NCBI GenBank assembly: GCA_903885085.1
Contig: CAISHH010000076.1
Location: 1 to 49,096, forward strand
Origin: an uncultured Campylobacterales bacterium
GTDB lineage: Bacteria > Campylobacterota > Campylobacteria > Campylobacterales > Sulfurimonadaceae
DNA: 49,096 nt
Direction: 5' to 3'
This document shows positions 1-49,096 of this stretch, piece by piece. The notes beneath the pieces are model-generated. The model saw nothing but the letters and a program-made list of their open reading frames with translations, was not told the origin of the DNA and did not search any database. Position 1 is the first letter of the stretch. The number at the start of each line of letters is the position of its first letter. A program made the position numbers and the translations under genes.

Positions 1-306
1 AAAAAGATAAAAAGGAACATTAAAAAGCTCTTTTTAGTTGCACCGCCAAGCCTTACATGTAAGATAGAAGAACTTTCCACTTTTTTTCCTTTAACAGTTC
101 CAAATGACTTAAATGCACAAAGTGTGACACTTATCACCTCTACAAATGATCCATATTTATGTGAAGATGAGGCGCAGAGTTTAGCAGGGGCTTTACGCCT
201 AGCAGAGCATATTGTTTTAAAAGATGCTGGACATATCAACACGGCAAGCGGATATGGCGAGTGGGAAGAGATCGTAGATTTGGTGAAGGGTACTTATGAA
301 GTTTAA
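1..306 (+). CDS. RBBP9/YdeN-type alpha/beta serine hydrolase, C-terminal part (5' end outside window)
   Basis: The reading frame is open from base 1, so the start lies before the window and about 101 C-terminal residues are visible. They carry the signatures of the RBBP9/YdeN hydrolase family: a strand ending in LVAPPS, the S-T-N-D-P-Y motif holding the catalytic Asp, and a GHINTASGYGEWEE block holding the catalytic His. The nucleophile Ser would be upstream and is not visible. The physiological substrate of this family is generally unknown. A copy of the CTTACATGTAAG palindrome (52-63) lies in frame and encodes LTCK. The GTG at 124 is only an internal codon. The family assignment is firm from motifs; the function is not. 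Confidence 0.8.
   Translation, partial: KKIKRNIKKLFLVAPPSLTCKIEELSTFFPLTVPNDLNAQSVTLITSTNDPYLCEDEAQSLAGALRLAEHIVLKDAGHINTASGYGEWEEIVDLVKGTYEV
52..63. repeat. Dispersed palindrome CTTACATGTAAG, perfect copy
   Basis: Exact 12-base palindrome inside the hydrolase gene, read in frame as Leu-Thr-Cys-Lys. One of five perfect copies in the window (also 4476, 10990, 20587 and 36146). Confidence 0.85.
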
Positions 307-353
307 TGATCTTAATACCGATTCTTTGTGGGTTATAGATTAGAGAGAGATAA

Positions 354-1364
354 ATGAACTACATAGGCTCAAAATTTAAACTCTTATCTTGGATAGAAGA
401 TGAGGTCAGAAAAGCGGTAGGCACTGATCTGACAGACAAAGTTTTTTGTGATATCTTTGCAGGAACGGGAATAATCGGCAGGACGTTTAAAAAAGATGTG
501 AAAAGTGTTATCAGTAATGATTTGGAGCATTATAGTTTTGTCTTAAATAAGAACTATATAGAAAACTCCAAATTACTGGATAAAAAAGAGGATTATATTG
601 AGAAGCTTAACAGCTTACCACTCATGGAAGATGGATTTATATATCAACATTATTGCATGGGAAGCGGAAGCGGGAGACAATATTTTAGTGATACAAATGG
701 TCAAAAGATAGATACGATTAGAATCAAGATAAAAGAGCTTCATGAGAGTCAAGAGATAGATGATGATATGTATTATTTTTTACTTGCTTCTCTTATTGAA
801 AGTGCGGATAAAGTTGCGAACACTGCTTCCGTTTATGGGGCATTTTTAAAACATATTAAAAAATCTGCGGCAAAAGAGCTGATCTTACAATCCGCAGAAT
901 TTGGTCAAAGTGAAAATAATCACAACGTGTTTAATGAAGACAGCAATGAGCTGATAAAAAAGATAGAAGGTGACATTTTGTATCTTGATCCGCCGTATAA
1001 TGAAAGACAATATAGCGCAAACTATCATATCTTAAATACAATTTCGCTCTACGATGAGTTTGTTCCACAAGGAAAGACAGGGATGAGAGAGTATAATCGT
1101 TCTGACTATTGTAAAAAGAAAACAGTCCATGAGAGCTTTGAAGAGCTGATAAAAGACGCAAAATTTAAATATATCTTTTTAAGTTATAACAATGAAGGTC
1201 TGATGAGTGAAGAGGATGTGAAAACAATTATGTCCAAATATGGAAAATATGATTTAGCTATGACTCAATATCAAAGATTTAAAGCAGATAAAACAGAAAA
1301 CAGAAATCATACAGCAACTTCAACGTATGAGTATTTGCATATATTAATAAAGGATGAAGTTTGA
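354..1364 (+). CDS. DNA adenine-N6 methyltransferase, D12 (alpha) class
   Basis: Predicted to transfer methyl from SAM to adenine N6 in DNA. The 336-aa protein has the alpha-class order: N-terminal NYIGSK (residues 2-7, motif X), SAM-binding [11 protein letters not shown] (about 33-43, motif I), a variable target-recognition segment, then catalytic DPPY (212-215, motif IV) followed by [15 protein letters not shown]. All key residues are present, so it should be active. The ATG at 354 is preceded by a GAGAGA Shine-Dalgarno stretch at 345-350. It overlaps tsaD by 4 nt. No restriction endonuclease gene is next to it in the visible sequence, so it looks like a solitary methylase. Its recognition sequence cannot be read from the protein. 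Confidence 0.85.
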
Positions 1365-2338
1365 TTCTTTCCATAGAAAGTTCGTGTGACGACAGCGCGA
1401 TAGCTATTACAGAGATCGCTACACGGAAGCTTCTTTTTCATAAAAAGATATCGCAAGAGATTGAGCATTCAGTGTATGGCGGTGTTGTTCCTGAACTCGC
1501 TTCTCGTCTTCATGCAGAAGCGCTTCCTCGCATTTTAGAACTTTGTACGCCATATTTTAGTCAGTTAAAAGCTGTAGCAGTGACGACAACTCCTGGACTT
1601 GCGGTAACACTCGTGGAAGGTGTGACGATGGCAAAAGCGGTGAGTATTGCTTTAAATATCCCCATCATCGGCGTAAACCATCTCAAAGGACATATCTACT
1701 CACTTTTTATTGAGAAAGAAACGGCTTTTCCTTTGACTGTTTTGCTAGTTTCCGGCGGACATACACAAGTGATAGAGGCAAAAAGTTTCGAAGAGATGAA
1801 AGTAGTTGCAACAACTGGTGATGACAGCTTTGGAGAGAGTTTTGACAAAGTGGCAAAGATGATGGATCTTGGTTATCCTGGCGGACCCGCAATCGAAAAA
1901 TTAGCAGTTGATGGAGATAGAAAAAGATATCCTTTTACGATTCCTTTGCATCAGTCTCCCTTAATCGCTTTTAGTTATTCGGGACTTAAAAATGCTGTAA
2001 GACTTGCAGTTTTGGATGCTATGTCTGAGGATTATAAAGATATCGCCGCGTCATTTGAACATATCGCAGTAGCGCATCTGATCCAAAAACTCAAAAAATA
2101 TTTTAAAATAAATCCTCCTAAACAGTTCGCCATTGTGGGTGGAGCGAGTGCAAACCAATACTTGCGAAAACAAATAGAAACATTAATAGCACCTTTTAAT
2201 GCTACGCTTTTACTCTCAGAACTCAAATATTGTTCAGATAATGCAGCAATGATAGGAAGAGTAGCTGTAGAGATGTATAATAAAGAGATGTTTACACCGC
2301 ACAATGAGTTACATGTAAGCTCGAGAAGCGTATTATAA
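1361..2338 (+). CDS. tsaD: tRNA N6-adenosine threonylcarbamoyltransferase TsaD
   Basis: Transfers the threonylcarbamoyl group from TC-AMP to A37 of ANN-decoding tRNAs, in the cytoplasm, with TsaB and TsaE. The 325-aa sequence starts [15 protein letters not shown] and has the metal-binding pair H107/H111 (HLKGH), [58 protein letters not shown] and CSDNAAMIG, matching the family along its whole length. The start is TTG at 1361, preceded by AAGGATGAAG; no in-frame ATG lies nearby, and the TTGA overlap with the methyltransferase stop suggests translational coupling. At its 3' end (2308-2319) there is an 11/12 match to the dispersed palindrome, read as LHVS. Confidence 0.96.
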
Positions 2339-2413
2339 GCTTAAGAGAAACTTATACAAGAAGTGATATAAGCTAATTAAGACAATAATTATCCGAATTA
2401 AGTAAACTGTCGC

Positions 2414-2441
2414 TATAAAAATAAAAATCAAATACAAGGAG
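2414..2441 (+). promoter_or_regulatory. tpx promoter -10 box and strong Shine-Dalgarno
   Basis: TATAAA at 2414-2419 lies in an A-rich stretch, with a perfect AAGGAG at 2436-2441 placed five bases before the tpx ATG. No clear -35 hexamer is visible, which is usual for the housekeeping sigma factor of this phylum. AATTAAG occurs twice just upstream (about 2374 and 2396). Confidence 0.5.
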
Positions 2442-2446
2442 CCAAA

Positions 2447-2950
2447 ATGGCAACTACAAAATTCAAAGGTACAGACGTAGAGTTATTAGGAAATGAAGTA
2501 AATGTTGGTGATAAAGCACCAGAAGTTACAGTTGTAAACTCAGATGGTTTAGGTGACGTAGTAGTTGGTGGAGCTCAAGGGCACAAACAACTTATCATCG
2601 TTGTTCCTTCATTAGATACAGGTGTATGTGCAGCTGAAACTCGTAACTTCAATGCAAAAGCTGCTGGTTTAGAAGGTGTTAAACCAACTATCGTTTCTTT
2701 AGACTTACCATTTGCTGCTGGTCGTTTTTGTCAAGCAGAAGGTATCTCTAACCTAACTGTTACTTCAGATTTCCGTAATAAAGATTTCGCAAACGCTTAC
2801 GGTGTACTACTTGGTGGTTCTGTACTTGCTGGTGTTACATGTAGAGCAATCTTCGCAGTAAACGAAGAAGGTATTGTGACTTACAAAGAGATCGTTCCTG
2901 AAATCACTGAAGAGCCAAACTACGAAGCAGCTCTTAACGCTGTTAAATAA
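2447..2950 (+). CDS. tpx: Thiol peroxidase (atypical 2-Cys peroxiredoxin)
   Basis: Reduces hydrogen peroxide and alkyl hydroperoxides using thioredoxin. The 167-aa protein has peroxidatic Cys61 in PSLDTGVC and resolving Cys95 in LPFAAGRFC, the same positions as the disulphide pair of E. coli Tpx. The length is standard for the family. Codon choice is strongly biased toward a restricted set (repeated GTT, GCA, CGT, TTC), as in highly expressed genes, and the ribosome site is near-ideal. It stands alone: promoter upstream, hairpin terminator downstream. In a microaerophile it is likely an abundant general antioxidant. Confidence 0.96.
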   Translation: MATTKFKGTDVELLGNEVNVGDKAPEVTVVNSDGLGDVVVGGAQGHKQLIIVVPSLDTGVCAAETRNFNAKAAGLEGVKPTIVSLDLPFAAGRFCQAEGISNLTVTSDFRNKDFANAYGVLLGGSVLAGVTCRAIFAVNEEGIVTYKEIVPEITEEPNYEAALNAVK

Positions 2951-2987
2951 TTTTAACTAAGCTTTAAATAAACTACTCCTCCTACTT

Positions 2988-3018
2988 GCTCAGAGCATTG
3001 CCTGCTCTGAGCTATTTT
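2988..3018 (+). terminator. Rho-independent terminator after tpx
   Basis: Perfect 10-bp stem GCTCAGAGCA (2988-2997) / TGCTCTGAGC (3003-3012) with a TTGCC loop, followed by the short tract TATTTT. It lies between the tpx stop and the next gene. Confidence 0.8.
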
Positions 3019-3068
3019 AAACATTTCTACGATAAACTTGCCTTTTTAAATATTTCAGAGGCTTTCTT

Positions 3069-3800
3069 ATGAAAAAAATATTATCTATTGTAACTCTTAC
3101 TACTTTGATGGCTTCAAATGCTTATGCCGATATCACAAAAGTCGAGATGGGCGCGGGTATTTGGATGCAAACTCCAAGTGGATCTGTAAACTACAATGAC
3201 AGTGCAAACGGTTTGAATGTGATGAAAGAAACACAAGATAGTTCTAGATACATTTGGGCACTTGTAAAACATCCACTTCCAACTATCCCAAATCTTCGTG
3301 TTGAGTATGTAAAGATCTCTTCAGATGGTACTGCAAATGGAACTTGGGGATCAACACCAGTCGTTTCGAGCAAAAGTACCCTCGATATGCGACAGATCGA
3401 TCTGATTCCTTATTATAATATTTTAGACAATACTTTTTGGACAACTTTGGATCTAGGAATCGATATAAAAGTTATGGATTTGGATTATAAGATCGCATCA
3501 GCTTCTTATGAATATAAAAAAACAGTGCCCCTTCCAATGGCTTATGCAAGAGTGAGAGTAGAAGTTCCAAGAAGTAGTCTAGGCGGGGAAGCAGATATAA
3601 AATATATCACAGACGGCAGTTCTGTTATCTCTGATGCAAGGGTAAAACTTGATTATACTTTTAGATCATTTCCTGTAGTTCAGCCTGCACTAGAGATCGG
3701 TTATAGAGTACAAAAAATCAAAATTGATGAATCAGATGAGGATATTAAAACAAATATAGATTTTGCTGGATTTTATGCTGGTTTGATGTTGAGATTTTAA
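3069..3800 (+). CDS. Outer membrane beta-barrel protein, TIGR04219 type
   Basis: A 243-aa exported protein. Residues 1-20 form a signal peptide ending ASNAYA; the mature part begins DITKVEMGAGIWMQTPSG and shows alternating polar/apolar strands, finishing with aromatic-terminated GFYAGLMLRF, the C-terminal beta-signal of outer membrane barrels. This opening resembles the TIGR04219 barrel family of Gammaproteobacteria and Campylobacterota, whose substrate is not known. The polysaccharide deacetylase starts two bases after its stop, so the two are probably cotranscribed in the cell envelope context. The barrel fold is well supported; the exact family is from memory. Confidence 0.75.
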   Translation: MKKILSIVTLTTLMASNAYADITKVEMGAGIWMQTPSGSVNYNDSANGLNVMKETQDSSRYIWALVKHPLPTIPNLRVEYVKISSDGTANGTWGSTPVVSSKSTLDMRQIDLIPYYNILDNTFWTTLDLGIDIKVMDLDYKIASASYEYKKTVPLPMAYARVRVEVPRSSLGGEADIKYITDGSSVISDARVKLDYTFRSFPVVQPALEIGYRVQKIKIDESDEDIKTNIDFAGFYAGLMLRF

Positions 3801-3802
3801 CA

Positions 3803-4474
3803 ATGAAGTTTTTTTTATTGAGTTTGATAGCTATATCTGTTAGCTTGACTGCTTTTGCTGAAGTCATTACCTCTTTTGATCCTCACGGCAAAAAAGAGAT
3901 CGCTCTTACTTTTGATGCTTGTGAGACAAAAACACCTTCTTATTTTGATCCTGTTATTTTGGAGTATCTTACTATACATAAGATTCCAGCGACTTTTTTT
4001 GTGAGCGCAAAATTTGCACTGAGGAATCCTGAGATTTTAAGTGAAATCATTCAAAAATATCCATTTTTAGAGATAGAAAACCATTCTTATCACCATTATG
4101 CACATATGGAAGATCTTAATGCCTCGATGGTTCATGATGAGATAAAATCAACTGAAGATATTATCTATAAAACAACTGGAACGAAGACAAAATACTTCAG
4201 ATTTCCTGCTGGAAATTATGATGAGCCGACGCTAGAAACTGTTGAATCGATGGGATATAAAGTGGTGCATTGGAGTTTCGCAAGTGGTGATCCAGATAAA
4301 CATGTTACAGCTGAAAAGATGATACCTTGGGTGACAAATAAAGCAAAATCAGGCGATATTTTGATCTTCCATATCAACGGTCGTGGGTATGCAACGCCAC
4401 AAGCACTGCCAAAGATCGTGGAAACTTTACAGAAAAAAGGTTATACCTTTGTTCGATTGGATAAAGTGCTTTAG
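3803..4474 (+). CDS. Exported polysaccharide deacetylase (NodB domain)
   Basis: Predicted metal-dependent deacetylase of an N-acetylated glycan, possibly peptidoglycan. Signal peptide about residues 1-19 (ending TAFA). The NodB domain covers nearly all the rest: motif 1 is TFDAC (Asp38), motif 2 is ENHSYHH with metal ligands H94 and H98, motif 3 is RFPAGNYD, followed by WSFASGDPD and ILIFHING. Motif 1 has Ala-Cys after the first Asp where the classic form has TFDD, so one usual metal ligand is absent; a TFDAC subfamily exists, so activity is still plausible. It follows the outer membrane protein by 2 nt and converges on murB. Confidence 0.85.
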   Translation: MKFFLLSLIAISVSLTAFAEVITSFDPHGKKEIALTFDACETKTPSYFDPVILEYLTIHKIPATFFVSAKFALRNPEILSEIIQKYPFLEIENHSYHHYAHMEDLNASMVHDEIKSTEDIIYKTTGTKTKYFRFPAGNYDEPTLETVESMGYKVVHWSFASGDPDKHVTAEKMIPWVTNKAKSGDILIFHINGRGYATPQALPKIVETLQKKGYTFVRLDKVL

Positions 4475-4475
4475 T

Positions 4476-4487
4476 CTTACATGTAAG
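4476..4487. repeat. Dispersed palindrome CTTACATGTAAG, perfect copy at the murB stop codon
   Basis: This copy overlaps the last codons of murB on the minus strand and supplies its TAA stop (Tyr-Met-stop). It sits between the convergent deacetylase and murB genes. Confidence 0.85.
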
Positions 4488-5262
4488 CCTTATCAACGAT
4501 GATTATCTCCCGTTGTAACTCAATGCCAAACTCATCTTTTACTTTCTTTTCAACGAGTAAGATAAGTTCCATGGCATCTTCAAACCTACCATTTCCGTGA
4601 TTGACTAAAAAGTTTGCATGTACTGAGCTAAACTCCATATCGCCTATACGTTTTCCCTTAAGTCCCACCGCTTCTATAAGTCTGCCAGCATAATCTCCAA
4701 CAGGATTTTTAAAACAACTTCCTGCACTTGACTCTTTAGGCTGATTTGAACGCATATTTTTGAAAAGATCCATCTTCTCTTCGCTAAAGCCATCTTCTAT
4801 TTTAAATTTTGCTTCAAAAACGACATCTTGTATGGATGTGAATCTATAGCCATACTCAATATTTTCTTTTGGAATTTCACCTTTACAAGTAAGGATAGAA
4901 ATAAGATTATTAAATATTTCAAACTCTTTGAGTCCTGCATTCATTTTAAGCATTCCACCCAAAGTTCCAGGCAGACGTGATACAAATTCAAAATTTGCTA
5001 TATTGTTTTTTTTACAAAATGATGTGATTTTTCCACTTGGAGTTGCCGCACCGATCACTAAAACACCATCTTCTATCTTTATATAGTCATACTTTTTACT
5101 CAGCATCATAAGCAGTGGCGGATTTGTGCCGATAAGGACATTGTTTGAAGCACCAAGAAGATAGTGATCACTTGGATACTGGAAATCTTCGATCATAAAA
5201 ACATCAGCCTCTTGACCGACTTTGATGGAACTAAACTGTTTAAAATTGATAGTTTTTATCAT
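4477..5262 (-). CDS. murB: UDP-N-acetylenolpyruvoylglucosamine reductase
   Basis: Reduces UDP-GlcNAc-enolpyruvate to UDP-MurNAc with NADPH and FAD, in cytoplasmic peptidoglycan synthesis. The 261-aa protein has the FAD-binding LLGASNNVLIG, SRLPGTLGGMLKMNAG, YGYRFTS, SSAGSCFKNP and the C-terminal HANFLVNHGNG block. The length agrees with the compact epsilon MurB. An upstream in-frame start at 5334 would add 24 residues overlapping fliQ, so ATG 5262, two bases after the fliQ stop, is preferred. Same-strand order is mqnD-fliQ-murB. It contains ILTCKG, encoded by a degenerate copy of the dispersed palindrome (about 4882-4893). Confidence 0.93.
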   Translation of the reverse strand: MIKTINFKQFSSIKVGQEADVFMIEDFQYPSDHYLLGASNNVLIGTNPPLLMMLSKKYDYIKIEDGVLVIGAATPSGKITSFCKKNNIANFEFVSRLPGTLGGMLKMNAGLKEFEIFNNLISILTCKGEIPKENIEYGYRFTSIQDVVFEAKFKIEDGFSEEKMDLFKNMRSNQPKESSAGSCFKNPVGDYAGRLIEAVGLKGKRIGDMEFSSVHANFLVNHGNGRFEDAMELILLVEKKVKDEFGIELQREIIIVDKAYM

Positions 5263-5264
5263 GA

Positions 5265-5531
5265 TTATTGTACAAAGGTAGGGATCATATTGAAAACTTC
5301 TGTGGAGAAATCCACCATTTCGTTCATCATCCAAGGCATTGTCAAAATAATAATAATAACAACACCGATGATTTTAGGAATAAAAGAGAGAGTCATCTCG
5401 TTAATCTGTGTCGTTGCTTGAAAGATACTCACTGCCAAACCGATAAGCATCCCAACCAAAAGACTTGGAAGAGACAATAAAAGAGCAATTTTGAAAGTTT
5501 GGATCCCTAAAGCGATGAGTTGTGAATCCAT
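5265..5531 (-). CDS. fliQ: Flagellar type III export protein FliQ
   Basis: An 88-aa inner membrane component of the flagellar export gate (with FliP and FliR). Two hydrophobic hairpin segments (about 15-38 and 50-72) flank the conserved loop IFQATTQINEMTLSFIPKI, the FliQ/SctS signature. Length is exactly as expected. It starts within the mqnD stop (1-nt overlap) and is followed after 2 nt by murB. It is isolated from other flagellar structural genes, as is common in Campylobacterota, where flagellar genes are scattered. Confidence 0.95.
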   Translation of the reverse strand: MDSQLIALGIQTFKIALLLSLPSLLVGMLIGLAVSIFQATTQINEMTLSFIPKIIGVVIIIILTMPWMMNEMVDFSTEVFNMIPTFVQ

Positions 5532-6406
5532 TATGAGTTTCTCAAAGTTGCATATTGTGTTGGGATAAGAAAATCTTCTATTTTAAGAGGAGTTTCATAA
5601 AATCCATGTTCGTAACCGATCTCATAGAGCTTATTTACAGCTTTTAGTTGAAGTTCATTCATACTTATGGAGTCATCATTGGCATAAAGCTCCAAGTATT
5701 TTGCCAAAGTAGGCGCATCAACACGAACAAGATCACGCTCAATAAGCATTTTTGAAAGTCTTTCTTTGTGAAGACGGGCAACATCGACAGCTTTTGTTAG
5801 CGTTCTTTCGTAATCGATAGCTTTGTTGAGTGGGATAGAACGACGTATTGCCATCCCACCAAGCGGTAGAGGAAGTTCTTTTCCTGCGAGTTCCTGCCAG
5901 ATATCCCAAATCTCACGCTCTGTTTCAAGTTCATCTGAATAGGTCAAGATACTCTCATGAATCAAAACTCCAGCATCAACTTTACCGCTGATAACAGCAT
6001 CCTCGATCTCTAAAAAATTCATATAAGTAACGCGAGCATCAGGGTAGGCGATGCGAAAAAGCATAGCATTAGTAGTATACTTTCCACTGAGCGCTACTTT
6101 GAAGTTCTTCTTGAGTTTTGTTTCTTTCTTTTTAACAAGTTTAGGTCCATACCCCTCGCCAAAACTCACAGCCGTACGAAGTGGAGCATATTGCTCTTTT
6201 ATATGTGGATAAAGTGCAAAACTTATCGCTGCAATATCGTAATTACCACTTAAAGCTGCAACATTGAGAGTCTCTATATCAAGAGCGATATTGTCAAATA
6301 TGACACCATCCATATTGACCCAGCCGAACTTAATCGCATAGTACATAAAGATATCATCAGCATCGGGAGAGTGTGCAATAAGAATTTTTTTCAAAGTTAT
6401 ATCCAT
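5531..6406 (-). CDS. mqnD: MqnD-type menaquinone biosynthesis protein (futalosine pathway)
   Basis: Member of the MqnA/MqnD periplasmic-binding-like family; by resemblance it is the 1,4-dihydroxy-6-naphthoate synthase acting on cyclic dehypoxanthinyl futalosine. Visible features are an N-terminal KKILIAHSPDADDIFMYYA (other MqnD proteins have SPCPNDT there), DIAAISFALYP, SFGEGYGPKLV, the YMNFLEIEDAVISGKVDAGVLIHES segment and LPLPLGGMAIRR. ATG 6406 is chosen over the TTG at 6436 because homology begins at MDITLKKILIAH. The mqnA gene is also in this window (14233-14895), supporting the pathway. Assignment to MqnD rather than a paralogue is good but not absolute. Confidence 0.8.
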   Translation of the reverse strand: MDITLKKILIAHSPDADDIFMYYAIKFGWVNMDGVIFDNIALDIETLNVAALSGNYDIAAISFALYPHIKEQYAPLRTAVSFGEGYGPKLVKKKETKLKKNFKVALSGKYTTNAMLFRIAYPDARVTYMNFLEIEDAVISGKVDAGVLIHESILTYSDELETEREIWDIWQELAGKELPLPLGGMAIRRSIPLNKAIDYERTLTKAVDVARLHKERLSKMLIERDLVRVDAPTLAKYLELYANDDSISMNELQLKAVNKLYEIGYEHGFYETPLKIEDFLIPTQYATLRNS

Positions 6407-6517
6407 TAATAAATAAATCAATTTAATTTTAACCAAATAACGCTAAAATTACACACTATTTTATATGTAAACACTACATGTAAGATATTGTATGACAAAA
6501 TGCAATACTTTTTAAAT

Positions 6518-6538
6518 CATATTACAATATGAAATATG
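6518..6538 (+). promoter_or_regulatory. Probable recA promoter with small dyad
   Basis: CATATT (6518-6523), two bases, then AATATG (6526-6531) form a dyad directly upstream of a TATGAT -10 candidate (6533-6538). It lies 48 bases before the recA ATG. The dyad does not match a LexA box I know. A partial palindrome copy (TACATGTA, 6475-6482) is further upstream. Confidence 0.4.
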
Positions 6539-6585
6539 ATTAGTCTAATAAATTTCTGGGAAAGCCCCAATAAGTGAGTAATACG

Positions 6586-7632
6586 ATGGATGCAAATAAA
6601 CAAAAATCATTAGACTTAGCGTTAAAACAGATAGACAAAACCTTTGGAAAAGGCACTTTAATGCGCCTTGGTGACAAAGAGTTTGAGCCAATTAAAGCGA
6701 TTAGTACAGGTTCGTTAGGGCTAGATTTAGCTCTTGGAATAGGCGGAGTTCCTCAAGGGCGTGTTGTTGAGATATATGGACCTGAAAGTTCAGGAAAAAC
6801 TACTTTAGCACTTCAGATAACAGCAGAATGTCAAAAATATGGCGGTGTTTGTGCATTTATTGATGCTGAACATGCTCTTGATGTGATATATGCGAAAAAT
6901 CTTGGCGTTGATATAGATAATCTTTTAGTCTCTCAACCAGATTATGGCGAGCAAGCTCTTGATATCGTCGAGACTATTGCACGTAGTGGAGCGATCGACC
7001 TTATCGTTATAGATTCAGTTGCGGCACTTACGCCAAAATCTGAGATAGAAGGGGAAATGTCTGATCAAAATGTCGGAGTTCAAGCACGTTTGATGTCAAA
7101 AGCACTTCGTAAACTAACAGGTGTTTTACATAAAATGAACTGTACGGTTATTTTTATCAATCAGATTCGTATGAAAATCGGAATGATGGGATATGGTTCT
7201 CCTGAAACGACAACGGGCGGAAATGCACTAAAATTTTATGCATCAGTACGTATTGATGTTAGACGTATCGCTTCACTAAAGCAGGGTGAAAGCCAGATTG
7301 GTAACCGTGTAAAAGCAAAAGTTATAAAAAATAAAGTAGCACCACCATTTCGTCAGGCAGAATTTGATATTATGTTTGGTGAGGGAATCTCAAAAGAGGG
7401 TGAACTCGTCGACTACGGTGTTAAATTAGACATCATTGACAAAAGTGGTGCATGGTTCTCATATGAGGATAAAAAACTTGGTCAAGGGCGTGAAAACGTA
7501 AAACAGAAGTTTAAAGATGAGCCGGAATTAGCTCGTGAGATAGAAGAAAAAATTAAAAACGCGATGGGCATGAATTCACTTATGACCATGGACGTATCAG
7601 ATATAGAAGAAGAAGGAGATTTAGATATATGA
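6586..7632 (+). CDS. recA: Recombinase A
   Basis: ATP-dependent strand-exchange protein. The 348-aa sequence has Walker [10 protein letters not shown] (residues 65-73), the FIDAEHALD segment, Walker [11 protein letters not shown], the L2-region block [35 protein letters not shown] and the acidic C-terminus [13 protein letters not shown]. Alignment of [23 protein letters not shown] with other RecA N-termini favours ATG 6586 over the in-frame GTG at 6574. Its stop overlaps the enolase ATG (ATGA), so recA and eno are translationally coupled; the recA-eno order is one I recall as conserved in Campylobacterota. Complements AddAB encoded at 33-38 kb. Confidence 0.98.
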
Positions 7633-8897
7633 TTTTTATAGATAATGTAAATGCAATTGAAGTAATGGACTCTCGTGGGAATCCAACGGTAAAAGCAACA
7701 GTAGAGTTAAGTGATGGGACTGTAGCGACTGCTATTGTACCATCAGGCGCAAGTACGGGAAAACGAGAAGCACTTGAACTTCGTGATGGCGGATCTCGCT
7801 ACATGGGCAAAGGTGTGTTAAAAGCAGTTGAAAATGTAAACTCTCATCTTGCTGATGCATTGATTGGGATGAGTCCATTCAATCAGGCTATGATTGACGC
7901 TACAATGAAAGAGATTGATGGAACTGAAAACTATGGAAATATGGGCGCAAATGCTGTTCTTGGTGTTTCTATGGCAGTTGCTCGTGCAGCGGCGGCAAGT
8001 TTAAAAATGCCACTTTACCGTTACCTAGGCGGAGCCAACGCTATGGTTATCCCTGCACCAATGCTAAATATTATTAATGGTGGGAGCCATGCTGATAATT
8101 CTGTAGATTTTCAAGAATATATGATTATGCCTATTGGATTTGAAAATTTTTCTGATGCACTTCAAGCCTCTGCGGAGGTCTATCACAATCTAAAAGCTAT
8201 TTTAAAAGCTAAAAATCATAATACTGCACTTGGTGATGAAGGTGGTTTTGCACCGGATCTTTCTTCAAATGAAGAGCCTATACAAATTATCATGGAAGCA
8301 ATCACAAAAGCTGGCTATGTTGCTGGAAAAGATATTGCTATCGCTCTTGATGTTGCTGCTTCTGAACTTGTAACTGAGGGTGGATATCGTCTTGATTCTG
8401 AAAATCGTACCGTATCATCTGCGCAACTAGTAGATTACTATGTTGATCTATGTTCTAAATATCCTATCGTTTCTATTGAAGATGGACTTAGTGAAGATGA
8501 TTGGGATGGATTTAAACTGATGACTGAAAAACTTGGTGACAAGATACAGATTGTTGGTGATGATTTGTTTGTAACAAATGCAAATATTCTTAGCGAAGGG
8601 ATCAAAAAAGGGATTGCAAACTCTATTTTGATCAAACCAAATCAAATTGGTTCAGTAAGTGAAACAATGCAAACAGTACGTTTGGCACAAAGAAATGGTT
8701 ATAAATGTGTAATGAGTCACCGTTCTGGTGAAAGTGAAGATGCATTTATTGCTGATTTTGCAGTTGCACTTAACTGTGGGGAGATAAAAACGGGTTCTAC
8801 TGCACGTGGAGAGAGAACGGCAAAATACAATCGTCTTTTAGAAATAGAGATCGAAGTAGCATATGGTGAATATTTAGGTTCACAACTTTTTAAATAA
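7629..8897 (+). CDS. eno: Enolase
   Basis: Interconverts 2-phosphoglycerate and phosphoenolpyruvate in the cytoplasm. The 422-aa protein is full length with SRGNPTV, catalytic-lid [45 protein letters not shown], metal ligands in [18 protein letters not shown] and [19 protein letters not shown] with the catalytic Lys, and [11 protein letters not shown]. It overlaps recA by 4 nt. In an autotroph using the reductive TCA cycle, it acts mainly in the gluconeogenic direction. Confidence 0.98.
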
Positions 8898-8944
8898 GCT
8901 TGATAGAATTATTTCTCTCAAGCTTCTGCATATAAGGTACAATT

Positions 8945-9223
8945 GTGAATCAAGATGAACTCTACGATGAAATAGACAGGTCGCAGTCAATTACAGAAAA
9001 ATATTTTGGTTTGTCTGCGGGTAAATTTATCATTGCATTTTGTGTTGTTTTATTTTCGGGTATTTATATTGGAAGTTTGCTTTATGGAACGAACTCATTG
9101 CAAGTGTATATGAAGCTTGAAGATTACAATGATTATCTAAAGGCACAAATTGTAACGTTAAAACAGCAAAATGCCAACAAACAAAAAGAGTATTTTGAAC
9201 TAAAAGAGATCACTGCTCAATAG
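8945..9223 (+). CDS. FtsB/DivIC-like septum formation initiator family protein
   Basis: A 92-aa bitopic protein: short N-terminal cytoplasmic part, one membrane segment (about 25-47, FIIAFCVVLFSGIYIGSLLYG), then a coiled-coil region about 55-90 (YNDYLKAQIVTLKQQNANKQKEY) ending ELKEI. This topology and size match FtsB/DivIC division proteins. The start is GTG at 8945. It lies 47 bases after eno and 29 before the AMIN-domain gene, an order I recall for other epsilons (recA-eno-small membrane protein-AMIN protein). Sequence alone does not prove a role in division. Confidence 0.65.
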   Translation: MNQDELYDEIDRSQSITEKYFGLSAGKFIIAFCVVLFSGIYIGSLLYGTNSLQVYMKLEDYNDYLKAQIVTLKQQNANKQKEYFELKEITAQ

Positions 9224-9252
9224 ACTGACATTCATATAAAAAAGGTAGAACA

Positions 9253-9900
9253 TTGCTTAAATATATAGTTATATTTCTTCTCTCAATTGCTGTAATGGAT
9301 GCAAGAGTAAACCCTTTTTTCCCGCCAAAAGATGATCAGTCTCTCACTATCACAACAAATACTCCAGAAGTACATGAACCTCTCAGACAAGCTACATTGT
9401 CACTCCCATCGAGTGCCAGAATTATCAAAGAGGTCACAGTGGAATATATTAACTTAGATGGTTCCACTGAGCGTAAATCTATCACGCTTGATAATAGTAT
9501 TGACTGGCATATTCCACTTGTGTTATCGCAGGCAAATGTTAATAATACTGTTATGAATAATGTTCCCGCAGTATCTAGACAGATCAAACAAGAGACTCAA
9601 TACAGAGAATTAGCAGATTTTAAGTTCATATCTTTTGACTCAAAAGGTAAAACAATCAAATTGAATACAAAAGATAAGTATATTCGCAATTTTCTAATTG
9701 TAAATCCCTATAGAATTGTTATAGATTTTAAGGGAGAATACAGTTTTCGTTCTTTTTCTAAATTGATTTTAAATAATATAATTAAGTCTATACATATTGG
9801 AAATCATAATGGATTTTACAGGGTTGTTCTTGAGCTTGATGGGCAATACAAATATAGTTTTTCACAAGAAGGAAATAGCTGTATTCTTCATTTAAACTAA
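9253..9900 (+). CDS. AMIN-domain envelope protein
   Basis: A 215-aa exported protein, starting with TTG at 9253 behind AAAAAGGTAGA. Signal peptide about residues 1-17 (YIVIFLLSIAVMDA). A proline-rich linker is followed by a C-terminal AMIN-like beta domain (about 115-215) with the pattern FDSKGKTIKLNTKDKYIRNFLIVNPYRIVIDF and IGNHNGFYRVVLELDG. AMIN domains bind peptidoglycan or target envelope proteins to septa or poles. Its neighbour is an FtsB-like protein, which fits a cell-wall or division role; that is an inference. Confidence 0.7.
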   Translation: MLKYIVIFLLSIAVMDARVNPFFPPKDDQSLTITTNTPEVHEPLRQATLSLPSSARIIKEVTVEYINLDGSTERKSITLDNSIDWHIPLVLSQANVNNTVMNNVPAVSRQIKQETQYRELADFKFISFDSKGKTIKLNTKDKYIRNFLIVNPYRIVIDFKGEYSFRSFSKLILNNIIKSIHIGNHNGFYRVVLELDGQYKYSFSQEGNSCILHLN

Positions 9901-9939
9901 TTTAAGACTTCAAATCAAAAAATCAATTTAGGAATTTTT

Positions 9940-11208
9940 ATGCCAATTATTAAAATAACCGATCAAGAAGCACTTGATTACCATCAGTTTCCATCTCCTG
10001 GAAAAATATCTGTAGAGTCAACAAAATCGATGAATACACAAAGAGATTTAGGTCTTGCATATACTCCTGGAGTTGCAGTTCCTTGTTTGGAAATTCAAAA
10101 AGATGCGGACAATGCATATAAATATACAGCCAAATCGAACCTTGTTGCAGTTATCTCCAATGGAACCGCTGTTTTAGGTCTTGGTGACATCGGTGCACTT
10201 GCTTCCAAGCCCGTTATGGAAGGCAAAGGGATACTTTTTAAAAAGTTTAGCGGACTCGATTCTTTTGATATAGAAGTGGATGAAAAAGATATCCAAAAAT
10301 TTTGTGATGTAGTTATTGCAATAGCTCCTACATTCGGCGGTATTAATTTAGAAGATATCAAAGCACCTGAATGTTTTGAGATAGAGCGCATCTTAGTTGA
10401 GAGATTAGATATCCCGGTTATGCATGATGATCAGCATGGAACAGCGGTTATAAGTGCGGCTGGTATTATCAATGCGTGTAAGATAACAAATAGAAAAATA
10501 GAAGAATTGAAAATCGTTGTTGTAGGTGCTGGTGCTGCAGCGATTAGTTGCGCAAGACTTTATAGACATTTGGGTGTGAAAAATATTTTTTTAATTGATT
10601 CTAAGGGCGTTGTAGATGTATCTAGAGATGATATCAATGAATATAAAAAAGAGTTTATAGCTTTAAATCCAATGACACAAGAAGAGGTTTTTACAAATGC
10701 GGATATTGTCGTGGGACTCTCAAAACCGGGAAGTTTTACTGTTGAGCATGTTAAATTAATGGCTCAAGATCCTATTGTATTTACTCTTGCAAATCCAACT
10801 CCAGAAATATTTCCACAGGATGTTATAGCCGTTAGACCAGATGCGATCATTGCAACAGGAAGAAGTGATATTGCAAATCAGGTAAATAATGTCTTAGGCT
10901 TTCCATTTATCTTCAGAGGCGCTATGGATGTCAGAGCAAAAAAGATAAATATGGAGATGAAAGTAGCGGCTTCTTATGCGCTTGCAGAGCTTACATGTAA
11001 GGAAGTTCCAGAATATCTGTGTGAGATTTATGATACGAAGCTTTCATTTGGAAGAGAATATATTATTCCAAAGCCATTTGATAAAAGACTGATTGTTGAA
11101 GTGAGTGCCGCAGTTGCAGAGGCAGCCATTAAAAGTGGATCTTCTACTATGAAAGATTTTGATATTTCTGCCTATAAAAAGTCTCTTGAATTAAGAATTA
11201 AATCGTAA
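9940..11208 (+). CDS. NAD(P)-dependent malic enzyme (short form)
   Basis: Oxidative decarboxylation of malate to pyruvate. The 422-aa protein has the bacterial short-form architecture: YTPGVAVPCLEI, GTAVLGLGDIGALASKPVMEGKGILFK, catalytic MHDDQHGTAV, a Rossmann motif VVVGAGAAAISCARL, and FTLANPTPEIFP. It lacks the phosphotransacetylase-like domain of large MaeB. Residues LTCK (about 351-354) are encoded by a perfect copy of the dispersed palindrome at 10990-11001. The 3' end overlaps the convergent GGDEF/EAL gene by 11 bases. Cofactor preference cannot be decided from the sequence alone. Confidence 0.92.
   Translation: MPIIKITDQEALDYHQFPSPGKISVESTKSMNTQRDLGLAYTPGVAVPCLEIQKDADNAYKYTAKSNLVAVISNGTAVLGLGDIGALASKPVMEGKGILFKKFSGLDSFDIEVDEKDIQKFCDVVIAIAPTFGGINLEDIKAPECFEIERILVERLDIPVMHDDQHGTAVISAAGIINACKITNRKIEELKIVVVGAGAAAISCARLYRHLGVKNIFLIDSKGVVDVSRDDINEYKKEFIALNPMTQEEVFTNADIVVGLSKPGSFTVEHVKLMAQDPIVFTLANPTPEIFPQDVIAVRPDAIIATGRSDIANQVNNVLGFPFIFRGAMDVRAKKINMEMKVAASYALAELTCKEVPEYLCEIYDTKLSFGREYIIPKPFDKRLIVEVSAAVAEAAIKSGSSTMKDFDISAYKKSLELRIKS
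10990..11001. repeat. Dispersed palindrome CTTACATGTAAG, perfect copy in the malic enzyme gene
   Basis: Exact copy, in frame, encoding Leu-Thr-Cys-Lys in the C-terminal region of the malic enzyme. Confidence 0.85.
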
Positions 11209-13282
11209 TATCATCCTCCTCAAGGAGAATAGGAGAGGGTTTTCCTATGAAATATCCTTGTGCATATGTGATACCAATTTCTTCAATTGTTTTATATATC
11301 TCCCTATTTTCAACAAACTCAGCAACAGTTTTTGTGCCAATAGCATCTGAAAAACTAGAGATTGCTTTAAATATTTGAAGTTTTTTACTATTGTGATTTA
11401 TCTCTTTAGTGATGGAACCATCTATTTTTAAAATATCTATTTCAAGTTCTGAAAAATATGAAAAGTTGGAATATCCAGTTCCAAAATCATCAATAAGAAT
11501 ATTACATCCAAACTTTTTTACTTTCAAGATAAAATCCTTAACCATACTAAGATTATAAAGATGTTCAGTTTCAAGAAGCTCGATATCAAGGTTTGTGACA
11601 TTTGAAGATTCAAGTTGTGAAAAAAAGATCTCCATAAGTGGAATATTTGAAATATCTTGCATAGAAAAATTGATGGAAAATCTATAACTATTAACTTTTG
11701 CTTTTTGTAAAACATTTTCAATCATAATCTTTGTAATATCTTGATAAAGATTCGTTTGCTGGACGATTGGTAAAAAAGTATAAGGAGTTAAAATAGATCC
11801 ATCTTTTTCTATTATTCTTACAAGGGCTTCATACTTTTCTATTTTTTTGCTTTTTATATTGAGGATTGGTTGATAAAATGTAACAATTCTATCCTCGGCT
11901 ATAGCGTCTTCAACAAGGTTGATAGTATTAATATTAGTTTTGATAGTCTCTAGAAAATTCATTTTTTTATCAAAAAACATATAACGTATTTCTGGTAGTT
12001 TTTTGATATGTTTAAGAGTCATATCCGCATTTTCAAACAATGGATATTCATGGTTAATGGCAATGGAAACAGAAACATGTATAGAGATATCTGACACAAC
12101 AAAGTCATGCGATAAAATAGTATTAGATAAAGAATTGGCAACTATATTGGCATCATGAGTAGATATCTGTTGCAGTAAAATAGCAAATTCATCACCGCCA
12201 ACTCTAAAATATTTTGGAATATAGGATTTTAGAACTTCTAATTGGATAAGTTTTGATATCTCTTGCAAGAGTATATTGCCGATACTATTTCCATAAAGAT
12301 CATTTACTTGTTTGAATTTATCTACGTTGATAAGTAAAAGCGTGTACTCAGTATTTGGAGATGCAACTAATTGTTCAAACTCATATCTGTTAAATAACGA
12401 TGTTAACTTATCATGTGTGAGTAAGTAATCCAGTTGCGTTTGTGTAGCTTTGAGTGTCTTGTTTTCATTTGCTATTTTAATAAGAAGAAAGATAATAATG
12501 CCAAATAAAATTGAAGAGATAGTGATAATAAAGAAGGTAAAATAATTAAGTATCTGCGTGTCATGTGTAGATATATTATCAAAGACTTTATTGGTGCTAC
12601 TTAGTTTTGTATTGATATTGTTTTCTAAAATGATGTTTACAAGTGAGATAAATTCTTTAAAATTATTTTTTAAATAAGCGGCATGAAGATTAAATTTTGT
12701 GATAAACTCTTTTTGTTCTTGGGTATAGTTTACATCTGAACTGAGTAAATTGACATTTGAATCTATATAATCTGAATCAAGAATTCTTCTTGCATTTGAA
12801 AAGGTTGTGATTAATGATGTTATTTGCAAGTGGATGGGATCATTGGAAGAAAAAAGAGCATTACTTTTAGAAGCTTCTCTTGATAAAAAAATAAAAGAGT
12901 TTTTAATTCCTGCATTAATGATAAGATATTTTTGTATGCTATTGATTTTATCATTCACGATAGGACTAAGCTGATTGACATGACTTTTGACATCTGCATA
13001 GTTACTATCATCTAAAATAGACTCATTTTTTAGATGATCGTAATCTGATTGGAGCAGGTTGACATATTTTGCTGTTTCGTCTTGATTATAATAAGCGTAA
13101 ATAGAGCTTTGGAGTATATTATATTTTAGATCTGAATTATCTCTTTCAATATAACTTATAGATGCTCTAAAACTTTTAATTTCGGATGAAAACTTTTGTT
13201 CATACGAGTAAAATGATGAAATAATATAAAACAATCCACTGACTATAAGAGAAAGAAAAAAGATATTTTTATAAAGTTTCAT
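11198..13282 (-). CDS. Membrane GGDEF/EAL protein with DAHL-like periplasmic sensor
   Basis: A 694-aa cyclic di-GMP turnover protein. One membrane segment at about 7-24, a long all-helical periplasmic region to about 245 resembling the double all-helical ligand-binding (DAHL) domain, a second membrane segment (about 246-270), then GGDEF and EAL domains. The GGDEF active site is intact (RVGGDEF, 362-366); no RxxD inhibitory site precedes it. The EAL domain keeps E485 in EALVR, DDFGTGYS, KIDGSI and the YAQGYFIGKP end, so both activities are possible. It overlaps the di-heme peroxidase stop by 4 nt. Which activity dominates cannot be told. Confidence 0.9.
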   Translation of the reverse strand: MKLYKNIFFLSLIVSGLFYIISSFYSYEQKFSSEIKSFRASISYIERDNSDLKYNILQSSIYAYYNQDETAKYVNLLQSDYDHLKNESILDDSNYADVKSHVNQLSPIVNDKINSIQKYLIINAGIKNSFIFLSREASKSNALFSSNDPIHLQITSLITTFSNARRILDSDYIDSNVNLLSSDVNYTQEQKEFITKFNLHAAYLKNNFKEFISLVNIILENNINTKLSSTNKVFDNISTHDTQILNYFTFFIITISSILFGIIIFLLIKIANENKTLKATQTQLDYLLTHDKLTSLFNRYEFEQLVASPNTEYTLLLINVDKFKQVNDLYGNSIGNILLQEISKLIQLEVLKSYIPKYFRVGGDEFAILLQQISTHDANIVANSLSNTILSHDFVVSDISIHVSVSIAINHEYPLFENADMTLKHIKKLPEIRYMFFDKKMNFLETIKTNINTINLVEDAIAEDRIVTFYQPILNIKSKKIEKYEALVRIIEKDGSILTPYTFLPIVQQTNLYQDITKIMIENVLQKAKVNSYRFSINFSMQDISNIPLMEIFFSQLESSNVTNLDIELLETEHLYNLSMVKDFILKVKKFGCNILIDDFGTGYSNFSYFSELEIDILKIDGSITKEINHNSKKLQIFKAISSFSDAIGTKTVAEFVENREIYKTIEEIGITYAQGYFIGKPSPILLEEDDITI

Positions 13283-14208
13283 ATTTTTTCTTTTAAAATC
13301 TTTGGAGTTTCTCCATCTAAAGTTTTAAGAAATTTTACAATTTTCTCTATCTCTTGATTTGAAAGTGTACTCCCGAGTTGATATCTTGACATGGCTATTA
13401 CAGAATCTTTAAGAGTTTTTGCACTGCCATCATGGAGATAGGGAGCCGTTTGTGATATATTTCTCAGCGTGGGAACTTTAAAAACATTTTTATAATCTGG
13501 ATCATGCGTAATAGAGTAAAGGTCAGGGTAGTTTTTTTGATTTTTGTACTCTTCAAATAAACCGATTTTTTGCATAGAATTACCCCCGAGATTAATACCG
13601 TTATGGCAGGTTATACAACCTACTTGTTTAAAAAGCGTGTATCCATCTATCTCATCTTGAGATAAGCTTTTTTCCCCTCTTAGATATCTATCAAATCTTG
13701 AGTTTGGAGTTGTTAAAGCTTTTTCAAACTCAACAATGGCATCGATAACTTGTGAAAATTGTATGGTATTGGTTTTGTATATCTGAAGGAAGAGAGATCT
13801 GTAGAGTTGCGAAGCAGATAGTTCTTTTTCTACATCTTTGTTTGTCATATTGAGTTCTACAGGATTATGGATAGGGCCATTGGCTTGTTGATAAAGATCT
13901 TGTGCTCGACCATTCCAAAACTGTTTGAAATTGTATCGTGCATTTAAAACAGTAGGAGACTGTATGTTTCCTTTTTTATTATAAACACCAAATGAGACCT
14001 TATTTCTGTCTGCACCACCACCAGAAAAGATATCATGACAACTAGCGCATGCGACACTATTTGTACTAGATAAAATAGGATCCATAAATAAGCGATAACC
14101 AAGTAATGCTTTTTGTTTATCATATGGAGCATTGAGTGGAATTGGTGAAATGGGCTCTTTAGCAAAAACAGTAAGGCCAAAAAATAGCGTCAAAACAAAG
14201 TATCTCAT
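13279..14208 (-). CDS. Di-heme cytochrome c peroxidase family protein
   Basis: A 309-aa periplasmic protein with a signal peptide (about 1-16, ending TVFA) and two heme c motifs, CASCH near residue 55 and CITCH near 200. Family blocks are LGYRLFMDPILS, PTVLNARYNFKQFWNGRA, GPIHNPVELNM and KVPTLRNISQTAPYLHDGS. Such enzymes reduce hydrogen peroxide with electrons from cytochrome c; MauG-like oxidases share the fold, so the substrate is not certain. Its ATGA junction with the downstream GGDEF/EAL gene implies coupled translation, suggesting a functional link between periplasmic redox chemistry and c-di-GMP. Confidence 0.9.
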   Translation of the reverse strand: MRYFVLTLFFGLTVFAKEPISPIPLNAPYDKQKALLGYRLFMDPILSSTNSVACASCHDIFSGGGADRNKVSFGVYNKKGNIQSPTVLNARYNFKQFWNGRAQDLYQQANGPIHNPVELNMTNKDVEKELSASQLYRSLFLQIYKTNTIQFSQVIDAIVEFEKALTTPNSRFDRYLRGEKSLSQDEIDGYTLFKQVGCITCHNGINLGGNSMQKIGLFEEYKNQKNYPDLYSITHDPDYKNVFKVPTLRNISQTAPYLHDGSAKTLKDSVIAMSRYQLGSTLSNQEIEKIVKFLKTLDGETPKILKEKI

Positions 14209-14232
14209 AGTTAAAAGATTATATCACACTTT

Positions 14233-14895
14233 TTAGATGAGTTGATAAAATTTTTTGAGCCCTTTTGCCGCTTTTTGATCGAGAGTATAAGAGATTTTCT
14301 CAAGATAATGAAGAATCTCATTTTCTTCAATTCCTGTTCTTAAAGAAGCAGCTTTGAGTATATATCTCGGTATTTTTACTTTTGTTTTTGAGAAGTTTTT
14401 TTCAATCTTTTTGATTTGAGTTGTATGCTTATGGTACGTTAAAAGAGCAAAGACAAAAGGAAAATGGTACTTTTCATTCCAGAGTTTTGCAAGATCAATG
14501 TGAGGTTTTCCGCTCAGGTAATACTTGAGTGCTTTATCACCTATAAGCACTTCACCGTGAACTCCTAAAATATTTGCTAAGACATTTGAAGTTGCCGACT
14601 CTTTATCTTTTTTACTCTCATCACTCGGAATAACAATGACGCTACATACCTCTTTTTTCGCGATTATACCAAGCTTTGCATATTTTTGTTTTTTTGCTTT
14701 GATGCTAGAGATAAAGGCCGCATCCACTAGATGTTTTTCATAAAGAATATTTATTTTTGCAGGAACACTCTTCTTATATTCCATGGTCATAGATTCTCTT
14801 GAAGAGCGGCTGAAACGTTTCATAAAAACGTGAAAAGGTAAAAGATTGAGATATTCTATTTTTCCAAAAACCAACTTAAAAATCCCTCCATACAC
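14233..14895 (-). CDS. mqnA: Chorismate dehydratase MqnA (futalosine menaquinone pathway)
   Basis: First step of the futalosine pathway: chorismate to 3-enolpyruvyl-benzoate. The 220-aa protein has FGKIEYLNLLPFHVFM, DAAFISSIKAKK (the usual A-x-I-S-S-I-E segment), IAKKEVCSVIVI, EVLIGDKALKYYL and LWNEKYHFPFVFALLTYHK, all in MqnA order. It is shorter than most MqnA proteins (about 270-290 aa), with reduced loops; I recall compact versions in Campylobacterota. It is a single gene between a peroxidase and the divergent moaD. mqnD is 8 kb away, so the pathway genes are scattered. Confidence 0.85.
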   Translation of the reverse strand: MYGGIFKLVFGKIEYLNLLPFHVFMKRFSRSSRESMTMEYKKSVPAKINILYEKHLVDAAFISSIKAKKQKYAKLGIIAKKEVCSVIVIPSDESKKDKESATSNVLANILGVHGEVLIGDKALKYYLSGKPHIDLAKLWNEKYHFPFVFALLTYHKHTTQIKKIEKNFSKTKVKIPRYILKAASLRTGIEENEILHYLEKISYTLDQKAAKGLKKFYQLI

Positions 14896-14935
14896 TTACA
14901 TGTAAACGAATTATATCAACATTTTTCGATATAAT
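14895..14935 (+). promoter_or_regulatory. moaD promoter (TATAAT) with palindrome variant upstream
   Basis: TATAAT at 14930-14935, 29 bases before the moaD ATG, in the divergent mqnA-moaD gap. An 11/12 copy of the dispersed palindrome (14895-14906, CTTACATGTAAA) overlaps the mqnA start codon. Confidence 0.6.
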
Positions 14936-14963
14936 TTGCTTAAAAACTTAAAGAAGGTTATGT

Positions 14964-15185
14964 ATGGTACGAGTTGAATTTTTAGGTCCGATTCAAAAAG
15001 AACCGCTTAATATAGAAGCAAATACTCTTAGCGATGTTGCAAAAATTTTGAGTCAAGATGAGGAGCTCAAAGAGTGGATTGCAACAAGTGCAGTTGCTGT
15101 GAATGACATGCTTGTTTCCTCCCTTGATATACCTCTAAAAGATGGAGATAAAATCTCACTTTTACCTCCAGTTTGCGGTGGTTGA
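14964..15185 (+). CDS. moaD: Molybdopterin synthase sulfur-carrier subunit
   Basis: A 73-aa ubiquitin-like protein ending in Gly-Gly (PPVCGG), whose C-terminus is thiocarboxylated to donate sulfur to precursor Z. Features LSDVAKIL, VAVNDMLV and LKDGDKISLLPPVCGG fit MoaD. A preceding ATG at 14960 is out of frame and quickly stops. It is first in moaD-moaE-moeA, with moaE starting two bases after the stop. Confidence 0.93.
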   Translation: MVRVEFLGPIQKEPLNIEANTLSDVAKILSQDEELKEWIATSAVAVNDMLVSSLDIPLKDGDKISLLPPVCGG

Positions 15186-15187
15186 GA

Positions 15188-15634
15188 ATGTTAGAACTTT
15201 ATAAGGGTGCACTTGACGTTCCTGTGATTTTAAAAAGATGGTATGAAGAGGAAGCGCCAAATAATTATGGTGCTTATATCCCTTTTGTGGGAACAGTAAG
15301 AGCTGAAGATGGTATAGAGGGACTTAGTTTTGATATCTACGAGCCAATCTTGCAAAGCTGGTTTCGCGCGTGGGAACAAAAAGCAAATGACAAAGGCGCA
15401 AAAGTCGTAATGGCGCACTCTATCGGTGATGTGATGGTTCATGAGTCTTCTTACATCGCAGCAGTTTTTTCACCCAAAAGACGCGTTGCGCTAGAGTTGA
15501 TTGATGAGTATGTTGAAGACTTTAAAGCAAGCGCACCTATCTGGAAATATGACATTATTGATAACAAAAGAATCTACGCAAAAGAACGCTCAACACAGAT
15601 CAAAGGCAGTGGACTTTTGGGAGGGATACAATGA
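15188..15634 (+). CDS. moaE: Molybdopterin synthase catalytic subunit
   Basis: Forms the MoaD2-MoaE2 complex that converts precursor Z to molybdopterin. The 148-aa sequence has the conserved GAYIPFVGTVRAED, a YEPI segment, AHSIGDVMVHESSYIAAVFSPKR and APIWKYDI, followed by KERSTQIKGSG. An in-frame GTG at 15173 would overlap moaD and add five residues; ATG 15188 is chosen because the family N-terminus begins at MLELYKG. Its stop overlaps the moeA ATG. Molybdenum enzymes (for example nitrate or formate oxidoreductases) are implied elsewhere in the genome. Confidence 0.95.
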   Translation: MLELYKGALDVPVILKRWYEEEAPNNYGAYIPFVGTVRAEDGIEGLSFDIYEPILQSWFRAWEQKANDKGAKVVMAHSIGDVMVHESSYIAAVFSPKRRVALELIDEYVEDFKASAPIWKYDIIDNKRIYAKERSTQIKGSGLLGGIQ

Positions 15635-16842
15635 GTTTTATCTCTTATGAAGCCTCACAAAACATGTTGCACCTCTTACACGTAGGCACTTTGCGCTATG
15701 AAAATGTATTTTTATCAGATGCTCTTGGACGTATCTTGTATGAAGATATTGTAGCAGCTGAGTCTTCTCCGGAATTTCCTACTAGTGCTATGGATGGATA
15801 TGCGATTATAGCAGATGATCAAGAGCTTGGCCGTCTTGAAATCCTTGGAGATAATCCAGCCGGAAGTGATGAGACAAGAACTGTGACAACTGGATGTTGT
15901 ATCAAAACTTTTACAGGTTCGATGATGCCAGAAGGCGCTGATACTCTTATCCAGATTGAAAATGTTACAGTGGCGGGCAATGAAATTATCATAGATCGTG
16001 CTGTGAAAAATGGCTCGAGTGTGCGTCCGATTGGTGAGAGTTATAAAAGTGGCGATATCCTTATAGCAAAAGGTACGAAGCTTTCTTTTGCAGAAATCGG
16101 TGTTATGGCAGGGCTTAATAAAGTGATGATAAAGGTCGTAATCAAGCCCCGCGTAGCAGTGCTTTCAACTGGAAGCGAGATCTTAGATCTAGCAGAAGCT
16201 GCGCTTACTTCTTCACAGATAAGAAGTTCGAACAACTATACGATTGAAGCGATGGCAAAAATGGCTGGTGCAGATATCGTTCAGCTTGGCGTTGTCAAAG
16301 ATGATAAAGTTTCTATTATGGAAAGTTTTGAGAATGCTCTAGGTTCTGCGGATATTGTCATTTCTACTGGAGGTGTGAGTGTCGGGGATTACGATTTTGT
16401 TAAAGATATCGTTCCTCGTCTTGGCGCTGAAGTGATTTATAAAGGTGTCAATATTAAACCTGGGCAGCATATTATGCTCGCACAGCGTGAGAACAAATTT
16501 ATCTTAGCACTTCCAGGATTTGCATATTCTTCAACTGTTACAGCACTTTTATATGCAGTGCCTCTTATCTATAGATATTTAGGAATGGATGCAGATTTAC
16601 CTGTTATCGAAGCAAGACTTAGTGAAAATTTCTATAAAAAATCGAGAAAAACAGAGTTTACAGCTTGTAATCTTTTACTTGAAGATGGCACTTATAAAGT
16701 TGATTTTAAAGATAAAAAATCGGGTACATCTGCAATACTGACAAATCTTTTAAATGGTTCAGCGCTGATGATAAGTGGCGAGGAAGATGGAGATTTAGAG
16801 GAGGGAATGCTTGTACATGTAATCCCTATAGAGAAATTATAA
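15631..16842 (+). CDS. moeA: Molybdopterin molybdotransferase MoeA
   Basis: Inserts molybdate into adenylated molybdopterin. The 403-aa protein has SSPEFPTSAMDGYAI near residue 50, FTGSMMPEGADTLIQIE, GSSVRPIGESYKSGD, VAVLSTGSEIL and STGGVSVGDYDFVKDI of the MogA-like domain, and ALPGFAYSSTVTA where most family members have LPGNPVS. Length is normal. It overlaps moaE by 4 nt and ends the operon before a hairpin shared with the convergent MFS gene. A weak palindrome match (TACATGTA) is present at 16814-16821. Confidence 0.95.
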   Translation: MSFISYEASQNMLHLLHVGTLRYENVFLSDALGRILYEDIVAAESSPEFPTSAMDGYAIIADDQELGRLEILGDNPAGSDETRTVTTGCCIKTFTGSMMPEGADTLIQIENVTVAGNEIIIDRAVKNGSSVRPIGESYKSGDILIAKGTKLSFAEIGVMAGLNKVMIKVVIKPRVAVLSTGSEILDLAEAALTSSQIRSSNNYTIEAMAKMAGADIVQLGVVKDDKVSIMESFENALGSADIVISTGGVSVGDYDFVKDIVPRLGAEVIYKGVNIKPGQHIMLAQRENKFILALPGFAYSSTVTALLYAVPLIYRYLGMDADLPVIEARLSENFYKKSRKTEFTACNLLLEDGTYKVDFKDKKSGTSAILTNLLNGSALMISGEEDGDLEEGMLVHVIPIEKL

Positions 16843-16848
16843 GTTTTA

Positions 16849-16874
16849 TTTCTAAACGCAAAAGCGTTTAGAAA
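16849..16874. terminator. Hairpin between convergent moeA and MFS genes
   Basis: Perfect 11-bp stem TTTCTAAACGC (16849-16859) / GCGTTTAGAAA (16864-16874) with an AAAA loop, seven bases after the moeA stop and 10 bases before the MFS stop. No long U tract follows on either strand, so it is a probable bidirectional terminator and not a classic one. Confidence 0.65.
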
Positions 16875-16884
16875 CGAATAAAAG

Positions 16885-18207
16885 CTATTTTAAAATCTTC
16901 GCTTTTATCTCATCTTCACCTATACTTGCACTCACATATTTTACAACTACTAATTTTTCTGTTTCATTGATATACCATTCTGCAATATGTTCATGCTCAA
17001 GTGCATTTAATTTTTGCATATCAACATGATCTTCAGGGATGTAAAGATGAGAATGTTTGATTGGATTTTGAAGTTTAAAAGTCCATAAAAGCCATAAAAA
17101 TGCTATGGCCGCAGCGCTGAGACCAAGCACTTCACGGTTTGAAAAATCTAAGAACATCCCCGCCGCTGTACCGCCGACAAAGGTCATAAAGTATGAAAAA
17201 GAGTTCGCGATTCCAAGTGCAGCACCTTTTTGGTGTACTTTTGCAAATTTTGAGATCATAGACTGAACAAGAGGTTCCATCATATTAAATCCGATAAAAA
17301 AGCTTACAACACCTACAACGAAAAGAACACTCGAAGTAGCAAGCCCCATGAGTAAAAATGAGGCAATAAAAAGCACTATTGAGATTAAAAAGATTTGTTT
17401 AGGTTTATTGTATTTTTCACCAAAAACAGCTGCAGGTCCCATCGCTACAAGTCCGAGTATCATAGCTGGAACGTAAGCCATCCATAGATCGGCTTTTGCC
17501 CAGTTAAAAGTGTAAAGTTTATCTGTCAGTATGATAGGGATGATAACAAATGCCATAGTCATAAGACCTTTTTGCATACCGTTGATAATAATCATATTTA
17601 AAAGATTTGAATCTTTTAAAATATCCGATGTCTTAGTAGAAGCGTGATAAATATGTTTTATTTTTGGAGGTGTTGGAACATTTGTAAAAAGTACCACCAT
17701 AGCAACAAGTGACAAAAGAGCAGTGATCCAAAAGAGAGTATCAACACCATAATGAGCACCAACAACAGGTCCAACTCCCATAGCGAAAGCAAAACTAAGA
17801 GCGATTGTTCCACCCATCATAGCCATTGCTTTACCGCGAACTTCCTCTTCTACGAGGTCGCTGATCATAGCTGTTACAACAGAACCGATAGCGCCAGCAC
17901 CTTGTAAAAAGCGACCAATCATAAGCATATAAATATCTGTGCTCATAGCCGCGACAACTGAACCGATGAGGAAAATGACAAGGCCGATAAAGATGGTTGG
18001 TTTACGACCAATCTTATCACTCATAGTACCAAAAGGAACTTGAAAAATAGTCTGAGTGAGAGCATAACCACCAACAATAATACCAACAAGTAAAGGCGTT
18101 GCGCCTGGAAGGGACATGGCATAAACTGAGAGAACGGGAAGAACTAAAAATAGTCCCAAAAAGCGAAGGGACAAGATTCCGGAGAGCGGAAGGACTTTTT
18201 TGAACAT
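16885..18207 (-). CDS. MFS transporter with soluble C-terminal domain (YajR-like)
   Basis: A 440-aa major facilitator protein with 12 hydrophobic segments. The loop 2-3 motif A is present as GTMSDKIGRKP (60-70), followed by GRFLQGAGAIGSVVTAMISDLV (motif B/C region). After the last membrane segment there is a soluble tail of about 65 residues ending EKLVVVKYVSASIGEDEIKAKI, resembling the small ferredoxin-like domain of E. coli YajR. Substrate unknown; probably a drug- or metabolite-proton antiporter. ATG 18207 is preferred to the TTG one codon upstream. Transcribed alone from a promoter divergent from rdgB. Confidence 0.85.
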   Translation of the reverse strand: MFKKVLPLSGILSLRFLGLFLVLPVLSVYAMSLPGATPLLVGIIVGGYALTQTIFQVPFGTMSDKIGRKPTIFIGLVIFLIGSVVAAMSTDIYMLMIGRFLQGAGAIGSVVTAMISDLVEEEVRGKAMAMMGGTIALSFAFAMGVGPVVGAHYGVDTLFWITALLSLVAMVVLFTNVPTPPKIKHIYHASTKTSDILKDSNLLNMIIINGMQKGLMTMAFVIIPIILTDKLYTFNWAKADLWMAYVPAMILGLVAMGPAAVFGEKYNKPKQIFLISIVLFIASFLLMGLATSSVLFVVGVVSFFIGFNMMEPLVQSMISKFAKVHQKGAALGIANSFSYFMTFVGGTAAGMFLDFSNREVLGLSAAAIAFLWLLWTFKLQNPIKHSHLYIPEDHVDMQKLNALEHEHIAEWYINETEKLVVVKYVSASIGEDEIKAKILK

Positions 18208-18243
18208 CAATAAACCTTTATATCAACTATTAAGAAGTTTCAA

Positions 18244-18249
18244 ATTATA
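18244..18249 (-). promoter_or_regulatory. -10 box for the MFS gene
   Basis: TATAAT reading on the minus strand, 37 bases upstream of the MFS ATG, in the MFS-rdgB divergent gap (18208-18321). Confidence 0.5.
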
Positions 18250-18321
18250 ATCCACAAATAGTTTATAGAATGTAAATGATTTCAAACTTAAAAAGTTTAA
18301 AGATAAAAATAAGGGAAGCGC

Positions 18322-18921
18322 ATGAAACTGGTTCTAGCAACATCTAACAAGGGTAAAGTAAAAGAGATAAAGTATATTTATGATGATATGGATGTTGTCG
18401 CGTATAGTGACTTGATAGAGCCTTTTGAGATAGAAGAAAATGGTCTTACTTTTAAAGAAAATGCACTTATCAAAGCAAGAGCTGTTTATGAAGCACTTCA
18501 TGATGAAAATCTCATCGTGATAGCAGATGACAGTGGTATCAGCGTCGATGCGCTTGGTGGCGAACCGGGGATTTACAGTGCAAGATATGCCGGAGTAGAC
18601 GCAAGTGATAAAGATAATCTCAATAAATTAGTTGAATCACTCAAAGAAAAAGGGCTTACAAGTTCAAAAGCACATTATACGGCGTCTATTGCCATTGTGA
18701 CAAAAAATGCTGAGTTTACGATTCATGGTTGGATGTATGGAAGTGTAATAACAACTCCAAGAGGAGAAAATGGGTTTGGCTATGACCCGATTTTTATGCC
18801 TGAGGGATATGATACAACTTTAGGTGAAATGGATGGTGAGCTAAAAAAATCTCTTTCTCACCGTTCGCAAGCTTTGAAACACACAAAGTCTGTGCTTCAT
18901 TCTATTTCAAAGCATGCATAA
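18322..18921 (+). CDS. rdgB: XTP/dITP pyrophosphatase (HAM1/RdgB family)
   Basis: Hydrolyses non-canonical purine triphosphates (dITP, XTP) to monophosphates, keeping them out of DNA and RNA. The 199-aa protein has the substrate-binding LATSNKGKVKEI at the N-terminus, ENGLTFKENALIKA, catalytic ADDSGISVDALGGEPGIYSARYAG, and GENGFGYDPIFMPEG followed by KKSLSHRSQAL. All family blocks are present and the length is normal. Transcribed alone; an AAGGGAAG site lies just before the ATG. Confidence 0.96.
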   Translation: MKLVLATSNKGKVKEIKYIYDDMDVVAYSDLIEPFEIEENGLTFKENALIKARAVYEALHDENLIVIADDSGISVDALGGEPGIYSARYAGVDASDKDNLNKLVESLKEKGLTSSKAHYTASIAIVTKNAEFTIHGWMYGSVITTPRGENGFGYDPIFMPEGYDTTLGEMDGELKKSLSHRSQALKHTKSVLHSISKHA

Positions 18922-18935
18922 TTAACAAATCTTTT

Positions 18936-19028
18936 TTATAAGATCTTTTGACTTAAACGGTATAACGAGATTTCAAGACGTTGTAAAAAGCTTGTAACTC
19001 TACAACTGATGCCTGTACATGTTTTCAT
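18936..19028 (-). CDS. Candidate 30-aa small protein (unlisted ORF)
   Basis: A 30-codon ORF on the minus strand, 70 bases downstream of the uppP stop. The ATG (19028) is preceded at 5-base spacing by a perfect AGGAG (19034-19038) within AAAAGGAGAG, a stronger ribosome site than most genes here have. The peptide begins MKTCTGISCRVTSF, has two Cys (positions 4 and 9), and continues as an amphipathic basic segment with LQRLEISLYRL. It ends TAA at 18936. A CTCTC/GAGAG mini-hairpin and a TATATA stretch lie between uppP and this ORF. I do not recognise a family. It could be a real small protein or a leader peptide; evidence is the ribosome site and position only. Confidence 0.45.
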   Translation of the reverse strand: MKTCTGISCRVTSFLQRLEISLYRLSQKIL

Positions 19029-19098
19029 GTGCTCTCCTTTTAGCTGTCTCTCTTTATCTTGAGAGGCATATATAAAAGGTTTAGCAAGAACTATTCCA

Positions 19099-19869
19099 CT
19101 AGTTAAAAAACGTTAAAAGAGTGATACCAAAGAGGATACGATATATTCCAAAACTTACGAATGTAAAGTTATCCAAAAATTTTAAAAATAGCTTTACAGT
19201 TGCGTATGCCACGATAAAAGCGACCACAAATCCTACAGCTAAAACCATCAAATTTGCATCACTAAATTCTTTGTAATGTTTGAGTAGATCAAAAGCGGTG
19301 ACAGCACTCATGACAGGAAGAGCGAGTAAAAAGCTAAACTCTGCACTTGCTTTTCTGCTTAAACCCACAAGTAGAGCACCAATGATTGTAGAGCCCGCGC
19401 GACTTGTTCCTGGGATAAGCGCAAAAACCTGAGCAAGCCCGACGATGAGTGACTGTTTCATCGTTATATCTTCCACATTTTGAATCATATGGGCGTCATC
19501 TTTGATAAAGAATTTTTCGACGATTAAAAAAACGATACCGCCTATGATAAACATGATGGCAACTATTTGTAAATTGAACATATCTTTGATCTGGTGTGAA
19601 AATATAAATCCAATGATCCCAATAGGTAAAAATGCCACGAAAAGTTTGACCCATAGGGAAATATGTTGCATGGAGAATTTATCTTTATAATTAAAGACAA
19701 CTGCTAAAATAGCTGCAAACTGTATGATAACTTCGTAAGCTTTTGTTACATCTGTTTGGCCGATGCCTAAAAACTGGCTCGCTACGATCATATGACCTGT
19801 GGAGGAAACGGGTAGAAACTCTGTAAAGCCTTCTACTATGCCAAGTATTACGGAATCAAAAATTGTCAT
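19099..19869 (-). CDS. uppP: Undecaprenyl-diphosphatase UppP (BacA)
   Basis: Integral membrane phosphatase that recycles undecaprenyl diphosphate for peptidoglycan and other glycans; overexpression gives bacitracin resistance. The 256-aa protein has the two signature blocks: [14 protein letters not shown] (13-26) and [34 protein letters not shown]. It has about eight hydrophobic segments and normal length. It is divergent from luxS, sharing a 99-bp gap, and is followed on its own strand by the 30-aa candidate ORF. Confidence 0.96.
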
Positions 19870-19933
19870 TTGAGTCTATCCTTTATTTTAAAAAGTAAAA
19901 TTCTACCATCATCGTTGTTAAGTATTGGTTTGT

Positions 19934-19939
19934 TACAAT
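19934..19939 (+). promoter_or_regulatory. Probable luxS -10 box
   Basis: TACAAT (19934-19939), 29 bases before the luxS ATG, in the gap divergent from uppP. A Shine-Dalgarno AGGAAA precedes the ATG. Confidence 0.4.
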
Positions 19940-19968
19940 TTTACAAAATTAATTTCGAGGAAATATCT

Positions 19969-20484
19969 ATGCCATTATTAGACAGTTTTAAAGTTGATCA
20001 TACGAAGATGACTGCACCAGCAGTGCGTTTTGCAAAATCTATGAAGAGTAAAAGTGGAGATGATGTGACAGTTTTTGACCTTCGCTTCACACGTCCAAAT
20101 GCTGAAGATAATATTCCTCCGCGCGGAATTCATACCTTAGAACACCTTTTTGCTGGATTTATGAGAGATCATTTAAACAGTGAAAATGTAGAGATCATTG
20201 ATATCTCGCCAATGGGTTGTCGTACAGGTTTTTATATGAGTCTTTTTGGAACTCCAGATGAAAAAACTGTGGCAGCTGCTTGGGCAAAGAGTATGGAAGA
20301 TGTCTTACATGTAAAGAGTCAAGAAGAGATTCCAGAACTCAATATTTATCAGTGTGGTACTTATGAAATGCACTCTTTAGATGAAGCAAAAGCGATTTCA
20401 AAACAGGTTCTTGATCGTGGAATCGGTGTGATGAGCAACGAAGAACTAGCACTTGACGAGTCTTTGGTTAAAGTAGCAAAATAA
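19969..20484 (+). CDS. luxS: S-ribosylhomocysteine lyase LuxS
   Basis: Splits S-ribosylhomocysteine into homocysteine and DPD, the AI-2 precursor. The 171-aa protein has zinc ligands H55 and H59 in HTLEH and C129 in QCGTYEMH, and catalytic C84 in [10 protein letters not shown]. The ORF is open 99 bases further upstream, but homology and the AGGAAATATCT ribosome site fix the start at ATG 19969. An 11/12 palindrome copy (20304-20315) encodes VLHVKS in a surface region between C84 and C129. Whether it serves signalling or only the activated methyl cycle cannot be told here. Confidence 0.97.
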
Positions 20485-20586
20485 TCTTATTTATTTCAAA
20501 TTCTCAAGTTTTTAGCAGACGGCTCAAGTAGCCAGCTGCATTTTCCAGTTAGTCAATAAATAAAGCCGAAAACTTCAAAAAAACCT

Positions 20587-20598
20587 CTTACATGTAAG
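20587..20598. repeat. Dispersed palindrome CTTACATGTAAG, perfect intergenic copy
   Basis: The only perfect copy of the five that is fully outside coding sequence, 32 bases before the TATAAT of the aminotransferase promoter. Confidence 0.85.
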
Positions 20599-20629
20599 CC
20601 ATTAAATTTAAGATTTATACTTCTTTCGT

Positions 20630-20635
20630 TATAAT
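20630..20635 (+). promoter_or_regulatory. -10 box for the aminotransferase-hisZ-purA run
   Basis: Consensus TATAAT, 36 bases before the ATG at 20672; a T-rich tract precedes it. Confidence 0.6.
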
Positions 20636-20671
20636 ACACGGTTTTTTAAATTATTAAACATAGGACATCAA

Positions 20672-21774
20672 ATGTTACTTTTTACGCCAGGGCCTACTCC
20701 AGTTCCTCAAAGTGTTAGAAACGCTATGAGTGATGAGACTCTTCACCACAGAACTCCAGAATTTGAAGCTATTTTCGAGAGAACTCGTGGACTTTTATTT
20801 GAACTTTTTGGTATGGATGAGGTTATTATGCTTTCATCTAGCGGAACGGGAGCGATGGAAGCTGCTGTGACAAATCTTTGTAAAGACACTTTGCTAAATA
20901 TTGACTCTGGGAAATTCGGTGAGCGTTTTGGAAAAATCGCTCTTGCAACTGGACTAAAAAATGATAGTATCAAAAATGATTGGGATACACCTGCAACTGT
21001 TGAAGAGGTTGTAGCTGCACTCAAAGCAAACCCTTCTATCGATGCTATCGCAATTCAGATTAGTGAATCTGCAGGCGGACTTCGTCACAATGTCGAAGAG
21101 ATTGCAGCAGCTGTTAAGGGAATTAACAAGGATATCATTGTTATCGCTGATGGCATCACGGCTGTTGGTGTTGAAAAGCTAGATACTACAAATATTGACT
21201 GTCTTTTAGCTGGAAGTCAAAAAGCATTGATGCTTCCTCCAGGGCTTGCAATTATGGGATTGAGCCAACTTGCACTCGATAAAATCGGCAGTGGAAAAGG
21301 GTATTACTTTAACCTTGCAACAGAAATTAAAAACCAAAAGAAAAATACAACAGCTTGGACTGCGGCAACAACTTTGATTATTGGTTTGGAATCAGTGCTT
21401 CAACGTATCAAAGATGAGGGCGGACTAGAAAAACTCTACTCAGACACTGCCCGCCGCGCAGATGCAAATATCAAAGCGCTTGAGGCTTTAGGTTTACATG
21501 TATATCCGAAAAATCCGGCAAAATCAATGACAACAATCGATGATGAAAATGCAAATGAGATTAGAAAAATCTTGCAAAAAGAGTTTGATATCAATGTTGC
21601 AGGCGGTCAAGATCACTTATCGGGCAAGATTTTTAGAATCAATCAAATGGGTTTAATCGCTCCTTACGAAGCGGCTTGGGTGGTAAACAGTGTAGAACTG
21701 GCTCTTGATAAACTTGGACGCAGAAAATATGATGGAACGGCGAACAAAATCTTTAATGAGGTGTTTTTTCAATT

Positions 21775-21778
<4 letters not shown>
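20672..21778 (+). CDS. Class V pyridoxal-phosphate aminotransferase (alanine-glyoxylate / serine-pyruvate type)
   Basis: A 368-aa PLP enzyme beginning FTPGPTPVPQSVRNAM, with LHHRTPEFEAIF, SSSGTGAMEAAVTNL, ADGITAVGVEKLD and the Schiff-base lysine in GSQKALMLPPGLA, typical of the AGXT / serine-pyruvate subgroup. Likely reactions are glyoxylate or pyruvate amination with Ser or Ala; some members act as phosphoserine or purine catabolic enzymes, so the substrate is open. It overlaps hisZ by 4 nt (ATGA), so its product is coupled to amino acid and purine synthesis genes. Confidence 0.88.
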
Positions 21779-23876
<2,098 letters not shown>

Positions 23877-23903
23877 AAAGAGTTTAAAGGACTAGGAAAG
23901 AGT

Positions 23904-24326
23904 ATGAAAACTCGTTATGCACCTCTTCTCAAAGTGAAAAAAAGTGAGCTAGATAGGTGTGAACGTGAGCTTCAAAAAGCTAATCATACGCTTTTAAGTG
24001 CAAAAAACTCTCTGCATGAGGCATATTTGCTTCTTGCAACTTTGGAGTTACCATGTAGCGGTACAATGCAAGAGATGCTCTCTGCTAGAAGTTTTATTTC
24101 TACTCAAAGAGAGATTGTACAAGATAAAAAAAATTGGGTTGAGTTTGCACAAGAACAAGTTACACTTGCTATTGGAAAGCTAAAGTTATCAAACATTGAA
24201 TATGAAAAGTTTAAGTATCTTGATTTTGAAGAGATAAAAAAGATTATAAAGCTTCGCACTCTTAAAGAAGCGAAAGATCTAGATGAGATCGCTCTCATGA
24301 CACATAATAAAAAGGGAAATGAATGA
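23904..24326 (+). CDS. FliJ-like flagellar coiled-coil protein
   Basis: A 140-aa, almost entirely helical protein with charged heptads (KKSELDRCERELQKANHTLLSAKNSL and IVQDKKNWVEFAQEQVTLAIGKL). This two-helix antiparallel coiled coil resembles FliJ, the stalk and chaperone of the flagellar export ATPase. Coiled coils are weak evidence by themselves; support comes from the coupled downstream MotE-like gene and the conserved purA-carA neighbourhood of this phylum. Overlaps the next gene by 4 nt. Confidence 0.6.
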   Translation: MKTRYAPLLKVKKSELDRCERELQKANHTLLSAKNSLHEAYLLLATLELPCSGTMQEMLSARSFISTQREIVQDKKNWVEFAQEQVTLAIGKLKLSNIEYEKFKYLDFEEIKKIIKLRTLKEAKDLDEIALMTHNKKGNE

Positions 24327-24838
24327 AAGTTATATTTTTATTTATGTTAATTTTTATGGATCTCTTCAGTGCTGATAGTAAAATGTATGAGTGTACAAAA
24401 ATATTCGAAAATAGAAAAAATGAACTTTTAGTCGAATTAGAACGGATTGATGAGCAAAAACAGGCTCTTGATGCTCTAAAGATAGCAACTGAAGATCTTT
24501 TAAAGAAAAAGCAGAATGACCTAAATGCAAGAGAAAGTGCAGTAAATGTAAAGTCAAAAGATGCTGATGCAAAAGCAAAATCAGTCAAAGCAATACTTGA
24601 AGAAAATAAGAAACTGCTTGCACAAATAAAAAGTCTCAAAATGGACAAAATAACACAAACATATGCAAAGATGAAACCAAATGCTGCAGCAGATGTACTC
24701 TCTGGCATGGATGAAGCAGATGCCGTAAAAATTTTAACAGGTTTAAAACCAAGTGTCATTGGTAAAATTTTATCTAAGATGGAGCCTTTGAAGGCTTCCA
24801 AAATAACAACATCACTAAGCAAAGTAAAAGGTGAATAG
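24323..24838 (+). CDS. MotE-like / MgtE-N-domain periplasmic protein
   Basis: A 171-aa exported protein: signal peptide or anchor (about 1-17), long coiled coil with two Cys-free heptad regions (about 30-110), and a C-terminal helical domain about 110-168 with YAKMKPNAAADVLSGMDEADAVKILTGLKPSVIGKILSKMEP, the repeated pattern of the MgtE N-terminal / MotE fold. MotE proteins stabilise flagellar stator or motor components in the periplasm. Its overlap with the FliJ-like gene supports a motility role. In C. jejuni I recall a glycosylated homologue at the same locus. Confidence 0.7.
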   Translation: MKVIFLFMLIFMDLFSADSKMYECTKIFENRKNELLVELERIDEQKQALDALKIATEDLLKKKQNDLNARESAVNVKSKDADAKAKSVKAILEENKKLLAQIKSLKMDKITQTYAKMKPNAAADVLSGMDEADAVKILTGLKPSVIGKILSKMEPLKASKITTSLSKVKGE

Positions 24839-24840
24839 GT

Positions 24841-25440
24841 ATGAGAGGCACAATACTCCATTACGACAGTACAACACAAGATGGGATCATTTCCGCAAAT
24901 GATGGGAATCGTTACAGTTTTAAAAAGAATGACATAAAAAGTATTATTCAAATTCAAAAAGGGATGTACGCAGAGTTTATTGCAGAGCTTCATGATGCAA
25001 AAGAGATCTATATTACAGAAAATAGTACTCATTTTTGTGATGATGGCCTTTCTTTTTATGAAGAACAAAAATATGGTTTCAAAGAGCTTTTTTCTGCAAA
25101 GGGATGTTATACAAGAGCCCAATTTTGGAAGATAACCCTTATAACTTTTGTAATATGGATGTTATTTGGACTTTATATGGTCATGTCAAATTCGGGTAGT
25201 AATGAGATTCCAGATGAAAATGTTATCGTCACGGTGGCAATTGTTATGTTTATATTGCTTCCGATGATATACATCAGTATCGTAACGTCGATTAAGCGTT
25301 TTCATGACAATAACAAGTCAGGATGGTTTTATCTACTTACGCTCATACCATATCTTGGGAGTTTGATCTTGTTGGTTATGAATGGATTTATGCCGACAGT
25401 AAAAGAGGGTAATCGTTATTGTAGAAGAAAAAAGAGCTAG
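24841..25440 (+). CDS. Cold-shock-like domain fused to a DUF805 membrane domain
   Basis: A 199-aa protein with two parts. Residues 1-60 (RGTILHYDSTTQDGIISANDGNRYSFKKNDI) resemble an OB-fold cold-shock-like domain: G-x-I, DGIIS, RYSF. Residues 75-197 form a DUF805 domain: FKELFSAKGCYTRAQFWKITL, three to four membrane segments, TSIKRFHDNNKSGWFYLL and a final MPTVKEGNRY. DUF805 proteins are inner membrane proteins of unknown role. The gene follows the MotE-like gene after 2 bases and sits before DUF507; I do not recall it in the C. jejuni version of this cluster, so it may be an insertion. Confidence 0.75.
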   Translation: MRGTILHYDSTTQDGIISANDGNRYSFKKNDIKSIIQIQKGMYAEFIAELHDAKEIYITENSTHFCDDGLSFYEEQKYGFKELFSAKGCYTRAQFWKITLITFVIWMLFGLYMVMSNSGSNEIPDENVIVTVAIVMFILLPMIYISIVTSIKRFHDNNKSGWFYLLTLIPYLGSLILLVMNGFMPTVKEGNRYCRRKKS

Positions 25441-25512
25441 AGACTGAGACTCGTATAATCAAATCTTTACTTTATTTATTGTAAAATAATAAAATTTTAA
25501 ACAGGGCTTAAT

Positions 25513-26064
25513 ATGAAAGTTTCACTAAAAACTGTACCACATATATCAAATAAAATAGCGATCGATTTAAATAAAAGTGGTTTTGTAACTATGACAAAAG
25601 GCCTTGAAAACGTAGCGCATGAGGCAGAAAAAATTTTAATAGCTAATATCAAACAAGAGTTGGCTTTAGAAGAAAAAGTACATGATATTGTAGATGATAA
25701 TGAAGACCAAATTGAGTTTTATTTAGCAGATGAACGACAGTTGTTTTATATGATAAAGAAAAAACTTGCTCCAGAATTCGGAGTTATATTAAATTATGAA
25801 GAGCGTTATTCAGATATAGCACATAAAATTTTAGATGAGCTTTATGAAGAGGATCTTATCCATTTTGATGTAGCGGAAAATCGTATAAAAAACATTATTT
25901 ACAATTCTATGACTTCGTTTATAGCTGATAATGATGAGATCGAAAAAGCAGTTAGAGAAAAGATTAGTTCTTATAAGCGTAATATCTTTCCAGGTACGGA
26001 TGATTATGATATTCTTTATGAAAAACTTTTTCATGAAGAGATACAAAGAAGAGGAATGGCATGA
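25513..26064 (+). CDS. DUF507 family protein
   Basis: A 183-aa cytoplasmic, acidic, helical protein with two halves, the N-terminal with VPHISNKIAIDLNKSGFVTMTKGLENVAHEAEKIL and the C-terminal with a related VAENRIKNIIYNSMTSFIADNDEIEKAVREKISSYKRNIFPGTDDYDILYEKLFHEEIQRRGM. This layout, with two similar halves, matches DUF507, a family mostly of Campylobacterota and Aquificota, function unknown. It has its own gap of 72 bases with an AATAAT stretch, and overlaps carA by 4 nt. Confidence 0.75.
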   Translation: MKVSLKTVPHISNKIAIDLNKSGFVTMTKGLENVAHEAEKILIANIKQELALEEKVHDIVDDNEDQIEFYLADERQLFYMIKKKLAPEFGVILNYEERYSDIAHKILDELYEEDLIHFDVAENRIKNIIYNSMTSFIADNDEIEKAVREKISSYKRNIFPGTDDYDILYEKLFHEEIQRRGMA

Positions 26065-27197
26065 TGCAAAAAGCTTGGTTATATCTTGAAAATGGAACTT
26101 TTTTAGAAGCAAACAGTTTTGGTGCAAACACGACAAGTGTCGGCGAAATAGTTTTCAACACTTCTATGAGTGGATACCAGGAGATTATGTCTGATCCCTC
26201 TTATGCAGGACAGTTTGTAACATTTACTATGACTGAGATTGGCAATGTCGGTGTTAATGATGAAGATATGGAAAGTAAAGCTGCTCATGCGAAAGGGATG
26301 ATTGTACGTCAGTATCAAGATCGCTATTCAAACTTTAGAGCTGAGGGGTCACTTTCAGATTTTCTAAAAAAGCATAACGTTATTGGTATCTGTGATATTG
26401 ACACAAGATATTTAACAAAAATGTTAAGAGAACAAGGTTCTATGATGATGGTCGCTTCTACAGAGGTAAGCGACAAAGAGGAACTTAAAAAAATTCTTGA
26501 AAACTCACCACGTATTGAAGATGTTAACTATATAGAACAGGTGAGTACAAAAGAGAGTTATATACATCAAAATGGGATCTATGATCCATTTCATTTTAAA
26601 TATAATGATGTGCCAAGTGTTCAAGCTAAAATAGTAGCTATAGACTTTGGTGTAAAAAGAAATATTTTAAATGAACTTACAGAAGCGGGTATGCAAGTTG
26701 AAGTTGTACCCAACACTATAAGCGGTGATGAACTTGTAACAAGATATCAAAATAAAGAGATTGATGGTGTCTTTTTATCAAATGGTCCGGGAGATCCTCT
26801 TGTTTTAAAGTATGAGCAAGAACAGATTAAAAAACTTCTTGCAGCAAAAGTACCTATATTTGGAATATGTCTTGGGCATCAATTGCTTTCTATCTCTCAC
26901 GGATATGACACATTTAAACTTAAATTTGGCCACCATGGTGGGAATCATCCTGTAAAAAATGAAAAAACAGGTGTCGTAGAGATAACAGCTCAAAATCATA
27001 ACTATAATGTTCCAGAAAGTATCGTAGAGATAGCAGAAGTCACACACGTGAATCTATTTGATGATACTATTGAAGGTCTTTATTATAAAGACGAGCCTGT
27101 GTTCTCAGTGCAACATCACCCTGAATCAAGTCCAGGACCAAAAGAAAGCAGATATATCTTCGGTGAATTTCTTTCACTTTTGAAATCAAACAGATAA
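26061..27197 (+). CDS. carA: Carbamoyl-phosphate synthase small (glutaminase) subunit
   Basis: Hydrolyses glutamine and channels ammonia to CarB, for arginine and pyrimidine synthesis. The 378-aa protein has the CarA N-terminal domain (GEIVFNTSMSGYQEIMSDPSYAGQ, GICDIDTRYLTKMLR) and a class I glutaminase domain: SNGPGDP, nucleophile Cys in GICLGHQLLS, GGNHPVK and the His-Glu of VQHHPESSPGP. The initiation site is ATGATG at 26061 or 26064. It is followed by a hairpin inside its stop. carB is not in the window. Confidence 0.96.
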   Translation: MMQKAWLYLENGTFLEANSFGANTTSVGEIVFNTSMSGYQEIMSDPSYAGQFVTFTMTEIGNVGVNDEDMESKAAHAKGMIVRQYQDRYSNFRAEGSLSDFLKKHNVIGICDIDTRYLTKMLREQGSMMMVASTEVSDKEELKKILENSPRIEDVNYIEQVSTKESYIHQNGIYDPFHFKYNDVPSVQAKIVAIDFGVKRNILNELTEAGMQVEVVPNTISGDELVTRYQNKEIDGVFLSNGPGDPLVLKYEQEQIKKLLAAKVPIFGICLGHQLLSISHGYDTFKLKFGHHGGNHPVKNEKTGVVEITAQNHNYNVPESIVEIAEVTHVNLFDDTIEGLYYKDEPVFSVQHHPESSPGPKESRYIFGEFLSLLKSNR

Positions 27198-27217
27198 GAG
27201 TTTTCTCTTATCTTTCT
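27192..27217 (+). terminator. Terminator of the purA-carA run
   Basis: Perfect 9-bp stem AGATAAGAG (27192-27200) / CTCTTATCT (27205-27213) with a TTTT loop, followed by TTCT. The stem overlaps the carA stop codon. Confidence 0.7.
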
Positions 27218-27245
27218 ACTTAACACTAAATTAACACTTTCTTAT

Positions 27246-27251
27246 TATAAT
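27246..27251 (+). promoter_or_regulatory. -10 box for the SafE-like gene
   Basis: TATAAT, 21 bases before the ATG at 27272, after the carA terminator. The leader would be very short. Confidence 0.5.
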
Positions 27252-27271
27252 TATCCAAAAAAGAGAATTTC

Positions 27272-28066
27272 ATGAATGTTATAGAATTAACAGCAATTAT
27301 CAGTTTTGCATTTTTAGGTTCTATTGGTCATTGTATTGGCATGTGCGGTGGCTTTATTATGACATACACGATGGCAAAAGTAAAACCTACGGATTCAAAA
27401 TTTGTACAATCTCTCTATCATCTTTCATATAATCTTGGTCGCGTTACAACATACACTATACTGGGTGCTCTTTTTGGATATTTTGGATCGTTATGGGAAA
27501 TAAATCCGCTTGTCAGATCGATAATGTTTTCTTTAGCTGGTATTTTGATGGTCGTTATGGGACTTTCTTTTGCCGGAAAACTTAAATTTCTTAATTCGAT
27601 TGAAATACCTATTAGTAACTATAGCTGGTTTAAAAAAATGTTTATGTATCAGATGAATTCTGGAAACAAAAGCAGTTTTTTTGTCCTAGGTATGCTCAAT
27701 GGTCTTTTCCCTTGTGGCTTGGTGTATACGATGTTAGTTACAGCTGCAACAACATCCTCGGCATTTTATGGCGCACTTGTAATGTTTATTTTTGGAATAT
27801 TTACAATACCGACACTTTTTACTTTCGCTTTCGTTGTCAGCTTGTTTTCTGGACAAAAATTTCGAGCACTGATGATCCAACTTGCCGCATTGACAGTTAT
27901 AATTTTTGGAATTTGGACAATTTATAAAGCATACCTTCAATTTGATTTTTGGTATAACACCGATAAAGATGTACAAAAAGTCGAACCAACTAAGATGAAG
28001 TGTGGCCCAGCCATGAAATGTGCCGCAGGTAAATGTGGCACGGGTAAATGTGGCTCGAAGCAATAG
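27272..28066 (+). CDS. SafE/DsbD_2-type membrane protein with Cys-rich tail, probable cbb3 copper factor
   Basis: A 264-aa polytopic protein (about six membrane segments) of the sulfite exporter TauE/SafE or DsbD transmembrane group. It has GHCIGMCGGF near the N-terminus (C21, C25) and NGLFPCGLVY (C148), both recurring in this family. The C-terminal tail (about 240-264) is a short cysteine-lysine-glycine repeat with MKC, KCA and KCG units, four Cys in all, likely to bind metal. It lies 191 bases upstream of ccoN, so copper or heme handling for the oxidase is a reasonable inference; direct homologues near cbb3 genes are known for this family. It is not a proven copper transporter. Confidence 0.7.
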   Translation: MNVIELTAIISFAFLGSIGHCIGMCGGFIMTYTMAKVKPTDSKFVQSLYHLSYNLGRVTTYTILGALFGYFGSLWEINPLVRSIMFSLAGILMVVMGLSFAGKLKFLNSIEIPISNYSWFKKMFMYQMNSGNKSSFFVLGMLNGLFPCGLVYTMLVTAATTSSAFYGALVMFIFGIFTIPTLFTFAFVVSLFSGQKFRALMIQLAALTVIIFGIWTIYKAYLQFDFWYNTDKDVQKVEPTKMKCGPAMKCAAGKCGTGKCGSKQ

Positions 28067-28186
28067 CAAAATCAGGGGGTAGTTGCGTGGATGTTACTAA
28101 AATATACAAAAAAATAAATTTAAGCTTAAATATTACTTCTATAAACTTCTTACATATAAATAATTAAATTTTTATATTTCTTCTGC

Positions 28187-28224
28187 TATGATACAGCGTC
28201 TATAGTCTATACATTAAGTATAGA
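28187..28224 (+). promoter_or_regulatory. ccoN promoter and inverted repeat
   Basis: Extended -10 TGCTATGAT (TATGAT 28187-28192), then a 7-bp inverted repeat TCTATAC (28206-28212) / GTATAGA (28218-28224) with a 5-base spacer, in the expected early leader region. Downstream is an AAGGAGG ribosome site. The repeat could be an operator for oxygen or redox control, or an mRNA hairpin. A 10/12 palindrome match sits at 28149-28160. The 28067-28257 gap has no other gene. Confidence 0.45.
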
Positions 28225-28257
28225 TTGTTACGCTTTGAATCTTTAAGGAGGCTATAT

Positions 28258-29757
28258 ATGGAAAATCGTCCATTAGAGTATGACTATACAGTTGCTAAGA
28301 TGTTCATGCTTACAACAGTTCTTTTAGGAGCTGTAGGTATGCTTATCGGTGTAATTTTGGCTTCGGAAATGGCTTTTCCTGGTGTTAATACAATGCTTGG
28401 AAGCTTAGGTCTGAACGAATTTACAAACTTTAGTCGTTTGCGTCCGTTACATACGGATAGTGTTATTTTTGGTTTTACGTTAAGTGGTATTTTTGCTACT
28501 TGGTATTACGTTGGTCAACGTGTATTGAAAGTTTCTATGGCAGAGTCTAAATTGCTTATGTTTCTTGGAAAAATGCACTTTTTCTTATACGTACTCGTTG
28601 TTGCTGCAGCAGTAGTATCTTTATTTATGGGTATTACAAGCTCAAAAGAGTATGCAGAATTTGAATGGCCGATAGATATCGCCGTTGTTGTTGTATGGGT
28701 AACATGGGGTCTTGGTATTTTTGGTCTTATCGGTATTCGTCGTGAAAGATCTTTGTACATCTCAATTTGGTACTATATTGCTACTTTCTTAGGTATAGCT
28801 ATGCTTTACTTATTTAACAATATGGAAATTCCTACAATACTTGCGACATCACCAGCTGGTGAAACAGGTATAGGTGCATGGTATCATTCAGTTTCTATGT
28901 ATTCAGGTACAAATGATGCGCTAGTTCAATGGTGGTATGGTCACAATGCAGTTGCATTTGGATTTACGGTGCCTATCGTTGCAATGATTTACTACTTCTT
29001 ACCAAAAGAGTCTGGTCAAGCAGTTTATTCATATAAACTTTCTTTACTCTCTTTTTGGGGATTGATGTTTGTTTATTTATGGGCAGGTGGACACCACCTT
29101 CTTTTCTCTACTGTTCCAGACTGGATGCAAACTATGGGATCTGTTTTCTCTGTAGTTCTTATTTTGCCTTCATGGGGTTCTGCGATCAACATGCTTCTAA
29201 CAATGAAGGGTGAGTGGCAACAAGTTGCAACATCTCCATTGATTAAATTCATGGTTTTAGCTTCTACTTTCTATATGTTTTCAACACTAGAAGGACCAAT
29301 TCAAGCTATCAAATCTGTAAATGCAATTGCACACTTTACTGACTGGATCGTTGGTCACGTACATGATGGTACACTTGGATGGGTTGGATTTATGATTATG
29401 GCAGCATTATTTCATATGGCACCACGTGTATTTAAACGTGAACTATATTCTAAATCATTGATGGGAACACAGTTCTGGATTCAAACTTTAGGTGTTGTTT
29501 TATACTTCACTTCAATGTGGATCGCTGGTATAACACAAGGTATGATGTGGCGTGCTCACGATGAATACGGTAACTTAGCTTACTCTTTTATCGATACAGT
29601 AACAGCTCTTCACCCTTACTATACAATCCGTGCTGTCGGTGGTCTTTTATATCTAATAGGTTTCTTTATGTTTGCATATAACATTTATAAAACTATGACA
29701 TCAGGTCGTCGTGTTGAAGAGAGCGAGCTACAAAGCGCTTCTCCTATGGCAGCATAG
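28258..29757 (+). CDS. ccoN: cbb3-type cytochrome c oxidase subunit I
   Basis: Catalytic heme-copper subunit that reduces oxygen to water and pumps protons at low oxygen. The 499-aa protein has about 12 hydrophobic segments with heme and copper ligands in RLRPLHTDSVIFGF, WYGHNAVAFGFTVP (CuB His), WAGGHHLLFS and WIVGHVHDGTLGWVGF. The start is ATG 28258, with AAGGAGG directly upstream; an upstream TTG is rejected. First gene of the ccoNOQP operon, which also carries several small and accessory genes downstream. Confidence 0.97.
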   Translation: MENRPLEYDYTVAKMFMLTTVLLGAVGMLIGVILASEMAFPGVNTMLGSLGLNEFTNFSRLRPLHTDSVIFGFTLSGIFATWYYVGQRVLKVSMAESKLLMFLGKMHFFLYVLVVAAAVVSLFMGITSSKEYAEFEWPIDIAVVVVWVTWGLGIFGLIGIRRERSLYISIWYYIATFLGIAMLYLFNNMEIPTILATSPAGETGIGAWYHSVSMYSGTNDALVQWWYGHNAVAFGFTVPIVAMIYYFLPKESGQAVYSYKLSLLSFWGLMFVYLWAGGHHLLFSTVPDWMQTMGSVFSVVLILPSWGSAINMLLTMKGEWQQVATSPLIKFMVLASTFYMFSTLEGPIQAIKSVNAIAHFTDWIVGHVHDGTLGWVGFMIMAALFHMAPRVFKRELYSKSLMGTQFWIQTLGVVLYFTSMWIAGITQGMMWRAHDEYGNLAYSFIDTVTALHPYYTIRAVGGLLYLIGFFMFAYNIYKTMTSGRRVEESELQSASPMAA

Positions 29758-29775
29758 AAAGAGGGGGAAAATAAT

Positions 29776-30468
29776 ATGTTTCATTGGTTAGAAAAACATC
29801 CGTTCTTTTTCGCGGTAGGTGTATTTTTAGTAATTGCGTTTGCAGGTTTAGTTGAAATACTTCCAAACTTTGCACAAGCTTCTCAACCAGTTGTTGGTAC
29901 AAAACCATATACTTTGTTAGAGATGGCTGGACGCGAAGTTTATATCAAAAATAGTTGTAATGCTTGTCACTCACAACTTATTCGTCCGTTTAAAGCTGAA
30001 ACTGACCGTTATGGTCATTATTCTCTAAGTGGAGAGTATGCTTATGATCGTCCATTCCTTTGGGGTTCAAAACGTATCGGTCCAGATCTTCACCGTGTTG
30101 GTGATTATCGTACGACTGACTGGCATGAAAACCATATGAAAGATCCTGCAGGAGTTGTTCCTGGTTCTATTATGCCAGCTTATGCGTGGATGTTTACAAA
30201 CTTAGCTGATATCAATACTGCATATGCAGATCAGTTAACAAATGCAGAGTTTTTCAATGTGCCATACAATAAACCGGTACCTATGAAAGATGGGACAACT
30301 TTAACTGTGCCTATGGCAAAATCAGTAGCAGAAGCAAATGCAATGGCATTAGAAGAAGCAAAAGCGATTACTGCTGATATGAAAGATAAAGATGTTCAAG
30401 ATATGGTTGCAGCAGGTAAAATTCCTGAAATCGTAGCTTTAATTGCATACTTAAACAGTTTAAAATAG
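29776..30468 (+). CDS. ccoO: cbb3-type cytochrome c oxidase subunit II (mono-heme)
   Basis: A membrane-anchored cytochrome c delivering electrons to CcoN. The 230-aa protein has one N-terminal membrane segment (10-30), the heme motif CNACH at 61-65, RPFKAETDRYGHYSLSGEYAYDRPFLWGSKRIGPDL and the methionine region PGSIMPAYAW. A Lys-Ala-rich insertion near 165-205 (EANAMALEEAKAITADMKDKD) precedes the C-terminus. An AGGGGGAAAA site precedes the ATG. Confidence 0.96.
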   Translation: MFHWLEKHPFFFAVGVFLVIAFAGLVEILPNFAQASQPVVGTKPYTLLEMAGREVYIKNSCNACHSQLIRPFKAETDRYGHYSLSGEYAYDRPFLWGSKRIGPDLHRVGDYRTTDWHENHMKDPAGVVPGSIMPAYAWMFTNLADINTAYADQLTNAEFFNVPYNKPVPMKDGTTLTVPMAKSVAEANAMALEEAKAITADMKDKDVQDMVAAGKIPEIVALIAYLNSLK

Positions 30469-30477
30469 GGGTGTAAG

Positions 30478-30678
30478 GTGGATATTTTTCAACTTCAAGG
30501 GTACGCTTATTTTGGACTTGTTACATTGATGGTGGTTGTACTTTATAGTTATATCTATCATCTTTACAGTAGTGAAAAAAAAGGGACTAAAGATTTCGAG
30601 AAGTATGGAAATATGGCCTTAAATGATGAGATTGATGATACTCCGGTTGAAAAAATCTCTAAAGATGAAAAAAAATAA
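30478..30678 (+). CDS. ccoQ: cbb3-type oxidase subunit CcoQ (FixQ)
   Basis: A 66-aa single-span membrane protein with a hydrophobic segment about 8-28 (YFGLVTLMVVVLYSYIYHLY) and a charged C-terminal tail. GTG start at 30478. Its size, topology and place between ccoO and ccoP identify it; sequence alone would be weak. Confidence 0.85.
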   Translation: MDIFQLQGYAYFGLVTLMVVVLYSYIYHLYSSEKKGTKDFEKYGNMALNDEIDDTPVEKISKDEKK

Positions 30679-30691
30679 GTAGGAGGCATAT

Positions 30692-31642
30692 ATGAATAAG
30701 CTTTATTTAGCGGGTGTGGCTATTGTTGCTGCGATGCTAGGTTTTACATATGTTGCGATGGATATCAAGGGTGGTCTTAATGGTGACATAGTCAACATGT
30801 TGGCTATCGCTGGTGCTGTCGTACTTGTAATCGCAACAGTTTTTGTTGTTACAAAATATGTTCGTCAAATGCAATCTGACACTGCAACTGGTGATCTTGC
30901 AGAAGAAAATTGGGATAGTATTGGTGAGTATAAAAATCCACTTCCAATGGGATGGGCCATTATATTCTTAGGGTTAATTGTTTGGGCAGCTTGGTATTTC
31001 TTAGCTGGTTATCCAGTAAATGCTTACTCTCAAATTGGTGAGTATAATGAAGACTCTGCAAAAGTAAATGCAAAGTTTGAAGAAAAATATAAAAACTTAT
31101 CAACAGAAGAACTACATAGTATGGGTGAATCTGTTTTCTTGGTAAACTGTGCACCATGTCACGGCCTTGCAGCTGATGGTATGGATGGAAAAGCGGCTAA
31201 TCTTACAAAACGTTTAGAAGCTAAAAGTGTTGTGTACGTTATCAATCACGGTTCTATGAACAATATCGCAGTTCACACTGATGATAATGGAAGTAAAACT
31301 ACAAGTGCTATGCCTGATCGTAACGGATTGTTCAACTCAGCTACAAATGCATTGATTACAGATGCAGAGATAGAAAAAGTTGCTACGTATGTTGCAAATG
31401 GGATGAAAGGTGATGGTGCTGATGTTTTCGCTAGTACTTGTTCATCATGTCATGGGGCTGATGGTAAAGGTATGGATATGGTTGCGCCAAACATAGCTGA
31501 TTTCACACCTGCTTTTGTTTCAGATATTTTATCACATGGTAAAAAAGGCGCTATCGGTACAATGCCAGCGTTTACAAACCTAAATGCTACTCAAGTAAAA
31601 GCTGTTTCGACTTACATCACTGATATAAGTAAAGGAGAATAG
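30692..31642 (+). CDS. ccoP: cbb3-type oxidase di-heme subunit III
   Basis: A 316-aa protein with two membrane segments (about 5-25 and 35-58), another hydrophobic stretch at 90-108, and two class I cytochrome c domains with heme motifs CAPCH (153-157) and CSSCH (250-254), each followed by the usual Met region (SAMPDRNGLF, IGTMPAF). Receives electrons from soluble cytochromes for CcoO/CcoN. An AGGAGG site lies before the ATG. Confidence 0.97.
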   Translation: MNKLYLAGVAIVAAMLGFTYVAMDIKGGLNGDIVNMLAIAGAVVLVIATVFVVTKYVRQMQSDTATGDLAEENWDSIGEYKNPLPMGWAIIFLGLIVWAAWYFLAGYPVNAYSQIGEYNEDSAKVNAKFEEKYKNLSTEELHSMGESVFLVNCAPCHGLAADGMDGKAANLTKRLEAKSVVYVINHGSMNNIAVHTDDNGSKTTSAMPDRNGLFNSATNALITDAEIEKVATYVANGMKGDGADVFASTCSSCHGADGKGMDMVAPNIADFTPAFVSDILSHGKKGAIGTMPAFTNLNATQVKAVSTYITDISKGE

Positions 31643-31644
31643 TA

Positions 31645-31863
31645 ATGGTAGATAATAATTTCAAAGGTTCTGGTGTATTTTCACTTGATGGAATTACAGG
31701 CATGTTAATAGCTACTGTATTGTTACTATCTATTTTAGCCGGTTTAACTATATGGGGCTTGGGTGTTCAACAAGCGAATCAACAAAAGTTTTATAAAATT
31801 GTTGATGAAAAGTCTATTAAAATGATTGATCCTACAAACGGTACACACCGTGTATTAAACTAA
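31645..31863 (+). CDS. DUF4006 small membrane protein
   Basis: A 72-aa protein two bases after ccoP, with one membrane segment (about 18-40, GMLIATVLLLSILAGLTIWGLG) and a short polar tail ending HRVLN. It fits the DUF4006 family that, in Campylobacterota, follows ccoP. The role is unknown but the position implies cbb3 assembly or stability. Confidence 0.8.
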   Translation: MVDNNFKGSGVFSLDGITGMLIATVLLLSILAGLTIWGLGVQQANQQKFYKIVDEKSIKMIDPTNGTHRVLN

Positions 31864-31873
31864 GGAGTTGGTT

Positions 31874-31963
31874 ATGGAAAAAATATTATCAATTGGTTTA
31901 GTTATATTGGCTGCAATTACATTGTGGTCAGTATTCACTCCAAATCACCTTTATTTAGGTTAA
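31874..31963 (+). CDS. 29-aa single-span membrane micro-protein in the cbb3 operon
   Basis: A 29-codon ORF, too short for standard gene calling. An AAGGAG (31862-31867) precedes the ATG by 6 bases. The peptide begins MEKILSIGLVILAAITLWSV, a hydrophobic helix of about 18 residues, and ends with a short polar PNHLYLG tail. It fits exactly between DUF4006 and the TPM-like gene, whose TTG start directly abuts its TAA. Its size and topology resemble CcoM, a small cbb3 subunit described in Pseudomonas stutzeri, though homology is not shown. The intact ribosome site and exact packing make it probably real. Confidence 0.7.
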   Translation: MEKILSIGLVILAAITLWSVFTPNHLYLG

Positions 31964-32677
31964 TTGAACTTGAATAAGTTTAATCGAGGGCTTTGTGCCC
32001 TCATCCTTCTGTTTTCTACGTTTTCTTCACTTTCTGCAGAGTATTTATATAAAGATGAAGTTTTATTTAACCCTAAATTGACAGAAGATGTCGAAAAGAT
32101 GGGCAAAGAACTCCATGATAAGACTGGAATCGCTTTACGCTTGGTTGTCATAAAAGAGTTTGATCAAAATCAAACAATAGTTGAATATGAAAAAAATCTT
32201 ATAAAGAATTTTAATGAGCCAACTATATTATTAACGTTTTCTGAGTTAAACCAAAAAGTTGATATACTTTGTCGTCCAGAATCTTTATATAAATACTTTG
32301 ATAAAAAGCAGATTTTGTCTCCGACTGCTACGGGTGTACAGGCATTTTTTATGGCTGTTTTCTTTAGCTCAAGTTTTGATGATTTTAAGAATAATTTAAC
32401 TGACTACGGCGGATCAATTATCCCTTTGCTTGCTGAAAAATCAAAAGGCAATGAAACGATTAATAAGTATAGCGCTTCACTTTTTAACGGATATGCAGAT
32501 ATTGCAGAGCAGGTTGCAGAATCAAAAAATGTGAAATTGGATACTGCTGTTGGAAATACAAACCGCAATGCCATTGAGATAGTTAAAATTGTATTTTATC
32601 TAGGTGTCTTGTCTGGACTTTATTTATATATAAAAAGAAAAATCTATATGAAAAAGAGTGCCAATGAAAAAAAGTAG
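31964..32677 (+). CDS. Exported TPM-like membrane protein of the cbb3 cluster
   Basis: A 237-aa protein. TTG 31964 immediately follows the previous stop; another TTG lies two codons on. A signal peptide (about 7-25) ends with SLSA. The periplasmic part (about 30-190) includes LTEDVEKMGKELHDKTGIALRLVVIKEF and ILLTFSELNQKVDI, reminiscent of the TPM/YgcG domain. A C-terminal membrane segment (about 208-226) is followed by a basic tail. Location before the CcoH-like gene suggests a role in oxidase biogenesis; the family call is tentative. Confidence 0.55.
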   Translation: MNLNKFNRGLCALILLFSTFSSLSAEYLYKDEVLFNPKLTEDVEKMGKELHDKTGIALRLVVIKEFDQNQTIVEYEKNLIKNFNEPTILLTFSELNQKVDILCRPESLYKYFDKKQILSPTATGVQAFFMAVFFSSSFDDFKNNLTDYGGSIIPLLAEKSKGNETINKYSASLFNGYADIAEQVAESKNVKLDTAVGNTNRNAIEIVKIVFYLGVLSGLYLYIKRKIYMKKSANEKK

Positions 32678-33170
32678 AGGTCTTCAATGGCCTATCGGTA
32701 TAGCAGTAGCTCTTGTATTAGTTATAGGAATGGGTGCATGGACAATTGTTGAAACGTCAAAAGAGGGTGTTCAGGAGAGTGACATCTATATGACGAATTA
32801 TCAGGATGCTGATACAGACGCGAACAAGCTTATTAATGCGAAAATCGCCTTTAATAATCAGTATAAAATCGAGTATATAAGTAAACAACTGAATGCAGAT
32901 GATGCGAAAATAGAATATAAAATCACGTCAAAAGATGGAAAGCCGGTTAATGATGCGAAACTAAAAGTTATCGTGACAAGACCTCAAGTTCATGACGAAG
33001 ATATTACGCTAGAAAATCCAAAAGTAAATGATGGTGTGTATAGTTTTGATACAAAACTTCCAGGTATTGGAAGATGGGATATTATGGCTTTTGTAGAAGT
33101 AGGGTCTTTAAAACGTTACTACAACTTAAAAGTTGATACAAGATTTGATCTTAAACCAGTAGTTTATTAG
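32664..33170 (+). CDS. FixH/CcoH-type cbb3 assembly protein
   Basis: A 168-aa bitopic protein with a membrane segment near residues 9-29 (WPIGIAVALVLVIGMGAWTIV), then a periplasmic beta-rich domain with the FixH pattern YMTNYQDADTDANKLI and VSVTR-like IVTRPQVHDED, DGVYSFDTKLPGIGRWDIMAFVEVG. CcoH/FixH proteins stabilise assembly intermediates of cbb3 oxidase. ATG 32664 is preferred to the GTG two codons upstream. It overlaps the preceding gene by 14 bases and ends 6 bases before addB. Confidence 0.75.
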   Translation: MKKSRGLQWPIGIAVALVLVIGMGAWTIVETSKEGVQESDIYMTNYQDADTDANKLINAKIAFNNQYKIEYISKQLNADDAKIEYKITSKDGKPVNDAKLKVIVTRPQVHDEDITLENPKVNDGVYSFDTKLPGIGRWDIMAFVEVGSLKRYYNLKVDTRFDLKPVVY

Positions 33171-33176
33171 TAGGTT

Positions 33177-35525
33177 ATGCAAACGCAGACCATTATTTTT
33201 CCAACCTCTCGTGCCATTCGGCACGAGCTTCTCTCCCTTGAAAAATCAACTCTCTTTTTACCAAACTATATCACTATGTCAGAATTTATCGAACGTGTCT
33301 GCCTTGTTGATGGATTTAAAAAAATAGATAACGATACAAGAATTTTACTTCTTTTAGAAGCTTCTGATTTTAAAGAGTTTGACGCCCTGCAAATAGAGAG
33401 AAATTTCTTCACTTTTACACAAAACAGCACTTATGTATTTACACTTTTTACAGAACTCAGCGGAGAAAAAGTTGAGCTTGAAGATTTGGAATTGGTAGAT
33501 ACGTATGGAGATTACGAAGAGCATATTTCCATCCTAATAGCTTTACACGGTAGGTATGAAAAACTCTGTATTGAACGAAAAATCTTTGATCCGATATTTT
33601 TGGAAAAATGGTACACGTTCAACAGTGAATATGTGCAATCTCTTGGAAAGATAAAGCTTATTGTTGAAGGCTATCTTACAGCTTTTGAAATAGAAATATT
33701 ACAAAAGTGTGCTCAAGTCACAAATGTAAAAATAGAACTCACAACTACAAATTTCAATAAAAAAGTAAGAGAGAGATTTGACTCATTAGGATTTAACCTT
33801 GAGAGTGGACAAACATATCTTTTAGATCTCAATTCTTCAAAGATTCTTAAACAAGAGGATGTAGAAGAAAACAAAAATATCGAGTGCACTAGTTTTAGCG
33901 AACAGATTTTACAAGTCGCTTTTATAAAGCAAAAAGTGTATGAATATCTACAAAGCGGACTCAAATGCGAAGAGATAGTAGTGATTTTGCCAAATGAATC
34001 TTTTGCCCCACTTTTAAAGCTTTATGATAAAGAGGGAAATTTTAACTTTGCGATGGGGCAAAAATTTTCTCAGACACAAGGTTATATGCACTTAAATGCA
34101 GTGTGTGAATATATAGAAAATCCCACCGTACAAAATGCTGCGAGACTCAAAAGATATAAATCAGCATTTTATGAAGTGTTGTATCCTTTATATTATAAGA
34201 GTATGAAAGAGATTGATTTTTCTGAGTTGATTCAAATGTATGTAAAAGAGCTACATGTAAAGGTTCAAAAGAAAATAATAGAAGAAGAACTCTACAGTTT
34301 TGTAAAACTTAAAAATATCTATAGTGATCTTAACCTCAAATCAACTCTACATCTGTTTTTGCAAAGAGTTTCACAAAGTGCGCTTGATGATGTGCGCGGC
34401 GGAAAGATAACTGTTATGGGAGTTTTGGAAAGTCGCCATGTCGATTATAAGGGTGTAATCATTGTCGATTTTAATGATTCAAATGTTCCAAAAAGAAGTG
34501 AAAAAGATCTCTTTTTGAACTCGGATATTCGAGCTCTGGCGAATCTTCCAACTCAAAATGATAGAGAAAATCTTCAAAAACATTATTATGCACTACTTAT
34601 GAATAGAGCCAACCATGTAAGCATCTCTTATACTAAATCCAGTGCCACAAACCCATCAAGATTTTTAACCGAACTTGGCATCAAAGCAAAAGCGGCTGAA
34701 AATGAACTCGCATATACGGCCATACTTCATAAGGCATTTAAACAAGAGAATGGTGAAAAAGAAGAAACGATAATCTTAGACTATGATTTTAGTCGTGTAC
34801 GCCTCTCTGCGACCTCTTTGAAAACGTTTTTGGATTGTAAAAGAAAATATTATTACAGATATATAATGCATATAAAGCAACATGAAATGCCTCAGGACTT
34901 TCCAACGGAATATCAGATAGGTTTAGATCTTCACGAAGCACTTAAAAATGTGTATCTAAAAAAATCTGCTTTTAGTGGCGCTAAAGAGCTTCATAGTGAA
35001 ATCTATGATGAGCTTGAACGCATCTCAGGAGCGAGCTCTTTAGAGGCATATCAACTCAAACTTTGGAACAAAAAACTCAGCTCTTTTGTGGCAAATGAGA
35101 TAGAAAGATTTGCCGAGGGAGTGAAAGTATTAGAGTGTGAAAAAAGGCTTACATGCAAGTTCTGTGGCATGGAGCTCACAGGTCAGATAGACAGAATAGA
35201 TACCCAAGAAAATGGACTCTATGTGCTTGATTATAAAAGTGGAAAATATCCTTCGTTCACTGCAAAAACATTAGAAAAAGCCACAGATTTTCAGCTAGAG
35301 TTTTACTATTTGTTAGCTTCAGAACTTGGCAAAGTGGCGGGATGTGGATATTATGATCTTTCATCTGGGCAGATTGTTGATGAGACCTTTTTACATGAAA
35401 AGCTTGAACTTTTGCAAATTCACATCCAAGAACTTCAAGAGCAAAAAAGTTTTGATTTTTGTAAGACTGAAGATGAAAGCAAATGCAAATACTGTGAATT
35501 TTCAACTCTTTGTGGACGTGATTGA
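33177..35525 (+). CDS. addB: AddB-type helicase-nuclease subunit (PD-(D/E)XK nuclease)
   Basis: Partner of AddA in the RecBCD-like enzyme that processes double-strand breaks for RecA. The 782-aa protein has a degenerate helicase-like N-terminal region without a usable Walker A, then a RecB-family nuclease at the C-terminus: CKRKYYYRYI, LHEALKNVYL, VLDYKSGKY (catalytic D and K). The C-terminal CKTEDESKCKYCEFSTLC, with the Cys in FLDCKRKYY, matches the iron-sulphur staple of AddB. It contains LTCK from the 11/12 palindrome copy at 35148-35159. It overlaps addA by one base. Confidence 0.88.
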   Translation: MQTQTIIFPTSRAIRHELLSLEKSTLFLPNYITMSEFIERVCLVDGFKKIDNDTRILLLLEASDFKEFDALQIERNFFTFTQNSTYVFTLFTELSGEKVELEDLELVDTYGDYEEHISILIALHGRYEKLCIERKIFDPIFLEKWYTFNSEYVQSLGKIKLIVEGYLTAFEIEILQKCAQVTNVKIELTTTNFNKKVRERFDSLGFNLESGQTYLLDLNSSKILKQEDVEENKNIECTSFSEQILQVAFIKQKVYEYLQSGLKCEEIVVILPNESFAPLLKLYDKEGNFNFAMGQKFSQTQGYMHLNAVCEYIENPTVQNAARLKRYKSAFYEVLYPLYYKSMKEIDFSELIQMYVKELHVKVQKKIIEEELYSFVKLKNIYSDLNLKSTLHLFLQRVSQSALDDVRGGKITVMGVLESRHVDYKGVIIVDFNDSNVPKRSEKDLFLNSDIRALANLPTQNDRENLQKHYYALLMNRANHVSISYTKSSATNPSRFLTELGIKAKAAENELAYTAILHKAFKQENGEKEETIILDYDFSRVRLSATSLKTFLDCKRKYYYRYIMHIKQHEMPQDFPTEYQIGLDLHEALKNVYLKKSAFSGAKELHSEIYDELERISGASSLEAYQLKLWNKKLSSFVANEIERFAEGVKVLECEKRLTCKFCGMELTGQIDRIDTQENGLYVLDYKSGKYPSFTAKTLEKATDFQLEFYYLLASELGKVAGCGYYDLSSGQIVDETFLHEKLELLQIHIQELQEQKSFDFCKTEDESKCKYCEFSTLCGRD

Positions 35526-38239
35526 TGTTTAAAAATAAATTGGCCTATGAAGCAAGTGCGGGAAGCGGAAAGACTTTTAATCTGGTCGTGCGATATTTGA
35601 GTTTGCTTTTTATGGGTGCATCGCCTTCAAAAGTTTTGGCGCTGACCTTTACAAACAAAGCCGCTTCGGAGATGCAAGAACGGATCGTCGAAACGCTTAA
35701 AGAACTTGAAAATAGAGATGAACTCGGTGTTATCTCAGAAGTGACTGGAATTTCAAAAGAGCAGATTCTTTTCCAAAAAAAAGAGATTTTAGCGCAGTAT
35801 TTAAATGCAGATGTGAAGATTATGACGCTGGATAAATTCTTTGCAAAGATTCTTAGAAAATTCTCACTCTACGCGGGACTCATGCCAAACTTTACAACTT
35901 TTGCATCGCAACATCAACAAAAACTTTTTGCAAGATTTCTCGACGAGGTCAGTGTCGCTTCAAAAGATGAAACGCTTATAGATCTCTCACTGATGATGGA
36001 TAAACGTGTTAGCGATATCTTTTCACTTTTAAATGAACTTTATGCAAAACTCACAGAGATAAAAAAACTTTCCTTTACTTATGCACCTTACAAAGAATAT
36101 GAAAAAAAAGCAATGGAAGCATTTTATAAAATACGTGAAATGGTACTTACATGTAAGGATGCCTCAAGCACAGTCAAAAGTGCTGTCGATGCTGAAGATT
36201 TTGAAGCGTTGTTATCAAAAGCGTGGCTCTCACGAGACTCTTTGGATTACGCAACATTTAAAAAATGCTATCAGCCTTCGATGGATTATGAGCTAGTAAT
36301 TGTGAAAGAGAACTGCGCGCTCTATATGCAAGCAAAAGAGCAGAGCTTTTTTAGTTCGCTTTACGCTCTACTCGACACCTATGTGAAGAGTAAAAAAGCT
36401 TTGGCAAAAGAGATAGGTGAGCTTGGGTTTGATGATATTTCAGCACTTGTGCACGAACTTTTAACAACTCGTGTAGACAGTGAATTTTTGTACTTTAGAC
36501 TTGATTCTAAGATCGAGCATATTTTACTCGATGAGTTTCAAGATACAAGCGTGCTTCAGTATGAGATATTGCGTCCGCTTATCAAAGAGATAACTTCAGG
36601 TCAAGGCTTGCACGAAAACGGCAGTTTCTTTTTTGTGGGCGATGTGAAGCAGTCTATTTATAGATTTCGCGGAGGTGTGAGTGCGCTTTTTGATTTTGTA
36701 AGAGTAGACAACGATGTCGAAGTCGCGCCTTTGGTCGTCAATTATCGTTCACAAAAAGAGATCGTGGATTTTGTCAATACTGCATTTGCCAAAAAGATAA
36801 AAGACTACAAAGATCAAAGTGTAAAAGAGAGCGTAAAGGGCGGCTATGTCGAGGTGATAAAAACCGATGATATCCTTCAAACAACGCTGATAAAAGTGCA
36901 AAAACTCATAGAACTCGGAGCAGATATCAATGAGATAGCAATTTTGAGTGCAACCAATGGTGATGGCGGAGAGATTGAAGTACAACTGCGACAAAATGAG
37001 ATCGATGTTGTCACAGAAACGACGACAAAACTTATCAATCAAAATGTTGTAAAAGCGCTTATAGAATATCTCAAATTCCTTTATTTTAATGAAGAACTGT
37101 ATAAACAAAACTTCTTTGCGCTTCTGGGGCGTGAGGAGTTTGCCCTTGCAAAACAAGATGTCAGTGTCCTTTCACTAAGACAAATTGTCAAAGATGCTGT
37201 TGACAGATATGCTCTGTTTGATGGCGAATTTCATCTGCTTCGTTTTATGGAGATGCTTGGAAATTATGATGATATCGAGCAGTTTTTATTTGAGTATGAA
37301 AGAGATGATACGACCGCCGCAGCATCTGACTTAAATGGAGTGCGGGTTTTGACGGTGCACAAATCCAAAGGGCTTGAATACGAACACGTTATCGTAATGG
37401 ACAGACTTAAAAAAGCACCCGCTTCACGCGCGCCGATTATCTATGAATATGAGGGCATTGAACTCAAAAATATTTATCTTCGCATGAGCGGACGTGATGC
37501 ACTTGATGCCTCGTATGCAAGAGCGTTAGAAAAAGATAAAGAACTAAGTTCAGAGGACAATCTTAACGCTCTGTATGTTGCATTTACAAGAGCAAGAGAA
37601 AATCTTTTTGTAGTCTCTAAAGAGAAAGACTCCACATTTGCTCAGCTTGATCTTGCCGCGGCGAGTTATGGAGTCTTACATGTAGAGCTTCATGAGGCAA
37701 AGAAAAAAGAGAAGAGTGAGCCATTTTCATACAGAGCACAATATTACGGAACGCAAAGCGATATTCTCGCTGTGGCAAAAGAGCAAGAAGAGGATCTTCG
37801 AGCGATTAATTTTGGTTTGGCACTTCATTATCATTTAGAGATGATGCACTCTTTTGAGATGGAGAGTGTGCAAAAAGCTTACGGCGCAATGCTAAACAGA
37901 TATGGCTCTCTTTTGGATGAAGATGAGCTTATAAGTATCCAAAAACGAGTGAAAATGCTTTTGGAAAATAAAGAGTTTTTAGCACTTACAGAGGGAAAAT
38001 GTATGCGAGAAAAAGCGATGCTCGTAAATGGAGAACTTAGATATATGGACTTGCTTGTAGAGCGAGAAGATGGTGGATACAACATCATCGATTACAAAAG
38101 CTCAGAGCATCTTAATGACTTGCATATAAAGCAAGTGAGAGGCTACATTAAAGCCGTTACAAACATTACATGTAAAGAAGTCAAAGGAGTTCTTTGTTAT
38201 CTTCGTGAGAATGAGATCTTTATAAAAGAGATAAAGTAA
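35525..38239 (+). CDS. addA: AddA-type UvrD-like helicase-nuclease
   Basis: SF1A helicase and nuclease of the AddAB complex. The 904-aa protein has motif I ASAGSGKT (10-17), Ia TFTNKAASEMQERI, II LLDEFQDTS, III VGDVKQSIYRFRGG, IV VNYRS, V LTVHKSKGLEYEHVIVMD, VI LYVAFTRARENLFV, and a C-terminal nuclease region with YMDLLVEREDGGYNIIDYKSS (Asp and Lys of PD-(D/E)XK). Start ATG 35525, overlapping the addB stop. It carries three palindrome-related tracts: a perfect one at 36146 (VLTCKD) and degenerate ones at 37675 (LHVE) and 38165 (ITCK). Confidence 0.93.
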   Translation: MFKNKLAYEASAGSGKTFNLVVRYLSLLFMGASPSKVLALTFTNKAASEMQERIVETLKELENRDELGVISEVTGISKEQILFQKKEILAQYLNADVKIMTLDKFFAKILRKFSLYAGLMPNFTTFASQHQQKLFARFLDEVSVASKDETLIDLSLMMDKRVSDIFSLLNELYAKLTEIKKLSFTYAPYKEYEKKAMEAFYKIREMVLTCKDASSTVKSAVDAEDFEALLSKAWLSRDSLDYATFKKCYQPSMDYELVIVKENCALYMQAKEQSFFSSLYALLDTYVKSKKALAKEIGELGFDDISALVHELLTTRVDSEFLYFRLDSKIEHILLDEFQDTSVLQYEILRPLIKEITSGQGLHENGSFFFVGDVKQSIYRFRGGVSALFDFVRVDNDVEVAPLVVNYRSQKEIVDFVNTAFAKKIKDYKDQSVKESVKGGYVEVIKTDDILQTTLIKVQKLIELGADINEIAILSATNGDGGEIEVQLRQNEIDVVTETTTKLINQNVVKALIEYLKFLYFNEELYKQNFFALLGREEFALAKQDVSVLSLRQIVKDAVDRYALFDGEFHLLRFMEMLGNYDDIEQFLFEYERDDTTAAASDLNGVRVLTVHKSKGLEYEHVIVMDRLKKAPASRAPIIYEYEGIELKNIYLRMSGRDALDASYARALEKDKELSSEDNLNALYVAFTRARENLFVVSKEKDSTFAQLDLAAASYGVLHVELHEAKKKEKSEPFSYRAQYYGTQSDILAVAKEQEEDLRAINFGLALHYHLEMMHSFEMESVQKAYGAMLNRYGSLLDEDELISIQKRVKMLLENKEFLALTEGKCMREKAMLVNGELRYMDLLVEREDGGYNIIDYKSSEHLNDLHIKQVRGYIKAVTNITCKEVKGVLCYLRENEIFIKEIK
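36146..36157. repeat. Dispersed palindrome CTTACATGTAAG, perfect copy in addA
   Basis: Exact copy in frame, encoding Leu-Thr-Cys-Lys in a helical, poorly conserved region of AddA. Confidence 0.85.
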
Positions 38240-38291
38240 AATATAATCCTTGCATAAAACTTAAATTAAGTTACTTATAAGTTTATGCAGA

Positions 38292-38297
38292 TATAAT
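38292..38297 (+). promoter_or_regulatory. rplM-rpsI promoter -10 box
   Basis: Consensus TATAAT 33 bases before the rplM ATG, in the 90-base gap after addA. Confidence 0.6.
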
Positions 38298-38329
38298 TTC
38301 GCCACTTTAATTCGATGAAAGGTTCGAGA

Positions 38330-38752
38330 ATGAAATTTACAAAAATTGCAACTCCTGAACAAATCGATCAAAAATGGATTTTGATTGATGCTGAAGGGAA
38401 GACATTTGGGCGTATCGTAACTGAGATCGCTACTCGTCTTCGTGGAAAAGATAAACCATGTTATACACCAAACTTAGATTGTGGTGATTTCGTGGTAGTA
38501 GTGAACGCTTCTAAAGCAGCTTTTAAAGGTGCTGGCAAGATAGCTAACAAAGAGTATTTTACTCATAGTGGTTACTTCGGTTCTACAAAAAGTGTTAAAA
38601 TGACTGAACTTTTAGAAAAAAATCCTGAGAAACTATTTAGATTAGCAACTCGTGGTATGTTACCAAAAACAAAACTTGGTGCAAAAATGATCAAAAAACT
38701 AAAAGTTTATGCAGGTGCGGAACATCCTCACTCTGCTCAACTTGGCAAGTAA
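38330..38752 (+). CDS. rplM: 50S ribosomal protein L13
   Basis: A 140-aa ribosomal protein, normal length, with WILIDAEGKTFGRIVTEIATRLRGKDKPCYTPNLDCGDFVVVVNA, YFTHSGYFG and RGMLPKTKLGAKMIKKLKVYAGAEHPHSAQ. ATG 38330 is chosen over an in-frame ATG at 38315 because the family N-terminus starts at MKFTKIAT; AAAGG precedes it. Codon use is strongly biased. Cotranscribed with rpsI, 10 bases downstream. Confidence 0.97.
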   Translation: MKFTKIATPEQIDQKWILIDAEGKTFGRIVTEIATRLRGKDKPCYTPNLDCGDFVVVVNASKAAFKGAGKIANKEYFTHSGYFGSTKSVKMTELLEKNPEKLFRLATRGMLPKTKLGAKMIKKLKVYAGAEHPHSAQLGK

Positions 38753-38762
38753 GGGGATATAG

Positions 38763-39155
38763 ATGGCTAATAGAATATATGCAACAGGACGCCGTAAGTC
38801 TTCAATAGCAAAAGTATGGTTAACTCCAGGTACAGGTAAAATCACAATCAACGGTCTTTCACTAGACGCATGGTTGGGTGGGTTAGAAGCGAAAAAACTT
38901 CGTGTTAAACAACCTTTATCATTAACAAAACAAGATACATCAGTTGATATCGTAGCTACTACTTTAGGTGGTGGTTTCGGTGGTCAATCAGATGCACTAC
39001 GTCACGGTATTTCTCGTGCACTAGTAAAATTTGATGCATCTTTCAGAGCTATTTTGAAGCCAGAAGGCATGATGACTCGTGATTCACGTACAGTAGAACG
39101 TAAAAAGCCAGGTCTCAGAAAAGCACGTCGTTCACCTCAATTCTCAAAACGTTAA
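38763..39155 (+). CDS. rpsI: 30S ribosomal protein S9
   Basis: A 130-aa protein with [46 protein letters not shown] and the invariant C-terminal [24 protein letters not shown] that reaches the P-site tRNA. The C-terminal Lys-Arg is intact. Last gene of the rplM operon; a strong terminator follows. Confidence 0.98.
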
Positions 39156-39163
39156 TCGTTTTT

Positions 39164-39200
39164 ATGGAAAAACCCTTGGGTTTTTCCATATTTTTCTTCT
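39164..39200 (+). terminator. Strong terminator after rplM-rpsI
   Basis: Near-perfect stem ATGGAAAAACCC (39164-39175) / GGGTTTTTCCAT (39178-39189), loop centred on CTTG, followed by ATTTTTCTTCT. The clearest rho-independent terminator in the window. Confidence 0.9.
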
Positions 39201-39237
39201 TTAAAACATTTCAAAATTTTCTTCAAGATTTCCCTGA

Positions 39238-39243
39238 TATAAT
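39238..39243 (+). promoter_or_regulatory. -10 box for the peptide-binding protein gene
   Basis: TATAAT 21 bases before the ATG at 39265, just past the rpsI terminator. Confidence 0.5.
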
Positions 39244-39264
39244 TGCCTCAAAAAAAGATTTTAA

Positions 39265-40770
39265 ATGCGCTATTTTTATTTGCTATTTTTATTTGTTTCA
39301 TTACACGCCTCGACACTGCATCTAGCAACTTCTACAAATCCTTCACGCCTTAACCCTCTCTTAGCGACTGATTCAAGTTCGGCAGAGATAAGCGATTTTA
39401 TTTTTAATGCTCTTGTAAAATATGACAAAGATTCTTCAACGGTTATAGGTGATCTTGCCGAGAGTTTCAAGTATGAAAACAACACAACACTTATCTTTAA
39501 ACTTCGTCCAAATATCAAGTGGCAAGATGGTGTGAAATTTAGTTCAAAAGATGTTGTTTTTACCTACAATCTTATCAACTCAAAAGATGTCATTTCGCCT
39601 TATACGGCAGAATTTCGGATGGTAAAAAGTGTGACGGCACTTGATGAAAGAACTATCAAAGTAGTTTATAAAAAACCCTATTTTAAAGCGCTTGAGACAT
39701 GGATGATGGGAATCTTGCCAGAGCATATTTTAAAAAATGAGAAAAATCTGATGAGTGCATCTTTTAACACTCATCCCATAGGCACAGGAGCTTATAAACT
39801 CACGCAACTTGAACACTCAAAAGATATTATTTTAACTGCAAACGAGAACTATTTTTTAGGTAAACCCAAAATAGATACAATTATCTTTCATGTGATTCCC
39901 GATCCGATGACACGCTTTTTGATGCTCAAATCCGCGAAAATTGATGTGGGTTCACTTGGTGCGATGGAGTATGAACGTCAGCTTGATAAGGATTTTTTTG
40001 TCAGGTTTAACAAGTATGAAGATATCGCTCATGCTTATACCTATCTGGGATTTAATCTTAGAAATAAAAAGTTTCAAGATCCAAGAGTAAGAGAAGCACT
40101 CTCACTTGCTATCAATAGAGATGAGTTGGTGAAAATTCTTTTTTTAGGTCACGCAAGAGTTTGTACAGGTCCATTTTTACCAACAGGTACGGCTTTTAAC
40201 AAAAATGTCAAAGCTCCAACGCAGAATATCAAAAAAGCAAAAGAGCTGTTGAAACAAGCTGGATATGATGAGAAACATCCGCTTTCCTTTGAGATTGCTA
40301 CGTCAAATTCAGATTCTATTCGCCCTTATGCTGCAGAGATTATGCAGTATCAATTACAAAAAGTAGGCGTACATGTAAGCCTTCGCATTATGGAATGGCA
40401 GGCGTTTTTAAATATGGTGGTTTTCCCTAGAAAGTTTGAAACTGTCCTTCTTGGCTGGTCACTCTCTTCAACGCCTGATCCCTATCTTTTGTGGCACAGT
40501 GATAACGACAAACCGGGTGGGTTTAACTTTATAGGGTATCATAATAAAAAAGTTGACAAAGAGATCGAATTGATGCAAGACAGCGTAGATACAACGCAAC
40601 TCTCGAAGCTTTGGAAAACTATCTTCGCAGATATCGTAGCAGATAATGCATACTTGTTTTTGTTTATACCAAATGATATTAGCGTTGCAAATAAAAAAAT
40701 AAAAAATATTGTTCCAAGCCCTAGCGGTATTTGGTACAACTATAAAGATTGGGAGATTACAAATGAATAA
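39265..40770 (+). CDS. ABC transporter peptide-type solute-binding protein (family 5)
   Basis: A 501-aa periplasmic protein of the DppA/OppA/NikA group. Signal peptide about 1-16. Family features are LNPLLATDSSSAEISDFIFNALVKYD, LRPNIKWQDGVKFSSKDVVFTYNLI, GTGAYKL, FNLRNKKFQDPRVREALSLAINRDELV and WSLSSTPDPYLLWHSD. No permease or ATPase gene is adjacent, so it may serve a transporter encoded elsewhere; substrate (peptide, nickel, heme or other) unknown. An 11/12 palindrome copy (40368-40379) encodes VHVS. Its stop overlaps the methyltransferase by 8 bases. Confidence 0.88.
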   Translation: MRYFYLLFLFVSLHASTLHLATSTNPSRLNPLLATDSSSAEISDFIFNALVKYDKDSSTVIGDLAESFKYENNTTLIFKLRPNIKWQDGVKFSSKDVVFTYNLINSKDVISPYTAEFRMVKSVTALDERTIKVVYKKPYFKALETWMMGILPEHILKNEKNLMSASFNTHPIGTGAYKLTQLEHSKDIILTANENYFLGKPKIDTIIFHVIPDPMTRFLMLKSAKIDVGSLGAMEYERQLDKDFFVRFNKYEDIAHAYTYLGFNLRNKKFQDPRVREALSLAINRDELVKILFLGHARVCTGPFLPTGTAFNKNVKAPTQNIKKAKELLKQAGYDEKHPLSFEIATSNSDSIRPYAAEIMQYQLQKVGVHVSLRIMEWQAFLNMVVFPRKFETVLLGWSLSSTPDPYLLWHSDNDKPGGFNFIGYHNKKVDKEIELMQDSVDTTQLSKLWKTIFADIVADNAYLFLFIPNDISVANKKIKNIVPSPSGIWYNYKDWEITNE

Positions 40771-41362
40771 AGAAAACCGTTTTGATAAAAGTGCTGAAAC
40801 TTGGGATACATCAGATACAAGAGTGATGCTTGCACAAAATATTTATGATGCCATAGTGAAAAATATAGAACTGCAAGAAGATATGGAAGTGATCGATTTT
40901 GGTGCTGGAACAGGACTTTTGAGCCGTAATATTGCCTTGCATGTAAAGAGTTTATTAGGCATTGATACATCAAGTGGAATGCTTGCAAAACTAAACGACC
41001 TTGGACGTGATAATATCAGTACATTACATGTGGATATCTGCGCGTATGAAACTGGAAAAAAGTATGACGGAATTGTCAGTTCTATGACGATGCACCATGT
41101 TGAGCATTTAGATGCATTGTTTACGAAAATGCATACGCTTTTAAAAGAGGATGGATTTCTTGCAATAGCCGATCTTATGGGCGAAGATGGAACTTTTCAT
41201 AATGATAATGATGGTGTCCACCACTTTGGATTTGATGAAGAACATTTGATTTTATTGGCGCAAAAGCATGGGTTTACAGATGTAAAATATCAAAGAATTT
41301 TTGATGTCACTAAAGAGCGAAAAGAGCCTTTTGGTATCTTTTTATTGACTGCTAAAAAATGA
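40763..41362 (+). CDS. Class I SAM-dependent methyltransferase
   Basis: A 199-aa methyltransferase with motif I VIDFGAGTGLLS (about 40-51), GIDTSSGMLAKL and the post-I/II region YDGIVSSMTMHHVEHLDALF, LKEDGFLAIADLMGEDG. This is a small-molecule or ubiquinone-type (UbiE-like) fold; substrate unknown. ATG 40763 is chosen over an ORF start 54 bases upstream inside the preceding gene. Overlaps the HAD gene by 4 nt. A palindrome variant (40936-40947) encodes LHVK. Confidence 0.8.
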   Translation: MNKENRFDKSAETWDTSDTRVMLAQNIYDAIVKNIELQEDMEVIDFGAGTGLLSRNIALHVKSLLGIDTSSGMLAKLNDLGRDNISTLHVDICAYETGKKYDGIVSSMTMHHVEHLDALFTKMHTLLKEDGFLAIADLMGEDGTFHNDNDGVHHFGFDEEHLILLAQKHGFTDVKYQRIFDVTKERKEPFGIFLLTAKK

Positions 41363-41988
41363 CGATACTTTTTGATCTTGACGGTACACTTATAGATTCA
41401 ACTGAGGCTATTTTAGAGAGCTTTCATAACTCGTATGATGTGTTTAAAATGATCCATCCAAGCGATGAAGAGATTAAACTACTTATCGGACATCCACTCG
41501 ATGTGATGTATGCTTCTCTTGGTGTAGAAGGGCAAAAAGTTTGGGAGATGGTTAATACTTACAAACAACATTACAGAAAGATTTCAACTCAAAAAACGGA
41601 GCTTTTACCATTTGCAAAAGAAGCTGTAGAGCTTGCAAGTAAAAATGCAAGGCTTGGTATTGTGACAACAAAAACTGGAAGATACTCAAAAATCTTGATG
41701 GAACATTTTGAATTGATGCATCATTTTGAGATTTTAATCGGTCGAGAAGATGTTCAAAATCCAAAGCCTCATCCAGAACCGATCAATAAAGCAATTGAAT
41801 TCTTAAAGGTTAAAAAAGAGGATTGTTGGATGATTGGCGATACGAGAATGGATCTCATTGCAGCACAAAGTGCAGGTATCAAAAGTGTAGCAGTAGTGAG
41901 TGAATATGAGCCTTTAGAAGAGTTAAAAAAATATACAGATATAATCAAAACAAATGCATTCGAAGCTGTCCAAACTATCCTAAAATAG
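41359..41988 (+). CDS. HAD-family phosphatase (phosphoglycolate phosphatase-like)
   Basis: A 209-aa HAD subfamily IA hydrolase with motif I FDLDGTLIDST, cap domain, motif II IVTTKTGRYS, motif III lysine in NPKPHPEP and motif IV MIGDTRMDLIAAQSAG. The catalytic Asp pair is at residues 6 and 8. Phosphoglycolate phosphatase is the nearest named type, but small HAD enzymes are promiscuous. Translationally coupled to the methyltransferase. Confidence 0.85.
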   Translation: MTILFDLDGTLIDSTEAILESFHNSYDVFKMIHPSDEEIKLLIGHPLDVMYASLGVEGQKVWEMVNTYKQHYRKISTQKTELLPFAKEAVELASKNARLGIVTTKTGRYSKILMEHFELMHHFEILIGREDVQNPKPHPEPINKAIEFLKVKKEDCWMIGDTRMDLIAAQSAGIKSVAVVSEYEPLEELKKYTDIIKTNAFEAVQTILK

Positions 41989-42118
41989 GTAGATATCACA
42001 CAGTTTTATCACCTTAACAAACAACATCAATAAAACAAGCTATATTTAAGAGCAACTTTCATAAAATACATCAAACGTAAGATTATTCTTTTGGAATTTT
42101 AATTTTTAGGGAGACTTT

Positions 42119-42676
42119 ATGCTAGAAATCAGATGGCACAGCCGTGCGGGACAGGGTGCTGTTACTGGGGCAAAAGGTTTAGCGGATGTTGTTGCGACAA
42201 CGGGGAAAGATGTGCAGGCTTTTGCATTTTACGGATCTGCTAAACGTGGAGCAGCAATGACTGCTTATAACCGCGTTGATGATCAACCGATTATGAATCA
42301 TGAAAAATATATGAGACCAGATTATGTGTTTGTTATAGATCCAGCTTTAGTCTACACGACTGATGTTACCATTAATGACAAAGATAACACAGTTTATATC
42401 ATTACTACACATATGAGTAAAGAGGAGCTTGTCGCTTCTCAACCAAGACTTGAGGGGAAAAAAGTCTATACGGTAGATTGTATTAAAATAGCTCAAGAAA
42501 CTATTGGTCGTGCGATTCCAAATACGCCGATGCTTGGTGCATTTATGAAGATTTCTAAAATGTATGATATAGAGTTTTTTAAAGAGAATATGCAACGTAT
42601 CTTGGGTAAATTACCTCAAAAAATCATCGATGCAAATATGTTGGCAATCCAACGTGCATATGATGAAGTGAAATAA
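42119..42676 (+). CDS. porG: Pyruvate:ferredoxin oxidoreductase gamma subunit
   Basis: Subunit of the four-subunit enzyme that interconverts pyruvate and acetyl-CoA with a low-potential ferredoxin or flavodoxin. The 185-aa protein has WHSRAGQGAVTGAKGLADVV, FAFYGSAKRGAAMTAYNRV and VFVIDPAL, followed by IPNTPMLGAFMKI. First gene of porGDAB, order as in Helicobacter. A GGGAGA ribosome site precedes the ATG. A 2-oxoglutarate-specific assembly is possible in this family, but the order supports pyruvate. Confidence 0.92.
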   Translation: MLEIRWHSRAGQGAVTGAKGLADVVATTGKDVQAFAFYGSAKRGAAMTAYNRVDDQPIMNHEKYMRPDYVFVIDPALVYTTDVTINDKDNTVYIITTHMSKEELVASQPRLEGKKVYTVDCIKIAQETIGRAIPNTPMLGAFMKISKMYDIEFFKENMQRILGKLPQKIIDANMLAIQRAYDEVK

Positions 42677-42683
42677 GGAGCAA

Positions 42684-43100
42684 ATGATGGCAAACAAAGG
42701 ATGGGATGAATTCGAAATTGGCGCAATGCTTCGTTCATTTGATGGTGTTGTACCTAATATTTCAACTATACATCAAGAAGATAGAGCATACTCACTGAGC
42801 AATTCTTTTACAGCAAGTGTTGCAGACTGGCGTATAGAAAAACCGGTTTTCAATAAAGATTATTGTATTGATTGTCAGTTTTGCTGGATATTTTGTCCAG
42901 ATATATCTATCATTTCTCGCGATAAAAAGATGATTGGTGTGGACATGGATCACTGTAAGGGGTGTGGAATTTGTGTTGAGGTTTGTCCTACAAATCCAAA
43001 ATCTTTACTAATGTTTTCAGAGCAAACAGATGAAGAAGAAGCGTTAGGTGCTTGGCCTGCAAAAGATACAAGTAAGCCTGAAACTAAAGGAGATGAATAA
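42684..43100 (+). CDS. porD: Pyruvate:ferredoxin oxidoreductase delta subunit (2[4Fe-4S])
   Basis: A 138-aa ferredoxin-type subunit with two cluster motifs, CIDCQFCWIFCPD and CKGCGICVEVCPT, around residues 55-105. It passes electrons from the TPP site to the external carrier. It starts ATGATG at 42684, with AAGGAG upstream, and overlaps porA by one base. Confidence 0.95.
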   Translation: MMANKGWDEFEIGAMLRSFDGVVPNISTIHQEDRAYSLSNSFTASVADWRIEKPVFNKDYCIDCQFCWIFCPDISIISRDKKMIGVDMDHCKGCGICVEVCPTNPKSLLMFSEQTDEEEALGAWPAKDTSKPETKGDE

Positions 43101-44323
43101 TGGCATTTGATAAATTAGAATTACGTGATATTGAAGTTTGGGATGGGAACTTTGCTGCCGCTCAAGCTTTAAGACAATGTCAAATTGATGTTGTAGCTGC
43201 ATATCCTATTACTCCATCGACTCCTATCGTTGAAGGCTATGCTAAATTTTTAGCTGACGGTTATGTTGAAGGTGAATTCGTAATGGTTGAGTCTGAGCAT
43301 GCTGCGATGAGTGGATGTATCGGTGCTTCTGCTGCTGGTGGACGTGTTGCGACTGCAACTTCATCTCAGGGTTTTGCACTTATGGTTGAAACACTGTATC
43401 AGGCTTCTGGTATGCGTTTACCGATTATTCTTAACGTTGTTAACCGTGCACTTGCTGCGCCACTTAACGTTAATGGTGATCATTCAGATATGTATCTTGG
43501 GCGTGATAGCGGTTGGATCCAGTTTGATGCTTATAGTCCTCAAGAAGCGTATGATTTAAATTTCATCGCTTTTAGAGTAGCTGAAGATCATGATGTGCGT
43601 CTTCCTGCTATGGTTCACCAAGATGGATTTATGACATCTCATACTGCACAGGGTGTAAAAACTTTGGATGATGATACTGCTTATGGATTTGTTGGTGATT
43701 TTAAACCGATGAACGATATGCTTGATCTTGATCACCCAGTATCTCATGGTGTTCAAACTGAAGAAGATTGGCACTTTGAACATAAGGCTCGTCAACACAG
43801 AGATCTTATGTTAAATGTAGCTCCAAAAATTCAAGCAGCTTTTGATGCGTTTGAAAAATTAAGCGGACGCAAATACAATATGGTAGAACAGTATTCTATG
43901 GAAGATGCTGATGTCGCTGTTGTATGTCTTGGAACATCTGTTGAAACTGCTCGTGAAGTAGCTCTAGAGATGAGAAAAGAGGGGATAAAAGCAGGAGTAG
44001 TTGGTATTCGTGTTCTTAGACCTTTTCCATTTATGAAAATAGCGGAAGTTCTAAAAGATGTTAAAGCGATTGCTGCACTTGATCGTTCATCACCAAATGG
44101 CGCTCCAGGGATGCTTTTTAACGAAATTGCAGGTGCACTTTTCAATACAGATACAAAAGCATTACTTTCAGGTTATGTTTATGGTCTAGGCGGTCGTGAC
44201 CTTACAAAAGCTCATTTAAGAGATCTTTATAAAGAGCTTCAGGCCAATGTTGACGCTGGTAAAGTGACAACTCAATTACAACAGTTTATCGGTGTTCGTG
44301 GTCCGAAACTGGCATTTTTATAG
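43100..44323 (+). CDS. porA: Pyruvate:ferredoxin oxidoreductase alpha subunit
   Basis: A 407-aa subunit binding the pyruvate carboxylate region. Features include AAYPITPSTPIVE, MVESEHAAMSGCIGASAAGGRVATATSSQG, LPIILNVVNRALAAPLNVNGDHSD and, near the C-terminus, GLGGRDLT. Its start ATG (43100) shares its A with the porD stop. Together with PorB it forms the catalytic core. In a reductive-TCA autotroph it works mostly in the pyruvate-synthesis direction. Confidence 0.95.
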   Translation: MAFDKLELRDIEVWDGNFAAAQALRQCQIDVVAAYPITPSTPIVEGYAKFLADGYVEGEFVMVESEHAAMSGCIGASAAGGRVATATSSQGFALMVETLYQASGMRLPIILNVVNRALAAPLNVNGDHSDMYLGRDSGWIQFDAYSPQEAYDLNFIAFRVAEDHDVRLPAMVHQDGFMTSHTAQGVKTLDDDTAYGFVGDFKPMNDMLDLDHPVSHGVQTEEDWHFEHKARQHRDLMLNVAPKIQAAFDAFEKLSGRKYNMVEQYSMEDADVAVVCLGTSVETAREVALEMRKEGIKAGVVGIRVLRPFPFMKIAEVLKDVKAIAALDRSSPNGAPGMLFNEIAGALFNTDTKALLSGYVYGLGGRDLTKAHLRDLYKELQANVDAGKVTTQLQQFIGVRGPKLAFL

Positions 44324-44332
44324 GAGATTCTT

Positions 44333-45289
44333 ATGAGTGAAATGAAAAAAATTAAAAACTTAAAAGAGTTTTCAACATCAGCGGACCGTTTTGAAGGTGC
44401 AAACCTTCTTTGTCCAGGTTGTGCACACTCTATCATTGTACGTGAAGTCTTAAATGCGACAAATGATGATCTTATCCTTTCTGCATCTACTGGATGTTTG
44501 GAAGTTTGTACAGCAGTTTATCCATACACTTCATGGGATGCTTCTTGGATCCATATCGGTTTTGAAAATGGTTCAACAGCAGTTGCAGGTGCAGAGTCAA
44601 TGTATAAAGCGCTTAAAACAAAAGGTCGTCTAAAACAGCCAGATCGTAAGCCTAAGTTTGTATCTTTCGCAGGTGATGGCGCTTCTTATGATATCGGTTT
44701 TCAATGGATCTCTGGTTGTATGGAACGTGGTCATACAATGATGCACGTTGTTCTTGATAACGAAGTATATGCAAACACTGGTGGACAACGTTCATCTTCT
44801 ACGCCTATCGGTTCAAGTGCTACAACATCTCCAGCTGGACGTAAAAGTTACGGTGAGAAGAAAAATAAAAAAGATATGGTTTCTATCATGGCTTCTCATG
44901 GGATTCCATATGCAGCACAAGTTTCTCCAAACAAGTGGAAAGATATGGTTAAAAAGATCCAACATGGTCTAAGTGTTGAGGGTCCATCTTTTATCAATGC
45001 TATTTCTGCTTGTACAACTGAGTGGAAGTTTGATCCTAAAGATACTATGGCAATTACAGATTTGGCAACAGATTCTCTAGTTTTCCCATTGTATGAAATC
45101 ATTGACGGACATGAGTTAAATATCACTTACCGTCCTAAAAATGTTGTTCCCGTTGAGGAATATCTTGCAGCTCAAGGTCGTTTTAAACATCTTTTTAAAG
45201 ATCAGTATAAATACCTTATAAAAGAGTGGCAAGAAAGAGTAGATGCTCAGTGGGCATATTTACAACGCCGTGAAGAAGCACGCGTTTAA
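44333..45289 (+). CDS. porB: Pyruvate:ferredoxin oxidoreductase beta subunit (TPP-binding)
   Basis: A 318-aa subunit with the cluster-ligand Cys of LLCPGCAHS, SASTGCLEVC, and the TPP/magnesium motif FAGDGASYDIGFQWISGCMERGHTMMHVVLDNEVYANTGGQRSSSTP. Length fits the PorB family. Last gene of porGDAB. A short gap after porA carries an AGGAG site. Confidence 0.95.
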   Translation: MSEMKKIKNLKEFSTSADRFEGANLLCPGCAHSIIVREVLNATNDDLILSASTGCLEVCTAVYPYTSWDASWIHIGFENGSTAVAGAESMYKALKTKGRLKQPDRKPKFVSFAGDGASYDIGFQWISGCMERGHTMMHVVLDNEVYANTGGQRSSSTPIGSSATTSPAGRKSYGEKKNKKDMVSIMASHGIPYAAQVSPNKWKDMVKKIQHGLSVEGPSFINAISACTTEWKFDPKDTMAITDLATDSLVFPLYEIIDGHELNITYRPKNVVPVEEYLAAQGRFKHLFKDQYKYLIKEWQERVDAQWAYLQRREEARV

Positions 45290-45518
45290 TAAAAGCTTCT
45301 AGCTCTTCAGTACCTCAGGGACAGTTGTCCCTTCGGTCGCACACACCTTGCGTCAAATTCTATATACTTTTAGTAAGCCTTCGGTCTGAGTTGAACAAAA
45401 TCTAACACTTTTATTAATTTTTTCGGCGATGAAAAAATAGCTACTAAATCCTTTACAAAGAGTTTTAGACGAGTATTGCTTAATCTGACTATTCAATCTT
45501 ATCTGACAAAAGAACCCA
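45290..45518. other. Intergenic region downstream of porB, locally GC-richer with repeats
   Basis: No convincing ORF. An inverted repeat AGGGACA (45317-45323) / TGTCCCT (45326-45332) can fold as a 6-bp stem with a 4-base loop, and the 9-mer CCTTCGGTC occurs twice (45330-45338 and 45378-45386). The 45310-45390 segment is GC-richer than its surroundings. A T-rich tract (about 45410-45422) follows. It lies between the porB stop and the convergent kinase stop; it could be a terminator region or a mobile-like intergenic repeat. Confidence 0.4.
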
Positions 45519-48407
45519 TCAGCTATTTAATGGTAACTTGATTGTAAAAATAGTTTCATAATTATTACTTTGAACTTCTAACTTACCATTACAGTGATCT
45601 TCAATAATGATTTTACTCATATACAATCCAATTCCCGTCCCTACTAAATCATTTTTAGTTGTAAAATAAGGGGCAAAGATTTTTTCAATATCTTGGATAT
45701 GTATTCCACCTGCATTGTCGTATATATCTATTTTTCCATATTCTTCATCTTGATTGATTGCGAATATCAACTTTCGATCAGTAATATTATTGTCTGAAAA
45801 AGCATCTATAGAATTTTTTATCAATGTGATCAATACATGAAGCACTTCATTACGGTATATGAACACTTTAGAAGGAAAAATAACCATCTCATTTACTGTA
45901 ATATTATCGCTTTGTATGATATGTTCTATAAGTGTTAAGGCTTGCCTAACAAGCGTAGAAAGATAAATATTTTCTTTAGGTTTGTTAGGATGAAAAAAGT
46001 CTCGATAATCACTAATGGTTTGTGAAAGATGAATACTTTGTTGCTCTATTTTTATGAGATTATCAAGTAATTCCATATCGTTTTCTTCTTTCATAATCTC
46101 TTTTAGCTGCATTTGAGATGTAATAGCATTAATAATCGCAAGCGGCTGACGCCACTGATGGGCTATCATTGAGATCATTTCTCCCATTTGGGCTTGACGT
46201 GCATGTATTTTAAGGAATTTGTCTTTTTCAATTTTATCGGTAATGTCTTTGGCAAGCATGATAATTTTATCAGTCTTATCTCCATACCTTGCTAATGTAA
46301 CTTCAATAACTATACTTCTCGTAGATGATATGATTAATGTACATTCGAGCTTTGATAATTCACTTTTATATGCATTATTAAGATAATCTTTAAATTCAAG
46401 ATCCTCACATTCAAAATTCCAAGCAGAATTTAGTATATTTACTCCGAGTAGTTTCTCTTTGGATATTTCAAACATCTTAAGTGCCAATGCATTACAATCA
46501 ACTACCGTATTGTTTTTTAAAATAAGAATAGCCTTATCGATCGATGTGACAATAGTACGATAGAAATCTTCACTTTCAATCAATTGTTGTTGAGCTTCCC
46601 TGATTTCAGTAACATCTTCACCTGCACAGAGGAGACCGCTAAAGTCACCATTTTCTTCGTATAAGGGTTGATTATGCCATGCGATTATCCGTATGTTTCC
46701 ATCTTTTGTTAGCACTTGATTTTCATAGTATGAAGGGGGGATACTGGTGTTAAGTGAATTGTCGAGAACTACTTGTAATGATTCACGGATCTCTTTGGGT
46801 ATAAAAGTATTAACCCATTTTTTGTTGATCACTTCATCACACGAATAGCCAAGAATTTCACACCCTTTTCGATTGATCAATCTAACTGTTTGATCGATAT
46901 CAAGAACCATGATCATGACATCGACAATATCCAGATAGTTTTGTGCCTTTTTTGTTGTAGCAATAAGCTTGATTTCTGTTTGCTTTTGAAGAATTTTATT
47001 TTGGAAATTTTCCAGAGCATAATTTATATCCTCTACTATTTGTTCAAGAAGATTTTGTACTTCTACATCAAAAATATTATTTTCTTCGGCATATATGGTA
47101 AATACTCCCACAACATTCTCGCCATATTTAATGGGGAGTACCGCAGATGCTCCCCATCCAAAAATTTTCCCCTTTTCCTGCCATTGAAGCGTTGCTGAAT
47201 CTTGTTGAAAATTTTGACACCAGTAAGGCTTGTTTTCATGAAAGGCACGTCCTGAAGGACCAAAGGAGGTTGGATTAGTTGGATCAGTCGAGATGTGAAA
47301 ATTATCAAGGTATTCTAATCCATCTCCAAAAGCATTGAGGATTTTAAGTTCTTTTGTCATTTCATCCGCTATGCCGATCCATGCCATTTTGATTCCGCCA
47401 AAATTAACAATATTTTGACAGATACTTGTAAATAATTCAGCTTCATTTTTCGCGTGCACGACCGCTAAACTACATTGACTTCGGGCTAAGTACAACTGAT
47501 TAAGCCGTTCATTTAGACGTATAAGGTTTCGAACTCTTTCTTGGTTTATATTTATGCATCCTAAAATACTCTTTTCGTGCCCTTTGTCTACAAGAATAGG
47601 ACTAAATTCACCGGTGCCGATTTTCATAATATGTTCATATACCTTATCAAGCGAGCCACCCAAAGTTGCCTTGAGCTCTTTATGCAGACGATATAACATA
47701 TAAAGCAAAATCAATCCTAATAAAATGAACAGTATTTTCATACAAAAAGTCACAATTTTGGCCTGATAAACCATTTTTGCTGTTCTATCGTTAATTAATT
47801 TATAAAATTCATGGATTGAAAGCATTATCAAAGTTTTTTCATGAAGATAAGTATGATCATATAAAAGTTCAGTTGCTTTTTGTTTGTTAAGCTCTAGTTC
47901 TTGTCTGCTACCTTTGGACTCTATAAGATTCATAGCCTTATATTCAACACGTGTTAAATTGTATGATATTTTTTCAGCTTTATTAAGTTTTCCAAATTCT
48001 TTTTCGCTAAATCCAGCCTGACGCATTAACTCGATTAATGGTATTGCTTGATTAGTACGAGCTCCTGCTATTTTTTGATCATCTATCTCCAGTAAATCCC
48101 AATAATAATTATTATAATCGACTGGACGAGCTCTTTTACCGTCTTTTATAGCAAGAATTTCTTTGTAATTCTGTTTATAAAGTAGATTTCCTGTAGCAAC
48201 ATATGTTCTTGCCATACGTGTTAAGTTATTGGAAGATTGACGGAGTTCATCTGCCAGTAAAAGAGAATTTAATCGAGATTCATTAGCTTTATCCATATTG
48301 TTATCCGCTACAAGATGCACAATATAAGTGATGCATAAGAGTATCAAGCCAAAAGTTGTTTGTAAAAGAATAGTGGAAAATTTAGATAATTTTTTTATAT
48401 GTATCAT
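45519..48407 (-). CDS. Membrane histidine kinase with GAF and two PAS domains
   Basis: A 962-aa sensor kinase. Membrane segment 1 at about 12-33, a periplasmic helical region to about 220, membrane segment 2 (about 222-242), then a HAMP-like linker. Next come a GAF-type domain (about 310-460, containing FGGIKMAWIGIAD and GRAFHENKPYWCQNF), two PAS domains (about 500-610 and 625-730, RLINRKGCEILGYS, GLLCAGEDVTEI, NALALKMFEIS), and the transmitter with phospho-accepting His750 in AHQWRQPL, N-box IKNSIDAF, DNAGGI, FAPYFTTK and GTGIGLYM. No receiver domain and no response regulator gene next to it. Stimulus unknown. Confidence 0.9.
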   Translation of the reverse strand: MIHIKKLSKFSTILLQTTFGLILLCITYIVHLVADNNMDKANESRLNSLLLADELRQSSNNLTRMARTYVATGNLLYKQNYKEILAIKDGKRARPVDYNNYYWDLLEIDDQKIAGARTNQAIPLIELMRQAGFSEKEFGKLNKAEKISYNLTRVEYKAMNLIESKGSRQELELNKQKATELLYDHTYLHEKTLIMLSIHEFYKLINDRTAKMVYQAKIVTFCMKILFILLGLILLYMLYRLHKELKATLGGSLDKVYEHIMKIGTGEFSPILVDKGHEKSILGCININQERVRNLIRLNERLNQLYLARSQCSLAVVHAKNEAELFTSICQNIVNFGGIKMAWIGIADEMTKELKILNAFGDGLEYLDNFHISTDPTNPTSFGPSGRAFHENKPYWCQNFQQDSATLQWQEKGKIFGWGASAVLPIKYGENVVGVFTIYAEENNIFDVEVQNLLEQIVEDINYALENFQNKILQKQTEIKLIATTKKAQNYLDIVDVMIMVLDIDQTVRLINRKGCEILGYSCDEVINKKWVNTFIPKEIRESLQVVLDNSLNTSIPPSYYENQVLTKDGNIRIIAWHNQPLYEENGDFSGLLCAGEDVTEIREAQQQLIESEDFYRTIVTSIDKAILILKNNTVVDCNALALKMFEISKEKLLGVNILNSAWNFECEDLEFKDYLNNAYKSELSKLECTLIISSTRSIVIEVTLARYGDKTDKIIMLAKDITDKIEKDKFLKIHARQAQMGEMISMIAHQWRQPLAIINAITSQMQLKEIMKEENDMELLDNLIKIEQQSIHLSQTISDYRDFFHPNKPKENIYLSTLVRQALTLIEHIIQSDNITVNEMVIFPSKVFIYRNEVLHVLITLIKNSIDAFSDNNITDRKLIFAINQDEEYGKIDIYDNAGGIHIQDIEKIFAPYFTTKNDLVGTGIGLYMSKIIIEDHCNGKLEVQSNNYETIFTIKLPLNS

Positions 48408-48517
48408 TTATTATACTTTCAATATGAATTCAGTTGTAGAATAGCAAATCTTTACCAAATTATGTACGTTAATATCAATCAAAGAAGCCCAATACGCTCG
48501 AATATCTCAATTAATGA

Positions 48518-49078
48518 TTATTTATTTTTTAGAAACTCCAGTACAAAACAAGCTCCGAGTCCATCACTGTCTTCGACATTGAATACGCTTAAATGACCTT
48601 GGAAATGTTTTTGTATGATTTGACTACTCATGTATAGGCCCAAGCCCGTCCCCTGTGATTGATGTTTTGTTGTGAAATAAGGGTCAAATATTTTATCTAT
48701 GATCTCATTTCTGATACCACCTCCGTTATCTTTCACTGTAATAGTGATTAGCTCCTTCGATTGCCTTAGTGAGAAGGTTACTTTTTTATTCTTTATTTTA
48801 TTTTGAATCAAAGCATCTTGCGCATTGGAGAGGATATTAAGGATCACTTGAGACAAGATATTTTTGATTCCAAGGGTATTGATCTCAGTATCAAAATCTG
48901 TATGGATTGTAATATAGCTGTTGTCATAGCTAGCTTTTACTATATTGATAGAATCAAGAGCCTTTTGCAAATCTCCAACTTCATTCTCTAATTTAAGGTT
49001 TTTGGAAGTTTGAAAAAAGCTCATAAAAGTCGAGTTTCTCGATGTTTTAGGTAAAATTTCTTTACGACAAAAAACCAC
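48518..49078 (-). pseudogene. Histidine kinase fragment (C-terminal ATPase domain), truncated or edge-broken
   Basis: About 186 residues remain, covering the end of the dimerisation helix and a complete HATPase domain: N-box ILSNAQDAL, DNGGGI, FDPYFTTKH and GTGLGLYMSSQII. The H-box and sensor are absent. Reading upstream in the same frame, an amber TAG (49079-49081) comes directly before the first possible start, GTG 49078, which has no ribosome site. So the frame does not continue into the window edge; a frameshift or truncation is likely. The remaining part would lie outside. If the frame change is a sequencing error, it would be an ordinary kinase gene instead. Confidence 0.6.
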
Positions 49079-49096
49079 CTAAACAGAAGAAACTCT

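Follow-up and report, generated by a model that had tools for sequence, protein, structure and literature searches.

Why an open reading frame of only 29 codons should be maintained in the middle of an operon for a cbb3-type terminal oxidase, and what its product does there, is the question raised by this locus. In the window (the whole stretch of 49,096 nucleotides analysed) the operon lies on the plus strand and was delineated with Pfam profiles. It begins with ccoN for the catalytic subunit (28258..29757), ccoO for the monohaem cytochrome c subunit FixO (29776..30468), ccoQ with a GTG start (30478..30678, also recognised by NCBIfam TIGR02736) and ccoP for the dihaem cytochrome c subunit (30692..31642). 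There follow ccoX (31645..31863), encoding a 72-aa DUF4006 (PF13179) protein with one helix (PMC8267372), the small frame, ccoY (31874..31963), then ccoZ, whose product combines a signal or anchor sequence with a TPM domain and a C-terminal helix (31964..32677; TTG start; Pfam and structure model), and finally the FixH/YtkA-like ccoH (32664..33170).

The small frame, also on the plus strand, extends from an ATG at 31874 to a TAA at 31961-31963 and encodes the 29-aa protein MEKILSIGLVILAAITLWSVFTPNHLYLG, an assignment that rests on the translated frame, its relatives and a frame test. It is tightly packed: the AAGGAG ribosome-binding site (31862..31867, plus strand) overlaps the ccoX stop codon (31861-31863) and is separated from the ATG by 6 nt, and the TTG start of ccoZ (31964) abuts the ccoY stop codon. 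The first-pass annotation had described just this arrangement between DUF4006 and the next gene, along with a single hydrophobic helix and a short tail, and both descriptions hold. Indeed, the product contains one strong hydrophobic segment (best 17-residue Kyte-Doolittle mean of 2.45, starting at residue 4), and AlphaFold2 models a 31-aa form of the protein as a single helix spanning residues 2-23, followed by a less certain tail. Since the charges flanking the helix are almost balanced, the orientation with the N-terminus inside is inferred. An SD-like motif of at least 4 bases precedes the gene in 75 of 80 named relatives. Neither Pfam nor NCBIfam profiles match the 29-aa protein, nor do NCBIfam profiles match its C. 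jejuni counterpart Cj1485; it gives no FixQ/CcoQ profile match, and ccoQ is a distinct gene in the same operon. That the frame is unannotated in this genome is plausible, as 29-aa forms are smaller than the usual annotation size; the NCBI annotation of strain NCTC 11168 contains no ORF below 30 aa (PMC11955535).

A frame this short could arise by chance, a possibility ruled out by the frame test and by conservation. Among 104 distinct relatives the ccoY frame is free of stop codons in every one, whereas the other two frames are interrupted in 102 and 46 of them. Over the same 104 distinct sequences pN/pS is 0.28 in frame, while the other frames give 1.02 and 1.88, all values being computed from sequence pairs that are not independent of one another. 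By these sequence measures ccoY is under purifying selection. A translated search with the 29-aa protein returned matches in 49 of 60 relatives. For a wider view we gathered distinct DUF4006 loci across the Campylobacterota sample, 144 in all, in 142 genomes: a profile search recovered the small protein in 110 loci at E < 1e-5, and the remaining 34 were inspected by eye. In every one of the 144 loci ccoX is followed by a small frame for a single helix, some 29-37 aa long, with ccoG lying in between in four. The search at the same locus in other Campylobacterota that the first-pass annotation had proposed thus finds the frame retained throughout, and the absence or disruption in most relatives that would have spoken against it is not seen. 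The f14 family, probably Helicobacteraceae, carries a divergent form, for example MKFTTLEKILALMIVTTILMTAIISFVPNLFLFST, that a profile comparison ties to the common form with a probability of 92%.

The most conserved trait is the tail, mostly T-P-N-H-L-[FY]-[VI]-G (T-P-N-H-L-Y-L-G in the window), which ends in Gly in 99 of the 104 sequences. In loci of the f9 family, such as L115 and L123, a 30-aa protein bears a tail like D-S-A-R-V-F-V-G in place of T-P-N-H-L-F-V-G, and the His often gives way to a positively charged R or K. As a separate observation, some members of two families have the FixG-like ccoG between ccoX and ccoY (L094, L101, L129, L140, L157-L159, L161).

The first-pass annotation had suggested that the frame may encode an oxidase subunit of this phylum that had escaped annotation. 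That the frame is real and specifies a small, conserved membrane protein within the cbb3 operon stands, but the protein is not new, since it corresponds to CcoY (Cj1485). The same gene order was described in 2021 in Campylobacter jejuni (PMC8267372), where the genes were named ccoX (cj1486c, DUF4006), ccoY (cj1485c, 33 aa with one helix), ccoZ (cj1484c, with a TPM domain) and ccoH (cj1483c). We recognised the C. jejuni genome in our collection (G146) by the primer sites printed in that paper, eight of nine tested sites being present. The gene directly after ccoX in this genome encodes MSKALEYLIVIGLVAAAAITAWSVLTVNHLHIG, which has the 33 aa stated for Cj1485 and is 59% identical to the window protein. 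Given the same locus, this length and this identity, the window frame is, judged from sequence, ccoY, an orthologue of Cj1485. Both lie between ccoX and ccoZ, both consist of a single helix and their C-termini match, whereas the C. jejuni protein has four extra N-terminal residues (33 versus 29 aa) and ends in TVNHLHIG rather than TPNHLYLG. With 29 aa and a single helix, the window protein agrees with the size and topology of CcoY (about 33 aa, one central helix), most relatives having 29-37 aa.

The gene and its phenotype are already known in C. jejuni (PMC8267372), and the present result is an addition to that gene-deletion work rather than a new system. Deletion of cj1486c or cj1483c abolished oxidase activity, while deletion of cj1485c or cj1484c lowered it; the drop in the cj1485c mutant was significant and was not restored by copper. 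The resistance cassette used for the deletion has a promoter and lacks a terminator, a design meant to limit polar effects; the portions of PMC8267372 available mention no genetic complementation for the ccoY mutant. Blue-native bands contained CcoN, CcoO, CcoP, CcoH, CcoX and CcoZ, and CcoY is not among the proteins listed from them; its absence is weak counter-evidence, as the protein is very small and has few tryptic sites. What the comparison adds is that the protein accompanies cbb3 across the phylum. In literature searched by gene names, where PMC8267372 was the sole relevant match, we found neither this distribution nor the conserved tail, the ccoG insertion or the second operons described below.

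As for the linkage to the oxidase, 380 of the 397 Campylobacterota genomes sampled contain DUF4006, and FixO is also missing from 20 of the 21 genomes without DUF4006; the sole DUF4006-lacking genome with FixO (G266) has a contig that ends after ccoP. The association also emerges from the peptide alone: scanning the GTDB genome collection for W[SA]V[LF]TPNH, a query derived from closer sequences, gave 101 confirmed relatives, and in the 80 that were kept ccoX lies directly 5' of ccoY without exception and ccoZ directly 3' in 77. The titles of these 80 name Campylobacterota in all but one ('bacterium'). Thus, cbb3 co-occurs with ccoX and ccoY across Campylobacterota, and a protein of 29-33 aa that annotation easily misses goes with this oxidase in the whole phylum.

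Which of the accessory genes travel with the structural genes can be seen in three genomes, judged to be Arcobacter-like, that possess two cbb3 operons (G371 = L245, G406 = L246, G486 = L248). The second operon comprises ccoN, ccoO, ccoP, ccoX and ccoY and is devoid of ccoZ and ccoH, with ccoQ also gone in two of the three. Over ccoP-X-Y its DNA is 97-99% identical to that of the first operon, and the DNA common to both copies ends 6-17 nt past the ccoY stop codon. Since the same gene, resembling nitrite/sulphite reductases, comes after ccoY in all three, the second operons may stem from one event. As they keep ccoX and ccoY and drop ccoZ and ccoH, the former two group with the structural genes, which does not in itself prove that the proteins are present in the complex. 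It is CcoX and CcoY that are likely parts of the enzyme itself, CcoZ and CcoH less so.

We therefore favour, with a probability of about 0.72, the scenario that the window frame encodes a CcoY orthologue which presumably acts as an accessory subunit, a single helix lending stability to the CcoNOQP core. Expressed from the ccoNOQPXYZH operon, CcoY would span the inner membrane once, with its N-terminus probably inside and its short conserved C-terminus exposed at the outer face. It would pack against the CcoNOQP core along with CcoX and stabilise the assembled oxidase, such that its loss would lower activity rather than abolish it. The defect of the C. jejuni mutant probably lies in the oxidase itself, since the assay (PMC8267372) used ascorbate/TMPD, a donor that supplies the oxidase directly rather than through the bc complex. 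A bolder and distinctly more tentative proposal is that cbb3 oxidases throughout Campylobacterota require CcoX and CcoY as structural subunits, that the core is N-O-P-X-Y with CcoQ dispensable, and that the CcoY tail binds on the outer side, close to the cytochrome c subunits.

The main rival to a subunit role is that CcoY is a transient assembly factor, akin to copper or haem delivery proteins, rather than a lasting component. Its gene does sit between structural and biogenesis genes, the biogenesis gene ccoG even separates it from ccoX in some members of two families, and a partial loss of activity would be compatible with a helper. However, one encoded copy of such a factor would suffice for both oxidases, yet ccoY was copied with the structural genes into second operons without ccoZ and ccoH and was kept even where the copy lost ccoQ. 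The failure of copper to rescue the mutant (PMC8267372) likewise does not fit, and we regard a helper as unlikely. It is also conceivable, if improbable, that CcoY and CcoZ hold oxidase and cytochrome bc complex (QcrABC) together as a supercomplex. The two genes adjoin, and CcoZ of the window, modelled as a TPM domain, weakly matches subunits of mycobacterial III-IV supercomplexes (8ovc_V at E 6.7e-3, 6hwh_O at 0.029, 6adq_J at 0.038), as reported for Cj1484 too (PMC8267372). Its best matches are nonetheless other TPM proteins (3pvh, 3ptj), second operons retain ccoY with no ccoZ beside it, and the activity defect is seen with a donor that bypasses the bc complex, so that a role solely in linking to this complex is less likely.

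Tight packing, with stop and start codons adjoining in the window and overlapping in C. jejuni, could also mean that ccoY is a translated spacer whose sole role is to couple the translation of ccoX and ccoZ. This is hardly credible, as selection acts at the amino-acid level (the in-frame pN/pS), the gene is kept where ccoG intervenes upstream or ccoZ is missing downstream, and the C. jejuni mutant has a phenotype (PMC8267372).

The likeness in size and topology to CcoM, which the first-pass annotation had pointed out, is borne out by the 29 aa and one helix. CcoM of the Pseudomonas stutzeri cbb3 oxidase, with 36 aa (PMC10433244), is likewise a very small single-helix protein tied to this enzyme class. 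Homology, however, finds no support in the sequences and is considered improbable: among solved-structure sequences no oxidase chain was matched with E up to 10, by single sequence or profile, and the matches kept from the genome collection are all Campylobacterota or titled only 'bacterium'. The searched set includes entry 5djq, though not necessarily its CcoM chain, and short helices readily lose sequence similarity, so that these negatives are not decisive. The sole profile match was a PilA helix (E 0.66). The nearest solved CcoN chains, that of P. stutzeri included, obtain similar scores, so that the set seems to contain no Campylobacterota cbb3 structure. By analogy, CcoY may nevertheless work like CcoM. 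A precedent within the phylum is CioY, a 34-aa single-helix partner of the C. jejuni terminal oxidase CioAB that binds CioA by co-immunoprecipitation (PMC11955535); it differs from CcoY in belonging to a bd-type enzyme and another gene neighbourhood.

Two neighbouring genes deserve mention. Among the TPM proteins to which the CcoZ model (31964-32677) shows resemblance are photosystem II repair proteins and a subunit of a mycobacterial respiratory supercomplex. Immediately 5' of ccoN, the window encodes a DsbD_2-type membrane protein (27272-28066) whose C-terminal tail contains Cys and Met and which is possibly linked to the copper or thiol supply of the oxidase.
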